DNA of 64,000 nucleotides from positions 10,381,501-10,445,500 of the forward strand of contig NZ_SAUN01000001.1 of the NCBI RefSeq assembly GCF_004011505.1, given 5' to 3'. A program made the translations under genes and the position numbers. The stretch's first letter is position 1. Every line of letters starts with the position of its first letter. A model generated the notes under the pieces. It was not told the DNA's origin. It saw only the letters and a list, made by a program, of their open reading frames with translations, and searched no databases. The DNA comes from Nonomuraea polychroma. Lineage in GTDB: Bacteria > Actinomycetota > Actinomycetes > Streptosporangiales > Streptosporangiaceae. Below are positions 1-64,000 of the stretch, one piece after another.

Positions 1-43
1 CGTATTCGCCAACGTCACGAGACGAGACAAGGTGTCCGCGACG

Positions 44-85
44 TCAGCGGACAACCACCTCGCTAGCCCGACTATGAGAAACCAT
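44..85 (-). CDS. possible 13-codon leader peptide of an upstream gene
   Basis: An ATG at 85 reads 13 codons (MVSHSRASEVVVR) to a TGA at 44. It is preceded on the minus strand by a near-perfect ribosome binding site, AAGGAGGTGG at 94-103, with 8 bases to the ATG. The strong site in front of so short a frame suggests a leader peptide, or the 5' end of a gene that lies mostly outside the window. The downstream gene is not visible. The rest of 1-228 shows no other supported gene. Confidence 0.3.
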   Translation of the reverse strand: MVSHSRASEVVVR

Positions 86-228
86 TATTCGGACCACCTC
101 CTTTCCGCGTACTCATGAAGCTATGCGGTCGCCCGCGGAGGGGGCAAGTGAATATCCCCGGGTCGTCAGGTGCGCCGCGTTCAGCGGTCCACCGCAGGCT
201 GCGGCGTGTTGCGCCTAGACTCGGGAGC

Positions 229-642
229 ATGACCGAGACGCAGTGGCACGAGGAACTCCGCGCGAAGGGCTACCGGGTCACACCGCAGCGCCAGCTCGTC
301 CTCGAAGCGGTCAAGGACCTGGAGCACGCCACGCCTGAGGAGATCTGCGTCAAGGTCCGGGAGACGGCGCGCGGGGTCAACATCTCGACCGTCTACCGCA
401 CGCTGGAGCTGCTGGAAGAGCTGGGCCTGGTCACCCACACGCATCTCGGGCACGGGGCGCCGACCTATCACCTGGCGGCCGAGGCCGACCACGTGCACCT
501 GGTGTGCCGGGGGTGCGACAAGGTGTTCGAGGTGCGGCCCGAGCTGGCCGAGGGGCTGGTCAAAGGGCTTGACGACGAGCTGGGGTTCGTTGCCGACGTC
601 CACCATCTGACCGTCTTCGGGCGCTGCCGCAACTGCCGCTAG
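229..642 (+). CDS. Fur-family metal-responsive transcriptional repressor
   Basis: 137-residue Fur-type regulator, the usual family length. A winged helix covers about residues 10-75, with the recognition stretch NISTVYRTLELLEELGLV near 50-68. A dimerisation and metal-binding half follows, with the HVHLVCRGC segment near 88-96 and a second CxxC (CRNC) at the C-terminus; these four cysteines fit a structural zinc site. The ATG at 229 is chosen over an upstream in-frame start at 115 because the family alignment begins there. The metal (Fe, Zn or other) cannot be told from sequence. The next gene, ygfZ-like, starts 58 bases downstream on the same strand. Confidence 0.9.
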   Translation: MTETQWHEELRAKGYRVTPQRQLVLEAVKDLEHATPEEICVKVRETARGVNISTVYRTLELLEELGLVTHTHLGHGAPTYHLAAEADHVHLVCRGCDKVFEVRPELAEGLVKGLDDELGFVADVHHLTVFGRCRNCR

Positions 643-700
643 ATCATCTGCTCCGGGGCGGTTGTCGGCCGCCGCCGCGGCTGCGGATAGCCTGGAGAGC

Positions 701-1639
701 ATGCGTAGCCCTCTGCTCGATCTCCCCGGCGCCGTCGCGGCGGACGCGCCGGACTCCGACGTAGCCGCGCACTACGGCGACCTCTACGCCGAGCAGCGCG
801 CGTTGGCCAAGGGCGAGGCGGTCGTCGACCGCAGCAACCGCGAGGTGATCCGGATCTCGGGCGCCGATCGGCTGAAATGGCTCAACGACCTGACCTCGCA
901 GAAGCTCGACACGCTGAAACCCGGCGAATGGACGCAGACGCTGGACCTCGATCTGCAGGGCCGCGTGCAGCATCACCTGACGCTGGTGGACGACGGCGAG
1001 AGCGTGCTGGCCCACGTCGAGCCGGGCACCGCGCAGAGCTTGATCGACTATCTCGACCGCATGCGCTTCATGCTCCGGGTCGAGGTGTCGCGGGCCGACG
1101 ACCTGGCCGTGCTCTCCACGGCCACGGAGGACTTTCTGGTGCCGCGGGCGGAGCTGGCCGACCACCTGGGCCGGCCGCTGGCGGGATTGTGGGCTTATGA
1201 GGCGCTGCGGATCGAGCAGCACCGGCCGCGGATGGGGTTCGAGACCGACCACAAGACCATCCCGCACGAGTTGGGCTGGGTCGGCTCGGCCGTGCACCTC
1301 AGCAAGGGCTGCTACCGGGGTCAGGAGACGGTGGCCCGGGTGCACAACCTGGGGCATCCGCCGCGCCGCCTGGTGTTCCTGCATCTCGACGGCAGCGTCG
1401 ACACGTTGCCCGTGCACGGCGATCCGGTGATCTTCGAGAGCCAGGAGGTCGGGGTGGTCGGCTCGGCCGCCCGGCACCACGAGCTGGGGCCGATCGCGCT
1501 GGCGGTGGTCAAGCGTACGGTGCCGGTGGACGCGTCCTTGCTGGCCGGAGGGGTCGCGGCGGCCCAGGAGGTCGTCGTGCCGCCGGACGCGGGCCGCAAC
1601 GTCGCCATCGATCCCTCGCTGCGCCGGCGCATCCGCTAG
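701..1639 (+). CDS. ygfZ: YgfZ/GcvT-like folate-binding protein (Fe-S cluster maintenance)
   Basis: 312-residue protein of the YgfZ family. These tetrahydrofolate-binding relatives of the glycine-cleavage T-protein help repair or assemble iron-sulfur enzymes. The family signature KGCYRGQE is at residues about 202-209, followed by the usual TVARVHNLGHPPRR stretch. The N-terminal half holds the GcvT-like fold (SGADRLKWLNDLTSQ near 55-70). The ATG at 701 is the first start giving the family N-terminus. It sits just after the Fur gene and converges on dtd, with a hairpin terminator in between. Confidence 0.9.
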   Translation: MRSPLLDLPGAVAADAPDSDVAAHYGDLYAEQRALAKGEAVVDRSNREVIRISGADRLKWLNDLTSQKLDTLKPGEWTQTLDLDLQGRVQHHLTLVDDGESVLAHVEPGTAQSLIDYLDRMRFMLRVEVSRADDLAVLSTATEDFLVPRAELADHLGRPLAGLWAYEALRIEQHRPRMGFETDHKTIPHELGWVGSAVHLSKGCYRGQETVARVHNLGHPPRRLVFLHLDGSVDTLPVHGDPVIFESQEVGVVGSAARHHELGPIALAVVKRTVPVDASLLAGGVAAAQEVVVPPDAGRNVAIDPSLRRRIR

Positions 1640-1686
1640 ACCCTTTCCGGCTCGTCACCGCGACCTGCCTGCGCTTCTTCACCGCC

Positions 1687-1706
1687 CCTCCGCGCTTCGG
1701 CGGAGG
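1687..1706. terminator. hairpin between convergent ygfZ and dtd
   Basis: A 7-bp perfect stem (CCTCCGC at 1687-1693 with GCGGAGG at 1700-1706) closes a GCTTCG loop. It lies between two convergent genes, so it can end transcription from either side. There is no T-tract, as is usual in high-GC actinobacteria. Confidence 0.5.
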
Positions 1707-1794
1707 TCCCTTGGAGAAGGCCGAGGGAGGTCGTGGTCCCCGTTGAGCGGAGGCGGGCACAGGGGTGACGACGCGGCAGGCGCGAAAACGGCGG

Positions 1795-2220
1795 CTAGAT
1801 GTCGATGACGAGGGTGATCGGGCCGTCGTTGACGAGGGACACCTTCATGTCCGCGCCGAAGACGCCCGTCTCCACGTGCGCGCCCAAGCCGCGCAACTCC
1901 TCCACCACGGCGTCCACCAGCGGCTCGGCGACCGGCCCGGGGGCGGCGGCCTGCCAGGTGGGCCGCCTGCCCTTGCGCGCGTCGCCGTACAGGGTGAACT
2001 GGCTGATCACCAGGAGCGGCGCGGACACGTCCGAGCAGGACTTCTCGCCGTGCAGGATGCGCAGGCCCCAGAGTTTGGCGGCGAGCTTGGCGGCCTCCGC
2101 CCGCGTGTCCGTGTGCGTGACGCCCACCAGGACCAGCAGGCCGGGCTCGCTGACCGCCCCGACGGTCCGGCCTTCGACCTCGACGGACGCTGAACTCACT
2201 CGCTGCACCACTGCTCGCAT
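1795..2220 (-). CDS. dtd: D-aminoacyl-tRNA deacylase
   Basis: 141-residue homodimeric enzyme that hydrolyses D-amino acids wrongly attached to tRNA. The N-terminus [15 protein letters not shown] is typical. The SQFTLYGD motif is near residues 78-85, and the C-terminal [10 protein letters not shown] corresponds to the GPxT cross-subunit motif that rejects L-amino acids. The length matches the family. The start is the ATG at 2220; long open reading upstream of it is antisense to the asparaginase gene. It is divergent from that gene with a 60-base gap. Confidence 0.95.
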
Positions 2221-2280
2221 GGGATCCCATTCTGGCCCAGGAAAAACCCTCCGTAGACTCATGCCGGAAGGGATGGGGAA

Positions 2281-3189
2281 ATGTCGTTGATCGTGGAAGT
2301 TGTCCGGTCCGGGTTCGTGGAGTCCACGCATCAGGCTCGCATGCTCACCGTGGACGCGGAAGGCCGCCCGGTCGAGGCGCGGGGCGCGGTGCACGTGCCC
2401 GCGTCGCCACGATCGTCGATGAAGCCGCTCCAGGCGCTCGGCATGCTGCGTGGCGGGTTGCCGCTGGAGGACGAGTTGCTCGCGCTGGCCTGCGCCTCCC
2501 ACTCGGGCGAGCCGTTCCACGTGGACGGCGTCAGGAAGATCCTGGCGGGGGCGGGGCTGGAGGAGTCGGCGCTGCGGTGCCCCGAGGACTACCCGTTCGA
2601 CCGTACGGTCACCGAACGCGGCCGCGTCTTCATGAACTGCTCCGGCAAGCACGCCGCCATGCTGGCCACCTGTGTCCTGAACGACTGGCCGCTCGACACC
2701 TACCTGGAGCCCAAGCATCCGCTGCAGCGCGCGATCAGGGAGACGGTCGAGGACCTGACCGGCGAGCGGGTGGCGGCCTCGGGTGTGGACGGGTGCGGGG
2801 CGCCGCTGTTCTTCGTGTCCATGCTGGGCGTGACGAAGGCGTTCCGGGCGTTCCCCATGTCGTCGCCGGACTCGTACGAGCGCAAGATCTTCGACGCCAT
2901 GCGCGCCTACCCGGAGTGGACGTCGGGCACCGACCGCCCCGAGGCCAAGCTCATGCGGGCGCTGCCCGGGCTCATGCTGAAGGCCGGGGCGGAGGCGTTC
3001 GACGCGTTCGTGTTCGAGGACGGGCGGGCGGGCACCGTGAAGATCGAGGACGGTTCGCAGCGCGCCCGCGTGCCCGTCACGGTGGCGGCGCTGCGCTCGC
3101 TGGGGCTGGACGCTCCAGAGCTCGCCGAGCTGGCGGCCACGCCGGTGCTCGGCGGGGGCCGCCCGGTCGGTGAGGTACGGATCCGTTAG
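2281..3189 (+). CDS. L-asparaginase II family protein
   Basis: 302-residue protein resembling the bacterial asparaginase-II family (PF06089), which is unrelated to the classic type I/II enzymes of E. coli. The N-terminus [16 protein letters not shown], the [11 protein letters not shown] stretch near residues 45-55, [10 protein letters not shown] near 70 and [13 protein letters not shown] near 120 are family-like conserved blocks. It is probably cytoplasmic, as no signal peptide is seen. Its TAG stop overlaps the stop codon of the convergent DUF2207 gene. Asparagine hydrolysis is inferred from the family. Confidence 0.85.
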
Positions 3190-4793
3190 AGCGTGCGGAA
3201 CTGGCGGGTCGCGGAGATCGCGCCCGAGGTGGTCGTCGTGAACGTCCGCATCGAGCCGGCGAACTTGGACAGGTCCCACTCCGCGGGCCCGTGGTACCAG
3301 TAGAGGTTGTCGGCCTGCCCGCCGTTGCCGGTGACCGCGGCCACCACGCGTGACCAGTGCTCCACCCCGTCGAAGATCACCGCGTACGGCAGGTAGCGGG
3401 AGAACAGCTCCACTCGGTGCTGCTCGGGCACGTTGCCCAGCTCGCCGGAGAACAGGTATTCGCGGAACTTCATGGTGTGCGCCATCGCCGCCGACCCCTT
3501 GGCGGTCTTGGCCGGCATGTACTGGCCGCCGACCGCCAGCGCGCCGCCCGCGATGACCAGAGCCAGGCCCAGCAGCCCGTACGTCGTGAACCAGGCCAGC
3601 GCCACGGTCGCCAGCAGGCCCACGCCGATCAGCACCACGCCGATCGTGGTCCACCTGGTGCGCTCGGTGTCCGGGCGGCGGGCGAACCAGCCCTGCTTGA
3701 CCACGTCGGCGTACAGGGCGTCGCGGACCTTGCCCAGGTGGGTCGCGAACGAGCCGGACATCTGCGACAGCAGCACCGCGTCCCGGCCGTCGAAGATGGC
3801 GTCGTAGAGCGCGCGCTCGTACGGCAGGAGCGCGTTGACGGGTGCGTTCGGCAGCCTGACCAGCATCCAGTCGGGCGCGTCGTACGTCTGGCGGGGCTGC
3901 TCGTCGATCCGCAGGTAGCCGCGGACGGCGAGGTCGACGATCGTGGCGGTCACGTCGACCACGTCGGCCTGCTCGTCGACGAGTGTGCCGATCTGCCCGG
4001 GACGCACCCCGTCGGGCGGCGAGAAGTGCCCGTTCTGCACGGGATTGACGGCGTCCTGCTCATGGCTGACGACCCTGGCGTCGCGGCCGCGCGTCCAGTA
4101 GAGCAGGCCGACGCCGCCCAGCAGCAGCACCAGCAGGCCCGCCAGCGCGCCGCCCGTGATGGTGTTCAGGGTGAACGCGGCCGCCAGCGAGAAACGCTTC
4201 TCCAGGATCGGGGCGCCGGTGCTGGAGCCCTTCGGGTAGCCGATGACGACGGTCAGGGCCTGGCCGGGCGCGATGTTCTCCTGCTCGAAGTCGGCCTGGG
4301 TGGCGGAGTGGTCCATCGAGGCCGCCGTGCACCCGATGGCGGAGGTCAGGTCGCCGGCGAAGCAGGACAGGTTCTGCACCAGGCCGGGGCCGTTGACCTT
4401 GACCGTGGCCTTGTCGACCTGCTGGTTCCAGCCGTTCACCGCGAACCAGCGCAGCTCCTCGACGCCGCCCGAGGTCGTCACCGCGCCCTTGACGTCGTAC
4501 TCGACGGTCTGGCCCGTCACGGTGAGCAGGTCGCCGGCGAGCGTGCCGCCCTTGACGTTCGAGATCTGGTAGAGGCGGTCGTAGCTGTCGTCGTAGCGGG
4601 TCCTGGCGAGGAACGTACGCTTCAGCCCGCCCGAGCCCCCGCTGATCTTCTCGACCACGTGCAGGGTGCCGTCCTTGCCCAGGGTCATCGTCACGTCGGT
4701 CGTGATCCCGGCCGCCGTCGCCATGGCGGGGGCGGCGGTCAACGTCAGAGCGGTGGCCCCGAGGGCGGCCATCGTGAGTCTGATACCCGTCAT
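3186..4793 (-). CDS. DUF2207 domain-containing membrane protein
   Basis: 535-residue predicted membrane protein. It has an N-terminal signal sequence (about residues 1-28, ending near AMATAAG), then an extracytoplasmic beta-rich domain beginning [22 protein letters not shown], which is the DUF2207 signature. A transmembrane segment lies near 235-255 ([17 protein letters not shown]), a cytoplasmic stretch follows, and a further hydrophobic pair lies near 400-445. The ATG at 4793 is preferred because the signal peptide begins there. The biological role of DUF2207 is unknown. It lies 19 bases after the stop of the monooxygenase gene on the same strand. Confidence 0.75.
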
Positions 4794-4812
4794 GGCGGCA
4801 AATCGTATCGGT

Positions 4813-5901
4813 TCAGTCCAAGGTGATGCCGTTGGCGGCCAGCTGAACACTTTCCGGTGAGGCGCCCTGGCCGGGGTTCTCGACGGCGAGCGCCTGGTTC
4901 TGCGCGACGAAGGGCCGCATGCGCTTCTCGTACCGGTCGAACGCGCCGGCCGCGTCGGCGGCGAGCTCCTGCGCCAGCACGTACGCCCCCACCATGGCCA
5001 GGCTCGTGCCCTGGCCGGACAGCGGCGAGGCGCAGTAACCGGCGTCGCCGATCAGCGTCACCCGGCCGGTCGACCAGCGCTCCATCTTCACCTGCGCCAT
5101 GGCGTCGAAGTAGAAGTCGTCGGCCGCCCACATGGCCTCCAGCAGCTTCGGCACCTCCCAACGCGCCCCGGCGCAGTGCTCCTGGATCAGGCGCTTCTGC
5201 TGCTCCACGTCGCGGTGGTCGTAGGCGATCGGGCCCGCGCCGAATCCCAGGTTGACGCGCATCACTCCGGGGTCCCTGTCGCTGAACACCGCCCCGCCGA
5301 CGTCGCCCTCGCGAAACCAGGTCTGCCAGTGGTCCAGGCCGAGGAAGTTCGGCGCGGTGAAGATCGAGACGTACATGCCGAGGTGCTCGAGGAACCGCTC
5401 CTCCGGGCCGAACGCCAGCCGCCGCACGTTGGAGTGCAGCCCGTCGGCGCCGACCACATAGTCGTAACGCTCCTGCCTGCCGCTCTCGAACGTCACGTCC
5501 ACGCCGTCGGCGTCCTGGGTGAGTGAGGCGATCGAGTCGCCGTAGACGTAGTCGGCGTCGGCGGCCGCGGTGACGAGCGCGGTCAGATCGTCGCGCATGA
5601 TCTCGACGTCGGGGCTGTCGAAGTCGCCGCCGCTCAGCGTGCCCTCGGTGCTGCGCATGAGCTCGTTGCCGTCGCCGTCCACCATGGACATGCCCTGCAT
5701 GGTCGTCCGCAGTGCCCGGGCCTGCTCCAGGATGCCCATGCGCGCGGCCACGGTCAGCGCCGCGCCCCTGATGTCGATGGCCTGGCCGCCCTTGCGCGGG
5801 GCCGGGGCGCGCTCGACGACCGTCACCTCGGCGCCGTTGCGCCGCAGCCAGTAGGCCAGGACCGGACCGCCGACACTCGCGCCGGAAATGAGCGCCTTCA
5901 T
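4813..5901 (-). CDS. FAD-dependent monooxygenase (PHBH fold)
   Basis: 362-residue flavoprotein of the aromatic-hydroxylase/tetracycline-destructase class. The N-terminal FAD-binding Rossmann motif GASVGG is at residues 7-12, and the second FAD motif is the GDAGYCASPLSGQG stretch near 276-290. Such enzymes use NADPH and oxygen to hydroxylate small aromatic or polyketide substrates; the substrate here is unknown. A GGGAG ribosome site precedes the ATG at 5901. It faces the GntR-TetR hybrid regulator across about 106 bases holding two perfect palindromes, so it is likely the repressed target (for example a drug-inactivation gene). Confidence 0.85.
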   Translation of the reverse strand: MKALISGASVGGPVLAYWLRRNGAEVTVVERAPAPRKGGQAIDIRGAALTVAARMGILEQARALRTTMQGMSMVDGDGNELMRSTEGTLSGGDFDSPDVEIMRDDLTALVTAAADADYVYGDSIASLTQDADGVDVTFESGRQERYDYVVGADGLHSNVRRLAFGPEERFLEHLGMYVSIFTAPNFLGLDHWQTWFREGDVGGAVFSDRDPGVMRVNLGFGAGPIAYDHRDVEQQKRLIQEHCAGARWEVPKLLEAMWAADDFYFDAMAQVKMERWSTGRVTLIGDAGYCASPLSGQGTSLAMVGAYVLAQELAADAAGAFDRYEKRMRPFVAQNQALAVENPGQGASPESVQLAANGITLD

Positions 5902-5938
5902 GATGTGACTCCCTTGTTGACGTTGTACGCAGGTCTGA

Positions 5939-5953
5939 ATGTACGTCGTACAT
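5939..5953. promoter_or_regulatory. palindrome over the monooxygenase promoter
   Basis: ATGTACGTCGTACAT is a perfect 15-base palindrome around one central base. On the minus strand it covers a plausible -10 (TACAT) lying 18 bases from a TTGCGA -35. It is a probable operator for the adjacent GntR-TetR regulator. Confidence 0.5.
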
Positions 5954-5984
5954 ACAGCAGCTCGCAACGTTATGATGGGAAGAT

Positions 5985-5998
5985 CTGTACTAGTACAG
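5985..5998. promoter_or_regulatory. palindromic operator before the GntR-TetR regulator gene
   Basis: CTGTACTAGTACAG is a perfect 14-base palindrome with GTAC half-sites like the first site at 5939-5953. It lies between a TATGAT -10 at 5971-5976 and the regulator's ribosome site (AGGAGG at about 5998), a position suited to autorepression. Confidence 0.55.
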
Positions 5999-6007
5999 GA
6001 GGGTCTG

Positions 6008-6916
6008 ATGAACACTCCGCCCTACGCGCGGATCGCAGGCGACATCAAACGGCGCATCGCCGACGGCAGGTTGCGTCCCGGGGACCGGGTGCCGTCCACC
6101 AGACAGCTCGCCAGGGACTGGGGGGTCGCGCTGGCCACCGCCACCAAGGCACTGGCGCTGCTGGCACAGGAGGGTGTCGTGGTGGCCGAGCCGCGGGTGG
6201 GGACGGTCGTGGCGGAGCAGGGCGGCGGGCGGGCGGCCCGGCGTCCGGAAATTTCTGGATCTGGCCGGATGCGGGAGCGCATCGTCCGGGCAGCCATCGA
6301 GATCGCCGACGCCGAAGGGCTCCCCGACGTGACCATGCGAGCGATCGCCGACCGGCTCGGCTTGGCGACCATGTCCCTCTACCGCCATATTGGCAGCAAG
6401 GACGACCTGGTCCTGCTCATGGTCGACGCGGCGGTCGAAGACTTCCCGCTGCCCGCCGAACGGCCGCCCGGCTGGCGGGCCGCGTTCGAGACGACCGCTC
6501 GCCTGCAGTGGGCCGCCTACCGGGCGCACCCTTGGATGGCCGGGGTCACCTCGTTGTACCGGCCGCTGCCCTCGGCCGGCCTGGCCAAGCACACGGAGTG
6601 GGTCATGGCGGCGCTGGCGGACACCGGCCTGGACGCCACGACCAAGATGGACCTGCAGATCCTGCTCTACAGCTACGTCCAAGGCATCGCCGCCAACCTC
6701 GAGATGGAGCGACGGGCGAGAGCCGCCACGGGGCTCACTGACGAGGAGTGGATGAGCGGGCAGGAGGACCGGCTACGGGCGATCAGCGAGTCAGACGGCT
6801 ACACCGCCTTCGCCGCGTTCCTGGCCGACCTGGGCGACTTCGACCTCGACCTCGACCGCCTCTTCGAGTTCGGCCTCGGCCGGCTCCTCGACGGCTTCGA
6901 GAAGATGATCGGCTAG
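6008..6916 (+). CDS. GntR-TetR hybrid transcriptional regulator
   Basis: 302-residue protein with two DNA-binding modules. Residues about 1-75 form a GntR winged helix (RIAGDIKRRIADGRL, then PSTRQLARDWGVALATATKAL). Residues about 90-300 form a complete TetR-type protein (RERIVRAAIEIADAEGL, then RAIADRLGLATMSLYRHIGSKDDL) with its ligand-binding helical domain. The ATG at 6008 follows an AGGAGG ribosome site. It is divergent from the FAD monooxygenase, so it is likely a repressor of that gene and itself, relieved by a small ligand. Such fusions are known near drug-modifying oxidases. Confidence 0.85.
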   Translation: MNTPPYARIAGDIKRRIADGRLRPGDRVPSTRQLARDWGVALATATKALALLAQEGVVVAEPRVGTVVAEQGGGRAARRPEISGSGRMRERIVRAAIEIADAEGLPDVTMRAIADRLGLATMSLYRHIGSKDDLVLLMVDAAVEDFPLPAERPPGWRAAFETTARLQWAAYRAHPWMAGVTSLYRPLPSAGLAKHTEWVMAALADTGLDATTKMDLQILLYSYVQGIAANLEMERRARAATGLTDEEWMSGQEDRLRAISESDGYTAFAAFLADLGDFDLDLDRLFEFGLGRLLDGFEKMIG

Positions 6917-6924
6917 TCGCACGC

Positions 6925-7524
6925 TCAATCTTCCTCGACCCGCGGGACGCCGGCCGCACGCAGGACCGCGACGAACGCCGCGCCGCGGTCGAGGAGGCGG
7001 AGATGAAGCACTCCACCACCCTGCAGCTCGACGAACGCCATCGCGCCTGGGCGGAGGTGGTGAGGGCGCCTCACGACGATGGTGCGGATGTCTGCCAACG
7101 GCACGGAGAAGGCGTTCCGCCCCTTGAGGCGGCTCTTTTCGTCAGGCCGGAAGGTGAGCCGGCCCCGGTCGATCGCCAGCAGTGCCCGGTAGGACTGCCG
7201 ACGCCATTGCTTGGCTCCGAAGCGTCGGTAGTCGCGGGGATCGAACGGCTGGAACGCGACCGCGAAGCCGGAAGGATCGCCGAAGGCGGCACGCAGACGG
7301 ACGGCCAGGAGCTTCTGGGCAGGCGTGATGATCGAGAATACGATCACCCCCACGCCGAGGATTCCGATGGTGCCCAGCCAGCCCCATTCCAGACTCGCCT
7401 TGATCCCGGGGATGGCGACCCCGATCAACGCGACCAGCCCGCGCTTCCAGTCCACGCGCGCCGCTTGCCGCGCGGTCCCGCGAAGAAGGGGAACAGGGTG
7501 CGACTCAGCGATTTCGTCGGACAC
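6925..7524 (-). CDS. hypothetical membrane protein
   Basis: 199-residue protein of no recognised family. The N-terminal part has two hydrophobic stretches near residues 28-45 and 48-68 (LVALIGVAIPG; GTIGILGVGVIVFSII). A basic cytoplasmic domain follows, with a PH-like sound (GRLTFRPDEKSR, then FSVPLADIRTIVV near 140-150). The start is a GTG at 7524. It converges on the GntR-TetR gene, 8 bases from its stop. A bPH-type domain is only a guess from the pattern of strands and basic residues. Confidence 0.55.
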   Translation of the reverse strand: MSDEIAESHPVPLLRGTARQAARVDWKRGLVALIGVAIPGIKASLEWGWLGTIGILGVGVIVFSIITPAQKLLAVRLRAAFGDPSGFAVAFQPFDPRDYRRFGAKQWRRQSYRALLAIDRGRLTFRPDEKSRLKGRNAFSVPLADIRTIVVRRPHHLRPGAMAFVELQGGGVLHLRLLDRGAAFVAVLRAAGVPRVEED

Positions 7525-7643
7525 GCCAACCCCCGTTGCGCGGCGCTGCAGGAGCCAAGCGTAAATGCCGCGAACAGGGGCGCGGGAGCCCTGATCAGGT
7601 AATCCGCAATTCCAGTTGGGCGCCGGTCAGGGCGGGGACCCGT

Positions 7644-8378
7644 TCAGTCGGAGATCTGGATGCGCAGGCGGCGAAAACCCCGGCCCTTGCTCTCGATCTT
7701 GGCGACCTTGATCCGGCCGATCTGCTTCGTCGAGGCCACGTGGGTGCCGCCGTCCGCCTGGGTGTCGAGGCCCACGATGTCGACGACACGCACGTCCTGG
7801 ACCGTCTCCGGCACCAGGTTCGTGGCGGTGCGGATGATGTCAGGGATGGCGAACGCCTCCGCACGCGGCAGCACCCTCACGTCGATGCGCCGGTCGGCGA
7901 CGATCTCGGCGTTGCAGGCGTCCTCGACGGCCTCCTTGAAGCCAGGAGGCACCTCGGGCAGGTTGAAGTCCATCCGCGCGCTGAGCTCGTCCATGTTGCC
8001 GCCCGTGACCAGACAGCCGTAGTCCCTGAACACCACCCCGCACAACACGTGCAGGCCGGAGTGCGTACGCATGAGGGCCGAGCGGCGCTCGTCGGCGACC
8101 GCTCCCGTGACCACGGTGCCCACGGGCGGGATCGGGTCGCCCTCGGCCGGGATCAGGTAGAGATCATCGCCCTTGCGGGCCCCGACGATGCGGGTCTCCA
8201 CGCCCTGCCAGATCAGCACGCCGTGGTCGGCCGGCTGGCCGCCGCCGCCCGGATAGAACGCCGACTTGTCGAGGACGATCCCCTCCGGGCTCGCCTCCAG
8301 CACGACGGCCTCGAAGTCCCTGAGGCTCTGATCCGCCAGTTCCAGCCGGTGGGTACGTCCGTGGAGGTCGTTGCTCAT
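7644..8378 (-). CDS. AlaX-type alanyl-tRNA editing protein
   Basis: 244-residue free-standing homologue of the alanyl-tRNA synthetase editing domain, which removes serine or glycine wrongly charged to tRNA-Ala. Zinc-site motifs are present: HSGLH (H106, H110) and GGTH (H213). The residue that is Cys in synthetases (CGGTH) is Asp here (ADGGTH), as I recall for some stand-alone AlaX proteins. The N-terminal FYPGGGGQPADHG stretch near 41-53 is typical. The ATG at 8378 is used. It is 16 bases downstream of DUF2516 on the same strand. Confidence 0.88.
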   Translation of the reverse strand: MSNDLHGRTHRLELADQSLRDFEAVVLEASPEGIVLDKSAFYPGGGGQPADHGVLIWQGVETRIVGARKGDDLYLIPAEGDPIPPVGTVVTGAVADERRSALMRTHSGLHVLCGVVFRDYGCLVTGGNMDELSARMDFNLPEVPPGFKEAVEDACNAEIVADRRIDVRVLPRAEAFAIPDIIRTATNLVPETVQDVRVVDIVGLDTQADGGTHVASTKQIGRIKVAKIESKGRGFRRLRIQISD

Positions 8379-8394
8379 GCCGGAAGCCTAGCGA

Positions 8395-8766
8395 CTACCA
8401 GGGGCCGTACGGCCCGCTGTTGCCCCGGCCCATGCCCTTGACGGCGGGCTTCACGTCCACGATGTAGACGGTGGCGGCGATGACGGCGAGGATCGAGAAC
8501 AGGCCGAGGCCGATGCCGATGAACTTGGGGTTGCCCATGGCTAGGGCGCCCAGGAAGGCGTCGAAGTACATCCATGCCCCAGCGCCGGAGAACAGCGTCG
8601 CCAGTCCCAGGATGAGCAGCCACAGCTCCTTCTTCAGCTTGCCCGCCGAGATGAACGCGTTGGCCGGCACCCGCAGGGCGTGCACGATCGCGTAGACCGA
8701 CATGCCGAAGATGATGGCGGCGAGCACCAGAAAGAGAAGGTTGAAGACACCGTTGATCAGATTCAT
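8395..8766 (-). CDS. DUF2516 family small membrane protein
   Basis: 123-residue protein with three predicted membrane segments: LINGVFNLLFLVLAAIIFG near residues 2-20, LWLLILGLATLFSGAGAWMY near 47-66, and FIGIGLGLFSILAVIAATVY near 80-100. A Gly-rich tail ends GPYGPW. This matches the DUF2516 family, found in actinobacteria beside HbhA-like and XRE genes. The function is unknown. The ATG at 8766 starts directly before the first membrane helix; a longer frame to 8865 would run into the terminator of the upstream gene. Confidence 0.75.
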   Translation of the reverse strand: MNLINGVFNLLFLVLAAIIFGMSVYAIVHALRVPANAFISAGKLKKELWLLILGLATLFSGAGAWMYFDAFLGALAMGNPKFIGIGLGLFSILAVIAATVYIVDVKPAVKGMGRGNSGPYGPW

Positions 8767-8845
8767 GTTGTTGGCTCCGCCCAACGCCGCTATGAGACCG
8801 GCCACCAGCCTAATGGGCGCCCCGGCCGACCGGGCACCCCAAAGC

Positions 8846-8882
8846 GGAAAGGCCCGCCTCCCCAAGGGAGCCGGGCCTTTCC
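8846..8882 (-). terminator. strong hairpin terminator after the HbhA-like gene
   Basis: GGAAAGGCCC at 8846-8855 pairs with GGGCCTTTCC at 8873-8882. After one C-C mismatch an inner CTCCC/GGGAG stem continues, around a 3-base loop. It lies immediately 3' of the HbhA-like gene and should separate it from DUF2516. Confidence 0.8.
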
Positions 8883-8888
8883 GTCACA

Positions 8889-9317
8889 TCAGGCCTTCGT
8901 CGTACGGGTGGTGCGGGTCGAGCGGGTCTTCTTGACCGGCTCGACGGGCTCGGCGACGGGCGGCTCGGCGGCCTCCGACACCTCTTCCAGCTCCAGCGCG
9001 GCCTCGCCCGACGCCTTGCTGACGACCTTGCGGCCGCGCGTGGCGAAGTCCTCATAGACCTCGGTGGCCTTGTGGGTCAGCTGGTCGGCGTACTCGCGGG
9101 CCTTCTCCGGGAGCTCCCTGGCGAGACCCTCGGCCTTGTCGGCGTAGGCACGGGTGCGCTCGGGCAGGTCCCTGGCCAGCTCGTAGCGGCGGGACTGGAG
9201 CTTGCGCAGCTGCTCGGGCAGCTCGCGCAGCTTCTCCACGGCGAAGTCGCCGGCGCCCGCGACGGCGTAGAACGGCTTGGAGTCAGTGAGCTTCTTGACC
9301 TCGGTGGCGAGCGTCAT
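8889..9317 (-). CDS. HbhA-like heparin-binding/coiled-coil protein
   Basis: 142-residue, strongly helical and charged protein. Residues about 20-110 form repeated amphipathic helices rich in ELPEQLRK / DLPERTRAYADK / ELPEKAREYADQ units of roughly 15-18 residues. The C-terminal tail is Lys/Arg/Thr/Ala-rich (KKTRSTRTTRTTKA). This architecture matches the heparin-binding haemagglutinin HbhA of mycobacteria, where the basic tail binds anionic polymers. In soil actinomycetes the role is probably cell-surface or intracellular lipid related, not adhesion. The ATG at 9317 begins MTLATEVKKLTDS. The XRE regulator is 3 bases upstream, so an operon is likely. Confidence 0.75.
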   Translation of the reverse strand: MTLATEVKKLTDSKPFYAVAGAGDFAVEKLRELPEQLRKLQSRRYELARDLPERTRAYADKAEGLARELPEKAREYADQLTHKATEVYEDFATRGRKVVSKASGEAALELEEVSEAAEPPVAEPVEPVKKTRSTRTTRTTKA

Positions 9318-9320
9318 GGG

Positions 9321-9815
9321 TTAACCTTCCTTGGTTTCCTGGGTGACGTTGCCGTTGCGTGAGGTCGCCGCATAGGGCTCAAGAGCGGCGAGAAACTCCT
9401 CGGGCAGCGGCTCCTCGTCGTCCGGTCCGGAGCCGTGCCGAGGGTGAGCGTTCTGGGAGGTTTGCTCATCCTCGGCGCGCTTCTCCTTGCGGAACGACTC
9501 ATAAATGTCGATCAGCACCTGGCGTTGCCGCTCGGTGAGATGCGTGTCGGCCCTGATGGCAGTGGTCACGTCGCTCGGCGGTTCGCGGTCCTCGATGAGG
9601 CCCGCCTGCACGTAGAGCGCTTGCGCGGAGATCCGCAGACCCTTGGCGATCTGGTTGAGGATCTCGGCGCTCGGCTTGCGCAGCCCGCGCTCGATCTGGC
9701 TGAGGTACGGATTGGAGACCCCAGCTGCCTCGGCGAGCTGGCGCAGCGAGATCTTCGCCTGCTGCCGCTGCTCGCGGATGTATTCACCGATCGAGCCGAC
9801 TTTCGGTAGTGCCAT
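9321..9815 (-). CDS. XRE-family helix-turn-helix regulator
   Basis: 164-residue regulator with an N-terminal Cro/C1-type HTH at residues about 8-62 (IGEYIREQRQQAKISLRQLAEAAG, then NPYLSQIERGLRKPSAEIL). The tail is acidic and low in complexity (GPDDEEPLPEEFLAAL). The ATG at 9815 gives the family start; an earlier in-frame ATG at 9872 only adds hydrophobic residues translated from the promoter region. It precedes the HbhA-like gene by 3 bases on the same strand, so it likely controls that gene. Confidence 0.85.
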   Translation of the reverse strand: MALPKVGSIGEYIREQRQQAKISLRQLAEAAGVSNPYLSQIERGLRKPSAEILNQIAKGLRISAQALYVQAGLIEDREPPSDVTTAIRADTHLTERQRQVLIDIYESFRKEKRAEDEQTSQNAHPRHGSGPDDEEPLPEEFLAALEPYAATSRNGNVTQETKEG

Positions 9816-9876
9816 GCCTCTAGTCTGCATCGCGCTGCTTGCAATTGCAAACAGGATGATTAACAGGAGCAAGCAG

Positions 9877-10782
9877 TCAGAGCTGGATAACCCACAGGAA
9901 GGGGGCGGCGGTGACCAATGTCACAGACAGTGCGATGTACCCGTACCGCACGGACACGGCCAGCTCGGGACCCGGCTTGACCAGCCGGTCCACCCTCGCC
10001 ATGACGTTGTGGGCGTGCAGGCCCAGCATGCCGTGCGGTGTCGGCATGGCCCCGGCCGTGCCGAACCTGAGCAGCGCCGTGGCCAGCCGGCGCGGCGAGC
10101 AGTAGCGGCGGGCGCGGTCGTCGGCGGCCATCTCGATGAGCAGCTCCACCTGCGCCTGAGCGTCGGCCACGACCTTCGACCAGGGCAACGCCCTGCGCAG
10201 CGCGGCGAACGGCAGCAGGACCAGGTCATGGCGCTCGCGTACGTGCGCGGCCTCGTGCGCCAGCACGGCCGCCAGCTCGTCCTGCGACAGCAGCTTGCGC
10301 GCGCCTTCGCTGACCACGACCTGCGAACGCAGTCCCGGTACGCAGTACGCCGCCGCGCTCGGGTGGTCGAGCACCCGCACCCCGGGCATGGCCGGGTCGT
10401 CGTGGGCGATCAGCGCGAGCAGCATGCGGTGCCGCCGCCGAGCCCGCAGCGCCTGCACCCCTGCCGTGAGCAGCACCACGACCAGCACGGCCAGCGCGGT
10501 GATCCCCGCGATCATGGCCAGCACGTGGAGCGCGTCCCAGGGTGCGCGAGGCGTCTCGCCGCGCGCGAACGCGATGAGCCCGGGCAGCACGCCAAGGCCG
10601 TAGGGCTGGACCGCGTACGCCAGCATGGCGCCGGTCGTGGCCAGGCCCCAGGCCACGCCCAGGGACTGCCAGAGAATGATGGCCAGCCGGGGCGCGCGTG
10701 AGGTCCACCGGGCCGTCGTGAAACGCCAGGAGCCGACCGCGCACGCCGTGGCGAGCGCTGCCAGCGCCGCTGCCGTGATCAC
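9877..10782 (-). CDS. M56-family membrane metalloprotease (BlaR1/MecR1-like)
   Basis: 301-residue integral membrane zinc protease. Hydrophobic helices lie near residues 1-20, 33-60 and 85-110. The zinc motif HEAAH is at 176-180, with the downstream ligand region near IEMAADDRARRY (E of EMAADD, about 222). The family senses cell-wall damage or beta-lactams and cleaves a BlaI repressor, but the penicillin-binding sensor domain of true BlaR1 is absent, as in most actinobacterial members. The GTG start at 10782 overlaps the BlaI stop as GTGA, so the two are translationally coupled. Confidence 0.85.
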   Translation of the reverse strand: MITAAALAALATACAVGSWRFTTARWTSRAPRLAIILWQSLGVAWGLATTGAMLAYAVQPYGLGVLPGLIAFARGETPRAPWDALHVLAMIAGITALAVLVVVLLTAGVQALRARRRHRMLLALIAHDDPAMPGVRVLDHPSAAAYCVPGLRSQVVVSEGARKLLSQDELAAVLAHEAAHVRERHDLVLLPFAALRRALPWSKVVADAQAQVELLIEMAADDRARRYCSPRRLATALLRFGTAGAMPTPHGMLGLHAHNVMARVDRLVKPGPELAVSVRYGYIALSVTLVTAAPFLWVIQL

Positions 10783-11135
10783 TCTTCCTCCAGCTCCGTG
10801 AGGGCTCTGCGCAGGATCTCCGCCTCCGGTCCTGACACGGCCTGGGCGAAGCGAGTGAGGGCGGCCGATCGGTCGCCCGTCAAATCCAAGGCTTCCAGCA
10901 TAAGCTCGGCGATGTACGCGTCACGGCTTTCCGCCGGCTGATATCTCCACGCACGGCCGTCGCGCGTCCGGTGCAGGAATCCCTTGCGGGTGAGGCGGTC
11001 GAGCACGGTCATGACCGTCGTGGGGGCAAGGTCACGGTCGGCTATGAGCCTGCCGACCTCGCGGGCGGTCAACGAGGTGTTCTCCGCCCAGAGGATGTCC
11101 ATGATGCTGCGCTCGAGTTCGCCAAGACCCTTCAC
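10779..11135 (-). CDS. BlaI/MecI/CopY-family repressor
   Basis: 118-residue winged-helix repressor: GELERSIMDILWAENTSLTAREVGRLI, then APTTVMTVLDRLTRKGFLHR, the conserved BlaI DNA-binding unit, followed by a C-terminal dimerisation helix pair. The start is the GTG at 11135 (KGLGELE...), the only one matching family length. It is first gene of a pair with the M56 protease, whose GTG overlaps this stop. It likely represses its own operon through the site at 11151-11165 until cleaved by the protease. Confidence 0.85.
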   Translation of the reverse strand: MKGLGELERSIMDILWAENTSLTAREVGRLIADRDLAPTTVMTVLDRLTRKGFLHRTRDGRAWRYQPAESRDAYIAELMLEALDLTGDRSAALTRFAQAVSGPEAEILRRALTELEEE

Positions 11136-11150
11136 GCCCTTCAGGGTAGC

Positions 11151-11165
11151 TCTACAACCTGTCGA
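11151..11165. promoter_or_regulatory. candidate BlaI operator
   Basis: TCTACA-ACC-TGTCGA is an imperfect inverted repeat with TACA/TGT cores like BlaI-family sites. It is placed 16 bases upstream of the blaI GTG and also upstream of the divergent macrodomain gene, so both may be controlled. Confidence 0.4.
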
Positions 11166-11189
11166 GCTGGCATCCGGGATGCTGGTGAG

Positions 11190-11693
11190 ATGGAAATCAC
11201 CCTGGTCCAGGGAGACATCACCGAGCAGCGGGTGGACGCCATCGTCAACGCGGCCAACTCCTCGCTCATGGGCGGCGGGGGCGTCGACGGCGCCATCCAC
11301 CGCCGCGGCGGCCCGGAGATCCTGGAGGAATGCAGGAAGCTGCGGGCCGCCCGTTACGGCAAGGGCCTCCCGGCGGGCCAGGCCGTGGCGACGACGGCAG
11401 GGCGGCTCCCGGCCCGCTGGGTGATCCACACGGTCGGGCCTGTCCACTCCACGTCGGAGGACCGTTCGGAGTTGCTCGCCTCCTGCTACGTGGCGTCGCT
11501 CCGCGTCGCCGAGGAGCTCGGGGCCGGGTCGGTGGCCTTTCCCGCGATCTCGACCGGGATCTACGGCTGGCCCATGGACGACGCGGCACGCATCGCGCTG
11601 GACGCGGTGCGGCGGGCGGACACGTCGGTCGAGGACGTCAGGTTCGTGTTGTTCGATCGCACGGCGTACACCGCGTTCGAGTCGCGGCTCTAG
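11190..11693 (+). CDS. macrodomain ADP-ribose/O-acetyl-ADP-ribose hydrolase
   Basis: 167-residue single macrodomain of the YmdB/MacroD type. The N-terminal loop VNAANSSLMGGGGVDGAIH (about residues 20-38) contains the catalytic and ribose-binding Asn and Asp. The phosphate loop is AISTGIYGWP near 122-131. Such enzymes remove ADP-ribose from proteins or deacetylate O-acetyl-ADP-ribose. The ATG at 11190 directly precedes the domain. It is divergent from blaI. Its TAG overlaps the stop of the convergent methyltransferase gene (CTAG). Confidence 0.9.
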   Translation: MEITLVQGDITEQRVDAIVNAANSSLMGGGGVDGAIHRRGGPEILEECRKLRAARYGKGLPAGQAVATTAGRLPARWVIHTVGPVHSTSEDRSELLASCYVASLRVAEELGAGSVAFPAISTGIYGWPMDDAARIALDAVRRADTSVEDVRFVLFDRTAYTAFESRL

Positions 11694-12484
11694 TCTCGGG
11701 GGCTGACCGCCGGCCAGGGCAAGGTCACCTCGCCGAGCCGCCACCTGGCCGCGCCGCCCAGTGGTGGCCGCGTGGGAACCGGCCAGGTGCCCGCCAGAGC
11801 CTGTACGGCGGCCAGCCACCGCTGCCTCGCCCCGTGCACGCCGTACGGCGCGCTGACCGCCCACGCGTGGTCGAAGTCCCGCAGGAACGTATGGATGCGC
11901 TCACCCGGGACGTTCCGGTGGATGAGGGTCTTCGGCAGCCGGTCGGCCAGGTCGGAGGGCCGTTCGAAGGCGTCGAAGCGGGCCGAGAAGGTGATCGTCT
12001 CGGGCCCGCGGGACGACAGGCCCACCCAGACCGCCCGCCGGCCGTTCTCCGACGACGTCCCCTCGACCAGCACCCCGTACGGGGCCAGCCGGCCGCGCAG
12101 CACGTCCCAGTAGTGCCAGGCCTCCGCCTCGGCGTACTGGCGCAACACGTTGAACGCCCTGATCAGCACCGGCGGCCGGGACACGGGCAGCTCGAAGCCG
12201 CCGAGCCGGAAGCTCAGCCCCTCCCGCTCGTACGGCTTCGCCACCGCCACCCTGGCCGGGTCGATCTCGATCCCCACCACCTCGACCCCGGGGGAGACCC
12301 GGCGCAGCCGGGTGAAGAGCTCCAGCGTCGTGACATGCGAGGCCCCGTAGCCCAGGTCCACCACCAGCGGCCGATCGACCGCCCGCAGCCGCCGCCCGTG
12401 CACCGCCGCGATCCAGCGATCGCAGCGCCGCAGCCGGTTGTGCGCGGTCGTCCCCCTGGTGATGGCGCCGACGGGCTTGTTCAC
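11690..12484 (-). CDS. class I SAM-dependent methyltransferase
   Basis: 264-residue protein. The SAM motif region reads VVDLGYGASHVTTLEL near residues 45-60, followed by VEVVGIEIDPARV near 72-85 (acidic ribose-binding residue). The middle and C-terminal parts do not match a family I can name, and the substrate is unknown. The start is a GTG at 12484, whose GTGA overlaps the stop of the upstream SDR gene, so the two are co-translated. Confidence 0.75.
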   Translation of the reverse strand: MNKPVGAITRGTTAHNRLRRCDRWIAAVHGRRLRAVDRPLVVDLGYGASHVTTLELFTRLRRVSPGVEVVGIEIDPARVAVAKPYEREGLSFRLGGFELPVSRPPVLIRAFNVLRQYAEAEAWHYWDVLRGRLAPYGVLVEGTSSENGRRAVWVGLSSRGPETITFSARFDAFERPSDLADRLPKTLIHRNVPGERIHTFLRDFDHAWAVSAPYGVHGARQRWLAAVQALAGTWPVPTRPPLGGAARWRLGEVTLPWPAVSPRD

Positions 12485-13221
12485 GTGACGCGGTGCACCC
12501 GGTGCTGCGCGGCCTGGGCGCGGGGGCGGATGATCAGGCGGTCGATGTTCACGTGGGCGGGCCTGGTGACGCACCACGCGATGGCGTCGGCCACGTCGTC
12601 CGAGCTCAGCGGGTCGGGCACGCCCTCGTACACGCGGGCCGCGGCCGCCTCGTCGCCGCGGAACCTGGTGACCGCGAACCCCTCGCTCTTCACCATGCCC
12701 GGCGCGATCTCGACGACCCGCACCGGCCGGCCGACCAGTTCCAGGCGCAGCGTCTCGGTCATCGACGTCTGGGCGTGCTTGGCCGCGCAGTAGCCGCCGC
12801 CGCCCTCGTACGACACCAGTCCCGCCGTCGAGGTCAGCATCACCAGCACACCGTCGCCCGACTCGATGAGCTTGGGCATGAGGGCCTGGGTCATGCGCAG
12901 CGAGCCGAGCACGTTGACGTCGTACATCTGCTGCCAGTCCTCGAGCCGCCCGTCCGCGACCGGCTCCAGCCCGAACGCGCCGCCGGCGTTGTTGACCAGC
13001 ACGTCGCAGCGGTCGAGCGAGGCCGCGAGCGCGTCCACCGACTCCTGCGAGGTCACGTCGAGCGTCACCGCCCTGATCAGCGGCTCGTCGGCGGCCAGCT
13101 TGTCCAGCCGTTCGCGCCGCCGCGCGCCCGCCACCACCTCATAGCCCTCGGCGGCGAGCCGGCGTGCCGTCGCCTCGCCGATCCCGCTGCTCGCCCCGGT
13201 CACCACAGCCGTTCTCCGCAT
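12481..13221 (-). CDS. short-chain dehydrogenase/reductase (SDR)
   Basis: 246-residue classical SDR with the NAD(P) motif TGASSGIG at residues 8-15, NNAGG near 83-87 and catalytic YCAAK near 151-155. A Ser lies about 13 residues before the Tyr. The ATG at 13221 is chosen because a GGCAGG ribosome site lies 9 bases upstream; an ATG at 13230 is possible. It is the first gene of a two-gene unit with the methyltransferase (GTGA overlap). The substrate is unknown. It is divergent from mshA. Confidence 0.85.
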   Translation of the reverse strand: MRRTAVVTGASSGIGEATARRLAAEGYEVVAGARRRERLDKLAADEPLIRAVTLDVTSQESVDALAASLDRCDVLVNNAGGAFGLEPVADGRLEDWQQMYDVNVLGSLRMTQALMPKLIESGDGVLVMLTSTAGLVSYEGGGGYCAAKHAQTSMTETLRLELVGRPVRVVEIAPGMVKSEGFAVTRFRGDEAAAARVYEGVPDPLSSDDVADAIAWCVTRPAHVNIDRLIIRPRAQAAQHRVHRVT

Positions 13222-13377
13222 GCCCCTCATCCTGCCAGGCCTCGCCCCGCTGCCCGGGCGCCGCCCTCTCGTCCCCCCGCCGTGGCGACATTCCGCCCGC
13301 TCGTGCCGCGCTGCAGCAGCTTGTCGGGAATGTCGGAAAAAATTTGATGGTTGTAACGCTCTTGGAGGTGGTGTCGA

Positions 13378-14655
13378 GTGAGGCGACGACGGGTCGGACG
13401 GGTCGCGACCATCAGCATGCACACATCGCCCCTGGACCAGCCCGGAACGGGCGACGCCGGGGGCATGAACGTGTACATCGTCGAGTCCGCCAAGCTGCTG
13501 GCGCAGCTGGGCGTAGAGGTGGAGATCTTCACCCGGGCGACCGCCCGTGACCTGCCACCCGTGGCCGAGCTCGCCCCCGGCGTCCTCGTCAGGCATTTGA
13601 CCGCGGGGCCGTACGAGGAGATGGACCGCGCCGACCTGCCCGGGCAACTGTGCGCGTTCTTGTCGGAGGTGCTGCGCACCGAGGCCATGTACGACCCGGG
13701 CCGCTACGACGTCATCCACTCCCACTACTGGCTGTCCGGCCAGGTCGGCTGGCTGGCCAAGGAACGCTGGGGCGTGCCGCTCGTGCACACCATGCACACC
13801 ATGGCCAAGGTCAAGAACCTCCTGCTGGCCGACGGCGACAAGCCCGAGCCGCAGGCCCGCGTGGTCGGCGAGGAACAGGTCGTGGAGATCGCCGACCGCC
13901 TCGTGGCCAACACCGCCGACGAGGCCCACGAGCTCATCGACCTGTACGGCGCCGCCGAGGACCGCGTCGCCGTCGTCAACCCTGGCGTCAACCTCACCGT
14001 CTTCCGCCCGGGCTCGCAGGCCGCCGCCCGGGACCGGCTCGGCCTGCCGCTGGGCGCGCACGTGCTGCTGTTCGTGGGGCGTATCCAGCCGCTCAAAGCT
14101 CCTGACGTGCTGCTGCGCGCCGCCTCCAGAATGATCATCGAGGAGCCGTCGCTGCGCGAGCGCCTGGTGATCGCCTGCGTCGGCGGCCCGTCCGGCAACG
14201 GACTGGCCAGGCCGTCCATGCTCACCGAGCTGGCCGCCGAGCTGGGCATCTCCGACGTCGTACGCCTCGTGCCCCCGGCCGCTCAGCACGAGCTGGCCGA
14301 CTGGTACCGGGCCGCCTCCGTCACCGTCGTGCCCTCCTACAGCGAGTCGTTCGGCCTCGTCGCCCTGGAGTCCCAGGCCTGCGGCACGCCCGTGGCCGCG
14401 GCCGCCGTCGGCGGCCTGCGTACCGCCGTCAGGGACGGTGTCTCGGGCCTGCTCGTGGACGGTCACGACCCCGCCGAATGGGCCCAGGCGCTCCGCGGCT
14501 TCATCACCGCGCCGCACTGGCGCGACCATCTCTCGCGTGGCGCCCGCACCCACGCGGCCGCCTTCGGCTGGCAGGCCACCGCGTCGCGGCTGATGGAGGT
14601 GTACGCGGCCGCCATCGCGAACCTGCACAAGACGCCCGTGGCCGTCAATCTGTAG
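13378..14655 (+). CDS. mshA: D-inositol-3-phosphate glycosyltransferase (mycothiol step 1)
   Basis: 425-residue GT4 glycosyltransferase that joins UDP-GlcNAc to 1D-myo-inositol 3-phosphate, the first step of mycothiol biosynthesis. The N-terminal [20 protein letters not shown] segment is characteristic of MshA. The C-terminal nucleotide-sugar domain carries the GT4 EX7E motif (ESFGLVALE) near residue 320. The GTG at 13378 is preceded by GGAGG at 13364-13368. Gene order mshA - ybjN - gpm - senX3-regX3 is the same as in mycobacteria (Rv0486 onwards, as I recall), which supports the assignment. Confidence 0.95.
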
Positions 14656-14666
14656 CGTGCACTTCT

Positions 14667-15146
14667 ATGCGCGATGTCGTCGAAGCCGCGCTCAAGGCCG
14701 CGGACGTCTCTTATGACGAGCCGCGGCCGGGGGCGTTCCTCGCCAAGCTCCCCGGCCAGCACAAGCTCGCCACCATGACCTGGCTGATCGTGGGGGAGCG
14801 GGTGCTCCACGTCGAGGCGTTCTTCTGCCGCCAGCCCGATGAGAACCACACCGAGTTCTACCGCTGGCTGCTGGAGAAGAACGGCTCCATGTACGGGGTG
14901 CACTTCTCGCTCGACCCCGTCGGGGACGTCTACCTCGTGGGCCGGGTGCCGCTGTCCGCCGTCACCGAGGAGGAGGTGGACCGGCTGCTCGGCTGCGTGC
15001 TGACGTACTCCGACGACTGGTTCGACCGGGCGCTGGAGCTGGGCTTCGCCTCCTCGATCAGGCGGGAGTGGGCCTGGCGGGCCAAACGGGGCGAGTCGCT
15101 GGCCAACCTCCAGGCGTTCGCCCGCTTCGCCGACCCCGACCGCTGA
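14667..15146 (+). CDS. YbjN-domain protein
   Basis: 159-residue protein of the YbjN family (type III secretion chaperone-like fold): [21 protein letters not shown], then [20 protein letters not shown] near 40-60 and [20 protein letters not shown] near 70-90. The function is not established. It sits directly after mshA (11 bases) and before gpmA (23 bases), as in mycobacteria. The ATG at 14667 fits the family start. Confidence 0.8.
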
Positions 15147-15169
15147 GCCGTATCCGTAGGATTGGGCCC

Positions 15170-15913
15170 ATGGCGACTTTGGTGCTGCTACGGCACGGTG
15201 AGAGTGACTGGAACGCCAAGGGGCTGTTCACCGGTTGGGTGGACGTGAGCCTCTCGGCGAAGGGCGAGGACGAGGCCCGCCGCGGAGGCAAGCTCCTCTT
15301 GGAAGCCGGGCAGCGCCCGGACGTCGTCCACACCAGCCTCCTGACCCGGGCCATCCAGACGGCCCAGCTGGCGTTGGCGGAGGCCGACATGCCCTGGCTG
15401 CCGGTCACCCGCAGCTGGCGGCTCAACGAGCGCCACTACGGGGCTCTGCAGGGCAAGAACAAGGCGCAGACCCGGGAGGAGTTCGGGGAGGAGCAGTTCA
15501 TGCTCTGGCGCCGCTCGTACGACGTGCCGCCGCCCCCGATCGCCGACGACGACGAATACTCCCAGGCCGGTGACCCGCGCTACGCCCTCCTGCCGCCGGA
15601 GCTCATGCCGCGGACGGAGTGCTTGAAGGACGTGGTCGACCGCATGCTGCCGTACTGGTACGACTCGATCGTTCCGGACCTGGCGGCCGGGCGGACCGTC
15701 CTGGTGGCGGCGCACGGCAACTCGCTGCGGGCCCTGGTGAAGCACCTGGACGACATCAGCGACGAGGACATCGCGGGACTCAACATCCCGACCGGGATCC
15801 CCCTGGTCTATGAGCTCGACGCCGAGTTCCGGCCGCTGCGGCGCGGCGGCGAATACCTGGACCCGGAGGCCGCCAAGGCCGCCATCGAGGCCGTGGCCAA
15901 CCAGGGCCGTTGA
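15170..15913 (+). CDS. gpmA: 2,3-bisphosphoglycerate-dependent phosphoglycerate mutase
   Basis: 247-residue glycolytic enzyme interconverting 3- and 2-phosphoglycerate. The phosphohistidine motif LRHGESDWN is at residues 7-15 (H9) and the second catalytic His is in AAHGNS near 180-185. [11 protein letters not shown] near 58-68 and [13 protein letters not shown] near 86-98 are family hallmarks. The length matches bacterial dPGM. The ATG at 15170 is the only start that gives the correct N-terminus. The following hydrolase gene starts with TTG overlapping this TGA. Confidence 0.95.
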
Positions 15914-16755
15914 AGGTAGCGGCACTCCAGGCCGACCTGTCCTGCCACGCGGCCGGGGGCCTCGGAGCCGCTCTGGACCGGTGCGCGCGGGAGGGCGTCG
16001 ACCTGCTCGTCCTCCCGGAGTGCTATTTCGGCGGCATGCCCCGCGACCGGGCCGCGGCCGCGACCGTCGCCACGTCGGCGGAGGAGCTGATCCCGGCGTT
16101 CGGGGCGGCTCCTCCGGCCCTGACCGTCGTCGCCGGCTTCACCGAGCGCGCCGGCGACGGCCGGCTGCACAGCTCGGCGGCGGTGATCCGCGACGGCCGT
16201 CTCCTCGGCGTCTCCCGCAAGCTGTTCCCCCGTGAAGCGGCCTTCGACCCGGGCGCGGATCTGCCGCTCCATCACCACGCCGACACCGCCTTCGGCGTGG
16301 TGATCTGCTACGACTGCAACTTCATCGAGCCGTCCCGCCTCCTGGCGCTGGCGGGCGCGCGCATCCTGGTGTGCCCGCTCAACAACGATCTGCCTGCGGA
16401 CGTCACGCGCCGCTGGCGGGCCAGGTCGTGCGCGACTCTCATCGCCCGAGCGGTGGAGAACGACTGCTGGGTGATCGCGGCCGATGTCGCAGGAACGGCG
16501 GGGGAGCACGAGGGCATGGGCGCGACCCGGATCGTCGCCCCGGACGGGCGGATCGTCGGCGAGGCGCCCGCCACCGAGCCGGCCCTGCTCGTGGCCGCCA
16601 TCGATCCGACGGGCCCGTCACTTCTGGCGCGCTGGGACGTGGCCCAGAACCCCGCGCTCTACAGCAGATGGTCGAGCAGCGTCACGGATCAGCCCGCCAG
16701 CACCTTCCGCAGCACGTCCGCGCACTCCACCGGCCGTGCCAGGAACCCGCCGTGA
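15910..16755 (+). CDS. carbon-nitrogen hydrolase (nitrilase superfamily)
   Basis: 281-residue amidase-type protein with the full Glu-Lys-Cys triad: E37 in [11 protein letters not shown]104 in VSRKLFPRE and C133 in VVICYDCNF. These enzymes hydrolyse amides or nitriles of small molecules; the substrate is unknown. The start is an unusual TTG at 15910 overlapping the gpmA stop (TTGA), implying translational coupling. The last 67 bases overlap the convergent alpha/beta hydrolase gene; the C-terminal tail past about residue 255 is poorly conserved-looking. Confidence 0.85.
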
Positions 16756-17495
16756 TCGCCGGGGAACTCCACGGGCGGCGTGCCGAGCAGCTCGGCCAGC
16801 GCGACCGACGTCCGGTACGTGACCAGATTGCCGGACTCGACCCCGATGCCGACCACGACGCGGGCCGGCCCGGCCGTCAAGGCGGCGGCGTCCGGCACGT
16901 ACCGAGTGGTGCCGCGTAGCTCGTGCAGGAAGAAGTGGGCGCTGTTGGCCAGGTCCTGCGGCGTCGGCTCCTGCGGCGCGCCGGGCGCGCCCTCGGCCTC
17001 CAGGTCGAAGCCCGCGGTGATCATGAACTTCACCCAGGCGGCCCCCACGCCCTCCCGCTGGTAGGTCGCGATGATGTCCTCCACCCCGGCCCGCCGCTCG
17101 GCGGCGTCCGGCAGCAGCTCCAGGACCGGAGGCTCGTGCGCGACCAGCGTGCGCACCCGCCGCGGATGCCGCTCGACCAGCGCCAGCCCGGTCACCGCGC
17201 CGCCGCTGCTGCCGAACACGTCGGCGGTCTCGACCCCGAGCGCGTCCATGATCGCGGCGACGTCGTCGGCCCGCAGCTCGGGCGTGGAATCCTGCTCGGG
17301 ATCGTCGAGCCTGCTGCCGGAGACGCCGCGCGGGTCGAGGGTGACCACGGTGTGGTCGCCCGCGAGCGCGTCGGCGAACGGCGCGAACGCCGCGGCGTCC
17401 ATCGGCGATCCGATGACGAAGAGCAGCGGGCCCGTGCCGCGTACCTCGTAGTACAGGTGCGCGCCGGGCACGTCGAGAGTGTGGCTGGTGGCCAT
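16689..17495 (-). CDS. alpha/beta hydrolase
   Basis: 268-residue alpha/beta-hydrolase-fold enzyme. The oxyanion stretch is LFVIGSPMDA near residues 25-34, the nucleophile elbow GSSGG is near 94-98, and a likely catalytic His is in PGDHGGF near the C-terminus. No signal peptide is seen, so it is probably cytoplasmic. The ATG at 17495 fits. The 3' end overlaps the nitrilase-type gene by 67 bases tail to tail. Confidence 0.85.
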   Translation of the reverse strand: MATSHTLDVPGAHLYYEVRGTGPLLFVIGSPMDAAAFAPFADALAGDHTVVTLDPRGVSGSRLDDPEQDSTPELRADDVAAIMDALGVETADVFGSSGGAVTGLALVERHPRRVRTLVAHEPPVLELLPDAAERRAGVEDIIATYQREGVGAAWVKFMITAGFDLEAEGAPGAPQEPTPQDLANSAHFFLHELRGTTRYVPDAAALTAGPARVVVGIGVESGNLVTYRTSVALAELLGTPPVEFPGDHGGFLARPVECADVLRKVLAG

Positions 17496-17598
17496 GCCGG
17501 TCGTCCTTCCTTTTCGGGGGCGTGTCGAAGGTAGGACTCCCGGCGGCGGCGGAAATCGTCGCGGCTTTCCGAAAAGGTTGGCGAAAGGTTCGCGGAAA

Positions 17599-18243
17599 TC
17601 AGGTCGGCCGGGTGCCGGTCACCAGGTAGACGACGTCCTGCGCGACCCGGACGGCGTGGTCGGCGTAACGCTCGTAGTATCGCCCGATCAGCGTGATGTC
17701 GATGGCCGGCTCCACGCCGTGCTGCCAGTCCTTCGCCAGCAGCAGCCGGAACAACCGGCTGTGCAGCCGGTCCATCGCGTCGTCGTCCTTCGGCAGCTCC
17801 AGCGCCGACTCGACGTCGCGCGTGGCCACGCAGCTGCCGGCCTTGGTGACGATGTTCTCCGCGATCTGGCCCATCTCCAGGATCGTGGAGCGCATCTCCA
17901 GCGGGATCGCCGAGTCGGGGTGGCGCAGCCGGGCCACCTTGGCGACGTGCACGGCCAGATCGCCCATGCGCTCGAGGTCGGTGCCCATGCGCAGCGCCGT
18001 GATCATCGTGCGCAGGTCGATCGCGACCGGCTGCTGCCTGGCCATCAGGTCGAAGATCGTCGACTCGACCTCCGCGAACAGCGCGTTCACCTCGTCGTCA
18101 CGGGAGATGACGTTCTCGGCGAGCGCCAGGTCGGGGTCGAGGAGGGCCGTGGTGGCACGGGAGATGGCCGACCGGACCAGCCTGGTCATCTCGACCAGCT
18201 TGTCCGTGAGCCCGTCGAGTTCTTCGTGGTAGGCGTCGCGCAT
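17599..18243 (-). CDS. phoU: phosphate signalling regulator PhoU
   Basis: 214-residue all-helical protein with two PhoU repeats: MRDAYHEELDGLTDKLVEM and LRMGTDLERMGDLAVHVAKV in the first half, then DITLIGRYYERYADHAVRVAQ at the end. The E-R-M/Y-x-D-H metal-cluster motifs are present in both. PhoU links the Pst phosphate transporter to the histidine kinase. It is divergent from senX3-regX3 with PHO-box-like repeats in between, as in streptomycetes and mycobacteria. Confidence 0.93.
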   Translation of the reverse strand: MRDAYHEELDGLTDKLVEMTRLVRSAISRATTALLDPDLALAENVISRDDEVNALFAEVESTIFDLMARQQPVAIDLRTMITALRMGTDLERMGDLAVHVAKVARLRHPDSAIPLEMRSTILEMGQIAENIVTKAGSCVATRDVESALELPKDDDAMDRLHSRLFRLLLAKDWQHGVEPAIDITLIGRYYERYADHAVRVAQDVVYLVTGTRPT

Positions 18244-18261
18244 GTGGCCACCGTATGTGTC

Positions 18262-18321
18262 GCCCGATGAACGAACCCCTACACCTAAATGAACTTTCCA
18301 GGAAAGGGTCGTTCATCCCCT
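18262..18321. promoter_or_regulatory. PHO-box-like repeats between phoU and senX3
   Basis: On the minus strand GTTCATTTAGG (18294-18284) and GTTCATCGGGC (18272-18262) are spaced exactly 22 bases, two 11-base units. On the plus strand a third GTTCATCCCCT lies at 18311-18321. The units resemble the 11-bp direct-repeat PHO box known for PhoP of Streptomyces (GTTCA core). The inferred role is binding by the RegX3/PhoP-type regulator to control both phoU and senX3-regX3. Confidence 0.5.
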
Positions 18322-18367
18322 GATGAGGGGGTCTGTCCCTGGGGAAAGGCCGCCTACCATCGGAGAC

Positions 18368-19549
18368 ATGAGTGAGTTGGCCATGAGCTTCGCGGCCCTG
18401 GCCGGGTTCGTCGTGGGCGCCCTGGCCGTCCTGTTCTACCGAAACCAGATCGAGGCCCCTCGCCGTACCGTCGAGACCGACGGCGTGGAGAGCGGCGCGG
18501 CGCTGCCGCAGGGCGTCGCCTCCGTGCTCGCGGTGCTCCCCTCGTCCGCCGTGGTGCTCGACGCGCACGACCGCGTGCTGCGCGCCAGCTCGGCGGCGCG
18601 GGCCTTCGGCCTGGTCAAGGGCGACCGGCTGATGGCCGCCGAGCTCCTCGCGCTGGCCCGCCAGGTGCGCCGCGACGGCGAGATCCGCGAGAGCGAGATC
18701 GACGTCGCCGGGCACAAGTTCGGCCAGGAAACCACCAACTTCGCGGTACGCGTCGCGCCACTGGGCACCTACGGCCAGGTCCTGGTGCTCGCCGAGGACC
18801 AGACCGAGCGGCGCAGGGTCGAGGCGGTGCGCCGTGACTTCGTCGCCAACGTCAGCCACGAGCTGAAGACCCCGGTCGGCGCGCTGAGCCTGCTGGCCGA
18901 GACCATCCAGGACGCCGCTGACGACCCCGAGGCTGTCACCCGCTTCGCCGGCCGCATGCAACACGAGGCGGCTCGGCTCAACTACCTCGTCCAGGACCTG
19001 ATAACGCTCAGCAGGATCCAGGGCGCCGAGCCCATCCCCACCCCCGGCCAGGTGTCGATCGACGAGGCCATTCACGACGCCATCGACCACTGCAACACCA
19101 AGGCGGTGGCCAAGGACATCGCGCTGGTCTCCGGCGGCACCGAGGGCCTGCGCATCTGGGGCGACGACGAGCTGCTCGTCACCGCGCTGCGCAACCTCAT
19201 CGACAACGCGGTCGCCTACAGCCCCGAGCACACGAGGGTCGTGGTCAGCGTCCGCCCCGCGAACGACTTCGTGGAGATCAGCGTCAGCGATCAAGGCATC
19301 GGCATCCCCGAGGAGGCGCTGGAGCGCATCTTCGAGCGCTTCTTCCGCGTCGACGCGGCCAGATCCCGGGCCACCGGCGGCACGGGGCTCGGTCTCGCTA
19401 TCGTCAAGCACGTCGCCGCGGCCCACGCCGGCGAGGTGTCCGTATGGAGCAAGGAAGGGTCCGGCTCCACCTTCACGCTCCGCCTGCCCGCCTTCGGCGG
19501 GACGGCGGTGGCCGTACCACCCTCGATTCCCCTGGAGACTGCTAAATGA
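18368..19549 (+). CDS. senX3: phosphate-sensing histidine kinase SenX3/PhoR
   Basis: 393-residue sensor kinase. A single N-terminal membrane segment (LAMSFAALAGFVVGALAVLFY, residues about 4-24) is followed by a PAS-like region near 50-150. The dimerisation box has H164 in VSHELKTPVGAL. The ATPase domain holds RNLIDNAVAYSP (N box), DQGIGIPEE (G1) and GGTGLGLAIVKH (G2). The ATG at 18368 starts just before the membrane helix. The stop overlaps the regX3 start as ATGA. It phosphorylates the adjacent response regulator in response to phosphate limitation. Confidence 0.93.
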   Translation: MSELAMSFAALAGFVVGALAVLFYRNQIEAPRRTVETDGVESGAALPQGVASVLAVLPSSAVVLDAHDRVLRASSAARAFGLVKGDRLMAAELLALARQVRRDGEIRESEIDVAGHKFGQETTNFAVRVAPLGTYGQVLVLAEDQTERRRVEAVRRDFVANVSHELKTPVGALSLLAETIQDAADDPEAVTRFAGRMQHEAARLNYLVQDLITLSRIQGAEPIPTPGQVSIDEAIHDAIDHCNTKAVAKDIALVSGGTEGLRIWGDDELLVTALRNLIDNAVAYSPEHTRVVVSVRPANDFVEISVSDQGIGIPEEALERIFERFFRVDAARSRATGGTGLGLAIVKHVAAAHAGEVSVWSKEGSGSTFTLRLPAFGGTAVAVPPSIPLETAK

Positions 19550-20238
19550 CCCGAGTACTGGTCGTCGAGGATGAGGAGTCCTTCTCCGACGCCCTGTCCT
19601 ACATGCTGCGCAAGGAGGGCTTCGAGGTGTCGGTCGCGGCGACCGGACCCGAGGCGCTCGACACGTTCGACCGCAACGGAGCGGATCTGGTGCTGCTCGA
19701 CCTGATGCTGCCAGGTTTGCCCGGTACGGAGGTGTGCCGTTCCCTCCGGCAGCGCTCCAAGGTGCCCGTCATCATGCTGACGGCCAAGGACAGCGAGATC
19801 GACAAGGTCGTCGGCCTCGAGCTGGGGGCCGACGACTACGTCACCAAGCCGTTCTCCTCGCGGGAGCTGGTCGCCCGCATCCGCGCGGTGCTCCGCCGCC
19901 AGGGCGACGTGCCGGAGGAGCTGGAGACCGCGGTGCTGGCCGTCGGCCCCGTGCGCATGGACGTCGACCGGCACGTCGTGGCCGTGCGCGGGGAGCAGGT
20001 GCAGCTGCCGCTGAAGGAGTTCGAGCTGCTGGAGGTCCTGCTGCGCAACGCGGGCCGGGTGCTCACGCGCGGTCAGCTCATCGACCGCGTCTGGGGCGCC
20101 GACTACGTGGGCGACACCAAGACGCTGGACGTCCACGTCAAGCGGCTGCGCGCGAAGATCGAGTCCGACCCGTCCAACCCGCGCTGCATCCTGACGGTGC
20201 GCGGCCTGGGCTACAAGTTCGACGCGGTGGAGGAATAA
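19546..20238 (+). CDS. regX3: OmpR-family response regulator RegX3/PhoP
   Basis: 230-residue regulator. The receiver domain (residues 1-120) has the acidic pair E8/D9, phospho-acceptor D52 in LLDLMLPG and K in VTKPF. The C-terminal OmpR winged helix (about 130-228) ends ILTVRGLGYKF. It is translated with senX3 through an ATGA overlap. It is expected to activate phosphate-scavenging genes and to bind the repeats upstream of senX3. Confidence 0.94.
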   Translation: MTRVLVVEDEESFSDALSYMLRKEGFEVSVAATGPEALDTFDRNGADLVLLDLMLPGLPGTEVCRSLRQRSKVPVIMLTAKDSEIDKVVGLELGADDYVTKPFSSRELVARIRAVLRRQGDVPEELETAVLAVGPVRMDVDRHVVAVRGEQVQLPLKEFELLEVLLRNAGRVLTRGQLIDRVWGADYVGDTKTLDVHVKRLRAKIESDPSNPRCILTVRGLGYKFDAVEE

Positions 20239-20288
20239 CAAAACCCTTGTTCCGGTGCGCGTTTGCCGTACCGGGACAAGGGTTTTGT
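20238..20288. terminator. strong bidirectional terminator after regX3
   Basis: ACAAAACCCTTGT at 20238-20250 pairs perfectly with ACAAGGGTTTTGT at 20276-20288, with a further CCGGT/ACCGG inner stem. The A-tract and T-tract on either side suit termination in both directions, between regX3 and the convergent lipoprotein gene. Confidence 0.9.
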
Positions 20289-20295
20289 CATGCTT

Positions 20296-20874
20296 TTAGT
20301 GTGACTCCTCCGCGTGCGCGGACGGCGTCGGAGTGGGCGTCGGGGCCGGCGTGGCGCCAGGGGCCGGGGGGTAGGCCGCGAATTCGCGGCTGCGCGTGAC
20401 CACAGGCACGTTCATGGACACTGTCCCGGCGTTGGCGAACTGGAGGTCCAGCCTGATGGTCTCGCCGCCCCTGAGACTCTTAGGGATCGCTTCGAGCATG
20501 AGCTGCGGGCTCGGCTTGCCGGTGTTCACGAGCTGGTTGCTCGGCAGCTGGATCGGGGCCGTGACCTTCACCGTGCCCATGCTCCCCGCGGAGACGGCCT
20601 GCAGGGTGTCGGGCGCGCCGGCCGTGTTGAGGATGTTCAGGTAGATCGGGGCCGAGCCGCGCCACGGAAGCTGGGCGCCGGCGTCCGGGCCGAGGATGAA
20701 CGCCTGCGGGATCTGAATGCCGCGAGAGCCGTAAGCGCCCTTCTCGATCAAGGCCTGGCCCTCGACGGGGGCATAGGGCATGTTGGTGGTGGCGTCGAAT
20801 CCAGCCCCGCAGCCGGCGAGTACGGGGGCTGCCAAGAACGCGGCGGCTACGGCAATCCAGCGTCGGCTGGTCAC
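20296..20874 (-). CDS. PCu(A)C-like (DUF461) copper-chaperone-type lipoprotein
   Basis: 192-residue exported lipoprotein. The signal peptide ends in lipobox LAGC (near residues 16-19). The body looks like the PCu(A)C fold: [18 protein letters not shown], then [20 protein letters not shown]. The C-terminal tail is Pro/Thr-rich and His-ended. The metal motif of the family (HM...M...HxM) is not intact: the position normally His-Met reads SM and the later HVM is replaced by PQLM. The GTG at 20874 has AAGGAG 9 bases upstream; an ATG at 20901 is possible. Copper binding is therefore doubtful. Confidence 0.65.
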
Positions 20875-20997
20875 GGGCGGGTTCTCCTTGGTCTTGCGCA
20901 TGCGTGTAGGGCAGCGCCCACCATATCCGCCCCAATCCATGGTCATATCAACACCCCCGCAGGTCATTCGCTATGTCCGGAATGGAGTTTCATAGAG

Positions 20998-21025
20998 TTG
21001 ACCGTTTGTCAAGCCCTAATATGCG
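20998..21025 (+). promoter_or_regulatory. possible carD promoter
   Basis: TTGACC at 20998-21003 and TATGCG at 21020-21025 are spaced 16 bases, like a housekeeping-sigma promoter, about 90 bases upstream of the carD ATG. The remainder of 20875-21114 shows no coding signal. Confidence 0.35.
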
Positions 21026-21114
21026 GCCTTGACCTGCAGTTATGGGGTTTTCACTGTTCCGGGAGCCTGTGGATGCGTGGTACGCTGGAGTACAGCGGAA
21101 GGGGTACTTGTCAC

Positions 21115-21597
21115 ATGACTTTCCAGGTCGGCGACACTGTCGTCTACCCCCACCATGGGGCTGCTCGGATCGAAGCAATCACGACGCGATCCATCAAGGG
21201 TGAGGAAAAGACCTACCTGGTGCTCAAGGTCGACAAGGGCGACCTTACCGTCCAGGTGCCAGCTGAAAACGCAGAACTCGTCGGTGTGCGCGATGTTGTC
21301 GGTCAGGAAGGCCTTGAGAGGGTTTTCGACGTCCTTCGGATGCCGCACACGGAAGAGCCGACCAACTGGTCTCGTCGCTACAAGGCCAATCTGGAAAAGC
21401 TCGCCTCCGGCGATGTGAACAAGGTCGCCGAGGTGGTTCGGGACCTGTGGCGGAGGGACCGCGAACGTGGTCTTTCCGCAGGCGAGAAGCGTATGCTCGC
21501 CAAGGCACGGCAGATCCTGGTCAGTGAGTTGGCCCTGGCCGAGAAGACCAATGAGGACAAGGCTGAGGCCCTGCTCGACGAGGTCCTCAACTCCTGA
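21115..21597 (+). CDS. carD: CarD-family RNA polymerase-binding regulator
   Basis: 160-residue protein. The N-terminal Tudor-like RNAP-interaction domain ([18 protein letters not shown], about residues 3-60) is followed by a helical DNA-binding domain with the [13 protein letters not shown] and [19 protein letters not shown] segments. CarD stabilises open complexes, especially at rRNA promoters, and is essential in mycobacteria. The ATG at 21115 has a GGAAGGGG site upstream. ispF follows after 17 bases on the same strand; ispD, which I expect between them from mycobacterial order, is absent. Confidence 0.95.
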
Positions 21598-21614
21598 GCG
21601 CGAATCTTCCACGG

Positions 21615-22088
21615 GTGGGCGTCGGAGTCGACGTCCACCCGTTCAGTTCAAGCGCTTCGGGACGAGAGCTCAACCTCGCCGGCCTGCATTGGCCGGGTGA
21701 GATCGGGCTGGACGGCCACTCCGACGGCGATGCAGCCGCGCACGCCGCGTGCGATGCGCTGCTGTCCGCCGCCGGGCTGGGCGACCTCGGCCTGCTGTTC
21801 GGCACCGCCGACCCGCGCTGGGCCGGCGCCTCGGGCGCTGCGCTGCTCGAGGAGACCGCCCGCCAGGTTCGTGCCGCGGGCTATGAGATCGGCAATGTGG
21901 CCATCCAAGTGATCGGCAACCGGCCCAGGCTGGCGCCGCGCCGTGCGGAGGCCGAGAAGGCGCTCGGCGCCGCCGTGGGAGCGCCGGTGAGCGTCTCCGC
22001 CACCACCACCGACGGGCTCGGCCTGACGGGGCGTGGAGAGGGCATCGCGGCCATCGCGACCGCGTTGGTAGTCAACCTTCCCGCGTAG
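21615..22088 (+). CDS. ispF: 2-C-methyl-D-erythritol 2,4-cyclodiphosphate synthase
   Basis: 157-residue MEP-pathway enzyme of isoprenoid synthesis. Metal ligands D6 and H8 are in [24 protein letters not shown] near 34-50 carries the third ligand, and the C-terminal [17 protein letters not shown] is the family signature. The length matches the family. The GTG start at 21615 is the only one giving the conserved N-terminus. It probably shares a transcript with carD and is followed by a terminator hairpin. Confidence 0.95.
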
Positions 22089-22154
22089 CCGGGCGTCTTC
22101 ATGGTGGGATACGTGAGGGTGTCCTGGCGGGTCGTCGCCTAGCCCGCCTCATGC

Positions 22155-22198
22155 GAAGGCGGCGGTTCGTCACTGGCGCGGTACGGACCGCCGCCTTC
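22155..22198 (+). terminator. hairpin terminator after ispF
   Basis: A 12-bp perfect stem, GAAGGCGGCGGT at 22155-22166 with ACCGCCGCCTTC at 22187-22198, has a 20-base loop and a CTCTTT run after it. It lies 66 bases past the ispF stop. Confidence 0.7.
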
Positions 22199-22274
22199 CT
22201 CTTTGGGTTGTTTGTCCAGTTCGGGGGGTAGGTCTCCCCCCAGACCATGTGAACGTCTTCGGGGGGAGCAACAC

Positions 22275-22562
22275 ATGATCGGCGCGATTGTCTCCGCTCT
22301 CGTCATCGGCGCCATCGTCGGTGCGCTGGCCAGGCTGATAGTGCCCGGCAAGCAGAGCATGTCCATCGGCCTGACCCTGATCGTCGGTATCGTGGCCGCG
22401 CTGATCGGGACACTGATAGCGCACGCGTTCGGCTGGGCCGACACGCGTGGTATCGACTGGATCGAGCACATACTCCAGCTCGCGCTGGCGGTCGTGGGTG
22501 TGCTCCTCGTGACCCGAATGGGCATGGGGCGCACCGGAAAAACCCGTGGGACACCCACCTGA
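22275..22562 (+). CDS. GlsB/YeaQ/YmgE family stress-related membrane protein (copy 1)
   Basis: 95-residue small membrane protein with three hydrophobic helices (MIGAIVSALVIGAIVGALAR; SIGLTLIVGIVAALIGTLIAH; HILQLALAVVGVLLVTR) and the family LIVPGKQSM loop between the first two. The ATG at 22275 follows a GGGGGGAG site; a longer frame from 22203 adds a non-membrane stretch. The family is stress-associated; its biochemical role is unknown. A paralogue follows in tandem about 100 bases downstream. Confidence 0.85.
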   Translation: MIGAIVSALVIGAIVGALARLIVPGKQSMSIGLTLIVGIVAALIGTLIAHAFGWADTRGIDWIEHILQLALAVVGVLLVTRMGMGRTGKTRGTPT

Positions 22563-22615
22563 CCTGCTCGTACACCAAGACCGCGCATAATCGCCGTAGA
22601 TCGGGTAGCGAGCAT

Positions 22616-22648
22616 CCCCGTGGGAGTGAACCGCTCACTCTCACGGGG
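22616..22648 (+). promoter_or_regulatory. long hairpin ending at the ribosome site of copy 2
   Basis: CCCCGTGGGAGTGA (22616-22629) pairs with TCACTCTCACGGGG (22635-22648) as a 14-bp stem with one G-U pair and a 5-base ACCGC loop. The 3' arm ends inside the GGGGAGG ribosome site of the second GlsB-like gene. It could be a terminator of copy 1, or a translational control element of copy 2. Confidence 0.6.
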
Positions 22649-22660
22649 AGGTTTCATGTC

Positions 22661-22930
22661 ATGACAATCCAATCCATCCTTGGCGCCATTGTGATTGGCG
22701 CCGTGATTGGCGCAATCGGTCGCCTGTTGCTTCCCGGCAGGCAGGCCATCGGGTGGATCCTCACCATCGTCGTCGGCATCGTGGCCGCCCTCCTGGGCAC
22801 GCTGCTCGCGCAGGTGCTCGGCGTGCAGACGACGCCGGGCATCGACTGGATCGAGCTGGTGATGCAGGTGGTGCTGGCAATTGTCGGCGTCGGCCTGGTC
22901 GCGGGGCTCCGGCGGGGGACCAGCGTCTAG
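22661..22930 (+). CDS. GlsB/YeaQ/YmgE family stress-related membrane protein (copy 2)
   Basis: 89-residue paralogue of the preceding gene with the same plan: three hydrophobic helices and the RLLLPGRQAIGW loop. The segment TTPGIDWIELVMQVVLAIVGVG mirrors TRGIDWIEHILQLALAVVGV of copy 1. The ATG at 22661 lies 9 bases after GGGGAGG at 22645-22651. It likely arose by tandem duplication. Confidence 0.85.
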   Translation: MTIQSILGAIVIGAVIGAIGRLLLPGRQAIGWILTIVVGIVAALLGTLLAQVLGVQTTPGIDWIELVMQVVLAIVGVGLVAGLRRGTSV

Positions 22931-22943
22931 ACGGAGATACATC

Positions 22944-22976
22944 GGCCCGCCCGGAAGCACGGCTTCCGGGCGGGCC
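22944..22976. terminator. perfect 15-bp terminator stem
   Basis: GGCCCGCCCGGAAGC at 22944-22958 pairs with GCTTCCGGGCGGGCC at 22962-22976 around a 3-base ACG loop, with TTCT following. It separates the GlsB-like gene from the convergent DUF2637-like gene. Confidence 0.85.
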
Positions 22977-23008
22977 TTCTACGCCTTCTACGGTTGGGCC
23001 TCTCAGCG

Positions 23009-24193
23009 TCAGTCTTCTGGTGGGCGAGGGCTGCTGCGTAGGCGGCCCGAAGGCGCCGGGGTGTCGTCGTGGACCGCCGGGTGCGGCGTGGTGTCCTCTG
23101 AACCCTCCTCGCGCTGCTCCGCGACGTCGACGTCGGCTTGATGATCGTCGGCTTGGTCTGCCGTCGTCCGCGGCTCGCCGTCGTCGGCGACCTCTGGGCC
23201 GTGCAACGGGTCGGGGACTCCCTCATCCTCCTCGAAGACCGGATGCGGCTGGGTGTCGGCGTCCCTGTCGTCGCTGTCGTCTCTCACGTCCGGGCGCGGG
23301 TGGACCAGGACGTCGGTCGGCTTGACCCGGTCACCCCAGCGGACAGGGCGGGTCTCGGGCTCTGGCGCGAGCTCCTCGCCATCCTCATGAACGGGCTCAG
23401 CGGCTGCCCAGGCGTGCTCCTGCTCCTGAACGGGCTTTTGAGCGTGGTCCTGGGCGCGCTCGTGAGCCTGTTCCTCGGCGGGCTCGTGTGTTGGCTCCTG
23501 GGCGGGCTCGTGTGTCAGCTCCTTGGCCGGCCATTCGGTCACCCGCGCCGAGACCGGCAACTGCTCCTCAGCGGAGGCCAAGGGGCGATCCTGCGCCGGC
23601 ACCGGCGGCGTCTCGGGTGCGGCGGTGGGGCCGACCAGCGGCGTGGGCTCCATCACGGGCGCAGGCGCCTCGGGGACCAGCGGAGGCGGCGTCTCGGCGG
23701 GCCGGCCACGGTGGAAGGGCACGATGTCCGGTTCCCTCGTGCCGTCGTCCCCCTCATCGTCCCTGGAGGCCCGGCGTCCCTGCACGTTCTTGATCATCAG
23801 CAGCCACAACCACAGGGCCACGGCCAGCATGATCCAGGGCGCCAGGGCCACGCCTATGGCCGTCTGCCGTACGTCGAAAACGAACCGCACCGCCGTGGCG
23901 ACGTTCGCCGCCGCCGCGGCCACGATGAGCAGGACCAGCACGATCGCCGCCTGCACCCGCGCCAGCAGCCCGGCCGAGCGCAGCAGCAACAGGCCGATCA
24001 GCGCGACCACGAGAAGCGCGTCGAACGCGGCCGGATAGAGGAAGGCGAGGTCCGGCCTGGCCTCGCCGGTGACGGCGAGGTCACGAAGGTCGTCGAAGGA
24101 GAGCACGCAGGCGGCGCCGGTGAGGGCGGCGACCGCGAGCCCGGCCAGGGCGATGCCCAGGCGACGGAGCGTAGAGGGGGGAGTCACGTCCAT
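23009..24193 (-). CDS. DUF2637-like membrane protein with long Glu/Pro/His-rich tail
   Basis: 394-residue protein. Residues about 1-140 hold four hydrophobic helices (LGIALAGLAVAALTGAACVL; YPAAFDALLVVALIGLLLL; VQAAIVLVLLIVAAAAANVA; IGVALAPWIMLAVALWLWLL), resembling DUF2637 proteins of actinobacteria. The remaining 250 residues are disordered and acidic, including degenerate repeats of the HEPAQEP / HEPAEEQ / HERAQDH type near 220-255. The ATG at 24193 is used. The function is unknown. Confidence 0.65.
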   Translation of the reverse strand: MDVTPPSTLRRLGIALAGLAVAALTGAACVLSFDDLRDLAVTGEARPDLAFLYPAAFDALLVVALIGLLLLRSAGLLARVQAAIVLVLLIVAAAAANVATAVRFVFDVRQTAIGVALAPWIMLAVALWLWLLMIKNVQGRRASRDDEGDDGTREPDIVPFHRGRPAETPPPLVPEAPAPVMEPTPLVGPTAAPETPPVPAQDRPLASAEEQLPVSARVTEWPAKELTHEPAQEPTHEPAEEQAHERAQDHAQKPVQEQEHAWAAAEPVHEDGEELAPEPETRPVRWGDRVKPTDVLVHPRPDVRDDSDDRDADTQPHPVFEEDEGVPDPLHGPEVADDGEPRTTADQADDHQADVDVAEQREEGSEDTTPHPAVHDDTPAPSGRLRSSPRPPED

Positions 24194-24246
24194 GGCGCTT
24201 TCGAGCCTACAGAAGAATGGGGATCAAGACCGATCAAGGGAGAGAC

Positions 24247-24633
24247 ATGCCCCAGCTGCCGGAAGAAGCACGCAAACTCCTGGACGCGCCGAACTTCGCG
24301 ACGGTGACGAGCATCAACCCCGACGGCGGGCCGCAGTCGACGGTCGTGTGGGTGCGTACGGACGGCGACGACGTGATCTTCTCGACCGCCAAGGGGCGGA
24401 GGAAGCCGCTCAACTTCGAGCGCGATCCCCGGGCGAGCCTGCTGGTCATCGACCCGGATGACCCGTACCGGTATGTGGAGGTTCGTGGGCGCGTGACCAT
24501 GACGCCTGACCCCACGGGCGCGCTCATCGAAGAGCTCTCGCAGAAGTATCGGGGCCAGTCGTGGGAGGACAAGCCGGGCGTTGAACGGCTGATTGTCCGG
24601 ATCCGGCCGGACAGGGTCACGTTGCGGGGCTGA
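24247..24633 (+). CDS. PPOX-class F420/FMN-dependent enzyme
   Basis: 128-residue split-barrel flavin/deazaflavin protein: LLDAPNFATVTSINPDGGPQ (residues about 11-30), then VIFSTAKGRRKPLNFERDPRA near 48-68 and DPYRYVEVRGRV near 78-90. Actinobacterial members reduce or oxidise small substrates with F420 or FMN. The ATG at 24247 has a GGGAG site; an earlier ATG at 24217 is less likely. It lies 43 bases before cysS. Confidence 0.8.
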   Translation: MPQLPEEARKLLDAPNFATVTSINPDGGPQSTVVWVRTDGDDVIFSTAKGRRKPLNFERDPRASLLVIDPDDPYRYVEVRGRVTMTPDPTGALIEELSQKYRGQSWEDKPGVERLIVRIRPDRVTLRG

Positions 24634-24676
24634 TTTATCGACGTGATAACGCCGCCAAGGCATTAGCCTTGCGTTC

Positions 24677-26068
24677 GTGAGCCTGCACATCTACGACACC
24701 AGCACGCGCGCCATCCGTGAATTCGTTCCGGTCGAAGCCGGCCGGGCGTCGATTTACCTGTGTGGAGCGACCGTGCAGGCTCCTCCGCACATCGGGCACA
24801 TCCGCTCAGGTGTGAACTTCGACGTGCTGCGGCGCTGGCTGGCGCGTTCCGGCTATGACGTGACGTTCTGCCGCAACGTCACGGACATCGATGACAAGAT
24901 CATCAGGGTCGCGGCCGAGGAGAGCGTTCCCTGGTTCGTGGTGGCCGAGCGCAACCAGCGGGCCTTCACATGGGCCTACGACACGCTGGGCTGCCTGCCG
25001 CCGACGGTCGAGCCGCGGGCCACGGGACACGTACCCGAGATGATCACGCTGATGCAGCGGCTGATCGACCTCGGCCACGCCTACGCCTCAGGCGGCGACG
25101 TCTACTTCAACGTGCAGTCCTACGCCGACCGCTACGGCTCTCTCTCCAACCAGAAGGTGGAGAACATGCGGGCCGCGGCCGACACCGACGACGAGTCGTG
25201 CAAGCGCGACCCGCGCGACTTCGCCCTGTGGAAGGGCGAGAAGCCGGGCGAGCCGACCTGGCCGACGCCCTGGGGCCCTGGGCGTCCGGGCTGGCACCTG
25301 GAGTGCTCGGCCATGGCGACGAAATACCTCGGGCCGACGTTCGACATTCACGGGGGCGGGATCGACCTGATCTTCCCGCACCACGAAAACGAGATCGCCC
25401 AGTCCCAGGCGGCCGGTGACGGGTTCGCCCGCTACTGGATGCACAACGGCATGCTCAAGATCGGCGCCGAGAAGATGAGCAAGTCGCTCGGCAACTCGCT
25501 GCTGATCCCTGAGATGGTGCAGAAGGTGCGGCCGGTGGAGCTGCGCTACTACCTGGCGGCGCCGCATTACCGCTCCTCGATCGAATACTCGGAGGAGGCG
25601 CTGCAGGAGGCGGCGGCCGCCTACCAGCGCATCGAGGGGTTCGTGACCCGCGCCGCCGAGGTGATCCACGACGTGGACGCCGACGCTCCGCTGCCGCAGG
25701 CGTTCGTGGACGCGCTCAACGACGACCTGGGCACGCCTCAGGCGCTGGCGGTCGTGCACGAGGTGGTGCGCGAGGGCAACGTGGCGCTGTCGCGGGGCGA
25801 CAAGGAGGCTGTGGCGCGGCTGCTGGCCGAGACGCAGAACATGCTGGACGTCCTCGGCCTCGACCCGCGTTCACCGCAGTGGCGGGGCGCCGGTTCGGAC
25901 CTGGCTCCCGTGGTGGACGCGCTGGTGGCGGTGGCGCTGGAGCAGCGGAAGGCGGCCCGGGCGCGCAAGGACTACGCGGCGGCGGACGCGATCAGGGACC
26001 AGCTGGCGGCGGCGGGCATCACGGTGGAGGACACGCCGCACGGGCCCCGCTGGGAGCTCTCCCACTAG
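24677..26068 (+). CDS. cysS: cysteinyl-tRNA synthetase
   Basis: 463-residue class I synthetase. The HIGH motif (PHIGHIRS) is at residues about 37-44, KMSKS near 266-270, and zinc ligands are in YLCGATV, LECSAM and HHENE. A DALR domain and a C-terminal tail ([18 protein letters not shown]) are present, so this is CysS and not the shorter, tail-less MshC of mycothiol synthesis. The start is a GTG at 24677. In mycobacteria cysS is followed by rlmB; here about 5.2 kb of accessory genes intervene. Its TAG overlaps the stop of the convergent LLM gene. Confidence 0.93.
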
Positions 26069-26967
26069 CCCTGCTGCCCCACTGCGAGGGCTCTCGCTTC
26101 GGCGAGCAGCTCCGCTTGCCGCGGCCAGTCGCCGCCGTCGAGGCCGAGTCCGACCGCGTCGGCTCCGGCGGCGGCGTACGCGGCCAGGCGCTCGGCCACC
26201 TGCGCCGGGCTGCCGGTCACCGGGACGCTCGCCGCCTCCTCGGGCGACATCCGGTGCACGTCGACCAGGGAACGCACGAAGGACTCCACAGCGGCCGCGG
26301 TGTCACCCGCGAGGAAGGCGTGACCGCCCACGGAGATCGCGGGCACGGGCCGCCCGAGCTCGTGGGCGATCTCACGCAACCGCGCCGCTTTCCCCGCCAG
26401 GTCCTCCGGGCTGATGAGGGAGGGGGTCCACCCGTCCCCATACGCCACGGCGCGGCGCATCGCGGCCTCGGAGTTCCCGCCGATCAGGATGGGCGGGACC
26501 GGGGCAGCCGGGGCCAGGACCACCTTCTCGCCGGGAATCATCTCGGCCGGTTCTCCCCGGATGAGGCGCGGCAGGAGCTCCAGCGCGGCGTCGGCGCGGC
26601 GGCCCCGCTCTCCCCGCGGTGCTCCGCCGGCCGCGCGCCAGAACGGCGACCCCGGAAAGCCGCCGAGGCCGACTCCGAGCACGACACGGCCGCCGGACAA
26701 ATGCTGGAGTGTCTGGATCTGTGCGGCGAGCCAGGCGGCGGGGCGGAGTGGCAGAGACAACACACCGAATTCCAGTTTGATCGTGCTGGTAACGGCTGCG
26801 ACGGCAGCCAGGACGAGGGTGGGGTCGAATCCTGGCGTACCGTCGCCGATGAGCAGATCCGGCATCCCGACGGCGTCGTACCCGAGGGCTTCCAGGTGGC
26901 AAGCCATGGCGATGGCGGGAAGGCCGGAGTCGTCGGCAGGCAGGCTCGTGATGATCTGCATCGTCAT
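26065..26967 (-). CDS. LLM-class F420/FMN-dependent oxidoreductase
   Basis: 300-residue luciferase-like TIM-barrel oxidoreductase. It shows [14 protein letters not shown] near residues 29-42, [22 protein letters not shown] near 61-85 and the [14 protein letters not shown] phosphate-binding stretch near 89-102. [22 protein letters not shown], near 160-180, is typical of F420-dependent members. The substrate is unknown. The stop overlaps that of cysS. It is the first gene of the insert between cysS and rlmB. Confidence 0.85.
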
Positions 26968-27072
26968 CCTTGTGTGTGGCGGGCGGAACCGGATGACACG
27001 ACGCTAAAACCTCAACCGGGATCGAGGTCAATTCCGCCTGGGGCCTTCGGCCGACAACATGCCAGAGATCCC

Positions 27073-27396
27073 TCAGGCGCTGCTTCGGGGACGTTCGGCC
27101 ACTTTCAGCTCGCATCCGCCGTCCGAGCACGAACGTCGTAGTCGCCCACGTGAGATCGTCTGTGCCAGCCCGATCGCCCAGCAGGTCGGGCACCCGCGAA
27201 ACGCGAGCACCCCCAGGGCGGCGAGCGCCAAGCTGACCGGCCAGATCACCGGCACGAGCACTACCGAGCCGACCAATGCCCCGAAACCCACCACACCGCG
27301 CACCAGATGCCGAGCCAGCGACGAACTGGCGAAGCTTCGGCCATCGGTCACCGAGACCTCCAGATCCGGGACTCGTGACCCGTTAGAAGGCGGCAT
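27073..27396 (-). CDS. small Cys-rich membrane protein downstream of ECF sigma
   Basis: 107-residue protein with a hydrophobic region near 38-72 (two helices: VVGFGALVGSVVLVPVIW and LALAALGVLAF), then a Cys motif RGCPTCW and a later CSDGGC. It resembles DUF2892/YgaP-like small membrane proteins only loosely. The ATG at 27396 overlaps the 3' end of the sigma gene by 14 bases, so the two are coupled. Its place after an ECF sigma gene suggests, without proof, a redox-sensitive partner or anti-sigma role. Confidence 0.55.
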   Translation of the reverse strand: MPPSNGSRVPDLEVSVTDGRSFASSSLARHLVRGVVGFGALVGSVVLVPVIWPVSLALAALGVLAFRGCPTCWAIGLAQTISRGRLRRSCSDGGCELKVAERPRSSA

Positions 27397-27943
27397 CGAG
27401 ATCACCTGGGGCCGGATCGGACAACGTACGCTGCACCGCCGCACGGGCACGATGCAACCGCGACTTCATCGCCGCGGTGCTGAGCCCCAGCGCGTCAGCG
27501 ACCATCCGGCCACTGAGCCCTTGCACATCCCGCATGATCAGCACCTGCCGCTGCTCGGCGGGCAGTGCCGCGATCGCCGCCGCCACCCGCGCGGCCTCCA
27601 GACGCTCGAACACCTCGTCCTCGGCTGACGGCCCTGCGGCCGCCTCAGGGAGGGGCGCCTGAGACCGCATCATGAGCCGTGCCCGCCGGATGCATTCATT
27701 GCGAATGATCCGGAACATCCACGAAACAAGCGCACCGGAAGCGCGCAATGTGCCGATCTTGCGATACAGGACGATGAGCGCCTCCTGCGCAGCGTCCTCG
27801 GCATCCTCGGGCGTGGCGCACAACGACCGCGCGAACCGCTGCACGTGCGGGTGCGCGCCCGCCACCAACGCCGCGATCGACTCGACGTCCCCGCGGCGCG
27901 CGGCGGCGACCAGCCGCTCGTCCGACCACGTCGTCTCAGCCAC
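27383..27943 (-). CDS. ECF-type RNA polymerase sigma factor
   Basis: 186-residue sigma-70 group 4 factor. Region 2 is FARSLCATPEDAEDAAQEALIVLYRKI, then SWMFRIIRNECIRRAR. Region 4 is LPAEQRQVLIMRDVQGLSGRMVADALGLSTAAMKSRLHRAR. The GTG at 27943 is preferred (GGAGGGG about 8 bases upstream); a GTG at 27949 is possible. It is followed by the overlapping Cys-rich membrane gene. Regulon and signal are unknown. Confidence 0.85.
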   Translation of the reverse strand: MAETTWSDERLVAAARRGDVESIAALVAGAHPHVQRFARSLCATPEDAEDAAQEALIVLYRKIGTLRASGALVSWMFRIIRNECIRRARLMMRSQAPLPEAAAGPSAEDEVFERLEAARVAAAIAALPAEQRQVLIMRDVQGLSGRMVADALGLSTAAMKSRLHRARAAVQRTLSDPAPGDLDAAF

Positions 27944-28028
27944 GTCCACGCCCCCTCCGGCGGAGCACGACGACACTACACGCGCAGATGAGCACGGCAG
28001 CGACGGCGACGGCGATACCTACGACCAC
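27936..28028 (-). CDS. possible 30-residue membrane micropeptide
   Basis: GTG at 28028 reads 30 codons: a very hydrophobic helix (VVGIAVAVAAVLICACSVVV) followed by RRRGRGRG, ending at a TGA that overlaps the sigma gene start. GGAGG lies 9 bases before the GTG. Membrane helix plus positive tail is a coherent design, but the frame is short and could be chance. A second tiny frame (ATG at 28158, 14 codons) with AAGGAG upstream lies just before it. Confidence 0.3.
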   Translation of the reverse strand: MVVGIAVAVAAVLICACSVVVLRRRGRGRG

Positions 28029-28266
28029 GACGACCAACCTCCAAGTCCGTTGTCGCCGGCGGGTTTGCCGGGACGTGAATGAGAGGGACGGAAGCCGCGA
28101 AAGGATTCACCTCATGGCGACGTCATCGCTGGAGGGCGGTGATCGAGGTCATTCATGCCGTGTACTCCTTGGAGCCCTGCCGCCATGACGTCATCCCCGT
28201 CCGCGCGCGAAGGTGAGCTCGGCCGCCCGCCCATGTGGATCCGGGCCGAGCGGGCCACCTGACCGT

Positions 28267-29033
28267 TTACCAGGGCACCGGGCCGTTCTCGCCGAAGAAC
28301 CCGCCGGTCGGTCCGTCCGCGCCGAGCGTGGCCAGGCGCACCACGACAGCGGCGCCCTGCCCGGTGGTGAGGTAGCCGGTGTGATTGTTGATGTCCGTGT
28401 CGACGAAGCCGGGATCGGCGGCGTTGACCAGGATGCCGCCCTTACGCAGCTCATTGGCGTACTGCACGGTCAGCGCGTTCAGCGCGGTCTTGGAGGGCGA
28501 GTACGCGGCCGACGTCGGCAAGCCCACCAGCGGGCCGTCCGGAATGCTGTTGATGGTCAGCGACCCGGCGGCGCTGCTGACGTTGACGATGCGTGGCGCC
28601 GGCGAGCGCCGCAGCAGCGGAAGCATGGCATTGGTCACCGCGATCACCCCGAAGACATTGATCTCGAACACCGCTCGAACCATGTCCAGGTCGACGGAGC
28701 TGGGGATTTGATCACGGGCGTCCTCGGGCGAGACCTGCCCGGAGCCGGTGATTCCGGCGTTGTTGACCAGCACGTCAAGGTGGCCGAAGCGCTCCTCGAC
28801 CCACCTCGCGGCCTCCTGGACGGTGGCCGGGTCGGTGACATCCAGGATGACCGCGTGCGCGTCGCCGCCCGCCGCGCGCACCGCCGCGGTGGCCTCCTCA
28901 CCGCGGCGCGGGTCTCTGGCGCCGATCAAACCGTCATGCCCAGCGCGGCGAGCTGCTCGGCGGTCGCGCGGCCGATCCCTTTGTTCGCCCCGGTGATCAT
29001 TGCCACCTTCTGGTGAGTGGTGTGCTCGTTCAT
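28267..29033 (-). pseudogene. SDR oxidoreductase with a single-base frameshift
   Basis: An otherwise complete SDR of about 255 codons. The N-terminus from the ATG at 29033 (MNEHTTHQKVAMITGANKGIG, continuing to ALGMTV) hits a TGA at the TTT run complementary to 28928-28930. The body (LIGARDPRRGEEATAA, NNAGITGSG, catalytic YSPSK, VNAADPGFVDTD) continues in another frame to the TAA at 28267. One missing T would restore it. It has its own AGGAG site and an ECF41-type promoter at 29072-29099. Either a real inactivating mutation or an assembly error. Confidence 0.8.
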
Positions 29034-29071
29034 GACCAAGCTCCTGTTCGAGAGAGTCTGTCTCCGCCCGG

Positions 29072-29099
29072 GACGAGACAGCCCTGGCCGCCTGTGACA
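29072..29099 (-). promoter_or_regulatory. ECF41-type promoter of the SDR gene
   Basis: On the minus strand TGTCACA (29099-29093), 17 bases, CGTC (29075-29072), 38 bases before the ATG. TGTCACA/CGTC is the promoter signature I recall for ECF41 sigma factors; an ECF41-type gene lies about 1.3 kb away at 30308-31234. The surrounding sequence (GGGACGAGACAGCCC) is mirrored at the divergent promoter. Confidence 0.65.
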
Positions 29100-29200
29100 T
29101 GGGAGGGAAGACAGGGGAGCCGGTCGCCGGTCACCTGATGACGGCGCTCTCCTTGCTCTCCACCTGCGGGGAGATCTCCTCAACCACCGCCTGCCGGCTC

Positions 29201-29228
29201 GATGCCCCCACGAAATCGTGGGGGCATC
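29201..29228. repeat. 13-bp perfect inverted repeat of unknown role
   Basis: GATGCCCCCACGA (29201-29213) and TCGTGGGGGCATC (29216-29228) form a perfect inverted repeat with a 2-base centre. It lies midway between the two divergent ECF41-type promoters. It could be an operator, an insulating hairpin or a mobile-element scar. Confidence 0.6.
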
Positions 29229-29270
29229 GACCAACAGCCGCGAACGATCTTTCCCAACTGTCTGGCCTTT

Positions 29271-29345
29271 TCATGTCACGGGTGCCGGTCATGTCACGGG
29301 CGGCGGGTCATGTCACGGGCGGCGGGTCATGTCACGGGTGGTCGG
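29271..29345 (+). repeat. four tandem 18-19 bp copies of an ECF41 -35-like unit
   Basis: Units start at 29271, 29289, 29308 and 29327, each TCATGTCACGGG followed by 6-7 variable bases. Each carries the TGTCAC(G) -35-like core; only the last is correctly spaced from a CGTC -10. An inverted copy of the core is in the SDR promoter. Confidence 0.85.
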
Positions 29346-29356
29346 GCTGTCTCGTC
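29330..29356 (+). promoter_or_regulatory. ECF41-type promoter of the epimerase-sigma operon
   Basis: TGTCACG (29330-29336), 16 bases, CGTC (29353-29356), with GGGCTGTCTCGTCCC matching the inverse of the SDR promoter region. It would make the sigma factor encoded in this operon autoregulatory. Confidence 0.65.
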
Positions 29357-29399
29357 CCAGGTAGAGCAGACAGACGCTCACGTCGGGAAGGTGATGGTC

Positions 29400-30311
29400 A
29401 TGCGGGTGTTCGTAGCAGGCGGGGCCGGGGCGTTGGGGCGGCGGCTGGTGCCGCAGCTCGTGGCGCGCGGCCACCAGGTGACGGCCACGACGAGGAGCGC
29501 GGCCAAGCTGGGCCTGCTGGAGCGGCTGGGCGCCGAGGCGGTCGTGATGGACGGGCTGGATGCGGCGTCGGTCGGTGAGGCGGTGGCCCAGGCCCGGCCG
29601 GAGGTGATCGTGCACGAGATGACCGCCATCTCCGGCAAGCCCGACATCAAACATTTCGACCGCTGGTTCGCCACCACCAACCGGCTGCGTACCGAGGGGA
29701 CGGACCACCTGCTGGCCGCCGCCGAAGCGGTCGGCGTACCCCATGTCGTCGCACAGAGCTACGCCGCTTGGAACGGCATCCGCCAGGGCGGATGGGTGAA
29801 GACCGAGGAGGACCCGCTGGACCCGACGAGCACGGGCAAGGCGGCGGAGGCGATCCGCCATCTTGAGGAGGTGGTCGTCAAGGCTGGTGGCGCGGTCCTG
29901 CGATACGGCGCGTTCTACGGGCCGGGCGCCACCGACGATCAGGTCGAGCTCGTGCGCAAGCGGCAGTACCCCGTCGTCGGGCACGGCGGCGGCTACAGCT
30001 CGTGGGTGCATCTCGACGACGCGGCGAGCGCCACCGTCCTGGCCGTGGAGCAGAAGGCGAGAGGCGTGTTCAACATCGTCGACGACGAGCCGGCCCCGGC
30101 CAACCAGTGGCTGCCCTACCTGGCAGCGTGCGCGGGGGCCAAGCCACCGATGCGGATCCCCACCTGGCTGGCCCGGCCGCTGGCCGGGAAGACGGCGGTG
30201 ACGATGATGACCGAGGGGCGCGGCTTCTCCAACGCCAAGGCCAAGCGGGAGCTCGGCTGGCAGCTGCGCTACCCCTCCTGGCGGCAGGGCTTCAAGGAGG
30301 AGCTGGCGTGA
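29400..30311 (+). CDS. NAD(P)-dependent epimerase/dehydratase-like protein
   Basis: 303-residue extended-SDR/NmrA-type protein. The Rossmann motif GGAGALGRRL is at residues 7-16, and a variable active-site region shows VAQSYAAWNG near 115-124 and SSWVHLDDAASATVL near 200-215. The canonical YxxxK is not obvious, so catalysis is uncertain. The ATG at 29400 has GGGAAGG 9 bases upstream. Its TGA overlaps the sigma factor's GTG (GTGA). NAD-epimerases are common partners of ECF41 sigma factors. Confidence 0.8.
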   Translation: MRVFVAGGAGALGRRLVPQLVARGHQVTATTRSAAKLGLLERLGAEAVVMDGLDAASVGEAVAQARPEVIVHEMTAISGKPDIKHFDRWFATTNRLRTEGTDHLLAAAEAVGVPHVVAQSYAAWNGIRQGGWVKTEEDPLDPTSTGKAAEAIRHLEEVVVKAGGAVLRYGAFYGPGATDDQVELVRKRQYPVVGHGGGYSSWVHLDDAASATVLAVEQKARGVFNIVDDEPAPANQWLPYLAACAGAKPPMRIPTWLARPLAGKTAVTMMTEGRGFSNAKAKRELGWQLRYPSWRQGFKEELA

Positions 30312-31234
30312 CCCGGGCCGAGGAGTTCCAGGAGCTGCGGCCGCTGCTGTTCTCGATCGCCTACCGGATCCTCGGCAGCGTGAGCGAGGCTGAGGACGCG
30401 GTCCAGGAGACCTGGCTGCGCTACGAGGCCACCCCGACCCAGCCCGCGTCGGTCAAAGCGTTCCTGTCAGCCGTGGTGTCCCGGATCGCGATTGACGTGC
30501 TGCGCTCGGCGCGCGTCCGGCGGGAGGAGTACGTCGGGGAGTGGTTCCCCGAGCCGCTGCTGGCCGACCCGTACCAGGACCCGCAGCGGTCGGCGGAGCT
30601 GGCCGACTCGATCTCGATGGCGGCCCTGTTGCTGCTGGAGCGGCTCAGCCCGCTCGAGCGGGCGGTCTTCGTGCTGCGGGAGGTGTTCGGGTTCGGCTTC
30701 GGTGAGGTCGCCTCGGCGGTGGGGCGGTCGGAGGCGGCGTGCCGCCAGCTCGTGGTGCGGGCGCGCCGCCACATGGACGCGGGACGCGCCCGGTTCGAGG
30801 CCGGCCGCCGGGAACGCGAGCAGCTCGCCGGGCGATTCTTCGATGCCTTCCGGGAGGGGGACGTGGACGGGCTGCGGAAGTTGCTGGCCGCGGACGTGCA
30901 GATGGTCGGCGACAGTGGCGGCAAGGCCCCGCTGTGGGGCAAGGGCGTCTTCGGCGCGGAGAACGTGGCCCGGACGCTGGCCGCGCTCGTCACGCCGTTC
31001 GTCCGGATCGGCGGCGTCGTGGAGCCGCACGAGGTGAACGGCCAGGCGGGCGCGATCTTCCGGGACCGGGACGGCAAGGTCGTCAACACCTTGGCGCTCG
31101 ACATCCTGGACGGGCAGATCCAGACGATCCGCGCGGTGATCAACCCCGACAAGCTCGGGCACCTGGGCCCGGTGGCGGACGCGTGGGCGGTCGTCCGCGA
31201 GGTGAACCAGGCCCGCCGCCGCCCCACAGACTGA
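30308..31234 (+). CDS. ECF41/SigJ-type sigma factor with C-terminal SnoaL-like domain
   Basis: 308-residue sigma factor: region 2 at about 1-75 (LRPLLFSIAYRILGSVSEAEDAVQETWLRY), region 4 near 105-165 (RLSPLERAVFVLREVFGFGFGEVASAV), and a fused NTF2/SnoaL-like domain to the end. The extension carries DSGGK at about 202-206 and NPDKL at 279-283, close to the DGGGK and NPDKL motifs I recall for ECF41, where the extension acts as a built-in regulator. The GTG at 30308 is coupled to the epimerase stop. It is likely to drive both TGTCAC/CGTC promoters nearby. Confidence 0.9.
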   Translation: MTRAEEFQELRPLLFSIAYRILGSVSEAEDAVQETWLRYEATPTQPASVKAFLSAVVSRIAIDVLRSARVRREEYVGEWFPEPLLADPYQDPQRSAELADSISMAALLLLERLSPLERAVFVLREVFGFGFGEVASAVGRSEAACRQLVVRARRHMDAGRARFEAGRREREQLAGRFFDAFREGDVDGLRKLLAADVQMVGDSGGKAPLWGKGVFGAENVARTLAALVTPFVRIGGVVEPHEVNGQAGAIFRDRDGKVVNTLALDILDGQIQTIRAVINPDKLGHLGPVADAWAVVREVNQARRRPTD

Positions 31235-31304
31235 CGCGCTGGCGCAATCCTGAGCACGATCGGCGTGGGATGAGGCGCCCGGCGACCCGAGTACCCTTGA
31301 TGGC

Positions 31305-32267
31305 ATGGCAGCAGGGGGTAGGGCTTCGGGCAGGCCCGCAAAGAAAAAGGGCCCGTCCAAAGGCACCGGGGGGCAGAAACGCCGTTCCCTCGAGGGCAAG
31401 GGCGCGACTCCGCCTGCCGAAATGCGCCATTGGTATAAGGACAAGGCCCGCGCCGAGCGCATTGCCCGCGAGGAGCAGGGCGGCGCACGCCGTTCGGCAC
31501 CGACGAAGCAGCGCCGCTCGGAAGACGCCCCTGAGTTCATCGGCGGCCGCAACCCCGTGCTGGAGGCCCTGCAGGCAGGGGTGCCCTCCAACGCCCTCTA
31601 CGTCGCTCAGCGCATCGACAACGACGACCGCGTACGCGACTCCATCAAGATCGCAACAGAACGCGGCATCGCCCTGCTCGAGGCCACCCGCGAAAAGCTC
31701 GACCGCCTGACGGAGGGCGGCGTGCACCAGGGGATCGCACTCCAAATCCCCGCATACGACTACGCGCACCCCTCGGAGCTGGTGGAACTCGCGCACGACG
31801 CAGCAGAGATCCCTCTGATCGTCGCCCTGGACTCGGTCACCGACCCCCGCAACCTGGGCGCGATCGCCCGCTCCGCCACCGCCTTCGGCGCCCACGGCCT
31901 CCTCATCCCTTCGCGCCGCTCGGCCGGCGTCACGGGAGGCGCATGGAAGACGTCCGCCGGCACCCTGGCCAGCCTTCGCGTCGCCCGCGCCGCCAACCTG
32001 ACGGCGGCCCTGCGCGAATACCGCGACGCTGGCCTGTTCGTCATCGGCCTCGACGGCGCCGGCGAAACCGACATCGGCGACGTCCAACTCCTGTCCGAGC
32101 CCGCAGTGATCGTCGTGGGCTCGGAGGGCAAGGGCCTCTCCCGCCTGGTCCGCGAGCACTGCGACGTACTGGCCCGCATCCCGATGCGCGCGGCGGCCGA
32201 ATCGCTCAACGCGGGCGTGGCGGCGGGCGTGGCGCTGTATGAAGTCGCTCGTCACAGGCGTCTCTAG
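31305..32267 (+). CDS. rlmB: 23S rRNA (guanosine-2'-O)-methyltransferase (TrmH/SpoU family)
   Basis: 320-residue protein. The Lys/Arg-rich disordered N-terminus (residues 1-75) is typical of actinobacterial members, followed by an RNA-binding domain (FIGGRNPVLEALQAG) and a SPOUT knot with motifs DPRNLGAIARSATAFG, IVVGSEGKGLS and SLNAGVAAGVALYE. It methylates G2251-type positions of 23S rRNA. It follows cysS in related genomes. The tRNA-Thr gene begins 20 bases after its stop. Confidence 0.9.
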   Translation: MAAGGRASGRPAKKKGPSKGTGGQKRRSLEGKGATPPAEMRHWYKDKARAERIAREEQGGARRSAPTKQRRSEDAPEFIGGRNPVLEALQAGVPSNALYVAQRIDNDDRVRDSIKIATERGIALLEATREKLDRLTEGGVHQGIALQIPAYDYAHPSELVELAHDAAEIPLIVALDSVTDPRNLGAIARSATAFGAHGLLIPSRRSAGVTGGAWKTSAGTLASLRVARAANLTAALREYRDAGLFVIGLDGAGETDIGDVQLLSEPAVIVVGSEGKGLSRLVREHCDVLARIPMRAAAESLNAGVAAGVALYEVARHRRL

Positions 32268-32287
32268 CGTCTACACTGGTAGGCCGC

Positions 32288-32360
32288 GCCGACGTAGCTC
32301 AATCGGCAGAGCATCTGTCTTGTAAACAGAAGGTCAGGGGTTCGATTCCCCTCGTCGGCT
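32288..32360 (+). tRNA. tRNA-Thr (anticodon TGT)
   Basis: A 73-base cloverleaf. The acceptor stem GCCGACG pairs with CGTCGGC, the D-arm is GCTC...GAGC, the anticodon stem TCTGT/ACAGA encloses loop CTTGTAA with anticodon TGT, and the T-arm is CAGGGGTTCGATTCCCCTC-like. CCA is not encoded. It also serves as the left end of the integrated island: its 3' part recurs at 41100-41140. Confidence 0.95.
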
Positions 32361-32364
32361 CTGC
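32319..32364 (+). other. left attachment site (attL) within the tRNA-Thr gene
   Basis: The 3' part of the tRNA gene from the anticodon loop on (starting CTTGTAAACAGAAGGTCAGG) is repeated in the same orientation at 41100-41144. That is the standard signature of tyrosine-integrase insertion in a tRNA gene. Confidence 0.7.
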
Positions 32365-32370
32365 AACAGA

Positions 32371-32407
32371 AAGGCCCCTGAGCAGGCATTACGCCGTCAG
32401 GGGCCTT
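32371..32407 (+). terminator. tRNA-Thr terminator (copy 1)
   Basis: AAGGCCCCTGA (32371-32381) pairs with TCAGGGGCCTT (32397-32407). The same hairpin recurs at 41151-41187 after the tRNA remnant, and its 3' part recurs near 34608-34632. Confidence 0.8.
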
Positions 32408-32421
32408 CTGCTTTCCGATCT

Positions 32422-32560
32422 TTAACCGGTGTCTTCGGCGTCTGCGGGAGCCACCTTGGGAGCCACCGGGAGTTGTTTCCCCAGGAGAGCGCTGGAAATG
32501 GCTTCGGTCGCGGCGCGGCGGTCGCCTCCAGCAGGTGTATCGGTAACTTCGGCTAACAGA
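32422..32560 (-). pseudogene. C-terminal remnant of a tRNA-site integrase (copy 1)
   Basis: The minus strand reads a tail GDRRAATEAISSALLGKQ, then LPVAPKVAP, ending at a TAG at 32422. The same tail, DRRVASEVISSSSAQQLS then ATPKVTP, is found on the minus strand at about 41190-41310. The position directly beside the attachment site is where such integrase genes end. No recombinase catalytic domain is left here. The serine hydrolase gene ends at 32678. Confidence 0.5.
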
Positions 32561-32677
32561 ACCTGCGCAATGCCCAGTTGGGCCGAGAACACCTGCATCC
32601 ATCCACGGTCCGAACCAGGCCAACACCGGGTGACGAGACATCCCGTAGCCGACACCTGCGAGCCTAGCCAACATCAC

Positions 32678-34108
32678 CTACGCGACGTCGGGCCGTGTCA
32701 TCAGCGGCGACCGCACATGCAACGCCAGACTGGGGCCGGTCAGGGGCACAATGCTCCATGTCGCCACCGCTGTCCCCGCGTCGGCGTCGACCACCAGCCG
32801 AACCCGGTGCGGGGTGGTGATGACGTAAAGCTCGGCGACGAACGTGTTGCCCTGCCAGGCGCCGGCCGCGACGACAGGGCGGCCGAGCGGCGAACTCTCC
32901 CGCCATTCACCGTGGCCGACCTCGACGTTGAGGAACGACCCGAATCGCAGGAGCCACCCACCGTCCACGGAATCGACGATCACCGTGGTTCCGTCGGGCA
33001 GAGCCGAATCCTCGGCGGAGGCGTCGAGTCTCGCCTTGACGGAACGCTCCGGGGCGGCCGAACCCGGCACCGGCGCGAATGACAGCCGCCGCAGCCGATC
33101 GGCGAGGATCTCGTCGTCCCGGGTGCTTCCCGCGTGGTCCACGCCGGGCAGCAGGCACCCCCATATTGCGTCGAGCATTGCCTGTGACTCTGTATGGCCG
33201 CCGGTCACGGCGACCACGAGATCGTGCGACGGGACGACCACGCATTGCTGGCCGAAGGAGCCGTGACCGTGGTAACCGTGAGGCGACATCCAGAACTGGT
33301 AACCGTACCCGCAAAGGAAGTCGGCGTCCCCCAGTCCGTCCTCGAATGGCAGGGTATCGATGTGCCGTCTGGTCGCGAGTTCCACCCATTCGCGCGGGAC
33401 GAGCCGCCGGTCGCCCCAAAGGCCTCCGCGCAGCAGCAGTTCACCGAAGGCGGCGACGGCCTCGGTCGCGAGGTGCAGTCCGTGGAATCCGAAGGCGGCA
33501 CCGCTCGCGACCCGATCCCATTCGGCGTGGTCGACGCCCATCGGCTTGAAGAGGCGCTCGTCGAGCAGTTCCGGGAGGCCGCGGCCCATGACCCGTTCCA
33601 CCATCCGGGCCAGGACGAAGGTGGTCGGATTGTCGTAGGCGTGCCGTGTTCCCTCGGACTCGGGAAACGGTACGCGCAGGAAGCCCTTCACCAGGTCGCC
33701 CGGTTCCAGTTGCCAGGCCTCGGCAAGGCTGTCCGTACGGTGTCCGGCCGTCATGGACAGCAGGTGGTCAACGGTGAGGCGGCGTCCCTGCTCCGAGATG
33801 CCGGCCGGAACGTGGTCGGGCAACACGTCCACCACCCGATCGTCCAGCGACAGCAGCCCGTCGGCGATCGCGAGCCCCACGGCGACCGAGGTGAACGACT
33901 TGGTCAGCGAGTAAAGAAGATGCGGGCGTTCGGCCGAGTACGGCGCCCACCAGCCTTCGGCGACGACGTGACCGTGGCGTACGACCATGATGGAGTGACA
34001 CTCAATGGATTGCGCTTCGAGCCGATCCAGCAGCGCGGCGATCGAACGGGACGACATCCCCGAGGCGGCCGGTGTCGATCGCGGCAGTAGGGTGCGCTGA
34101 GAAGGCAT
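32678..34108 (-). CDS. serine hydrolase of the beta-lactamase/penicillin-binding class C type
   Basis: 476-residue protein. The SxxK nucleophile motif SLTKS is near residues 67-71 and a YDN motif (AYDNPTTF) stands where class C enzymes have YxN, near 158. A C-terminal beta-rich extension (about 330-476) follows, ending HVRSPLMTRPDVA. No signal peptide is seen. Such proteins act as esterases, peptidases or amide hydrolases. The ATG at 34108 fits. It is the first gene inside the tRNA-Thr island. Confidence 0.85.
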   Translation of the reverse strand: MPSQRTLLPRSTPAASGMSSRSIAALLDRLEAQSIECHSIMVVRHGHVVAEGWWAPYSAERPHLLYSLTKSFTSVAVGLAIADGLLSLDDRVVDVLPDHVPAGISEQGRRLTVDHLLSMTAGHRTDSLAEAWQLEPGDLVKGFLRVPFPESEGTRHAYDNPTTFVLARMVERVMGRGLPELLDERLFKPMGVDHAEWDRVASGAAFGFHGLHLATEAVAAFGELLLRGGLWGDRRLVPREWVELATRRHIDTLPFEDGLGDADFLCGYGYQFWMSPHGYHGHGSFGQQCVVVPSHDLVVAVTGGHTESQAMLDAIWGCLLPGVDHAGSTRDDEILADRLRRLSFAPVPGSAAPERSVKARLDASAEDSALPDGTTVIVDSVDGGWLLRFGSFLNVEVGHGEWRESSPLGRPVVAAGAWQGNTFVAELYVITTPHRVRLVVDADAGTAVATWSIVPLTGPSLALHVRSPLMTRPDVA

Positions 34109-34160
34109 CCAGACACCCTAACGAATCCGCCAAATCCGCCCATCGAGTTTCGGACAGTGC

Positions 34161-34450
34161 TTAGGTTCCGCGATTGGGTCGATCGGGGAGTTGAGCCGCG
34201 TAGCGGGCCCGGTAGCCGCCGGCCTGGGTCCAGGCGGTGGCGGTCCCGGGACTGATTGCCAGCAGTTCGGTGAGGATTACGGCCGGCAGTTGGGTGGAGA
34301 GGTTCATGAGGGCGGAGGTCCGGCCGGGGGCGGAGCAGATGCCCAGGCGCTTCAACCGGGTTCCCAGGTGGAAGTCGCTGAGGTGTTGTCCGGCGAGGGC
34401 GCCAGGGAAGAGCCAGGGTGAGTCCTCGGTGACGCTGAGGGTGCCGTGCC
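34161..34450 (-). pseudogene. C-terminal remnant of a phage-type recombinase
   Basis: The minus strand carries about 95 codons reading TLSVTEDSPWLFPGALAGQ, then LGTRLKRLGICSAPGRTSAL and LPAVILTELLAISPGTATAW, ending at 34161. This closely resembles the tail of actinobacterial tyrosine-recombinase-like proteins (SPWLFPG...G..L..RL..LGI...). There is no upstream catalytic part, and the frame is lost before about 34450, so it is a remnant. The rest of 34109-34684 shows no gene. Confidence 0.55.
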
Positions 34451-34597
34451 CGCGACGCCGCCTCGACGAGGCGCTCGAGAAGATGCGGAATGGTGACGTT
34501 GGCGATTGAGACTGCTCCAGTGTCGGGACGCATTGCCGAGAATTCCCATGCAGGTACGCAGACGGGATTCTGATGGACCGGTGTCACAGGTGTAGCC

Positions 34598-34632
34598 GGA
34601 AACCCTCGAACAGGCGATACGCCGTCAGGGGC
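34598..34632. repeat. third partial copy of the island-end terminator sequence
   Basis: GAACAGGCGATACGCCGTCAG followed by GGGCTT repeats, with a few changes, the loop and 3' arm of the hairpins at 32371-32407 and 41151-41187. It is probably the scar of another element end inside the island. Confidence 0.5.
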
Positions 34633-34699
34633 TTCATATTTGTCAGGACGATATTGAGATCTTGCTAACTCCCTTGCTGCCTCGGTGCGATCACGGGCT

Positions 34700-35278
34700 A
34701 TGCCCTCCAGCGAACTCGTGGATCACTATTGCCGATTACTCGACACTGCTCAGTGGCTTGAGGTTGGTATGTCGTGGACGGCCATCCAGTCCCTCGCGGC
34801 GCCCTTGAGCGTGGCCGACGTCGCTGAGCGACTCGCCGGCCCTGAGGCGGACATCCGCATGCTGGATGTGCGGGAGGGGCCGCTCTACGTCCCAGCGGTT
34901 CATATCGCTGACTGTGGCTCATCAATCATGCTGCTGGACCACGTCGGGGAGGTCGTCTCGTGGGTGCCGGGGCTCATGGATCGGCTGAGCGAGGGAGCCC
35001 GGCTCTGGAACGTTGGGTGGCACGTCAACGGAGGAAATCGCCTCGTCTACGCGGTTGATGGACGCGTTCTCGTCGAGGTGCCGGCCCTGGATCGTACTGC
35101 GGTGTACGGAGCCGAACCGCATGCCCTTAACCATGTACTGCACCTTCTCCCGGACCCTTTCACCCCGCTCTCTAAAGCGAGCGCCATGGCAATCATCGAG
35201 ATGGAAAGCGGCGCATCGTTGGACCTGGAATGGCTCGAAGCCGATCAGATGGCAGTCATCCTCGGTCATGGCGAGTGA
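34700..35278 (+). CDS. hypothetical protein (possibly DUF6461-like)
   Basis: 192-residue protein with no sure family: SSELVDHYCRLLDTAQWLEV at the start, IRMLDVREGPLYVPAVHIAD near 50-70 and SEGARLWNVGWHVNGGNRLVYAVDG near 100-125. The last suggests the pattern of DUF6461 proteins of streptomycetes, which are often near mobile or conflict genes. No catalytic motif or membrane segment is visible. The ATG at 34700 is used. The 3' end overlaps an integrase remnant on the other strand. Confidence 0.55.
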   Translation: MPSSELVDHYCRLLDTAQWLEVGMSWTAIQSLAAPLSVADVAERLAGPEADIRMLDVREGPLYVPAVHIADCGSSIMLLDHVGEVVSWVPGLMDRLSEGARLWNVGWHVNGGNRLVYAVDGRVLVEVPALDRTAVYGAEPHALNHVLHLLPDPFTPLSKASAMAIIEMESGASLDLEWLEADQMAVILGHGE

Positions 35279-35470
35279 GTCAGTCGTCCGCTCAGGGCAC
35301 ATGCGAAGACCTCCGCAACCGTGGCCGCTTGCTCATGGATTACATGCGCGTACACCCGGAGGGTGATTGCTGGGTCGGCGTGGCCTAGGCGGGCCGCGAC
35401 GACATGGACCGGGACGCCGGCCAGTAGCAGGGTCGTGGCGTGGATGTGGCGGTCCTTGCCATTGAATAAG
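35266..35470 (-). pseudogene. tyrosine integrase C-terminal fragment
   Basis: The minus strand reads HIHATTLLLAGVPVHVVAARL, then GHADPAITLRVYAHV, the box-II HxxR...Y region of tyrosine integrases including the GHADPAITLRVYAH motif and the catalytic Tyr. The expected HDLRHTHA is altered to GKDRHIHA and the N-terminal part is missing, with unrelated sequence beyond about 35470. It is an inactive remnant of an island integrase. Confidence 0.75.
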
Positions 35471-35709
35471 AGGGCTGGCCGAGTGCGCCCACGGCGCGGG
35501 GATCGTCCAAGAACTAGTCGGTACCGCCCGAATAACCAAGGCTCCGTTGTGACTGGTATGGTCACACCCCGGTTCTCGACCAACTGGCGCCTGAGCGCGT
35601 CGGCTGGGCCGGTCGGGGCCGCCTGAGCATGCGCAGCTGTACAGGCCCGGTAACCGGGACGGACACGGCCACAGCGACGGCCATCATGGCGACCCATCGC
35701 CTCATCCGA

Positions 35710-36155
35710 GCTGTCCTCTCTCGAGACTCTCCCCTCCTTCCTGGAAGAACACGGCCAGGCCTACGTCTTGCGTATCCGTGCCACCTTCACCCCCACCCTC
35801 GGCGGCGGCACCTGCCTGACCTGCGAACAAGCCGTGGCCAAGCATCTGAGGCAGAAACGCCGGTGGGTCATCCGCTCGGCCGGGACCGGCTCCAAGGGCG
35901 AGCGAACCTACGCCTGGGCCTGGATCGCCACTGCCAGCCCCGCCCACTGTCTGCTGGTGCGCAAGCACCGCAAGAGTGGTGAACTGGCCTTTCACTACTG
36001 CTTCGTGCCCGCCGGTCAGCCAGCCGCCCTGGCTCGCCTGATCGCCGCCGCCGGGCTGCGATGGCCGGTGGAGGAGAGCTTCCGGGCCGACAAGGACCTG
36101 TTCGGCCTGGACGAGTCCCAGGTCCGCCTCCACCAGGCGCTGCTGCGGCACCTAG
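35710..36155 (+). pseudogene. IS701-like transposase, N-terminally truncated 5' part
   Basis: The plus strand from about 35710 reads LETLPSFLEEHGQAYVLRIR, KGERTYAWAWIATASPAHCLLVRKH and LRWPVEESFRADKDLFGLDES, the middle region of IS701-family DDE transposases (with the Glu of WPVEESF). It lacks the first 150 or so residues and is cut at CAC-CTA-G (36155) by an inserted IS. The reading frame resumes at 37871 as VLVIAALAVCA. Confidence 0.75.
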
Positions 36156-36328
36156 ACGAGTAAGTCGGAACTCGTTCGGGTGCTCCCAGGATGTGCCGAG
36201 CCGCGAGGTAGGCGGTCTGGTGTCCGGGCTCACGCACCGCCGCCAAGATCGATGCCATTACGGATGTCGCCACTGAGGCGTCCGATCACCGCCAGCACGG
36301 TTCTTCACCTGCCTGTGACGCTGAAGCC

Positions 36329-36814
36329 ATGAGTACGGCGAATGTGACCGACAAGCAGACTGACGGCTCGCCTGCCGGGGACCGATGGCAGGACGCCTGG
36401 ACGGTGATGGAGAAGTTCTACCGGGCCGAGGCCGCGTACGTGGCCGCGGGTGGGTTCGGCAAGGCTAGCTATGACGAGGTGGCCGCATATCTGGACCCTG
36501 AGGTCGTCCTGTATCAGGCTCCTGGTTTGCCTTTCACGGGGACGGGGACGTGGCGAGGACGTGACGGGCTGGAGCGGTTCCTGGCCGCTTTCAGCGAGAC
36601 CTGGGCATCCATGGAGTTCCTTGAGCAGGAACACTGGGGCGACAGGGACACGGTGGTGGTACGGAGCCGGGTACGGTTCCGCGCTCGTGCAACTGGCCAG
36701 GAGATCGACACGCTGATCATGCAACTGATTCGGGTACGGAACGGGCGCATGCTTGAATGCCGGCCGTTCTACTGGGATCCCGCCGCCATCGCCGCCGCGA
36801 CCTCGCACACGTAG
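36329..36814 (+). CDS. NTF2/SnoaL-like protein carried inside the IS
   Basis: 161-residue protein with an NTF2-like cone fold pattern: WQDAWTVMEKFYRAEAAYVA near residues 20-40, VAAYLDPEVVLYQAPGLPF near 50-68, WRGRDGLERFLAAFSETW near 73-90 and QLIRVRNGRMLECRPFYWDP at the end, typical of SnoaL/steroid-isomerase-like proteins. The role (enzyme or polyketide/toxin partner) is unknown. The ATG at 36329 is used. It lies between the left inverted repeat and the transposase, so it is a mobile passenger. Confidence 0.75.
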   Translation: MSTANVTDKQTDGSPAGDRWQDAWTVMEKFYRAEAAYVAAGGFGKASYDEVAAYLDPEVVLYQAPGLPFTGTGTWRGRDGLERFLAAFSETWASMEFLEQEHWGDRDTVVVRSRVRFRARATGQEIDTLIMQLIRVRNGRMLECRPFYWDPAAIAAATSHT

Positions 36815-36919
36815 AGCCCTGGGCCGAAGGAGGGGACAGCCGACCGCAGTGTTCCCGCACGTTACCGGCACGTAGACCACCTACCTGGCGGCTCGGCACA
36901 GCTTCGGCAGTAGCGGGCC

Positions 36920-37846
36920 ATGACGAAGGGTGTTGAAGATCGGTTTGTGACAACAGACCTCAACACCCTTGTCACCGCACTCTACGTCAAGATCGATGAC
37001 TGGCTCGGTGCTCCCGGCACGCCCGCCCGCATCGGTCGCCCGCCCAAACTCACCGACGCCGAACTGCTCACCCTGGCCATCGCCCAAGCCCTGCTCGGCA
37101 TCCGCTCCGAGACCCGCTGGCTGCGCTTCCTGCCGGTGCACCTGCCCGGCGCCTTCCCCTACTTGCCTGGCCAGTCCGGCTACAACAAACGCCTGCGCGC
37201 ATCGCTGCCCCTGATCCAACGCGCTATCCGCGCCCTGGCCCGCGACACCGACCTGTGGACCGACCCGGTCTGGGTCGTGGACTCCACCCCGGTTGAATGC
37301 GGCTCCCGCCCCACCGTTCAGCGCTCGGAGTTGGCCGGCTGGGCCGGCTACGGCTACTGCCGCTCCCACTCGCGGTTCTTCTGGGGCCTGCGCCTGCACC
37401 TGGTGTGCACTCCTGCCGGATTACCGATCACCTGGGCCCTGGCCACTCCGAAACTCGACGAGCGTCAGGTGCTGATGGCCGTCCTCGACCACGACCCCCA
37501 CCTGCTCATCGAGCGCCCCGGCCTGCTGATCATCGCTGACAAGGGCTATGTCTCCGCCGGACTCGACGCCTACCTGGCCGAACGCGGCGTGCACCTACTC
37601 CGGCCCTCCTACCGCAACCGCGCGCCCCGCCCGGGTGAGCAGTTCCTCAAACCGATCCGCCAGCTCATCGAGTCAGTCAACGACACCCTCAAAGGCCAGC
37701 TCGATCTGGAGCTGCATGGCGGGCGCAGTCCGTTGGGCGTCGCGGTTCGCATCGCCCAACGGATCCTGGCGTTGACTGCGGCGGTCTGGCACAACCGCGC
37801 CACCGGCCAGCCCATCACCCGTTCGTTGATCGCCTACGACCACTGA
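36920..37846 (+). CDS. IS982-family transposase
   Basis: 308-residue DDE transposase, apparently complete. The catalytic Asp residues are in WVVDSTPVECGS (about residues 113-124) and LLIIADKGYVS (about 200), and the Glu is in IESVNDTLKGQL (about 250). SGYNKRLRASLPL near 92-104 and GYCRSHSRFFWGLRLHL near 140-156 match actinobacterial IS982-type proteins. The start is a GTG-class codon or the ATG at 36920. It lies 10-30 bases inside the right inverted repeat. Confidence 0.88.
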   Translation: MTKGVEDRFVTTDLNTLVTALYVKIDDWLGAPGTPARIGRPPKLTDAELLTLAIAQALLGIRSETRWLRFLPVHLPGAFPYLPGQSGYNKRLRASLPLIQRAIRALARDTDLWTDPVWVVDSTPVECGSRPTVQRSELAGWAGYGYCRSHSRFFWGLRLHLVCTPAGLPITWALATPKLDERQVLMAVLDHDPHLLIERPGLLIIADKGYVSAGLDAYLAERGVHLLRPSYRNRAPRPGEQFLKPIRQLIESVNDTLKGQLDLELHGGRSPLGVAVRIAQRILALTAAVWHNRATGQPITRSLIAYDH

Positions 37847-37870
37847 CCGAACTTCGGACTTACTCGTCTA

Positions 37871-38165
37871 GTGCTGGTCATTGCCGCCTTGGCCGTCTGC
37901 GCGGCCACCGCCGCCGCGACCCGGCACCGCACCGACACCCAGGCCACGCGCCCCACCCGTCCCGACGAAGCACCGCCCGAGGACCCTGGCCTGATCCCGC
38001 TGACGATCGCAGAGGTCAAGCGCCTGTTCAACGCCGTCACTGGCCACACACCGACCCTGGAACACGTTGCTCACTGGTCAGCCTGGCGACGCCGGCCATC
38101 AAGCACGCGCCCGCTGGTTCCGTTGCCGCGCCCGCCTGGCCACCGCATACACCCAGCTGAGCTAA
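37871..38165 (+). pseudogene. IS701-like transposase, C-terminal part
   Basis: Continuation of the interrupted gene: VLVIAALAVCAATAAATRHR, then PGLIPLTIAEVKRLFNAVTG and HWSAWRRR, then after a one-base frameshift near 38095 HQARARWFRCRARLATAYTQ to a TAA at 38163-38165. This is the conserved IS701 C-terminus. The 3' segment 38098-38178 recurs at 40314-40394. Confidence 0.75.
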
Positions 38166-38178
38166 CGAATGGCGGCTG
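38098..38178 (+). repeat. IS701 3'-end repeat, copy A
   Basis: About 81 bases starting ATCAAGCACGCGCCCGCTGG and ending GAATGGCGGCTG are repeated in the same orientation at 40314-40394 with only a few differences. Together they bracket the lipase and lipoprotein genes. Confidence 0.8.
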
Positions 38179-38195
38179 TCGTTAGGAGGTGCCCG

Positions 38196-38921
38196 TCAGG
38201 GTGTCCTGACCTCCAGGTCCCCGGAGTCGCTGGACAGCGCGATCGTGCGCAGGGCCGAGGGGAGGCTCGCGGGCTTGATGTTCTTGTGGCCGGAGTCCGT
38301 CTTGGCCACGATGTTGTACGACCCCTGAGGCACATGGATCACGGTCTTGCCCGAATCCGTGGTGGTAGTGACCTGGTCGGGTGGCCCGGCGAAGGCCAGG
38401 TTCATGTCACCCGAGCCGGTCTTCGTGGCGACTTTCGCGCCTGTCAGCTCGGTGGCCTCGATTGCCCCGGAGTCGGTGGTGGCTTCCAACTCGCCTGACA
38501 GGTTCTTCAGCGTCAGCTTTCCCGAGTCGGAGCTCACCTTGATGCGGAGTCCCTTGGGCGCCTCGATCTGGTAGTGCACGTCGCAAGACGCGCCCAAGGC
38601 TCCCCACCCCCAGGTGGTGGGACAGGCGAACGTCAGCTCTAGCGTGTCGCCTTGCACCTTGTGGCTGGCCTTCGGCTTGTCCTTGAGCCAGCTGAGCCGC
38701 TCCGTCACGTGGATGCTCCGACGATGGGACTCGACCACTTCGACGGTCCCGGCGTTGTCGGCTTCGACGTGCAACGCCGCTACCTTGTCGGTGACGTCGT
38801 ACGACACGATCTCCTCATCCAGCGGGTCGCTGGTACCGCAGCCGGTCAATACCGCAACGAGCCCGATAGAGCACGCGATCATCGCTTTTGCCTTCATTTT
38901 CATGGTGCAATTCCGAGTCAT
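38196..38921 (-). CDS. DUF4097-type lipoprotein with repeated DSG strands
   Basis: 241-residue lipoprotein: signal peptide with lipobox LTGC (near residues 22-25), then a beta-strand-repeat domain with recurring SDSG / TDSG / GSGD turns (SSDSGKLTLKNLSGELEAT, ATKTGSGDMNLAF, TTTTDSGKTVIHV, VAKTDSGHKNI). This is the beta-solenoid pattern of DUF4097 proteins. The ATG at 38921 is used; an internal ATG at 38903 is also possible. It lies 65 bases downstream of the secreted lipase on the same strand. The function is unknown. Confidence 0.75.
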   Translation of the reverse strand: MTRNCTMKMKAKAMIACSIGLVAVLTGCGTSDPLDEEIVSYDVTDKVAALHVEADNAGTVEVVESHRRSIHVTERLSWLKDKPKASHKVQGDTLELTFACPTTWGWGALGASCDVHYQIEAPKGLRIKVSSDSGKLTLKNLSGELEATTDSGAIEATELTGAKVATKTGSGDMNLAFAGPPDQVTTTTDSGKTVIHVPQGSYNIVAKTDSGHKNIKPASLPSALRTIALSSDSGDLEVRTP

Positions 38922-38986
38922 CCTGATGTACCGGCCTCGATTGATCCCTGGAGTTGTTCCTGAGGACATCGCTGAGACCGGACGGA

Positions 38987-40180
38987 TCAAGCCCAGTTGC
39001 CCGTGAAGCCGGCGACCACCAGCGGCAGCGCCTTACGGACGGTCTGGTTGTGATCCACGCTGCCCGCGTCGGTGAGGGTCTGCGTGGCACCGTGGGAACG
39101 CAGTTGACGCTGGCAGTACAGCGCGTTGTCGTAGGCGACGTCGGCGTCGCCCTTGGCGTGATGCAGGCGGACCGGAACGGCCGGCTTCCAGTTGCAGGTG
39201 GAGTCGAGCGCGGTCAGCAGTTCTTTCAGTTTGCCGGTCGGCTTGCGCACCCTGTCCAGGAACTGCGCGGTGAACAACTTCTCGGACGTCGGCGGCAACG
39301 CCTGGGCGATCTCCGCGGCCTGGTGGTTTCCGTCGAAGAGCTTCTCCACCTGCTCGTCGTACGGGGCGCGGAAGGCCTCGCTCGGCGTGCCGTAGACGTC
39401 GGTATAGCGGTCCGCCGAGATCACGAAGTAGGCCAGGTAGAGCGAGGCCATCCGAATCTTGTCGTCCGCCGCGGCGGCCTCGAAAGAACTCAGGTCGAAC
39501 GGACCGGCGATCGGGGCGAGGCCTCCCAGCCGGAAGTACGGGTCCTGACCCTGCTGCAGGAAGCGCCCCACCATCATGGTCGCGGGACCGCCCTGTGAGA
39601 AGCCGCTGACCAGCACGCGCGAGTCGAGCCGGCGCTCGTGGCCCCTGGTGAAGGCGCGGGTCGCGCGAAGGGCGTCCACCGGGGCGGAGACCGTGGTCCG
39701 CGGGTCTCCATAGGTGTGGTGGCCGGGCCCCATGCCCAGGCCGAGATAGTCAGGGGCGGACACCGCATGCCCGGCTCCCGCGAACAGCAGCGCCGCGGCG
39801 CGGTCGGTGGATTTCTCGTTCACCGAGGCCACATCACCCCGGTAGACGGTGGTGCCGTGCAACCAGGAGACGACCCGCAGGTCGCGCCGGCCGTTGTCAG
39901 GCAGGGCGACCAACTGGCTGGCGGTGGTGGACCGGCCCTTGGCGTCCACGGTGCGATAGACCACGCGATAGGCGCTGACCCCGTACTTCACCTGCGCCGC
40001 ATCGATGCCGGCCGCCTTGAGCCGCTCGGCGATCTGGCCCTTGTCCAGCTTCTCGACGAGGGTCGAGGAGACCACGGCGCCGCGTGCCACGGTTTGTGCT
40101 ACTGAGGCTTCGGCGGGCAACGTGGTGGCAAGGCAGCCCAGGGCGAGCCCGGCGGTTACTAAGGCGCGAGAAAAGGTCAT
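38987..40180 (-). CDS. secreted lipase-like alpha/beta hydrolase
   Basis: 397-residue exported protein: signal peptide (residues 1-25, ending PAEASVA), then an alpha/beta hydrolase of the secretory lipase type with VVSWLHGTTVYRGDV near 105-120, APDYLGLGMGPGHHTYGDP near 141-160, nucleophile elbow GFSQGGPA near 195-202, and SVDHNQTV near the C-terminus holding a likely catalytic His. It is first in a probable two-gene unit with the DUF4097 lipoprotein. It lies between two copies of the IS701 3' end, so it may have been mobilised. Confidence 0.85.
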   Translation of the reverse strand: MTFSRALVTAGLALGCLATTLPAEASVAQTVARGAVVSSTLVEKLDKGQIAERLKAAGIDAAQVKYGVSAYRVVYRTVDAKGRSTTASQLVALPDNGRRDLRVVSWLHGTTVYRGDVASVNEKSTDRAAALLFAGAGHAVSAPDYLGLGMGPGHHTYGDPRTTVSAPVDALRATRAFTRGHERRLDSRVLVSGFSQGGPATMMVGRFLQQGQDPYFRLGGLAPIAGPFDLSSFEAAAADDKIRMASLYLAYFVISADRYTDVYGTPSEAFRAPYDEQVEKLFDGNHQAAEIAQALPPTSEKLFTAQFLDRVRKPTGKLKELLTALDSTCNWKPAVPVRLHHAKGDADVAYDNALYCQRQLRSHGATQTLTDAGSVDHNQTVRKALPLVVAGFTGNWA

Positions 40181-40313
40181 GCCGAAACCCTAGATACAGC
40201 CGCAAAGAGCGGCATTGCTGGCGGCACCCTGGTTCTTGGTAGTGCCAGCCTTACCCCTGCGCCGCCGTGGAGCGTGAACGGCGTCTTCGTCCCGCCTGGA
40301 CCGCCCTGCCGGG

Positions 40314-40394
40314 ATCAAGCACGCGCCCGCTGGTTCCACCGACGCACCCGCCTGGCCACCGCATATACCCAGCTCAGCTAGCGAATGGCGGCTG
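40314..40394 (+). repeat. IS701 3'-end repeat, copy B
   Basis: Second copy of the 81-base IS701 3' end (copy A at 38098-38178), again ending GAATGGCGGCTG. No transposase sequence precedes it beyond about 40300. The 40181-40313 gap has no gene. Confidence 0.8.
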
Positions 40395-40894
40395 CCGTAC
40401 TAGGGACCATTTATACGACGAGTGTTCCCGGGTGGCATTTCACGTGGCTCATGCTCGTCGGCGCCGGCTGGCTGTCGTTCGGCGTCGGCTGGCTGATCGT
40501 GCTGGGTTCCGTCCTTGTCAGGCGGGGGAGGCTGGTCGCATTGCGTCGTAACTGGCCGTTCTGGGCTGTGCCGCCCCTCGTCGTGGTGTTGACGGGCTCG
40601 CTGGTCTACGTCGGTGCGCCGGTCAGGATGCGTTTCGAGTTGTCGCGTGGCAGCCTCGACCACTTCGCGAAGACGGTGTCAGAGGGGACGCCGCCGGGAA
40701 AGCGGCATTGGATCGGCCTGTATCCCGTCGAGTACCTTGAAGGATCCTGCAGGGCCTTCGGCTTCGTGATCGAGGACACGGGATTCTTCACAAGCTACGG
40801 CCTCGCTTGGAGTCTGAGCGGCGAGCCGGACATCGACGCGCCGGGCTTCTATCGCCACCTCGACGGACCGTGGTACATCTGGATCGACGATTGA
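40385..40894 (+). CDS. hypothetical membrane protein fused to an IS end
   Basis: 169-residue protein with two hydrophobic helices (WLMLVGAGWLSFGVGWLIVLGSV near 20-45 and FWAVPPLVVVLTGSLVYVGAP near 58-80) and a soluble C-terminal part ending GPWYIWIDD. The first four or so codons (ATGGCGGCTGCC) come from the IS701 end, so the original N-terminus was probably replaced by the insertion. A start at the inner ATG near residue 22 is an alternative. No family recognised. Confidence 0.5.
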   Translation: MAAAVLGTIYTTSVPGWHFTWLMLVGAGWLSFGVGWLIVLGSVLVRRGRLVALRRNWPFWAVPPLVVVLTGSLVYVGAPVRMRFELSRGSLDHFAKTVSEGTPPGKRHWIGLYPVEYLEGSCRAFGFVIEDTGFFTSYGLAWSLSGEPDIDAPGFYRHLDGPWYIWIDD

Positions 40895-41099
40895 TAGACG
40901 ATTCGTCCGTCTCGGGCGCCAAGTGCTCAAAAGGTCCGGGTAACTCGACGAGGTGATCTGTTGGCTTTGCTGGGAGCCACCGCCTTTGGGAGCCACCCGA
41001 ATGCACGATCGAATTGACGGCACGGATCTGAACGGCCGGGCCGTCGGCGACCAGCACAAGGAACGGCCCTGAACGACCGTGAAGATTGTTCGGAGGGCC

Positions 41100-41144
41100 T
41101 TGTAAACAGAAGGTCAGGGCTTCGACTCCCTCGTCGGCTCTGCC
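41100..41144 (+). other. right attachment site (attR): 3' remnant of tRNA-Thr
   Basis: Starts CTTGTAAACAGAAGGTCAGG and ends with CTCGTCGGCTCTGC, repeating 32319-32364 with two substitutions and one missing base in the T-arm. There is no 5' half of a tRNA. It marks the right end of the integrated island, about 8.8 kb from the intact tRNA. The 40895-41099 gap before it holds no gene, but GGGAGCCACC repeats occur near 40974-41000. Confidence 0.75.
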
Positions 41145-41150
41145 AGTCAA

Positions 41151-41187
41151 AGGCCCCTGAGCAGGTATTACGCCGTCAGGGGCCTTG
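41151..41187 (+). terminator. tRNA-Thr-type terminator (copy 2)
   Basis: AAGGCCCCTGA (41151-41161) pairs with TCAGGGGCCTT (41177-41187), nearly the same as the hairpin after the intact tRNA-Thr gene, one loop base differing. Confidence 0.75.
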
Positions 41188-41189
41188 TG

Positions 41190-41310
41190 CTTCCGACTTT
41201 GTCTTCGGGGTCTGTGGAGTCACCTTGGGCGTCGCCGAGAGTTGCTGCGCGGAAGAACTCGAGATGACTTCGCTCGCCACGCGGCGGTCGCTCGCTGTCG
41301 GCAAGTGCCT
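41190..41310 (-). pseudogene. C-terminal remnant of a tRNA-site integrase (copy 2)
   Basis: The minus strand reads SDRRVASEVISSSSAQQLSA, then TPKVTPQTPKTKSE, running into the terminator hairpin. It is homologous to the remnant at 32422-32560, with a similar distance to the tRNA sequence. It suggests that a second related element once sat at this site in tandem. Confidence 0.5.
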
Positions 41311-41341
41311 CTTGATGATCGTTTAGAGATGGAGTGAGTTG

Positions 41342-41750
41342 CTAAGGGAGCAAGGTGAGGGCCGTCACGTGCTTCGGCTTGATGGCGTGGAAGTGTCTGT
41401 GATCAAGGGTGGCGACCTCGCGGGCGTCAAGGCGTTCGGCCACGGCGATTACGGAAGCGTCTGCAGCACCGAGAGGGAAGTTGGAGTAGGTCCTGACGAG
41501 CTCGGCCATCCGGGCTGCATCGTCGAGCACCAACGGTTCGAGCGCCAATTCACCATCGACGATGGAGCTAAGGAACCGGACCTGCGTCTGGACCGACTCG
41601 AGACTCGAGGAGCCAGCAGACCTCGGTAAGCGCAGGAGCAGGAACGACAAGTGGACCACGATGTGTTTCGAGGAGCGCGACACAACGCTCGTGGTCCTGG
41701 TCCTTGCGGTTGAGTACGGCGTACAGAGGGCCGGTGTCGCAGATGAGCAT
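41342..41750 (-). pseudogene. vapC: VapC-type PIN-domain toxin with a frameshift
   Basis: The ATG at 41750 begins a PIN domain (MLICDTGPLYAVLNRKDQDH, with the first Asp; ALTEVCWLLES with the Glu), but the frame ends near 41568 after SRVGPDAGPVP. The rest (QVRFLSSIVDGELALEPLVL, then AADASVIAVAERLDAREVATL and DHRHF with the other acidic residues) continues in a shifted frame to 41342. One base restores the gene, near 41585. An RNase toxin in its intact form; it overlaps the antitoxin stop by one base (TGATG). Confidence 0.75.
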
Positions 41751-41986
41751 CAGCTCTGCCGGAAGTGATCTCGAAGGATTTCCTCCGACCGCTGAGCGCT
41801 GTCAGCTTCGTCCGCGACGATGCCGGCGAAGGAGAGTGTCCGTCGTCTCTCCACTTGCTCGGCGATCGGTGCCGGCTGGTCGTGGACCAGTTCAAGTGCG
41901 ACGGCACGCAAGGCTCGTGCCTGGGGAAGCGTAAGGCGGTCGACCAGGCGATGAAGGTCTTCGTACTCCTCATGCAGCGCACTCAT
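41750..41986 (-). CDS. vapB: VapB-like antitoxin
   Basis: 78-residue protein, small and charged, ending EEILRDHFRQS, directly upstream of the PIN-toxin gene with TGATG overlap. The C-terminal helix is the type that wraps the toxin's active site. The N-terminal DNA-binding fold is not one I can name (HRLVDRLTLPQARALRAVAL). The ATG at 41986 is used. The toxin is frameshifted, so the pair may be inactive. The 41987-42283 gap shows no gene. Confidence 0.6.
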   Translation of the reverse strand: MSALHEEYEDLHRLVDRLTLPQARALRAVALELVHDQPAPIAEQVERRRTLSFAGIVADEADSAQRSEEILRDHFRQS

Positions 41987-42283
41987 ACATTGGAGTCTAC
42001 GTGGTGAGATCGATTCGATCTTGCGGTCGCGAATGCTAACGAGGGGTGTGGACGATCATGTAAGGCCGTGGACGGGCTAGGGTGGAGACCGCCCGATTCG
42101 TGCGGTGATAGCCGACCAGGTCCGCTCCGTGCACACTGCCGCTGCCTTGATTGCGCTTTAGAGCCGAGAATGTCCGGTCGCTGGCCTGGTCAGGCGCATT
42201 TTCGTAGGTGAGAAATTAGCCCACGTGCCACCGTTACGCGGTTCCGACGTTTCTAGTGTTGCGCTGTTCGACGTGTCGCCTTC

Positions 42284-42652
42284 TCAGCCTCCGTGCACGG
42301 TGAGGGCGTAGCCCTCGGGGCCGAGGAAGGTGAACATCCGGCCGAAGGGGCCGTCCTGCGGCGCGCTGAGGATGGGCACGCCCGCGGCGGCGAGCCGGTC
42401 GTGCAGGGCCTGGGCATCGTCGGCGGCCAGCCACAGCGCCACGCCGAGGCCGGGCCGTCCGCTGTCGAGGTCGACGCCGGGCAGCGGCTCGCGGACGGCG
42501 AACGGGATCGGCCGGGTGGCGAACACCACGGCGTGCGGGGGCGCGGCCGGGGCCCGGACCAGGCCGAGGTGCTGCTCGAAGAAGGCGGCGGCCGCCTCGA
42601 GGTCGCGTACCTGCAGGGCGAGGAAGTCGGGGCCGGTGACGGTGGCGGTCAT
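42284..42652 (-). CDS. VOC-family (glyoxalase/bleomycin-resistance) protein
   Basis: 122-residue protein of the vicinal-oxygen-chelate fold: GPDFLALQVRDLEAAAAFFEQ near residues 6-26 and GRMFTFLGPEGYALTVHGG at the end, with two beta-alpha-beta-beta-beta halves. Metal ligands are not clear (E in PEGYALT). It may bind a drug or aldehyde adduct, or act as an isomerase. The ATG at 42652 has AGGAG. It is divergent from a MarR gene with shared operators, so likely its target. Confidence 0.8.
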   Translation of the reverse strand: MTATVTGPDFLALQVRDLEAAAAFFEQHLGLVRAPAAPPHAVVFATRPIPFAVREPLPGVDLDSGRPGLGVALWLAADDAQALHDRLAAAGVPILSAPQDGPFGRMFTFLGPEGYALTVHGG

Positions 42653-42686
42653 GAAGTGCTCCTGGGTGGTTGGAATCCGCATCCTG

Positions 42687-42704
42687 ATGTCAGGACTTTG
42701 ACAT
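42687..42704. promoter_or_regulatory. MarR operator 1 (ATGTCA-N6-TGACAT)
   Basis: ATGTCAGGACTTTGACAT, inverted repeat with 6-base arms and a 6-base spacer, near the VOC gene. It has the same length and arms as the second site. Confidence 0.65.
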
Positions 42705-42732
42705 AGCTCACGGTACGCCCGACCCGCCGCCT

Positions 42733-42750
42733 ATGTCAAAATATTGACAT
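42733..42750. promoter_or_regulatory. MarR operator 2, overlapping the marR start codon
   Basis: ATGTCAAAATATTGACAT is a near-perfect inverted repeat. The last two bases are the first two of the marR ATG, so binding would block its own translation start region and probably transcription. It matches operator 1 in arms and spacing. Confidence 0.7.
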
Positions 42751-43210
42751 GACAGAGGAGGGGAAGCCCGTTCCGCCCCACGCGGCCGGGGACGTCACCG
42801 AGCACGTGGGATACCGGCTCAAGCGGGCTGCCGCTGCGCTGCGCGGCGCGATGGACAAGGCGCTGCGCGAGCACGACCTGACCGTGCCGCAGTACGCCTG
42901 CCTGGAACTGCTGGACGAGCGCCCGGGAATCTCCGGCTCCGAACTGGCCCGGGGGACCTTCGTCACCCGGCAGTCCTCCAGCGTCGTGCTGCGCGGCCTG
43001 CAGGACGGCGGGCTGGTCACCCGCCCCGCCACCGCCGACCACGGCCGGGCCCTGCCGGTGCACCTCACCGACGAGGGGCTGCGCCGCCTGACGGCGGCAC
43101 GCGCCGCGGTCTACGACATAGAGCGGCGCATGATCGGCGCGATCCCAGCCCGCCGCCTGGACGCCCTGCTGGCCGACCTCGACCGCATGGCCGCCGCCCT
43201 CGACGGATGA
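42749..43210 (+). CDS. MarR-family transcriptional regulator
   Basis: 153-residue winged-helix repressor. The core is GYRLKRAAAALRGAMDKALREH, then TVPQYACLELL, the HTH GSELARGTFVTRQSSSVVLRGL near 70-92, and the wing TRPATADHGRALPVHLTDEG near 98-117. Divergent from the VOC gene with two matched operators. Ligand-responsive repression of the VOC gene and itself is inferred. Confidence 0.88.
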   Translation: MTEEGKPVPPHAAGDVTEHVGYRLKRAAAALRGAMDKALREHDLTVPQYACLELLDERPGISGSELARGTFVTRQSSSVVLRGLQDGGLVTRPATADHGRALPVHLTDEGLRRLTAARAAVYDIERRMIGAIPARRLDALLADLDRMAAALDG

Positions 43211-43247
43211 CCGCCCGCCGCACCCCGGGCCGCAGGTCGCTGCTGCA

Positions 43248-43264
43248 GACCGACTTCGTCGGTC
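43248..43264 (+). terminator. small hairpin after marR
   Basis: GACCGAC/GTCGGTC with a TTC loop, 38 bases past the marR stop. The rest of 43265-43424 shows no supported gene. Confidence 0.4.
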
Positions 43265-43424
43265 CTTGCCACCGGATGAGAGGTCTGACTGAGTGCCTCC
43301 CCAGGAGGAGATCGCAAGACGGCCTGGCGGTTGCGGACGCACGAACCGGTCCAGGATCTCCTTGCACGTCAGATCCTTCGCCAGCCCTCGACGGGTTCGC
43401 CGCCGAGCAAACGCGGCGTGGACG

Positions 43425-44186
43425 TCAGCGGGCGAGCCAGCCGCCGTCCACGGGGAGCACGACGCCGGAGACGTAATCGGAGGCGCGACCGGCCAGGAAC
43501 ACCGCGGCACCGCCGAGGTCGCTCGCCGACCCCCACCGGCCGGCCGGGATGCGCTCCAGAAGGGACCTGCTGCGCTCGGGGTCGTCCCGGAGCGCCTGCG
43601 TGTTGTCCGTGGCGATGTAGCCGGGGGCGATGGCGTTGACGTTGACGCCCTTCGGCATCCACTCGTTGGCCAGCGCCTTCGTCAGCCCCGCCAGCGCCGA
43701 CTTGGAAGCGGTGTAGCCGGGCACGTTGATGCCGCCCTGGAAGCTCAGCAGCGATGCGATGAAGATGATCTTGCCGTGGCCTCGCTCGATCATCGACCGG
43801 CCGACGGCCTGGCTGAGCACGAACTGGCTGTTGAGGTTGGTCTCGATGACCCGGTCCCACAGCTCGATCGGGTGCTGGGCGGCGGGCTCCCGCTCGATGG
43901 TGCCCGCGTTGTTCACCAGGATGTCGACACCGAGCCCCTCGAGGTGGGCGGCGAGCGCGCTGACGGCCGCCCGGTCGGAGAAGTCGGCCTGAAGCGGCGT
44001 GAAAGTCCGTCCCGCCGCTTCCACGCGGCCCGCCACCTCGCTGCCCGACGGCTCCATGGCCGCGCTGACGCCTATGATGTCGGCGCCCGCCCTGGCCAGC
44101 GCCTCGGCGATGGCCAGGCCGATGCCGCGGCGGGCGCCCGTCACGACGGCCGTGCTCCCGGTCAGGTCGAAGAGTTCGTGGCTCAT
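43425..44186 (-). CDS. SDR family oxidoreductase, 2-deoxy-D-gluconate/KduD type
   Basis: 253-residue classical SDR. The motif TGARRGIG is at about 17-24, NNAGTIERE near 89-97, catalytic YTASK near 157-161, and the segment NEWMPKGVNVNAIAPGYIATDNTQALR near 175-201 is typical of 2-keto-3-deoxygluconate 5-dehydrogenase (KduD)-like enzymes. The ATG at 44186 overlaps the dehydrogenase stop as ATGA. Together with the neighbouring fuconate dehydratase it fits sugar-acid catabolism; the substrate could be 2-keto-3-deoxy-L-fuconate. Confidence 0.85.
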   Translation of the reverse strand: MSHELFDLTGSTAVVTGARRGIGLAIAEALARAGADIIGVSAAMEPSGSEVAGRVEAAGRTFTPLQADFSDRAAVSALAAHLEGLGVDILVNNAGTIEREPAAQHPIELWDRVIETNLNSQFVLSQAVGRSMIERGHGKIIFIASLLSFQGGINVPGYTASKSALAGLTKALANEWMPKGVNVNAIAPGYIATDNTQALRDDPERSRSLLERIPAGRWGSASDLGGAAVFLAGRASDYVSGVVLPVDGGWLAR

Positions 44187-45223
44187 GCCGTACCCCCAGA
44201 GACGTTCACGAGGATCTTCATGGCCCGCCCCGACTCCAGGGCGGCGAAGGCGTCCGCCGTCCCGGTGATCGGCACGATCTCGGTGATCAGCTCGCCGGCC
44301 GGGATCACCCCCGTGGCCAGCAACTCGACGGCGCGCTCGAAGTCGGCGCGCTGGTAGACGCGCGCGCCCAGCAAGCGCAGCTCGCGCCAGAAGACGCGTT
44401 GCAGGTCGACCGGCCGCGGCTGTGGATGGATGGCCACCACGACGACCGTGCCCCGTACCTTCACCAGGTTCGTCACGCCCAGCACCGCCGCCGCCGCGCC
44501 GGACACCTCGAATGCCACGTCCGCGCCGGCTCCCTGCGTCCATTCCTCGACCCACGCGACCTGGTCGGTGGCCGAGGGGTCGAGCACGCGGAACCCCATG
44601 GCCGCGGCGGCCTGTCTGCGTCGCGGGTCTATCTCGACGACCACGACGTCCGCGCCCTCGTGCCTGGCGACCGCGGCGATGAGCACGCCGATGGGGCCGC
44701 CGCCGACGACCACCGCGCGGTCGCCCGGCGCGAGCTCGGCTCGCCGTACGTCGTGGACGGCGACCGCCACGGGCTCGACCAGGGCCGCGTGGTCCAGGCG
44801 CAGGGTCTTGGGCAGGGGGACCAGGAGATCGGCGTCGACGTTCCACAGGCCCTGGAGCGCGCCGGGGGAGTCGATGCCGACGAAGGTGAGGTTCTGGCAG
44901 ATGTGCTGGTTGCCCGCACGGCACGCGGGACAGGAACCGTCCCAGTCCAGCGGCATGACAGTGACGTGGTCGCCGGCGGCCCACCCGGTGACTCCGTCGC
45001 CCACGGCGGCGATGACTCCGCTCATCTCGTGGCCGATGATGGCGGGCGGCTTGACCCTGGCGTCCATGTGTCCGTGGAGGATGTGCAGGTCCGTGCCGCA
45101 GATTCCGGTGTACGCGACCTCGATCTGCACCTGACCGGCCTTCGGGGGCGACGGATCCGCCTCGCGGATGCCGATCGTCTGATTCCCCAGGTAATTGGCG
45201 GTTAGCACCGTTCGGGCTCCCAT
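44183..45223 (-). CDS. zinc-dependent medium-chain alcohol/sorbitol dehydrogenase
   Basis: 346-residue MDR enzyme. Catalytic zinc ligands are in ICGTDLH (about 42-48) and GHEMSG. The structural zinc lobe is degenerate (CPACRAGNQHIC, one of the four Cys missing). The NAD Rossmann motif VVGGGPIGVL is near 170-180. The substrate is likely a sugar or polyol such as L-fucose, a guess from context. It shares an ATGA overlap with the KduD-type gene and is divergent from fuconate dehydratase. Confidence 0.87.
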   Translation of the reverse strand: MGARTVLTANYLGNQTIGIREADPSPPKAGQVQIEVAYTGICGTDLHILHGHMDARVKPPAIIGHEMSGVIAAVGDGVTGWAAGDHVTVMPLDWDGSCPACRAGNQHICQNLTFVGIDSPGALQGLWNVDADLLVPLPKTLRLDHAALVEPVAVAVHDVRRAELAPGDRAVVVGGGPIGVLIAAVARHEGADVVVVEIDPRRRQAAAAMGFRVLDPSATDQVAWVEEWTQGAGADVAFEVSGAAAAVLGVTNLVKVRGTVVVVAIHPQPRPVDLQRVFWRELRLLGARVYQRADFERAVELLATGVIPAGELITEIVPITGTADAFAALESGRAMKILVNVSGGTA

Positions 45224-45258
45224 CGCTCTGGTGTTCCGGCAGCAGCATACACAACAGA

Positions 45259-45356
45259 CATCAGATGAAAGATGTGGTTCTTTCCGGATTTGCCGGATGC
45301 TGTGAGGCTTTGCGTGGTTATTCATCAGATGTATTCTGGCGACGGTTGATCTGATG
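45259..45356. promoter_or_regulatory. three CATCAGAT operators between the dehydrogenase and fuconate dehydratase genes
   Basis: CATCAGATG at 45259-45267, CATCAGATG at 45323-45331, and inverted GATCTGATG at 45348-45356, within 175 bases between divergent catabolic genes. The same motif occurs twice near the FadR-type regulator gene, suggesting one regulator controls both promoters. Confidence 0.6.
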
Positions 45357-45398
45357 TCACAGATTGTGACGTACCGTACGAGCTCCGCTGGAGAGTGA

Positions 45399-46706
45399 AT
45401 GACCGCGATCATCGGCGTGGACGCCTTCGACGTACGTTTCCCGACATCGCTGAGCCTGGACGGCTCCGACGCGATGAACAAGGACGGCGACTACTCGGCC
45501 GCCTACGTCGTGATCAGGACCGACGACCCGGATCTGTCCGGCTTCGGCTTCACGTTCACGATCGGCAGGGGCAACGACATCTGCGTGCTCGCCGCCAAGC
45601 AGCGTGGCCTTCCACTGGTCGGCATGGCCGTGGAGGACGTGGTGACGGACCTGGGCGGCGTCTACCGCCACCTCAAGTCCGACTCGCAACTGCGGTGGCT
45701 GGGGCCGGAGAAGGGCGTCGAACACCTCGCCATGGCCGCCGTCATGAACGCCGTGTGGGACCTGGCGGCCCGCGTCGCCGGCAAGCCGCTGTGGCGGTTG
45801 CTGACCGACATGACCTCGGAGGAGCTGGCCGACGTCGCCGACCTGTCGTACCTGTCGGACGTGCTCACCCGCGACGAGGCGGTAGCGCTGCTGAAGGAGC
45901 TGGAGCCGACCCGCGCCGACCGCGTCGCCGAGCTGGCCGAGACCGGTTACCCGTGCTACACGACCAGCGCGGGCTGGCTCGGATACTCCGACGAGAAGCT
46001 GCGGCGGCTCTGTCAGGAAGCCGTCGAGGCCGGATACAAGCACGTGAAGCTGAAGGTCGGCGCCAGCCTCGACGACGACATCCGCCGGTTGCGCATCGCC
46101 CGCGAGGTCATCGGCGCCGACGCCAGCCTGATGATCGACGCCAACCAGGTCTGGGACGTGCCGCAGGCGATCGAGTGGGTACGCGCGCTCGCGGAGTTCG
46201 AGCCACTGTGGATCGAGGAGCCCACCAGCCCCGACGACATCCTCGGCCACGCCGCGATCCGCAAGGCCGTCACGCCCATCGGCGTGGCCACCGGCGAGCA
46301 CGGGATGAATCGGGTCCTGTTCAAGCAGATGTTCCAGGCCGAGGCCATCGACTTCTGCCAGCTCGACTCCGCCAGGCTCGCCAGCGTCAACGAGATTCTC
46401 GCGGTCTATCTGATGGCCAAGAAGTTCGGCGTGCCGGTGTGCCCGCACGCGGGCGGCGTCGGCCTCTGCGAGCTGGTGCAGCACCTGTCGATCTTCGACT
46501 ACGTCGCCGTGTCGGGCTCGCTCGAGGGCAGGGTGACGGAATACGTCGACCACCTGCACGAGCACTTCGTCGACCCGTGCGTCGTCAAGAACGGCGCCTA
46601 CATGCTGCCGGCCCGTCCCGGCTACAGCGCGCAGATGTACGACGCCACGCTGGCGACGTTCTCCTTCCCCGACGGCGACTACTGGGCCAGGGCCACGGAC
46701 TCCTGA
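45399..46706 (+). CDS. L-fuconate dehydratase (enolase superfamily)
   Basis: 435-residue member of the mandelate-racemase subgroup, of FucD type. It has a KHVKLKVG catalytic Lys pair (K217, K219), MIDANQVWD (D247), [10 protein letters not shown] (E273), TGEHGMNR and PHAGGVGL (His). It dehydrates L-fuconate to 2-keto-3-deoxy-L-fuconate. The ATG at 45399 has GGAGAG upstream. It lies beside dehydrogenases and a regulator as in known L-fucose acid pathways. Its 3' end overlaps the convergent FadR-type gene by 28 bases. Confidence 0.9.
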
Positions 46707-47407
46707 TTCGCCGACAGGTACTGCTCCACGGCGAGCAGGTGCACCCCCATCCGCAGCCGGGCCGCATCGGGATCCCGTGTCCTGAGCGCCTGGAGGATGG
46801 CCTGATGCTCCTTGTGGGTGTCGAACTCGGCCCCGTCGGCGTTGATGGCCCGCCACAGGCGGGCCCGTACCGTACGGCTGGCCAGCGCCTCGATCAGCGC
46901 CTCCAGGGTCGTGTTGTGTGACGCCGCGGCGATGAGGCGGTGGAACGTGATGTCGGCGTTCATGATCGCCTCGTGGTCGATCGGCTCGGTCTGGAGCAGC
47001 AGCTCCATGGACGTCAGGATCTGCTCGGCCCGGTCGAGCTCCTCGTCGGTGATGCGCAGCGCGGCCCGCCCCACGGCCTCGGTCTCCAGCACCCGCCGCA
47101 CGGACTGCAGGTCGGCGACGTTTTCCGGCCGGTGCAGGTCGACCAGGAAACCGATCGGGCTCAGCAGTATCCCCGGGTCGAGCGCGGTCACGTAAGTGCC
47201 GTCGCCCTGCCGGGTCTCCAGCACTCCGGTGATGACCAGCGCGCGGACCCCTTCGCGGAGCGAGCTGCGTGACACGCCTAGCTGGGCGGCCAGGTCCTTC
47301 TCCACGGGAAGGCGGGATCCCGCCGACAGCGCACCATTGATGATCATGCGCTTGATGCCCTCGACCACGATGTCGGATTGCGATGCGCGCGGCTCGCGGG
47401 TAGTCAT
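46679..47407 (-). CDS. GntR/FadR-family transcriptional regulator
   Basis: 242-residue regulator: N-terminal winged helix ([27 protein letters not shown], then [14 protein letters not shown]) and C-terminal all-helical FCD domain with metal-binding pattern ([20 protein letters not shown], then [11 protein letters not shown]). Its promoter and the fuconate dehydratase promoter carry the CATCAGATG motif. The likely effector is a sugar acid of this pathway. The ATG at 47407 fits. Confidence 0.88.
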
Positions 47408-47458
47408 CTGACCAGTTTAAAGCCAACGCCAGGGGCCACGGCCGTATCACAGGTCAAT

Positions 47459-47541
47459 CATCAGATCAATCACCGTACCGATTGGCGATTTGCTGCGCGA
47501 ATGCTGGCGAAACCTTGACGAAATACGATATTCATCAGATG
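47459..47541. promoter_or_regulatory. two CATCAGAT operators between the FadR-type regulator and the MFS transporter
   Basis: CATCAGATC at 47459-47467 and CATCAGATG at 47533-47541, matching those in the dehydrogenase-dehydratase promoter region. Confidence 0.6.
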
Positions 47542-47624
47542 ATTCCGGAAAGCCGTCCGGGGTTTGTCACGCCATTCGTCAGGGCTTCCGGCGGTTGCTC
47601 CCCCGCACGAAGGAGGGCGTCGCG

Positions 47625-48962
47625 ATGACGCAAGCGCATCCCCAACCGGTCAGATCACGCACGGGAACGACCAGGATCCGATGGACGATCATCTGGCTGG
47701 CGTTCGCCGGACTGTCGATCAATTACCTCGACCGTGCGAGTCTCAGCGTCGCGCTGCCGTTCATGGGGGAGGACTTCCACCTGACCGCGACGCAGCAGGG
47801 GCTGGTGTTCGCGGCGTTCTTCTGGGCCTACGACGCCTGCCAGCTCGTCGCCGGCTGGTACGTGGACAAGGTCGGGCCGCGGCGCTCCTTCTTCCTCGCC
47901 GCCGTGTGGTGGTCGATCTTCACGGCGCTGACCGGGCTCGCCCGCGGCTTCTGGTCCCTGCTCACGCTCCGCTTCCTGCTCGGCATCGGTGAGAGCCCGG
48001 CCCCCAGCACCGCGGCCAAGGTCGTGGCGACCTGGTTCCCGACCAGGGAGCGCGCCTTCGCCACCAGCATCTGGGACTCGGGCTCCAGGGTCGGCGCGGT
48101 CATCGCGCTCCCCGTCGTGACCGGTCTCATCGCGTGGCTGCACTGGCGCGCCGTCTTCGTCGTCATCGGCGCGGTCGGGGTCGTCTGGGCGCTCGTCTGG
48201 TGGAAGTACTACCGGGACCCGCGGCAGCACCCCGGTGCGAGCGCGGCCGAGATCGAGTACGTCGAGGGCGGCGGCGCCCGCACGGCGGAAACCGACGCCG
48301 AGGAGGCCGCGCGGATCCCGTGGCGGTCGCTGTTCCGCTACCGCACGGTCCTGAGCATGATGTTCGGCTTCTTCTGCCTGAACAGCGTCATCTATTTCTT
48401 CATCACCTTCTTCCCGTCATACCTGGTGACCGAGCGCGGCTTCTCCCTGCTGAAGCTGGGCTTCTTCGGGGCCATCCCTGGCCTGTTCGCGGTGCTGTCC
48501 GGCTGGGCCGGAGGCCTCCTGGCCGATCGGGCCATCCGCAGGGGCGCTTCGGTCACCCGGGTACGCAAGACGGTCATCGTCGGCGGGCTCGTCGGCGGGT
48601 CAGTGATCATGTTCGCCGCGGTGGTGCCGGAGGCGTGGATGGCGCTGACGCTCCTGTCGATCTCGTACGGCAGCCTCACCGTCGCCGGCACCGGCATCTG
48701 GTCGCTCCCCGCCGATGTCGCGCCCAGTTCCAGGCACGTCGGATCTCTTGGCGGGGTACAGAACTTCGCGTCCAACTTCGCCGGGATCATCACGCCGATC
48801 GTGGTGGGCGCGCTGGTGGACGCCACGGGATCGTTCGTCGTACCGCTGCTGGTGATCGGGGTGATCGCCCTGGTGGGGGCGTTCAACTATCTTGTGATCA
48901 TGGGCAGGATCGAGCCGCTCAAGCTGATCGGCTCTGCCCCTGCCGCCACGAGCGGCTCCTGA
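47625..48962 (+). CDS. MFS transporter, ACS-type sugar-acid permease
   Basis: 445-residue protein with about 12 predicted membrane helices. The MFS loop motif GWYVDKVGPRRSFF is near 75-88 and the RFLLGIGESPAPSTAAKVVATWF stretch near 118-140 is typical of the anion:cation symporter group (hexuronate, galactonate). The ATG at 47625 has GAAGGAGGG upstream. It is divergent from the FadR-type regulator with CATCAGATG motifs between. Likely imports the sugar acid of this locus. Confidence 0.87.
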   Translation: MTQAHPQPVRSRTGTTRIRWTIIWLAFAGLSINYLDRASLSVALPFMGEDFHLTATQQGLVFAAFFWAYDACQLVAGWYVDKVGPRRSFFLAAVWWSIFTALTGLARGFWSLLTLRFLLGIGESPAPSTAAKVVATWFPTRERAFATSIWDSGSRVGAVIALPVVTGLIAWLHWRAVFVVIGAVGVVWALVWWKYYRDPRQHPGASAAEIEYVEGGGARTAETDAEEAARIPWRSLFRYRTVLSMMFGFFCLNSVIYFFITFFPSYLVTERGFSLLKLGFFGAIPGLFAVLSGWAGGLLADRAIRRGASVTRVRKTVIVGGLVGGSVIMFAAVVPEAWMALTLLSISYGSLTVAGTGIWSLPADVAPSSRHVGSLGGVQNFASNFAGIITPIVVGALVDATGSFVVPLLVIGVIALVGAFNYLVIMGRIEPLKLIGSAPAATSGS

Positions 48963-49087
48963 GGGCTCTCGTCCGGCATCCCTGGAGAACGAGTCATGCC
49001 TGGTCGTGCATAGGTAGGCCGAGCCAGGGAACCGGAAATGACGTGCGCGGTACGCAAGCCAGGCCGGGCTACCGCAGAAGGTCGCCT

Positions 49088-49474
49088 TCAGCCGTCGCAG
49101 TGTGCGATGAGGTTCGCGCTCCAGTGCTCCAGGTTGTCGAACGACACCCAGCCCTCCTTCTTGGTCCCCTCGACCCGGACGTAGACCCAGGTGTGGCCGT
49201 AGCCGTTGAGACGCTGGCAGTGGAAGTAGACCTTGGTGTTCTCCCGGAGGTATTTGATGTTGCCGCAGACGGCGTAGGGGCCGACCTTCAGGTAGCTGGC
49301 CTTGGCGATGCTGTCCCAGCCGGCGTCGTAGTTGCCGTGGACCCAGCCGCGGCACGTGGGAGCCGCCGCGCTCTCCGCTGCCGCCGGCTGGACCTGGCCG
49401 CTCAGACTGGCGCCGAGGACGACCATCGTGGCAGCCACGGTGCCCAGGCGTGTGAGAAACGGCTTCCGCGTCAT
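49088..49474 (-). CDS. secreted SH3-like small protein
   Basis: 128-residue exported protein: signal peptide (residues 1-35, ending PAAAES) then a mature domain with four Cys (CRGW, VCGN, HCQR, HCDG) and SH3-like strand pattern (YLRENTKVYFHCQRLNGYGH, TWVYVRVEGTKKEGWVS). Such domains bind cell-wall or surface polymers. The ATG at 49474 has GGAAGGGG. No clear relative that I can name. Confidence 0.65.
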   Translation of the reverse strand: MTRKPFLTRLGTVAATMVVLGASLSGQVQPAAAESAAAPTCRGWVHGNYDAGWDSIAKASYLKVGPYAVCGNIKYLRENTKVYFHCQRLNGYGHTWVYVRVEGTKKEGWVSFDNLEHWSANLIAHCDG

Positions 49475-49560
49475 TTCTTGTCCCCTTCCCGGTGGAGTGA
49501 ACCGTGCATGACCGGATTCTGCGGCAGGGGATGTTGAGGACCCGTTGAGGATCCGTTGAG

Positions 49561-49950
49561 TTGTCCGGAGGCGGGTACTCCTGGCTCGTCGAGGAAGACG
49601 TGGAGGTGATCTACGAGCCCTTCGGCTGGCGCGACGAGTGGTACGTGGACGTCGTCTCCTCGAGTGCTCGAAACACGAAGGATCACTGCTGTTACCGTGC
49701 ACGACCGCTATCTCGGCTTCGTGGTCGAGGGCATGGGCCCCACCTACCGGGTGCCGGTCAGGCGCTCCCGGACGGGGCGCTTGCCGCGGCGGATCTGGCA
49801 CGGGCGTTGTCGGCGGCGCAGCGCTTCGTCGACTCCCGTCTGCACAGGGGTTCCGTCTTTCCGCCATCGCCGATCAAGGAGTTGTTCTCTCCTGACCATC
49901 GGTATCCGGGCTGGGCCGACGAGGACGCGGGGGTCAGCCGTGGACCGGTC
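49561..49950 (+). pseudogene. DUF402-like protein with two compensating frameshifts
   Basis: The plus strand reads GYSWLVEEDVEVIYEPFGWR, then DEWYVDVVS in one frame. The next part (RITAVTVHDRYLGFVVEGMG, then PTYRV) is in a second frame, and LPDGALAAADLARALSAAQR, then FVDSRLHRGSVFPP, returns to the first. Shifts lie near 49665 and 49760. The parts follow the order of a DUF402/FAU-type domain. Either a decayed gene or assembly errors. Confidence 0.5.
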
Positions 49951-50365
49951 CCGCGTTCTCGTCGAGAGCTGCGGCCCAGTGTTCCATCGCAGCGTGCACT
50001 TGATGGCGGTCATAACCCCTGATGACCACGTCGAAATACGTCTCACGGAACTCGGCGCCGGTGATCTCACCTGCCTCCACGCGGGCTCGTAAGGCGTCCA
50101 CCTGTGAGCGGTGGTAGCCCCGGAGCGTCACCTTGAAGTGCGCGGGCACCGTGTCCAGGAGCCGTGCCCATCTCTCGGCCGTCGCCACGACCTGGTGCAC
50201 GTCGTATCCATCCTTGACCAGGTTGCTGCTCAAGGCCGCCAGCTCCGCCAGCAACTGATGGCCCGTCAGCGTCTCTTCCCCTGCCCGAGCCCGCGCGACC
50301 CGTTGGGCCAGCCGGTCATATCCGGCTGGGTCGACTCCCTCGGGACGAATGTCGAAGTCTGCCAT
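49934..50365 (-). CDS. DivIVA-like repeat protein
   Basis: 143-residue protein with three related helical units: DGYDVHQVVATAERWARLLD (residues about 64-83), LRGYHRSQVDALRARVEAG (about 91-109) and IRGYDRHQVHAAMEHWAAAL (about 120-139). The F-x-V-x-x-R-GY-D/H-R-x-QV pattern is that of DivIVA-domain proteins of actinobacteria, which normally have one such unit. A coiled coil is absent. The role could be in scaffolding. The ATG at 50365 is used. Confidence 0.6.
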   Translation of the reverse strand: MADFDIRPEGVDPAGYDRLAQRVARARAGEETLTGHQLLAELAALSSNLVKDGYDVHQVVATAERWARLLDTVPAHFKVTLRGYHRSQVDALRARVEAGEITGAEFRETYFDVVIRGYDRHQVHAAMEHWAAALDENAGPVHG

Positions 50366-50462
50366 CCCCTGATCATGGCGGCGATGCAGCCGCACCGCCA
50401 GGGGCGGGTGACTTGGCCGGATTATGGGATCATCCGGCCGGAGCGGATCTATCGTCGGTGAG

Positions 50463-51062
50463 GTGACCTTAGCCGGTGAGTACGACGATCATCCCCCTGC
50501 GCTCTCCGACACCCTGCCCGACCTGGCCGTGGACCTCGGCGACACCGCGGCGTTCCACCACGCCCTCGGCGACACGGCCTCCGTCGGACTGCTGGAAACG
50601 GTGGTCTCGCGGCGCGTCCACCCGGAGCTCGACGCCCCCGATCGTGCGGCTCCCGCGGAGACGGGCACCGTCTACGTGCTACGTCGGCACCGGCGGCACC
50701 TGGTGGCGGGCATCCTGCTTGCCCGCATGCCGCGCCTCTGCACCACACCCCAGGCCAAGTCCTGGGCCGGTCGTCAGGTCGCCGCCCGGCTGCGGCCCTG
50801 GGAGCCCTTCGATGAGGCCGATCCGGACGGTGGCTGGCACACCACCAGCGGCCTGCTGGTCGAGCAGTACGCTCTCTACCGCCATCCCGGCGGCTGGCAC
50901 CTGGTCGGCGTGGTCAGCCGGATTCCCCGGCCGCGGATTGTGACCGATGACGACGCCCAAGCGTGGGCGGCGGACGTCCTGCGCCCTGCCGGCCCGTTGA
51001 GCTGGGAGCGCGGTCCCGCCACGGTGAGCGCCACCACTTGGTACGCGGTGCCGGCCGCGTGA
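50463..51062 (+). CDS. hypothetical protein
   Basis: 199-residue protein with no recognised family. Conserved-looking stretches: TLPDLAVDLGDTAAFHHALG near 18-37, TGTVYVLRRHRRHLVAGILL near 65-84 and HTTSGLLVEQYALYRHPGGWHLVG near 123-146. Probably cytoplasmic. The GTG at 50463 is uncertain; an ATG at 50424 is an alternative. It is divergent from the DivIVA-like gene. No functional claim. Confidence 0.45.
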   Translation: MTLAGEYDDHPPALSDTLPDLAVDLGDTAAFHHALGDTASVGLLETVVSRRVHPELDAPDRAAPAETGTVYVLRRHRRHLVAGILLARMPRLCTTPQAKSWAGRQVAARLRPWEPFDEADPDGGWHTTSGLLVEQYALYRHPGGWHLVGVVSRIPRPRIVTDDDAQAWAADVLRPAGPLSWERGPATVSATTWYAVPAA

Positions 51063-51174
51063 CGATCACGGCTGGGAGACATAACGCCTCCCGCCGCCGT
51101 GCACGACGTAGGGTCCACATCAGCAACCAGTCCCCGGCCGCGACCACGTCGGCCTTTGCGAGATGGGAGCCTGC

Positions 51175-51639
51175 ATGACCGTCACTCCCGCGCACCTGCG
51201 CGCCCTCGCGAGCCGCGCCGAGGCGCTCACCGCCGAGGTTCGGGCACTCTGCGGCGGCGCTCCGAACGGATCTCCGGAACACGACCACCTCGCGATGGCG
51301 AGGCTCGCCGCGGACTGGCTGTCCCGGGGCGCCGAGGACCTGCAGCGTGCAGCGGCGGACCTGGCCAAGCTCCAGTCCCAGCCGTGCGGCTTGCCGTGGC
51401 GCGTCTGCCCCGAGCACGGCAACACCCTCTCCTCCGGAGCCGGCGTCTCCACGTGCCGGGTGTGCCGGCGCACCTGGACCTACGACCGGCCCGGTCAACC
51501 GTGCCGGGAGCCGGTGACGTGGAAGGTGATCGACCGGGCCGGTACGGAGACGAGGATGTGCGCCGGGCACGTGCTCGGCGCCCGCGCGGCCGCCGGGGGC
51601 GCCACGTTCATACGCCTCGACGAAGGCGCCCAGGTGTGA
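51175..51639 (+). CDS. hypothetical Cys-rich (zinc-ribbon-like) protein
   Basis: 154-residue protein. The helical N-terminal half (HLRALASRAEALTAEVRALC) is followed by a Cys-rich half with CPEHG, CRVCRR, PCREP and MCAGH, spaced like a zinc-binding domain. The C-terminus is AATFIRLDEGAQV-like. It could bind nucleic acid or be a structural domain. The ATG at 51175 follows TGGGAGC. It lies 112 bases after the previous gene, same strand. Confidence 0.5.
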   Translation: MTVTPAHLRALASRAEALTAEVRALCGGAPNGSPEHDHLAMARLAADWLSRGAEDLQRAAADLAKLQSQPCGLPWRVCPEHGNTLSSGAGVSTCRVCRRTWTYDRPGQPCREPVTWKVIDRAGTETRMCAGHVLGARAAAGGATFIRLDEGAQV

Positions 51640-51662
51640 CCTACAGGCCCGGACGGCGCGGC

Positions 51663-51938
51663 TCAGAGCTGGAGCAGGCTGCCGTCCCGGTCGATGTGGT
51701 CGGCCGACTCGTCGTCGAACCACATGCCGCCGGTCGCCAGGTAACGGAAGCGATGAATCCCCGGCGGGAGGATCACCGACACCGTACGCAGGCCGCTGCG
51801 GCGAAGCAGGAGTTCGTGGCGGCCGGGTGACCAGTCGTTGAAGTCGCCGACGACGCTGACGATGCCGGCGGGCTGGTCCGCGGGCAGGGTGAAGGTGATC
51901 CGGGTCTTCTTCCCGAACAGGGGTGTACGCCTGAGCAT
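51663..51938 (-). CDS. CBM48/isoamylase early-set-type domain protein
   Basis: 91-residue stand-alone immunoglobulin-like domain: ITFTLPADQPAGIVSVVGDF and NDWSPGRHELLLR near 14-46, IHRFRYLATGGMWFDDESADH near 62-82. The GDFNDW motif is typical of glycogen-binding domains of branching enzymes and AMPK. No catalytic domain is attached. Likely a carbohydrate-binding protein. The ATG at 51938 fits. Confidence 0.7.
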   Translation of the reverse strand: MLRRTPLFGKKTRITFTLPADQPAGIVSVVGDFNDWSPGRHELLLRRSGLRTVSVILPPGIHRFRYLATGGMWFDDESADHIDRDGSLLQL

Positions 51939-52056
51939 TGCAAATCCTCCCGGGGGGCGGGGAACGGCCCCCAGCTTGGTGGGACGGGAGCGCCAGGAGG
52001 AATAGGACGCGCGGGACGTAACCTACATTTCACCAGAGTTCACAGATCAGGTTCGC

Positions 52057-52461
52057 TTAGACGTCGACGTCCACGTGGGCCCGCCACACGCCGTCGGTCC
52101 TGCCGAAGCGCAGGTGCTGTACGGCGACCGCCTTGGGCACCGGCCCCACCCGCACCACGGCGCCGACCGGCACGGTGGCCAGCCGTACCTCGACCTGCCC
52201 CATGGTGGCCTTGGTGCGCTCGTCGACGGACACGTCCACCGCCACCCGATGGCATGCCTCCACCTGGTAGATCGCCTCGTCCAGCACGTCCATGAGCAGC
52301 GCCTCGTCGGTCTCCTCCGCCGAGACGATCACGACGCTGTCGTCCGGGACGGCGTCGCCCACGTCGGCGAAGTTCTCCACCAGAGCCTGCACCGCCTCTG
52401 CCAGGCACTCCTCCCGAGTGTCCGCCCACGCTTCCACGACGATGCCGACGACATGCGACAC
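52057..52461 (-). CDS. archease-like protein
   Basis: 134-residue protein similar in layout to archease: GIVVEAWADTREECLAEAVQ, then VQALVENFADV near 6-35, LLMDVLDEAIYQVEACHRVAV near 58-78, and KAVAVQHLRFGRTDGVWRAH, then VDVDV at the end. In archaea and metazoa archease activates the RtcB RNA ligase; no rtcB is visible in this window. The GTG at 52461 is preferred. The start is not certain, as the frame is open further upstream to about 52800. Confidence 0.6.
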   Translation of the reverse strand: MSHVVGIVVEAWADTREECLAEAVQALVENFADVGDAVPDDSVVIVSAEETDEALLMDVLDEAIYQVEACHRVAVDVSVDERTKATMGQVEVRLATVPVGAVVRVGPVPKAVAVQHLRFGRTDGVWRAHVDVDV

Positions 52462-52580
52462 CGCGCGATGCCCTCTCCCCACACTGTCCACTCCACCACC
52501 CACACGAACCGCTGGGAAGAGGGCAGGGGCCGCACAGGCGCGACTCGCACCCCTGTTCCGGCCCGGCGGAGAAAGGTGCA

Positions 52581-52694
52581 TCAGGGGATGGTGTGCGCGC
52601 GCACGAGGGCAGGGTCGAAGTGCTCCAGATAAGTACCAAAGCCAAGCTCTCCCGCAAATCCCGACAAGGTGTGATGGGGCCCGAAGGCGCGCAT
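52581..52694 (-). CDS. possible 37-residue peptide
   Basis: ATG at 52694 reads 37 codons to a TGA at 52581: MRAFGPHHTLSGFAGELGFG then TYLEHFDPALVRAHTIP. Composition is balanced and not obviously a GC artefact, but no good ribosome site is seen (weak GAAG), and the region is otherwise empty (52462-52933 holds no other supported gene). It could be a small exported or precursor peptide, or a gene remnant. Confidence 0.25.
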   Translation of the reverse strand: MRAFGPHHTLSGFAGELGFGTYLEHFDPALVRAHTIP

Positions 52695-52933
52695 ACTTCA
52701 GCGGCGTGCGGTGCTTTGTCACCACCACCCGGTTCGCCGCAATCTCGGCTCCGGTGAAGCCCAGGTCTGGGATCCGGCTTCGGTGGGGATCTCCGGTCAC
52801 GAGGTGACCGCCGCGCGGGTGCGGGACTCGCGGAGGGTCTGAGCTGGAAATACGAACACCACTTCTCCGGCCCCACGGGGTGTCTTACCATGGACCGGTT
52901 CGGCCGCTTGCGCATTCGATGAGGACGGCTCGA

Positions 52934-53839
52934 GTGAATCTTTCCCGCTCCGCATTCATACGCCGGTGGTATTTCCTTTCGCTCGGCCTGGCCGGCGCCG
53001 TGCTCATTCTGCTGAGATTCACCACCTTACGCACCACCACGGCCGACAGCACGGTCCTGCAGAGTCTTTCCGGGATCACCGACAATCTCATCGCCGCCGT
53101 ACTGACCTCCATCATCGTCGGCGCCGCGTACATCTATCTCTTCCCCCAGGACGCCGCGCCCGCGTACGAGACCGTCTCCAGTCGTGACATCGCCCGGGTG
53201 ATCGCGGACCTCTGCGACAACGCGCGAGAGTGGTCGGTCCGTTCGCGCGGCGCCAACTATTTCACCTCGGTGACCCTCCCCGCCCTGGTCGCATCCGCCT
53301 TGGAGCGAGGCGCCTCGATCAGGATGCGGGTGCAGTGTCTCGATCCCGACCAGCCGCAGCTGCTGGCGGCCTATGCCGAGTCGATGAGCGACATCCGCTC
53401 CCGCGTGGGAACCTGGTCGGCCGCGCGGGCGCGGCTGGAGGTGTGCGCGTCGATGCTGCGTGCCGCCCTCCATACCAAGGACGCGCCCAGGGTCACGGTC
53501 GAGTTCGGGCTCAGCCCTTCGATTTGGGTGATGAGCCTGGATCTCACCGACCAGGTGGCCCTGGTCACCGGGCAGAACAAAGGGGAGGACGCGTTGCTCT
53601 TCCGCAGGGAGTCGCAGTTCTTCAAGCCGTATCTGGACGACTTCGACATCAGCTGGAAGGCCTGCCGGGTCGTCAGGCCGCGGCTGAGTAAGGCCATACC
53701 TACTGATCCCCGGAAACTGGCCGAGCAGCACTTTGTCATTCTCGAGGAATTCTATGACTCCCTGGAAATATGTCGGCCGTCGCGGGAGGAACTCCGGGAA
53801 ATAGTGCGGACCCTGAACCGGGAGCACGATTATGCCTAG
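52934..53839 (+). CDS. two-helix membrane protein with large cytoplasmic domain
   Basis: 301-residue protein. Membrane helices lie near 12-32 (WYFLSLGLAGAVLILLRF) and near 48-72 (ITDNLIAAVLTSIIVGAAYIYLF). A long soluble domain follows: SRDIARVIADLCDNAREWSV, then RSRGANYFTSVTLPALVASA, and IRMRVQCLDPDQPQLLAAYA. This domain looks distantly like phospholipase-D-type or DUF5919-like domains of regulators, but no HKD motif is present. The GTG at 52934 is chosen; GAGG lies 9 bases upstream. It overlaps the next gene's ATG by 8 bases. No known function. Confidence 0.55.
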   Translation: MNLSRSAFIRRWYFLSLGLAGAVLILLRFTTLRTTTADSTVLQSLSGITDNLIAAVLTSIIVGAAYIYLFPQDAAPAYETVSSRDIARVIADLCDNAREWSVRSRGANYFTSVTLPALVASALERGASIRMRVQCLDPDQPQLLAAYAESMSDIRSRVGTWSAARARLEVCASMLRAALHTKDAPRVTVEFGLSPSIWVMSLDLTDQVALVTGQNKGEDALLFRRESQFFKPYLDDFDISWKACRVVRPRLSKAIPTDPRKLAEQHFVILEEFYDSLEICRPSREELREIVRTLNREHDYA

Positions 53840-54470
53840 CCCGGCCGCGTGGCTGGCCGGCTGCCGCGTCGAGGATGTCCGGGAGTGGGCGGACCGCGAC
53901 CGGGTGCTCGCCTACGAGCATCCCTATGGATTCATGGTGGTACGGCTGGCGCAGGCTTTCGCGCCGGGCTGGCAGATCCGCATGCACCTGTGGCCACCCA
54001 AGGCAGTGCAGGAGGAGCGGATGCGGATGAACGGCACGCATCTGCAGCAGGTGCACGCGCATGGCTGGCACCTGTGGAGCCGAGTGCTGCTGGGCGTGCT
54101 GGACGAGGCCGGCTACACAGCTTTCGACGAGCCGGGGTCGCCGCTGGCGGCGTATTCGGTGAGCAGCGACTACGGCCGGGGGAGCAGCCGCCTTCGGATG
54201 GAGCGGGACGGCGTGACGGTCCAGGAGGATCGGCGGCTGCGCAGGATGCCGGGCGGCGAGCCGTACCTCATTCCGGCGGGCCGCCTGCACGCTAGCTTCT
54301 CCGCGACGGAATCCTGGAGCGTGTCGCTGGTCGCGACCGAACTGGCCGGCAACGTGCCCTCCACAGTGATCGCTCCTCGGTCGCTCGGCAGCGCTTCGGC
54401 GAACGAACGCGGGAAGGCGCGTGACCTTCCCGTGTTGTGGTCCCTCCTCGACGGCGTTGCGAACACCTGA
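53832..54470 (+). CDS. cupin-fold metal-binding protein (cysteine-dioxygenase-like layout)
   Basis: 212-residue protein. HAHGWHLWSRVLLG near 74-87 gives an H-x-H pair, and LIPAGRLHASF near 149-159 gives a third His. The rest shows a cupin beta-barrel (MRMERDGVTVQEDRRLRRM and SWSVSLVATE). The three-His arrangement resembles thiol dioxygenases, but the substrate is unknown. The ATG at 53832 has GGGAG upstream; it overlaps the previous stop by 8 bases, so co-translation is likely. It is followed at once by another overlapping gene. Confidence 0.55.
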   Translation: MPSPAAWLAGCRVEDVREWADRDRVLAYEHPYGFMVVRLAQAFAPGWQIRMHLWPPKAVQEERMRMNGTHLQQVHAHGWHLWSRVLLGVLDEAGYTAFDEPGSPLAAYSVSSDYGRGSSRLRMERDGVTVQEDRRLRRMPGGEPYLIPAGRLHASFSATESWSVSLVATELAGNVPSTVIAPRSLGSASANERGKARDLPVLWSLLDGVANT

Positions 54471-55150
54471 TCACACCCGAAGTTCATGAGGCGGCCACCC
54501 TCGCGCGCACGCAGGCCGTCATGGCCGACACCACGGCCTGGGCCGCTGTCCACGGTTTACCCTCGCCGCCGCACGACCTTCCGCTGTACGCGGCGCACGG
54601 GCCGGCAGCCACGGTGTCGGCGGCGTTCTCCGCCGACACCGTGTGGTACGCGCAGGTGTGGGCCGCGGCCTCCGCACTGCTGCATGGGGAACGTTCCAGC
54701 AGGTCTGGGCGGGTATGCGTGGCGCGAGGAGAGGACCGGTGGTGGGCGGCCGTCGTGTATCCGCCAGGCTCGGACGAGGAGTGGTACGAGGTGGTGAACG
54801 AGGTCGAGCGCATGACCGAGAACAAGGTGGACGCCTCGGGCAGCACGCTGCTGTTGAGCCCGTGGCGCACGCCCGATCTCCGGGCGCGCGGCTGGGAACT
54901 CGCCGGTTACCCGGTCTTGCTGCACCGTAAGGCGGGCGACGGTGGCAGGGAGGCGCCCGCGCCGCCCGACCTGGTCCTGTGCCGTGCCGGTCAAGAGACG
55001 AGGTCGGCGTGCTTCGTCACGCCTGCGGATCTGGCGGCCGACGTGACCGGCATGCTCGCCGGAGCGTGGCGATCGGCCGGGCCCCCGTCATCGCCGCCCA
55101 GCTTCTCGCCGGGGTACGTGAGCAGGATCGCGCTGTTCCCCGCCCGCTGA
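54437..55150 (+). CDS. protein of unknown function, third gene of the membrane-cupin set
   Basis: 237-residue protein with no family I can name. HEAATLARTQAVMADTTAWA near residues 18-37, then AAHGPAATVSAAFSADTVWY near 52-71, DRWWAAVVYPPGSDEEWYEVVNEVERMT near 92-119, and RTPDLRARGWELAGYPVLLHRK near 134-156. Cys residues are few; no membrane segment. The start is uncertain: GTG 54437 overlaps the cupin stop, ATG 54521 is an alternative. Its place suggests it acts with the two genes upstream. Confidence 0.45.
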   Translation: MVPPRRRCEHLITPEVHEAATLARTQAVMADTTAWAAVHGLPSPPHDLPLYAAHGPAATVSAAFSADTVWYAQVWAAASALLHGERSSRSGRVCVARGEDRWWAAVVYPPGSDEEWYEVVNEVERMTENKVDASGSTLLLSPWRTPDLRARGWELAGYPVLLHRKAGDGGREAPAPPDLVLCRAGQETRSACFVTPADLAADVTGMLAGAWRSAGPPSSPPSFSPGYVSRIALFPAR

Positions 55151-55154
55151 CCGA

Positions 55155-55913
55155 TCAGTCGCCTCGCACGGCGCACAGCAGCCGGTTGTTCCCGTGTTGC
55201 CAGAGCGTGCCGATCTCGGTGAAGCCGCTATCCCGGAGCGCCTCGACGTGATGCGACATCAGGTGCGACTCGGAGCCGTGGTGGGCGGCCCCGGCCGTGG
55301 TGCGCTCCTGATTGAGCTCGGCGAACGCCGGATCCGCCATGATCGCCTCCCACCAGGCCCGCCAGTCCTCCGGCCGGTCCGCGCCGAACGCCCGCTCGCT
55401 CTGGCGCTCGTGCACGGCACGCTCCAGCCGCGCCAGGACGGGCGTGGTGTCGTCGGTGTCCATGTGGTCGCCGTTGAGCAGCAGCCCGCCCGGCCGCAGC
55501 ACATCGGCCAGTTCCCCGTAGACGCGGCGCAGGTCGGGCCCGGAGATCCAGTGCAGCGCGGTCGTGCTGACCGCGGCGTCGGCGGGCCGGTCCAGGCCGA
55601 GCAGCCCCGTCCACCCGCTCGTACGCAGATCTGCGGGTACGAACGTGAGCTGCGGATACGCTGCCCGCCCGAGCCCGAGCAGCAGCGGATCGGCGTCCAC
55701 CGACACGACCGTGGCCTTGGGCAGCCGGTCGAGCAGCCGCGCGGACAACGACCCCGGTCCGCACCCCAGGTCGATGACCAGCGGATCGGGCCGTTCCAGC
55801 GCCTCCACGGCGTCGATCAACGCGGTGAACCGCTCCTCGCGGTCGGGAAGGTAGCCCTCCTGCTGGCGGTCCCAGCGCGCGATCCAGTCGAGTGCGGCAT
55901 CGTGTGTGAGCAC
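55155..55913 (-). CDS. class I SAM-dependent methyltransferase
   Basis: 252-residue enzyme. The SAM motif VIDLGCGPGSLSARLLD is near 45-60, VSVDADPLLLGLG near 70-82, and the post-motif stretch ADAAVSTTALHWISGPDLRRVYG near 107-129 (catalytic/ligand region). Start: GTG at 55913 with AAGGAG 6 bases upstream; a longer frame to 55955 would cross the operator. Small-molecule substrate, unknown. Divergent from a CGNR zinc-finger regulator. Confidence 0.82.
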   Translation of the reverse strand: MLTHDAALDWIARWDRQQEGYLPDREERFTALIDAVEALERPDPLVIDLGCGPGSLSARLLDRLPKATVVSVDADPLLLGLGRAAYPQLTFVPADLRTSGWTGLLGLDRPADAAVSTTALHWISGPDLRRVYGELADVLRPGGLLLNGDHMDTDDTTPVLARLERAVHERQSERAFGADRPEDWRAWWEAIMADPAFAELNQERTTAGAAHHGSESHLMSHHVEALRDSGFTEIGTLWQHGNNRLLCAVRGD

Positions 55914-55923
55914 GAACGTCTCC

Positions 55924-55957
55924 TTGTGACCGTCGTTTAAACTTTCGGCAGTCACAA
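55924..55957. promoter_or_regulatory. symmetric operator between methyltransferase and CGNR genes
   Basis: TTGTGAC (55924-55930) and GTCACAA (55951-55957) face each other around a central GTTTAAAC palindrome (55935-55942). A second pair TGTAA...TTACA lies near 55973-55995. The sites are likely bound by the CGNR-type regulator. Confidence 0.5.
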
Positions 55958-55985
55958 CGTAGAACACGAAGGTGTAACCGGTCAA

Positions 55986-56555
55986 TTGGATTACAACAGT
56001 CACACGGATGTGGTGGTCAGGGTCACGGTCGCCCTGGTGAACGCGCTGACCCCAGGCGAGCAGCGTGGACGGACCTTCCCTGCGCCCGCCGACGCCGGCG
56101 CCGCCGCCACTGAGGGCCTGCGCAGCGTCTACCCGGCCTACCGGGAGGTCACCGCGGCGGAGGGCGCGGAGCTCACCGAGGTCGCCGCCCGCCTGCGGAC
56201 GGTCTTCGTCGCCGTCGCCGCGGCGGACATCGACACCGCGGCCACGCGGGTCAACGAGCTCCTGGAGGAGACCCGCGCCAGGCCGATGCTCGAGAAGCAC
56301 GACGGCGAGCCGTGGCACCTGCACTTCCACGGCCGTGGCGGCACCATGGCCGGCGACTGGGCGGCGAGTTGCGCGACCGGGCTGGCGATCGTGCTGGGCA
56401 GCGAGTTCAGTGACCGCCTCGGGGTCTGCACGGCGCCTCACTGTGACCGGGTCTACGTGGACGTGTCACGCAACGGCACCCGCAGGTTCTGCTCCACCGC
56501 CTGCCAGAACCGCGTCAAGACGGCCGCCTTCCGCGCCAGGAGCAAGACCGACTGA
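55986..56555 (+). CDS. CGNR zinc-finger (ABATE) regulator
   Basis: 189-residue protein: N-terminal stress-related ABATE domain (VVVRVTVALVNALTPGEQRG) and C-terminal CGNR-type zinc finger with CTAPHCDRVYVDVSRNGTRR and FCSTACQNRVKTAAFRAR, four Cys plus a basic tail. Starts with a TTG at 55986 (DYNSHTDVVV...), as the family N-terminus (MDFxSHTD) fits this. It probably regulates the divergent methyltransferase and itself. Confidence 0.75.
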   Translation: MDYNSHTDVVVRVTVALVNALTPGEQRGRTFPAPADAGAAATEGLRSVYPAYREVTAAEGAELTEVAARLRTVFVAVAAADIDTAATRVNELLEETRARPMLEKHDGEPWHLHFHGRGGTMAGDWAASCATGLAIVLGSEFSDRLGVCTAPHCDRVYVDVSRNGTRRFCSTACQNRVKTAAFRARSKTD

Positions 56556-56565
56556 CCGGCCCCCT

Positions 56566-56601
56566 GCTCCAGCTCCCCGGTGCGGACCGGGGAGCTGGAG
56601 C
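56566..56601. terminator. 15-bp bidirectional terminator
   Basis: GCTCCAGCTCCCCGG (56566-56580) pairs with CCGGGGAGCTGGAGC (56587-56601) around a 6-base loop, between the CGNR gene and the small minus-strand frame. Confidence 0.85.
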
Positions 56602-56605
56602 CCGT

Positions 56606-56713
56606 TCATTCGGCGGCCAGCCGTTCTGCCTCTTCGTGCAGCGCGAGGATGAGGACCAGCTCCAGCTGGAGCTGGTCCAGGTCCGGCGCCGCGAGGCCGT
56701 CAAGGACGCGCAT
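56606..56713 (-). CDS. possible 35-residue small acidic protein
   Basis: ATG at 56713 reads 35 codons: MRVLDGLAAPDLDQLQLELV then LILALHEEAERLAAE, ending at a TGA at 56606, next to a strong terminator. A GGGAGG site lies 6 bases before the ATG. The helical amphipathic pattern, good ribosome site and terminator favour a real small gene; no relative is known to me. Confidence 0.45.
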   Translation of the reverse strand: MRVLDGLAAPDLDQLQLELVLILALHEEAERLAAE

Positions 56714-56764
56714 AATGGGCCTCCCTGACTGAATGACGCCCCACAAGTCACACCGGTTTACACC

Positions 56765-57130
56765 CTACGTCTCGCTTCTGAAGCGCTCCCATGCCGATTG
56801 GCGTGTCATGCCGAGTGCCGCGCCGATGCGCTCCCAGCTGACGTCTCTGCCGCGTAGGTGCGCCACCCAGTCGCGCAGATTGTCGTCGACCTGGGCCTGC
56901 ACGGCCGCGATTTTCGGTAGATGTTCGAGTATTTGCTCTTCGGTCATCGTCTCCCACATGGGGAGGCGGGGCTCGGTGGAGGTGACGAGTCGTTCCTCTT
57001 CCAGGATGTCATTGCAGAGTTGGATGCACTGGTCGCAAATGTGCACACCAGGACCGGCAATGAGCTTTTCCACCTCCGAACTCTTCTTGTGACAGAAAGA
57101 GCAGCGGATCTTGTCCTTCCAGTCAGGCAT
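56765..57130 (-). CDS. ClpX-type C4 zinc-finger and helix-turn-helix protein
   Basis: 121-residue protein. The N-terminal C4 zinc finger resembles that of ClpX ([20 protein letters not shown], then [14 protein letters not shown]). The C-terminal part has a helix-turn-helix ([21 protein letters not shown]). It lacks the AAA+ domain. It may act as an adaptor or regulator using ClpX-type substrate recognition. The ATG at 57130 is used. It lies 17 bases downstream of a coiled-coil gene on the same strand. Confidence 0.8.
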
Positions 57131-57147
57131 GGCCTGACAGTAGGCCG

Positions 57148-57504
57148 TCAGGCGACGCCTGACAATCCTGCGCGCCGATCCCGCTCCATCTGTGCCTGCA
57201 AGATGGCCTGCCGTTCCTCAGTGATCCTTCGGCAGATCGTCACGTACGCGGTCAGCACTTTGGAGTACGCCTGTCGTGCCTGCTCCACCTGCACGCGCAG
57301 GCTCAGGATGCGATCGGCGTCGCCGAGGCGCTCCGCCCCGGCCAGCAACGCGCGGGCCTCGTCAACGATCTCTTCGGCCCGCATCCTCGTACGGCGCAGC
57401 AAGACAGAGCATTCGTGCAGCTCCGCCAGCCGAGCCGAAGAGACGATGAACTCGGCAGTGTGCACCGCCGATCCGGCCGTTCTCCTGCGGAGATCCGATC
57501 CCAT
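57148..57504 (-). CDS. hypothetical helical (coiled-coil) protein
   Basis: 118-residue, almost wholly helical protein: [23 protein letters not shown], then [20 protein letters not shown], and [20 protein letters not shown]. The basic C-terminal [11 protein letters not shown] is of unknown meaning. ATG at 57504 has GGGAGG 8 bases upstream; a GTG at 57513 is possible. Probably co-transcribed with the ClpX-type zinc-finger gene downstream. The 57505-57828 gap shows no gene. Confidence 0.5.
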
Positions 57505-57828
57505 TCCCGCCACCTCCCGGTCAAGGATGCCTAACTGTAGACGCGCAACCTCCGCGTGCGGATCACTCGGGCCATCGGCGGAAGACCTCCATGCACCCGC
57601 TGGTGAGGTTTCTCCTCCCCGGTGGGAAATCCTCTTTCCTGAAGCCCGTTCGGTCGCGGCTGAATGTGGTAATTGACGACCTTGCCGGGGCTTATTCGAG
57701 GAATGCCGTGAATATCCGGTGTCCGCAAAAGCCGGGGGATGAAGACCTGCGATCGGCCCCCACGACCCCCCGCGTTCGTCACATACTGAAACGGAGCGAC
57801 AGCAGACCGTAGCCCGGGAGTGGTGGCG

Positions 57829-59640
57829 ATGCCGGCGACAGGCAACCAGGACGAGGTCGACGTCAGCGTCGTCATCCCCGCACACAACTGCCGGGAATAC
57901 CTCGACAGATGCCTCACGTCCGTGCTCGTGCAGCGGATCAAGAAGGAGATCGTCGTCGTCGACGACGGCTCCACGGACGGCAGTGCCGAGCTGCTGGACC
58001 TCTATGCCTCCTACCACAAGGACAGCATCCGGGTGGTGCACATCGAGCGCAGCGGCGGCGCCGGCCACCCGCGCAACGTCGGCCTCGGGCACGCCACCGG
58101 GCGGTACGTGTTCTTCTGTGACGCCGACGACTACCTCGGCCCCGAGGCGCTGGAACGCATGGTCGCCATGGCCGACAGGAACGGCTCCGACATCGTCCTC
58201 GGCAAGATCGTGGGGCACGGCAGGCGGGCGCCGGTGTCGATGTTCCAGCACAGCGCCGACCGGGCGGAGCTCGGCGACAGCGCCGTCTACAACAGCCTGT
58301 GCTGCTTCAAGCTGTTCAGGAGGGACCTGCTCGAACGCCACCGCATCAGGTTCGGCGAGGGCATGCCCGTCGGCGAGGACATCCTCTTCACGGTCCACGC
58401 CTACTGCCACGCCGGCGTGATCTCCGTCGTCGCCGACTACGACTGCTACCACCTCGTGTCCAGGCCGGACGGCAGCAGCGTCATGCAGCAGCCCGGCAGC
58501 AGGGATCCGATCGCGTGGCTGACCATGATCAGAGAGCCGATCCGGGTCATGGCCGGGCACGTCGAGCCGGGCCCGCTGCGCGACCACCTGCTGCGCAGGC
58601 ACTTCAGGCTGGACGTGTTCGCCCAGCTCGGGACGGTGTTCCTGGAGAGCGACGACATCCGGCGCAAGGACATCGCGCGGGAGGTCGCCGCCCTCTGCGA
58701 CGAGTGGTACACGCCCGGCGTGCACGAGCGGCTGGGCGCCATCGACCGGCAGCGAGCCGGCGCGCTGGACGACATCGACCGGCTGGTGCGCCTGGCCCGC
58801 ATCGAGAGCGCCACCGTGCGGCGCAGGCTGACCGGGCTGCGCTGGGACGGCGCCCGCCTCCTGGTGACGGGCGCGGCCCGGCTCGACGGCATCGGCAGGG
58901 ACGACGGCGTGGCCGTGGTGCTGCGCTCCCGGCACACCCCGCACACCGAGCTGTTCGTGCCCGCGCAGCGCAAGGGCGGCGAGTTCACCGCCCGCGTCGA
59001 GACGAGCACGCTCGATTCCGGCGTCTGGGATCTGCGGGTGGCGGTCGAGCTCGAGGGCGTCGTGCGTTTCGGCAGGCTCGGCGCCGAGCGCGAGAGCGGC
59101 ATCACCTGCCCGCCGCCCCGGCTGTTCGGCGACAGGGTGATCCTGCCGTACTTCACCAAGGACAACGGCAATCTGAGCATCGACGTCGGCGGGCACGTGG
59201 TCGGGGTGCCCGGCACGGCCAGGCTCATCAGGGCCAGGTGGGGGCTCGGGAACCGGCTGGTGGTCGACGGTGAGGTCACCGTCGCGGGCACCACTCCGGC
59301 GGCCGCGCAGATCAGGCGGATCGTCTGGCGCGAGCGGCAGACGGGTCGCGAGCGGACCGAGCCGGTGACGGCGCTGCCCAGCGGCGGGTTCACGGCCAGG
59401 CCGGCGGTGGGCAAGCTCACGCCCGGCACCTGGGACGCCTATCTGGAGCTCGACCTCGGCGGGCCGCCCGCGCGGTTCAGGATCGAGGCCGACGCCGAGG
59501 CGGTCGCGCCGCCGCGCCGATGGTGGTTCGCCGCCCTGCTGCGGACCGTCCGGCCGTACGCGACCTCGGGGAAGGGGCGGCTGAGCACGGTGGTACGGCG
59601 GCTGACGCCCGGGACGATCGTCAGGAAGATTTGGCGCTAA
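57829..59640 (+). CDS. family 2 glycosyltransferase with C-terminal TarS-like module
   Basis: 603-residue protein. The N-terminal GT-A domain reads VSVVIPAHNCREYLDRCL near 9-26, EIVVVDDGSTDGSAELL near 43-59, GGAGHPRNVGLGHATGRYVFF near 78-98, and the DXD motif FCDADDYLGPEALERM. A long beta-rich C-terminal region (about 330-590) resembles the tail of wall teichoic acid glycosyltransferases. The ATG at 57829 has GGGAG about 8 bases upstream. Likely decorates a cell-wall polymer; substrate unknown. Confidence 0.83.
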   Translation: MPATGNQDEVDVSVVIPAHNCREYLDRCLTSVLVQRIKKEIVVVDDGSTDGSAELLDLYASYHKDSIRVVHIERSGGAGHPRNVGLGHATGRYVFFCDADDYLGPEALERMVAMADRNGSDIVLGKIVGHGRRAPVSMFQHSADRAELGDSAVYNSLCCFKLFRRDLLERHRIRFGEGMPVGEDILFTVHAYCHAGVISVVADYDCYHLVSRPDGSSVMQQPGSRDPIAWLTMIREPIRVMAGHVEPGPLRDHLLRRHFRLDVFAQLGTVFLESDDIRRKDIAREVAALCDEWYTPGVHERLGAIDRQRAGALDDIDRLVRLARIESATVRRRLTGLRWDGARLLVTGAARLDGIGRDDGVAVVLRSRHTPHTELFVPAQRKGGEFTARVETSTLDSGVWDLRVAVELEGVVRFGRLGAERESGITCPPPRLFGDRVILPYFTKDNGNLSIDVGGHVVGVPGTARLIRARWGLGNRLVVDGEVTVAGTTPAAAQIRRIVWRERQTGRERTEPVTALPSGGFTARPAVGKLTPGTWDAYLELDLGGPPARFRIEADAEAVAPPRRWWFAALLRTVRPYATSGKGRLSTVVRRLTPGTIVRKIWR

Positions 59641-59663
59641 TTGCCACATATATGCAGGTGCAA
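59641..59663. promoter_or_regulatory. possible metal-regulator site before cbiM
   Basis: TTGCCACATATATGCAGGTG then CAA has TTGC/GCAA arms, AT-rich centre, in the 74-base gap before the cobalt/nickel transporter. It resembles ArsR/SmtB-type or Zur-type operators only loosely. Confidence 0.25.
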
Positions 59664-59714
59664 GACCATGCTTTAAAGTAGGAGCGCTTGTTCGTCCTCT
59701 TGGGAGGCATGGTC

Positions 59715-60737
59715 GTGCACGTACCCGATGGCTTCTTCAACGCAGTTACCTCCGTCTCCGCCGGGGCGGTGGCGGCCGCCGGAGTCGCGGTGTGCCTCCG
59801 CGGGGCGCGGCGTGAGCTCGACGACCGCACCGCGCCCATGGCCGGGCTCGTCGCGGCCTTCATCTTCGCCGTGCAGATGCTCAACTTCCCCGTCGCCGCG
59901 GGCACCAGCGGGCACCTTCTGGGCGGCGCGCTGGCGGCGATACTCGTCGGGCCCTATACCGGCGTGCTCTGCATGGCAGTGGTCCTTCTGGTGCAGGCGG
60001 TGTTCTTCGCCGACGGCGGGCTGACCGCGCTGGGCGTCAACATCACGATCATGGGCCTCGTCACCGTGCTCGTCGGCTGGGCGGTCTTCCGGCTGGTCAC
60101 CGGGCTGGCCAGGGGCACGGGCGGGGTCACGCTGGCGGCGTTCCTGGCCGCGCTGGTCTCCGTGCCGGCCTCCGCGCTGGTGTTCACGCTGCTGTTCTGG
60201 ATCGGCGGGACGGCGCCGATCGAGGTGGGGGCGGTGGCCGCCGCGATGGGCGGCGTGCACCTGCTGATCGGCATCGGCGAGGGCGTGATCACGGCGCTGA
60301 CCGTCGGCGCGGTGATCGCCGTGCGACCCGACCTCGTGTACGGCGCCCGCGGCCTGGCCAAGCCGCTCGTCCTGCGCGGCGCCGAGGGGACGACCACGAC
60401 CGTGGGTGAGAATGAGCCTGTTCCCGCCCGCGGTGCCGGCTGGATGTTCCTGGCCGGCGGGGGTCTGGTGACGCTGGTGCTGGCCGGCGCCGTGTCGTTC
60501 TTCGCCTCATCCGACCCCGACGGGCTGGAGGCGGTGGCCGAGAACCAGGGCTTCCTCGACCGGGCCACCGACCACGGGCTCGGCGGGTGGGCGCTGGCCG
60601 ACTACGGTGAGGTGGGCGGGATCCCCGTGGGCGTGGCCGGGATCATCGGCGTGGGGCTCGTGCTGCTCATCGCCGGGGCCGTGGCCTACGCCGCCAGGAG
60701 TCGAGACGAGATCACCGAAAAAAAGATCAAGGTGTGA
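59715..60737 (+). CDS. cbiM: cobalt/nickel ECF transporter substrate-binding component CbiM-CbiN fusion
   Basis: 340-residue membrane protein. CbiM-type N-terminus (MHVPDGFFNAVTS, with the His-Val metal-binding end), many membrane helices, and a C-terminal part with the PDGLEAVAENQGF motif of the CbiN/PDGLE domain fused to it. The GTG at 59715 is chosen because His must be residue 2 and GGGAGG lies 7 bases upstream; an ATG at 59709 is also possible. Imports Co or Ni with CbiQ and CbiO. Confidence 0.85.
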   Translation: MHVPDGFFNAVTSVSAGAVAAAGVAVCLRGARRELDDRTAPMAGLVAAFIFAVQMLNFPVAAGTSGHLLGGALAAILVGPYTGVLCMAVVLLVQAVFFADGGLTALGVNITIMGLVTVLVGWAVFRLVTGLARGTGGVTLAAFLAALVSVPASALVFTLLFWIGGTAPIEVGAVAAAMGGVHLLIGIGEGVITALTVGAVIAVRPDLVYGARGLAKPLVLRGAEGTTTTVGENEPVPARGAGWMFLAGGGLVTLVLAGAVSFFASSDPDGLEAVAENQGFLDRATDHGLGGWALADYGEVGGIPVGVAGIIGVGLVLLIAGAVAYAARSRDEITEKKIKV

Positions 60738-60740
60738 GAC

Positions 60741-61492
60741 GTGGGCGCCGGGCATCACCATCAGCTCTACCTGCCGGGCGGCTCGGTCGTGCACCGGCTG
60801 CCGCCGCAGTGCAAGCTGCTCGCGGTCTTCGCGTTCGCCGTCGTCGTGGTGGCCACGCCGCGCGAGCGGTTCTGGGCGTTCGCGGCCTATGCGGTGTTGC
60901 TCGGCGTCGTCGCGGCGGTGGCTCGGGTGCCGGCCGCCTACATCGTGCGGCGGATGGTGATCGAGGTGCCCTTCGTGCTGTTCGCGTTCCTCATCCCGGT
61001 CATAGGGCTGGGGGAGCGGATCACGGTGCTGGGGCTCTCGCTGAGCGTGCCTGGTCTCTGGGCGGCCTGGAACATCCTGGCCAAGGCCACGCTGGGGGTG
61101 GCCGCCTCGATCCTGCTGGCGGCCACCACGGAGCCGAGGGTCATCCTCATCGGGGCACAGCGGCTGCGCCTGCCGAGCCTGCTCGTGCAGATCGCCATGT
61201 TCATGCTGAGATACATGGACGTGATCATGGATGAGATGCGGCGGATGCGGGTGGCGCGGGAGTCTCGTGGGTTCGAAGCCCGGAATTTCCGGCACATCCC
61301 GGTGATCGCGCGGTCCGCAGGGGCGTTGTTCATCCGTTCGTACGAGCGGGGCGAGCGGGTGCATCTGGCGATGTTGAGCCGCGGATACTCCGGTGCTATG
61401 CCGATAATTCATGACATGTCGGCATCCGCCCCCCAATGGGGCACCGCTCTCGCTCTGCCCGCCGCGGCACTCGCAGTGTTGGGACTCGGTCT

Positions 61493-61496
<4 letters not shown>
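60741..61496 (+). CDS. cbiQ: ECF transporter membrane coupling protein CbiQ
   Basis: 251-residue integral membrane protein with about five helices and the A-R-G coupling motifs: MRVARESRGFEARNF near 170-185 and ERVHLAMLSRGYSGAM near 203-220. A stretch of His near the N-terminus (GAGHHHQ) is suggestive of metal handling. GTG start 60741, 3 bases after the cbiM stop; its TGA overlaps cbiO's GTG. Confidence 0.88.
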
Positions 61497-62227
<731 letters not shown>

Positions 62228-62311
62228 GGACGTTCGGCATCAATCTTCGGAGTCTTGCATGTCCGGTTTCCGGGGATGTCGAAGTACAGTGGCTCATCGA
62301 GGAGGGGCCAA

Positions 62312-62650
62312 ATGAAGCTGCGGCTTGCGCGACACGCCCTGGGAGACGCCGTGGTGGTGGCCGTTGAGGGAGAGCTCGACCTGTTCACCGCGCCGTTCCT
62401 CCGTGACGAGGTACGCGATGCCATCAAGCAGGACGGTGCCAGGCTCGTGCTCGACCTGCAGCAGCTGTCGTTCATGGATTCCAGCGGGCTGTCGGTGCTG
62501 ATCGAGGCCTGGCGGCTGGCGACGGGCGAAGGCGGCGGCGTGTCGCTGGCGGCGCCGCAGGCGCCCGTGGCACGCATTCTCCGCACCACGGGGCTGGACC
62601 GGCGGATCAAGGTGTATTCCGACGTCGACAGCGCCGTGGGCGAGATTTGA
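62312..62650 (+). CDS. STAS-domain anti-sigma factor antagonist
   Basis: 112-residue STAS protein: VVAVEGELDLFTAPFLRDEV near 14-33 and the phosphorylation loop FMDSSGLSVL near 55-64 (Ser at about 58). The family releases a sigma factor by binding its anti-sigma kinase, depending on Ser phosphorylation. ATG at 62312 with GGAGGGG. No partner kinase or sigma gene is nearby. Confidence 0.87.
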   Translation: MKLRLARHALGDAVVVAVEGELDLFTAPFLRDEVRDAIKQDGARLVLDLQQLSFMDSSGLSVLIEAWRLATGEGGGVSLAAPQAPVARILRTTGLDRRIKVYSDVDSAVGEI

Positions 62651-62698
62651 CGACCCCCGAGTAGAACTTCATTCGGTCGCCGGGTTAGGGTCCGGTCT

Positions 62699-63472
62699 AT
62701 GGACGTGAACGGATCTGCAGCAATCATTTCCGGCGGCGCCAGCGGCCTGGGTGAGGCCACCGCGCGCGAGCTGGCTCGCGCCGGCGCCACCGTGGTCGTC
62801 GCCGACCTCAACGAGGAACGCGGCAAGAGCGTCGCCGACGAGATCGGCGGTGTCTTCGCCAAGACGGACGTGTCCGACGACGAGCAGGTGCAGGCGGCCG
62901 TGGACGCCGCCGTGGCCACTGGTAAGCCGTTGCGCGTGGTGGTCAACAGCGCCGGCATCGGCTGGGCGGAGCGCACCGTCAACCGCGACGGTCAGCCGCA
63001 CAATCCGGCCACCTACCGCAAGGTCATCGAGGTCAACCTGATCGGCACGTTCAACCTCATGCGCATCGGGGCGGCCGCGATCGCGAAGACGGAGCCGGCC
63101 GACGCCGACGGGCAGCGCGGCGTGGTGATCAACACGGCCTCGGTGGCGGCCCTGGAGGGGCAGACGGGTCAGCTGGCGTACTCGGCCTCCAAGGGCGGCA
63201 TCGTGGGCATGACGGTGCCCGCGGCCCGTGACCTGTCGGCCATCGGCGTGCGCGTGAACACGATCTGCCCCGGCATCATCGACACCCCGATCTACGGCTT
63301 CTCGCCCAACGCCGAGGAGTTCAAGTCCAAGCTGGTCGCGCCGGTGGTCTTCCCCAAGCGCATGGGCCGGGCCGACGAGTTCGCCCACCTGGTGCGCATG
63401 CTGATCGAGAACGACTACATGAACGCCGAGGTCATCCGCTTCGACGGCGGCATCCGCTTCCAGCCCAAGTGA
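62699..63472 (+). CDS. type II 3-hydroxyacyl-CoA dehydrogenase-like SDR
   Basis: 257-residue SDR. NAD motif SGGASGLGEA near 11-20, NSAGIGWAERT near 84-94, catalytic YSASKGG near 160-166, and the CPGIIDTPIYG segment near 190-200. This pattern matches the HSD10-type 3-hydroxyacyl-CoA dehydrogenases. Likely beta-oxidation or branched-chain acid catabolism together with the enoyl-CoA hydratase just after it. ATG at 62699 is used. Confidence 0.85.
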   Translation: MDVNGSAAIISGGASGLGEATARELARAGATVVVADLNEERGKSVADEIGGVFAKTDVSDDEQVQAAVDAAVATGKPLRVVVNSAGIGWAERTVNRDGQPHNPATYRKVIEVNLIGTFNLMRIGAAAIAKTEPADADGQRGVVINTASVAALEGQTGQLAYSASKGGIVGMTVPAARDLSAIGVRVNTICPGIIDTPIYGFSPNAEEFKSKLVAPVVFPKRMGRADEFAHLVRMLIENDYMNAEVIRFDGGIRFQPK

Positions 63473-63478
63473 GGTCTC

Positions 63479-64000
63479 GTGTCTGACGAAGTGCTCGTCG
63501 AGGAGTCCGGCAATGTCGCGATCATTACCATCAACCGGCCCAAGGCGCGCAACGCCGTCAATGGGGCCGTGGCGCGCGGGATCGCGGGCGCGCTGGATGA
63601 GCTCGATGCACGTCCTGACATTTCGGCATATGTCCTGACCGGCGCCGAGGGCACCTTCTCGGCGGGGATGGACCTGAAGGGGTTCCTGACCGGTGACTTC
63701 CCGGTGGTGGAAGGGCGCGGATTCGGCGGGCTGACCGAGGCCCCGCCGAAGAAGCCGCTCGTGGCCGCCGTCGAAGGGTACGCGCTCGCCGGCGGGTTCG
63801 AGCTCGCGCTGGCCTGCGACGTCATCGTGGCGTCGTCGGCGGCCACGTTCGGGCTGCCCGAGCCCAAGCGTGGGCTGGTGGCCGGGGCGGGCGGCATCAT
63901 GCGGCTGCCGCGGCGGATCCCGTACCACGTGGCCATGGAGATCGCGCTGACCGGTGACCACTACCCGGCCTCCCGCCTGTACGAGCTCGGCCTGGTCAAC
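63479..64000 (+). CDS. enoyl-CoA hydratase/crotonase (partial)
   Basis: The first 174 codons of a crotonase-fold protein, cut by the window end. SDEVLVEESGNVAIITINRP at the start, GTFSAGMDLKGFL near 57-69 forms the oxyanion region, EGYALAGGFELALACDVIVAS near 97-117 the second, FGLPEPKRGLVAGAGG near 121-136. GTG at 63479, 6 bases after the SDR stop, so an operon. Catalytic Glu residues lie in the typical places (ALAGGFELAL, LPEPKRG). Confidence 0.88.
   Translation, partial: MSDEVLVEESGNVAIITINRPKARNAVNGAVARGIAGALDELDARPDISAYVLTGAEGTFSAGMDLKGFLTGDFPVVEGRGFGGLTEAPPKKPLVAAVEGYALAGGFELALACDVIVASSAATFGLPEPKRGLVAGAGGIMRLPRRIPYHVAMEIALTGDHYPASRLYELGLVN

Follow-up and report, generated by a model that had tools for sequence, protein, structure and literature searches.

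A tandem array of -35-like repeats upstream of a predicted ECF41-type sigma factor operon in Nonomuraea polychroma

ECF41 is a widespread group of sigma factors for which we know of no activating signal, and actinomycetes often carry several ECF41 paralogues whose -35 and -10 elements are much alike. In Nonomuraea polychroma, a predicted operon encoding a sigma factor of this kind is preceded by four tandem copies of a sequence containing the ECF41 -35 hexamer, which raises the question of whether the additional copies contribute to the control of the operon or are a by-product of repeat expansion. An initial annotation, made from the sequence without database searches, had described a self-controlled locus in which one sigma factor drives two divergent promoters and the additional -35-like copies may recruit or titrate it. 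We followed up this description in a 64-kb window (positions 10,381,501–10,445,500 of the 11.52-Mb single-contig genome), and give all feature coordinates as positions of that window.

The sigma factor gene and its neighbours

Profile matches identify the plus-strand gene at 30308–31234 as encoding an ECF41/SigJ-type sigma factor with a predicted fused SnoaL-like C-terminal domain. The product matches TIGR02957 (359.3 bits, cut-off 323.25) and PRK09636 (SigJ; 317.5 bits, cut-off 271) over nearly the full length, and contains the ECF-type sigma-70 regions 2 and 4 (PF04542, 46.1 bits; PF08281, 46.4 bits; both above cut-off). The fused C-terminal domain that had been read from the sequence is upheld by the two family profiles, although the SnoaL_2 Pfam match to the C-terminus stays at 22.5 bits, below its cut-off of 27. 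The motifs DSGGK and NPDKL are both present in the ORF, as claimed; their names are those of the initial annotation and are not spelled out in the accessible part of PMC3426412. The linker between sigma2 and sigma4 reads WFPEP, one substitution away from the ECF41 motif WLPEP (Wecke et al., PMC3426412). By sequence, the closest solved structure is that of Mycobacterium tuberculosis SigJ (PDB 5xe7; residues 4–283, E 5.3e-51), which likewise has a fused SnoaL-like C-terminal domain according to the accessible part of a review (PMC8999054).

No anti-sigma factor was found among the four proteins scanned (the sigma factor, the epimerase, part of the dehydrogenase and the ECF sigma factor at 27386–27976, which is a second one in the window). 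The nearest named relatives of the 30308–31234 product are from Nonomuraea. At least 43 matches to it (E <= 0.001), probably including other ECF sigma factors, occur in its own genome, so that any assignment of one sigma factor to one promoter has to reckon with cross-talk.

The GTG start of the sigma factor gene overlaps by 4 nt the stop of the preceding plus-strand ORF (29400–30311), which encodes a predicted NAD-dependent epimerase/dehydratase (PF01370, 61.9 bits) and would be the first gene of the operon. In its accessible part, the study of the ECF41 sigma factors of Bacillus licheniformis and Rhodobacter sphaeroides (Wecke et al. 2012, PMC3426412) describes a fused C-terminal extension, a neighbouring gene for a carboxymuconolactone decarboxylase, oxidoreductase or epimerase preceded by TGTCACA-16+/-1-CGTC, and a small local regulon, with promoters often present on both sides when the genes are divergent; the promoter is described there as bipartite. 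The N. polychroma locus resembles these systems in its C-terminal extension, epimerase neighbour, promoter and divergent-side promoters. Unlike the systems treated in that part of the paper, which mentions neither extra -35 copies nor an accessory upstream GTCACA, it has a promoter-bearing short-chain dehydrogenase (SDR) gene as well and an array preceding the -35.

The SDR gene lies on the minus strand at 28267–29033, and its frame is broken near 28930 by a one-base frameshift that had previously been overlooked. The minus-strand translation reads MNEHTTHQ...GMTV before it meets a stop, and the remainder of the SDR lies in a different frame. The part after the break matches adh_short with 117.7 bits, relatives match the SDR over nearly its full length (with identities of up to 90%, reached by L009 over residues 1–255), and the promoter before the broken gene is intact. 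Either the gene has become a pseudogene only recently, or it contains a sequencing error.

The two divergent promoters

The pattern TGTCAC-N15-19-CGTC has only two matches in the window, and both lie where the initial annotation had placed its pair of divergent promoters: TGTCACA-N17-CGTC on the minus strand at 29099–29072, before the SDR gene, and TGTCACG-N16-CGTC (base 7 = G) on the plus strand at 29330–29356, 70 bp before the ATG of the epimerase gene. The inverted flanking sequence is likewise present at both, with GGGACGAGACAGCCC perfectly inverted between 29070–29084 and 29344–29358.

The comparison set comprised 110 sigma factor loci from two search sets (30 and 80), 98 of them non-redundant. 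These 98 were judged on the 500 bp upstream of the epimerase gene, or else of a same-strand SDR gene, or else of the sigma factor gene; where another gene comes first in the operon the promoter lies further upstream, and such loci are covered by a scan of all promoter-like sites. The epimerase gene precedes the sigma factor gene in 54 of the 98 loci, and an ECF41-type promoter stands before the operon in 46 of these 54, at -63 to -73 from the epimerase start in 43 cases. Base 7 of the -35 in the 46 epimerase-type promoters is A in 43, G in two and T in one. All 12 divergent SDR genes have an ECF41-type promoter, accompanied by one on the operon side in 11, and the -10 context TCTCGTC recurs in 36 of the 46 epimerase-type promoters and in 12 of 12 SDR promoters. 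Because this context is shared, the inverted GGGACGAGACAGCCC represents the conserved spacer end and -10 of the clade rather than an extra operator.

The comparison supports a predicted ECF41-type promoter on each side of the locus, with position and -10 context conserved in relatives. The proposal that a single sigma factor drives both sides is in this respect partly supported, and we infer that the factor in question is the one encoded here rather than a paralogue.

The starts of the SDR gene and the operon are 367 bp apart in the window and 145–249 bp apart in the other 11 divergent-SDR loci. Between the two promoters lies a perfect 15-bp inverted repeat (29199–29230), which occurs at a single place in the genome in a search at up to three mismatches. 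This palindromic stretch is missing from a related locus (L388, in genome G034) that shares the intergenic region and has a single TGTCACA -35 without an array. The epimerase and sigma factor matches at that locus fall in split frames, so that this copy, though related, is decaying and does not represent a pristine ancestor. A conserved intergenic gene at 29102–29270 was considered and rejected: of the five matches to this stretch viewed in other genomes, four are coding-like and the remaining one is the G034 locus.

The tandem array in the window and in related loci

Repeat and motif scans place the array at 29271–29346 on the plus strand, with four copies of an 18–20-bp unit and a TRF score of 115, the highest in the window. 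The 12-nt core, TCATGTCACGGG, starts at 29271, 29289, 29308 and 29327, at spacings of 18, 19 and 19 bp. It occurs exactly four times in the window at up to one mismatch (mean 0.40 in 100 shuffles, none of which reached four), and a single exact copy is found elsewhere in the whole genome. The four tandem -35-like repeats of the initial annotation are present, with the correction that copy 4 is itself the -35 of the operon promoter, which leaves three extra copies 19, 38 and 56 bp upstream of it. No CGTC follows extra copies 1–3 at spacings of 14–19, and they were rejected as additional promoters. A quadruplex was also rejected: no motif with loops of 1–7 lies in the array, and the one found there with loops of up to 12 (29298–29326) is among 20 in the window and not distinctive.

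The four copies share the same core and differ from one another solely in the 3' 6–8 nt, which gives three versions of the unit, of which copies 2 and 3 share one and copies 1 and 4 differ from it. The invariance of the core hints at constraint, though weakly, given the few events involved. The identity of copies 2 and 3, together with the frameshift in the adjacent SDR gene, which puts the local sequence quality in question, could be taken to suggest that the four copies result from misassembly of a short tandem repeat; however, three versions among four copies are not expected from simple assembly slippage and the genome is a single contig, and we consider such an artefact very improbable.

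Each of the four copies, the working one included, agrees with the -35 at six of its seven bases, which would suit the titration of the sigma factor by the extra copies that the initial annotation had put forward. The genome, however, contains 1,222 TGTCACR sites (618 + 604, against 358 + 328 for the reversed-pattern control) and 97 complete promoter-like matches (36 in the control), so that three more sites are unlikely to titrate the factor, and none of the three has a -10. On these counts we reject titration, to which we assign a close to negligible probability.

The initial annotation had also made its reading of the array dependent on similar repeats in relatives, and none of the other loci compared has them. 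Of the 98 non-redundant loci, that of the window is the only one in which the 500 bp before the operon head hold more than two TGTCAC; two loci, L010 and L076, have two TGTCAC each, 202 and 270 bp apart. When every promoter-like site in the 110 loci is considered (139 in total), an extra TGTCAC lies 14–26 bp upstream at two of them (0.36 expected), namely at 19 bp in the window and at 21 bp in L114, and L105 has an extra TGTCAC at 40 bp. Triple tandem arrays of TGTCAC as such are not uncommon in the genus, with 40 places spread over 14 of the 54 genomes; the reversed pattern gave 14 places. Among the 16 of 18 arrays inspected, the window's alone leads into a CGTC -10; none of the others inspected (15 of 17) does so, and the array was rejected as a general feature of the genus. 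On sequence comparison, the array is private to this locus among those examined.

Head-to-tail, near-identical units that are absent from the same place in relatives are what characterizes a minisatellite, for which copy number would be expected to vary within a species; species were searched here with one genome each. Among single explanations we favour neutral expansion, given that the array is private, resembles a minisatellite and stands in a promoter type that normally lacks an accessory site. We consider it probable, with some reservation, that the locus is an ordinary ECF41 circuit with positive feedback. In such a locus the fused SnoaL-like domain would restrain the sigma factor until a signal arrives, as the literature on the group has it, and the factor would then direct RNA polymerase to start transcription from two near-identical divergent promoters, one serving the SDR gene and the other the epimerase-sigma operon, which encodes the factor itself. 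The array would have arisen by a recent duplication of the -35 and half of the spacer, with a net gain of about 56 bp. The promoter would use only the last copy, the sole one with a correctly spaced CGTC, and the three upstream copies would be a minisatellite-like by-product, either neutral or slightly tuning. If neutral, the array would illustrate on a small scale how a repeat can arise within a promoter and leave it intact.

Accessory sites in other ECF41 promoter types

A scan of 341 family genomes for the doublet TGTCAC-N8-20-TGTCAC-N16-18-CGTC listed 139 places, distributed over 111 genomes; the reversed pattern yielded about 35. Among the 100 of these 139 listed places that were examined, an ECF41 profile match lies within 3 kb at 15, two of them weak, and ten of the 15 represent one ECF41 subclade whose members are 61–87% alike. 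The sigma factors of these ten loci (L224, L241, L245–L252) are 40–49% identical to that of the window, and the doublet adjoins the sigma factor gene at all ten.

To remove the bias of a doublet-led search, we used a protein-based search, in which sigma factors of the subclade were matched at E <= 1e-110 in 75 of 150 family genomes. Thirty of the best matches, one per genome, were kept as loci (L390–L419), of which 29, all but L414, could be anchored on a relaxed -35 and -10. A GTCA[CT] lies 16 bp (22 loci) or 17 bp (six loci) upstream of the -35 in 28 of the 29 anchored promoters, L413 being the exception, in loci that share descent and show fair conservation throughout the intergenic region (22 rows with spacing 16). 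No other GTCA[CT] was found at 8–90 bp in those 28 promoters. With strict TGTCAC at both sites the doublet is present in 5 of the 30 loci. Nine promoters have TGTTAC or CGTTAC as their -35, and eight of them retain the accessory GTCAC. This second subclade thus resembles the window in combining an ECF41-type sigma factor with an extra same-strand GTCACA-like site upstream, which lies between the divergent promoters where both are recognisable, and is unlike it in having one extra copy, at 16–17 bp.

A further promoter type with such a site occurs within the window's own sigma factor clade, at loci with relatives of the L090 decarboxylase (PF02627, 76.6 bits), which make up 22 of the 110 loci. 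Their 21 distinct upstream regions include 17 with a strict promoter, and GTCAC is found at 15–17 bp in 11 of these 17, with GATCACA there in two more; the GTCAC density of 1.39e-3 predicts about 0.1 for four offsets, although these loci, too, are related by descent. None of the 46 epimerase-type promoters (from 55 upstream regions) has GTCAC at 14–17 bp, and the window is alone among them in having one at 8–30 bp; nor does an accessory GTCAC occur within 60 bp of the 12 SDR promoters. No extra TGTCAC was found within 150 bp upstream of the 45 promoter-like sites of 80 genus paralogue loci, chosen among the matches listed, and GTCAC at 14–26 bp occurs at two of 44 distinct promoter-like sites in these loci. 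The zero in 80 understates doublets, since the listed loci left out comprise, besides one at a contig end and one fragment, three with adjoining doublets that had already been collected (G039:C42, G002:C1:12601013 and G030:C1:3012354).

Judged from sequence, an accessory GTCACA-like site upstream of the -35 is recurrent and conserved in two other ECF41 promoter types, and we found no description of it in the openly accessible literature searched.

Conservation in two promoter types gives some substance to the idea that an extra -35-like site could be functional. The extra copies could be accessory docking sites that region 4 or the holoenzyme binds weakly, raising local promoter occupancy, with the outcome of a steeper feedback or of compensation for a -35 whose seventh base is an off-consensus G. 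The GTCACA-like sites of the subclade and of the decarboxylase type are in line with docking, as are the identical core of all copies and the TGTCACG of the window in place of the TGTCACA that 43 of the 46 epimerase-type promoters share. Docking is nevertheless unlikely in our view, as the window's own promoter type lacks the site, spacings of 18–19 bp put the copies on different helix faces, and L023 has the same G without an array; to our knowledge, binding to a -35 alone has no precedent in the ECF41 group. We consider it quite unlikely that there is a distinct ECF41 form in which a second same-strand -35-like GTCACA, 15–19 bp upstream, aids cooperative binding by a SnoaL-gated sigma factor or holoenzyme, with two promoter types keeping one such site and the window having amplified it to three. 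Were the accessory GTCACA functional, the bipartite ECF41 promoter would be incomplete for some members of the group, the promoter type (none, one copy or array) could help explain how paralogues are kept separate, and the array of the window would amount to a natural dose experiment.

The TCATGTCACGGG units might instead form an operator array for a separate regulator, to which the near-constant spacing of the direct repeats would be suited, as it is to repeated protein binding in general. The accessory GGTCACA of the decarboxylase type is part of a longer shared block, and GTGATNCAGGTCACA is read in three loci, the decarboxylase-type L091 and L112 as well as L092; the sequence at these three loci, GTGATNCAGGTCACA / GTGATNCAGGTCAC, presumably resembles a Crp-type site. 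The unit of the array, however, lacks palindromic symmetry and carries in its core precisely the ECF41 -35 hexamer, and it is absent from every other examined locus of the same promoter type, all of which makes a separate operator distinctly improbable.

Neutral expansion of the -35 region is the reading we prefer. Counting against neutrality are the invariant core and the position of the accessory site elsewhere, at 15–17 bp and so near the 19-bp copy of the window; an extra single TGTCAC is also found at L114 (21 bp) and L105 (40 bp).

Accessory sites upstream of ECF41 promoters

A GTCACA-like accessory site on the same strand as the promoter is present at 28 of the 29 anchored loci in one ECF41 subclade (L390-L419), where it lies 16-17 bp upstream of the -35 of the divergent gene. 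Directly upstream of ECF41 promoters, a block that is either GAGACGCAGGTCACA-like or GTGATNCAGGTCACA is common to 13 loci (L066, L089-L093, L096, L104-L106, L109, L112 and L115), 11 of which are decarboxylase-type (loci in the sigma clade of the window that carry a gene related to the L090 decarboxylase). Three of these loci (L091, L092 and L112) fit the Crp-like motif GTG-N6-GTCAC.

TGTCAC repeats

Minisatellites built from TGTCAC units of ~16-22 bp (L146-L165) occur in 14 of the 54 genus genomes, and the 54 genomes together contain 40 such places, versus 14 for the reversed control pattern. Among the arrays inspected, the ECF41 -10 was absent from every TGTCAC minisatellite except that of the window (29271-29346). 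At L254, a locus in genome G326, two TGTCAC elements 18 bp apart precede TGTCTCGTC, the -10 context of the window's own clade; a search within 3 kb of this doublet found no ECF41-type gene.

Related copies and the intergenic palindrome

Two paralogues of the window locus, L385 (4.09 Mb) and L386 (4.86 Mb), lie in the same genome and are apparently decaying. The first listed of the pair has a frame-split sigma match (80% identical), and the second a TGTCACA...TGTCTCGTC promoter, downstream of which the epimerase match is truncated and the sigma match has 62% identity. In the related copy in genome G034 (L388), both promoters are present, and the frames are split in the epimerase and sigma matches alike. 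G034 lacks a ~60 bp stretch containing the perfect 15-bp inverted repeat that lies between the divergent promoters of the window (29199-29230), and a search of the whole genome from which the window comes returned no second occurrence of this repeat.

The divergent SDR gene

Translation of the SDR gene reveals a frame broken after codon 35 (28925-28940); its relatives, up to 90% identical, align end to end. The break may represent either a young pseudogene or a sequencing error. Some 0.3 kb past the SDR end, on the same (-) strand, lies a second ECF sigma gene (27386-27976), different from the ECF41 one.
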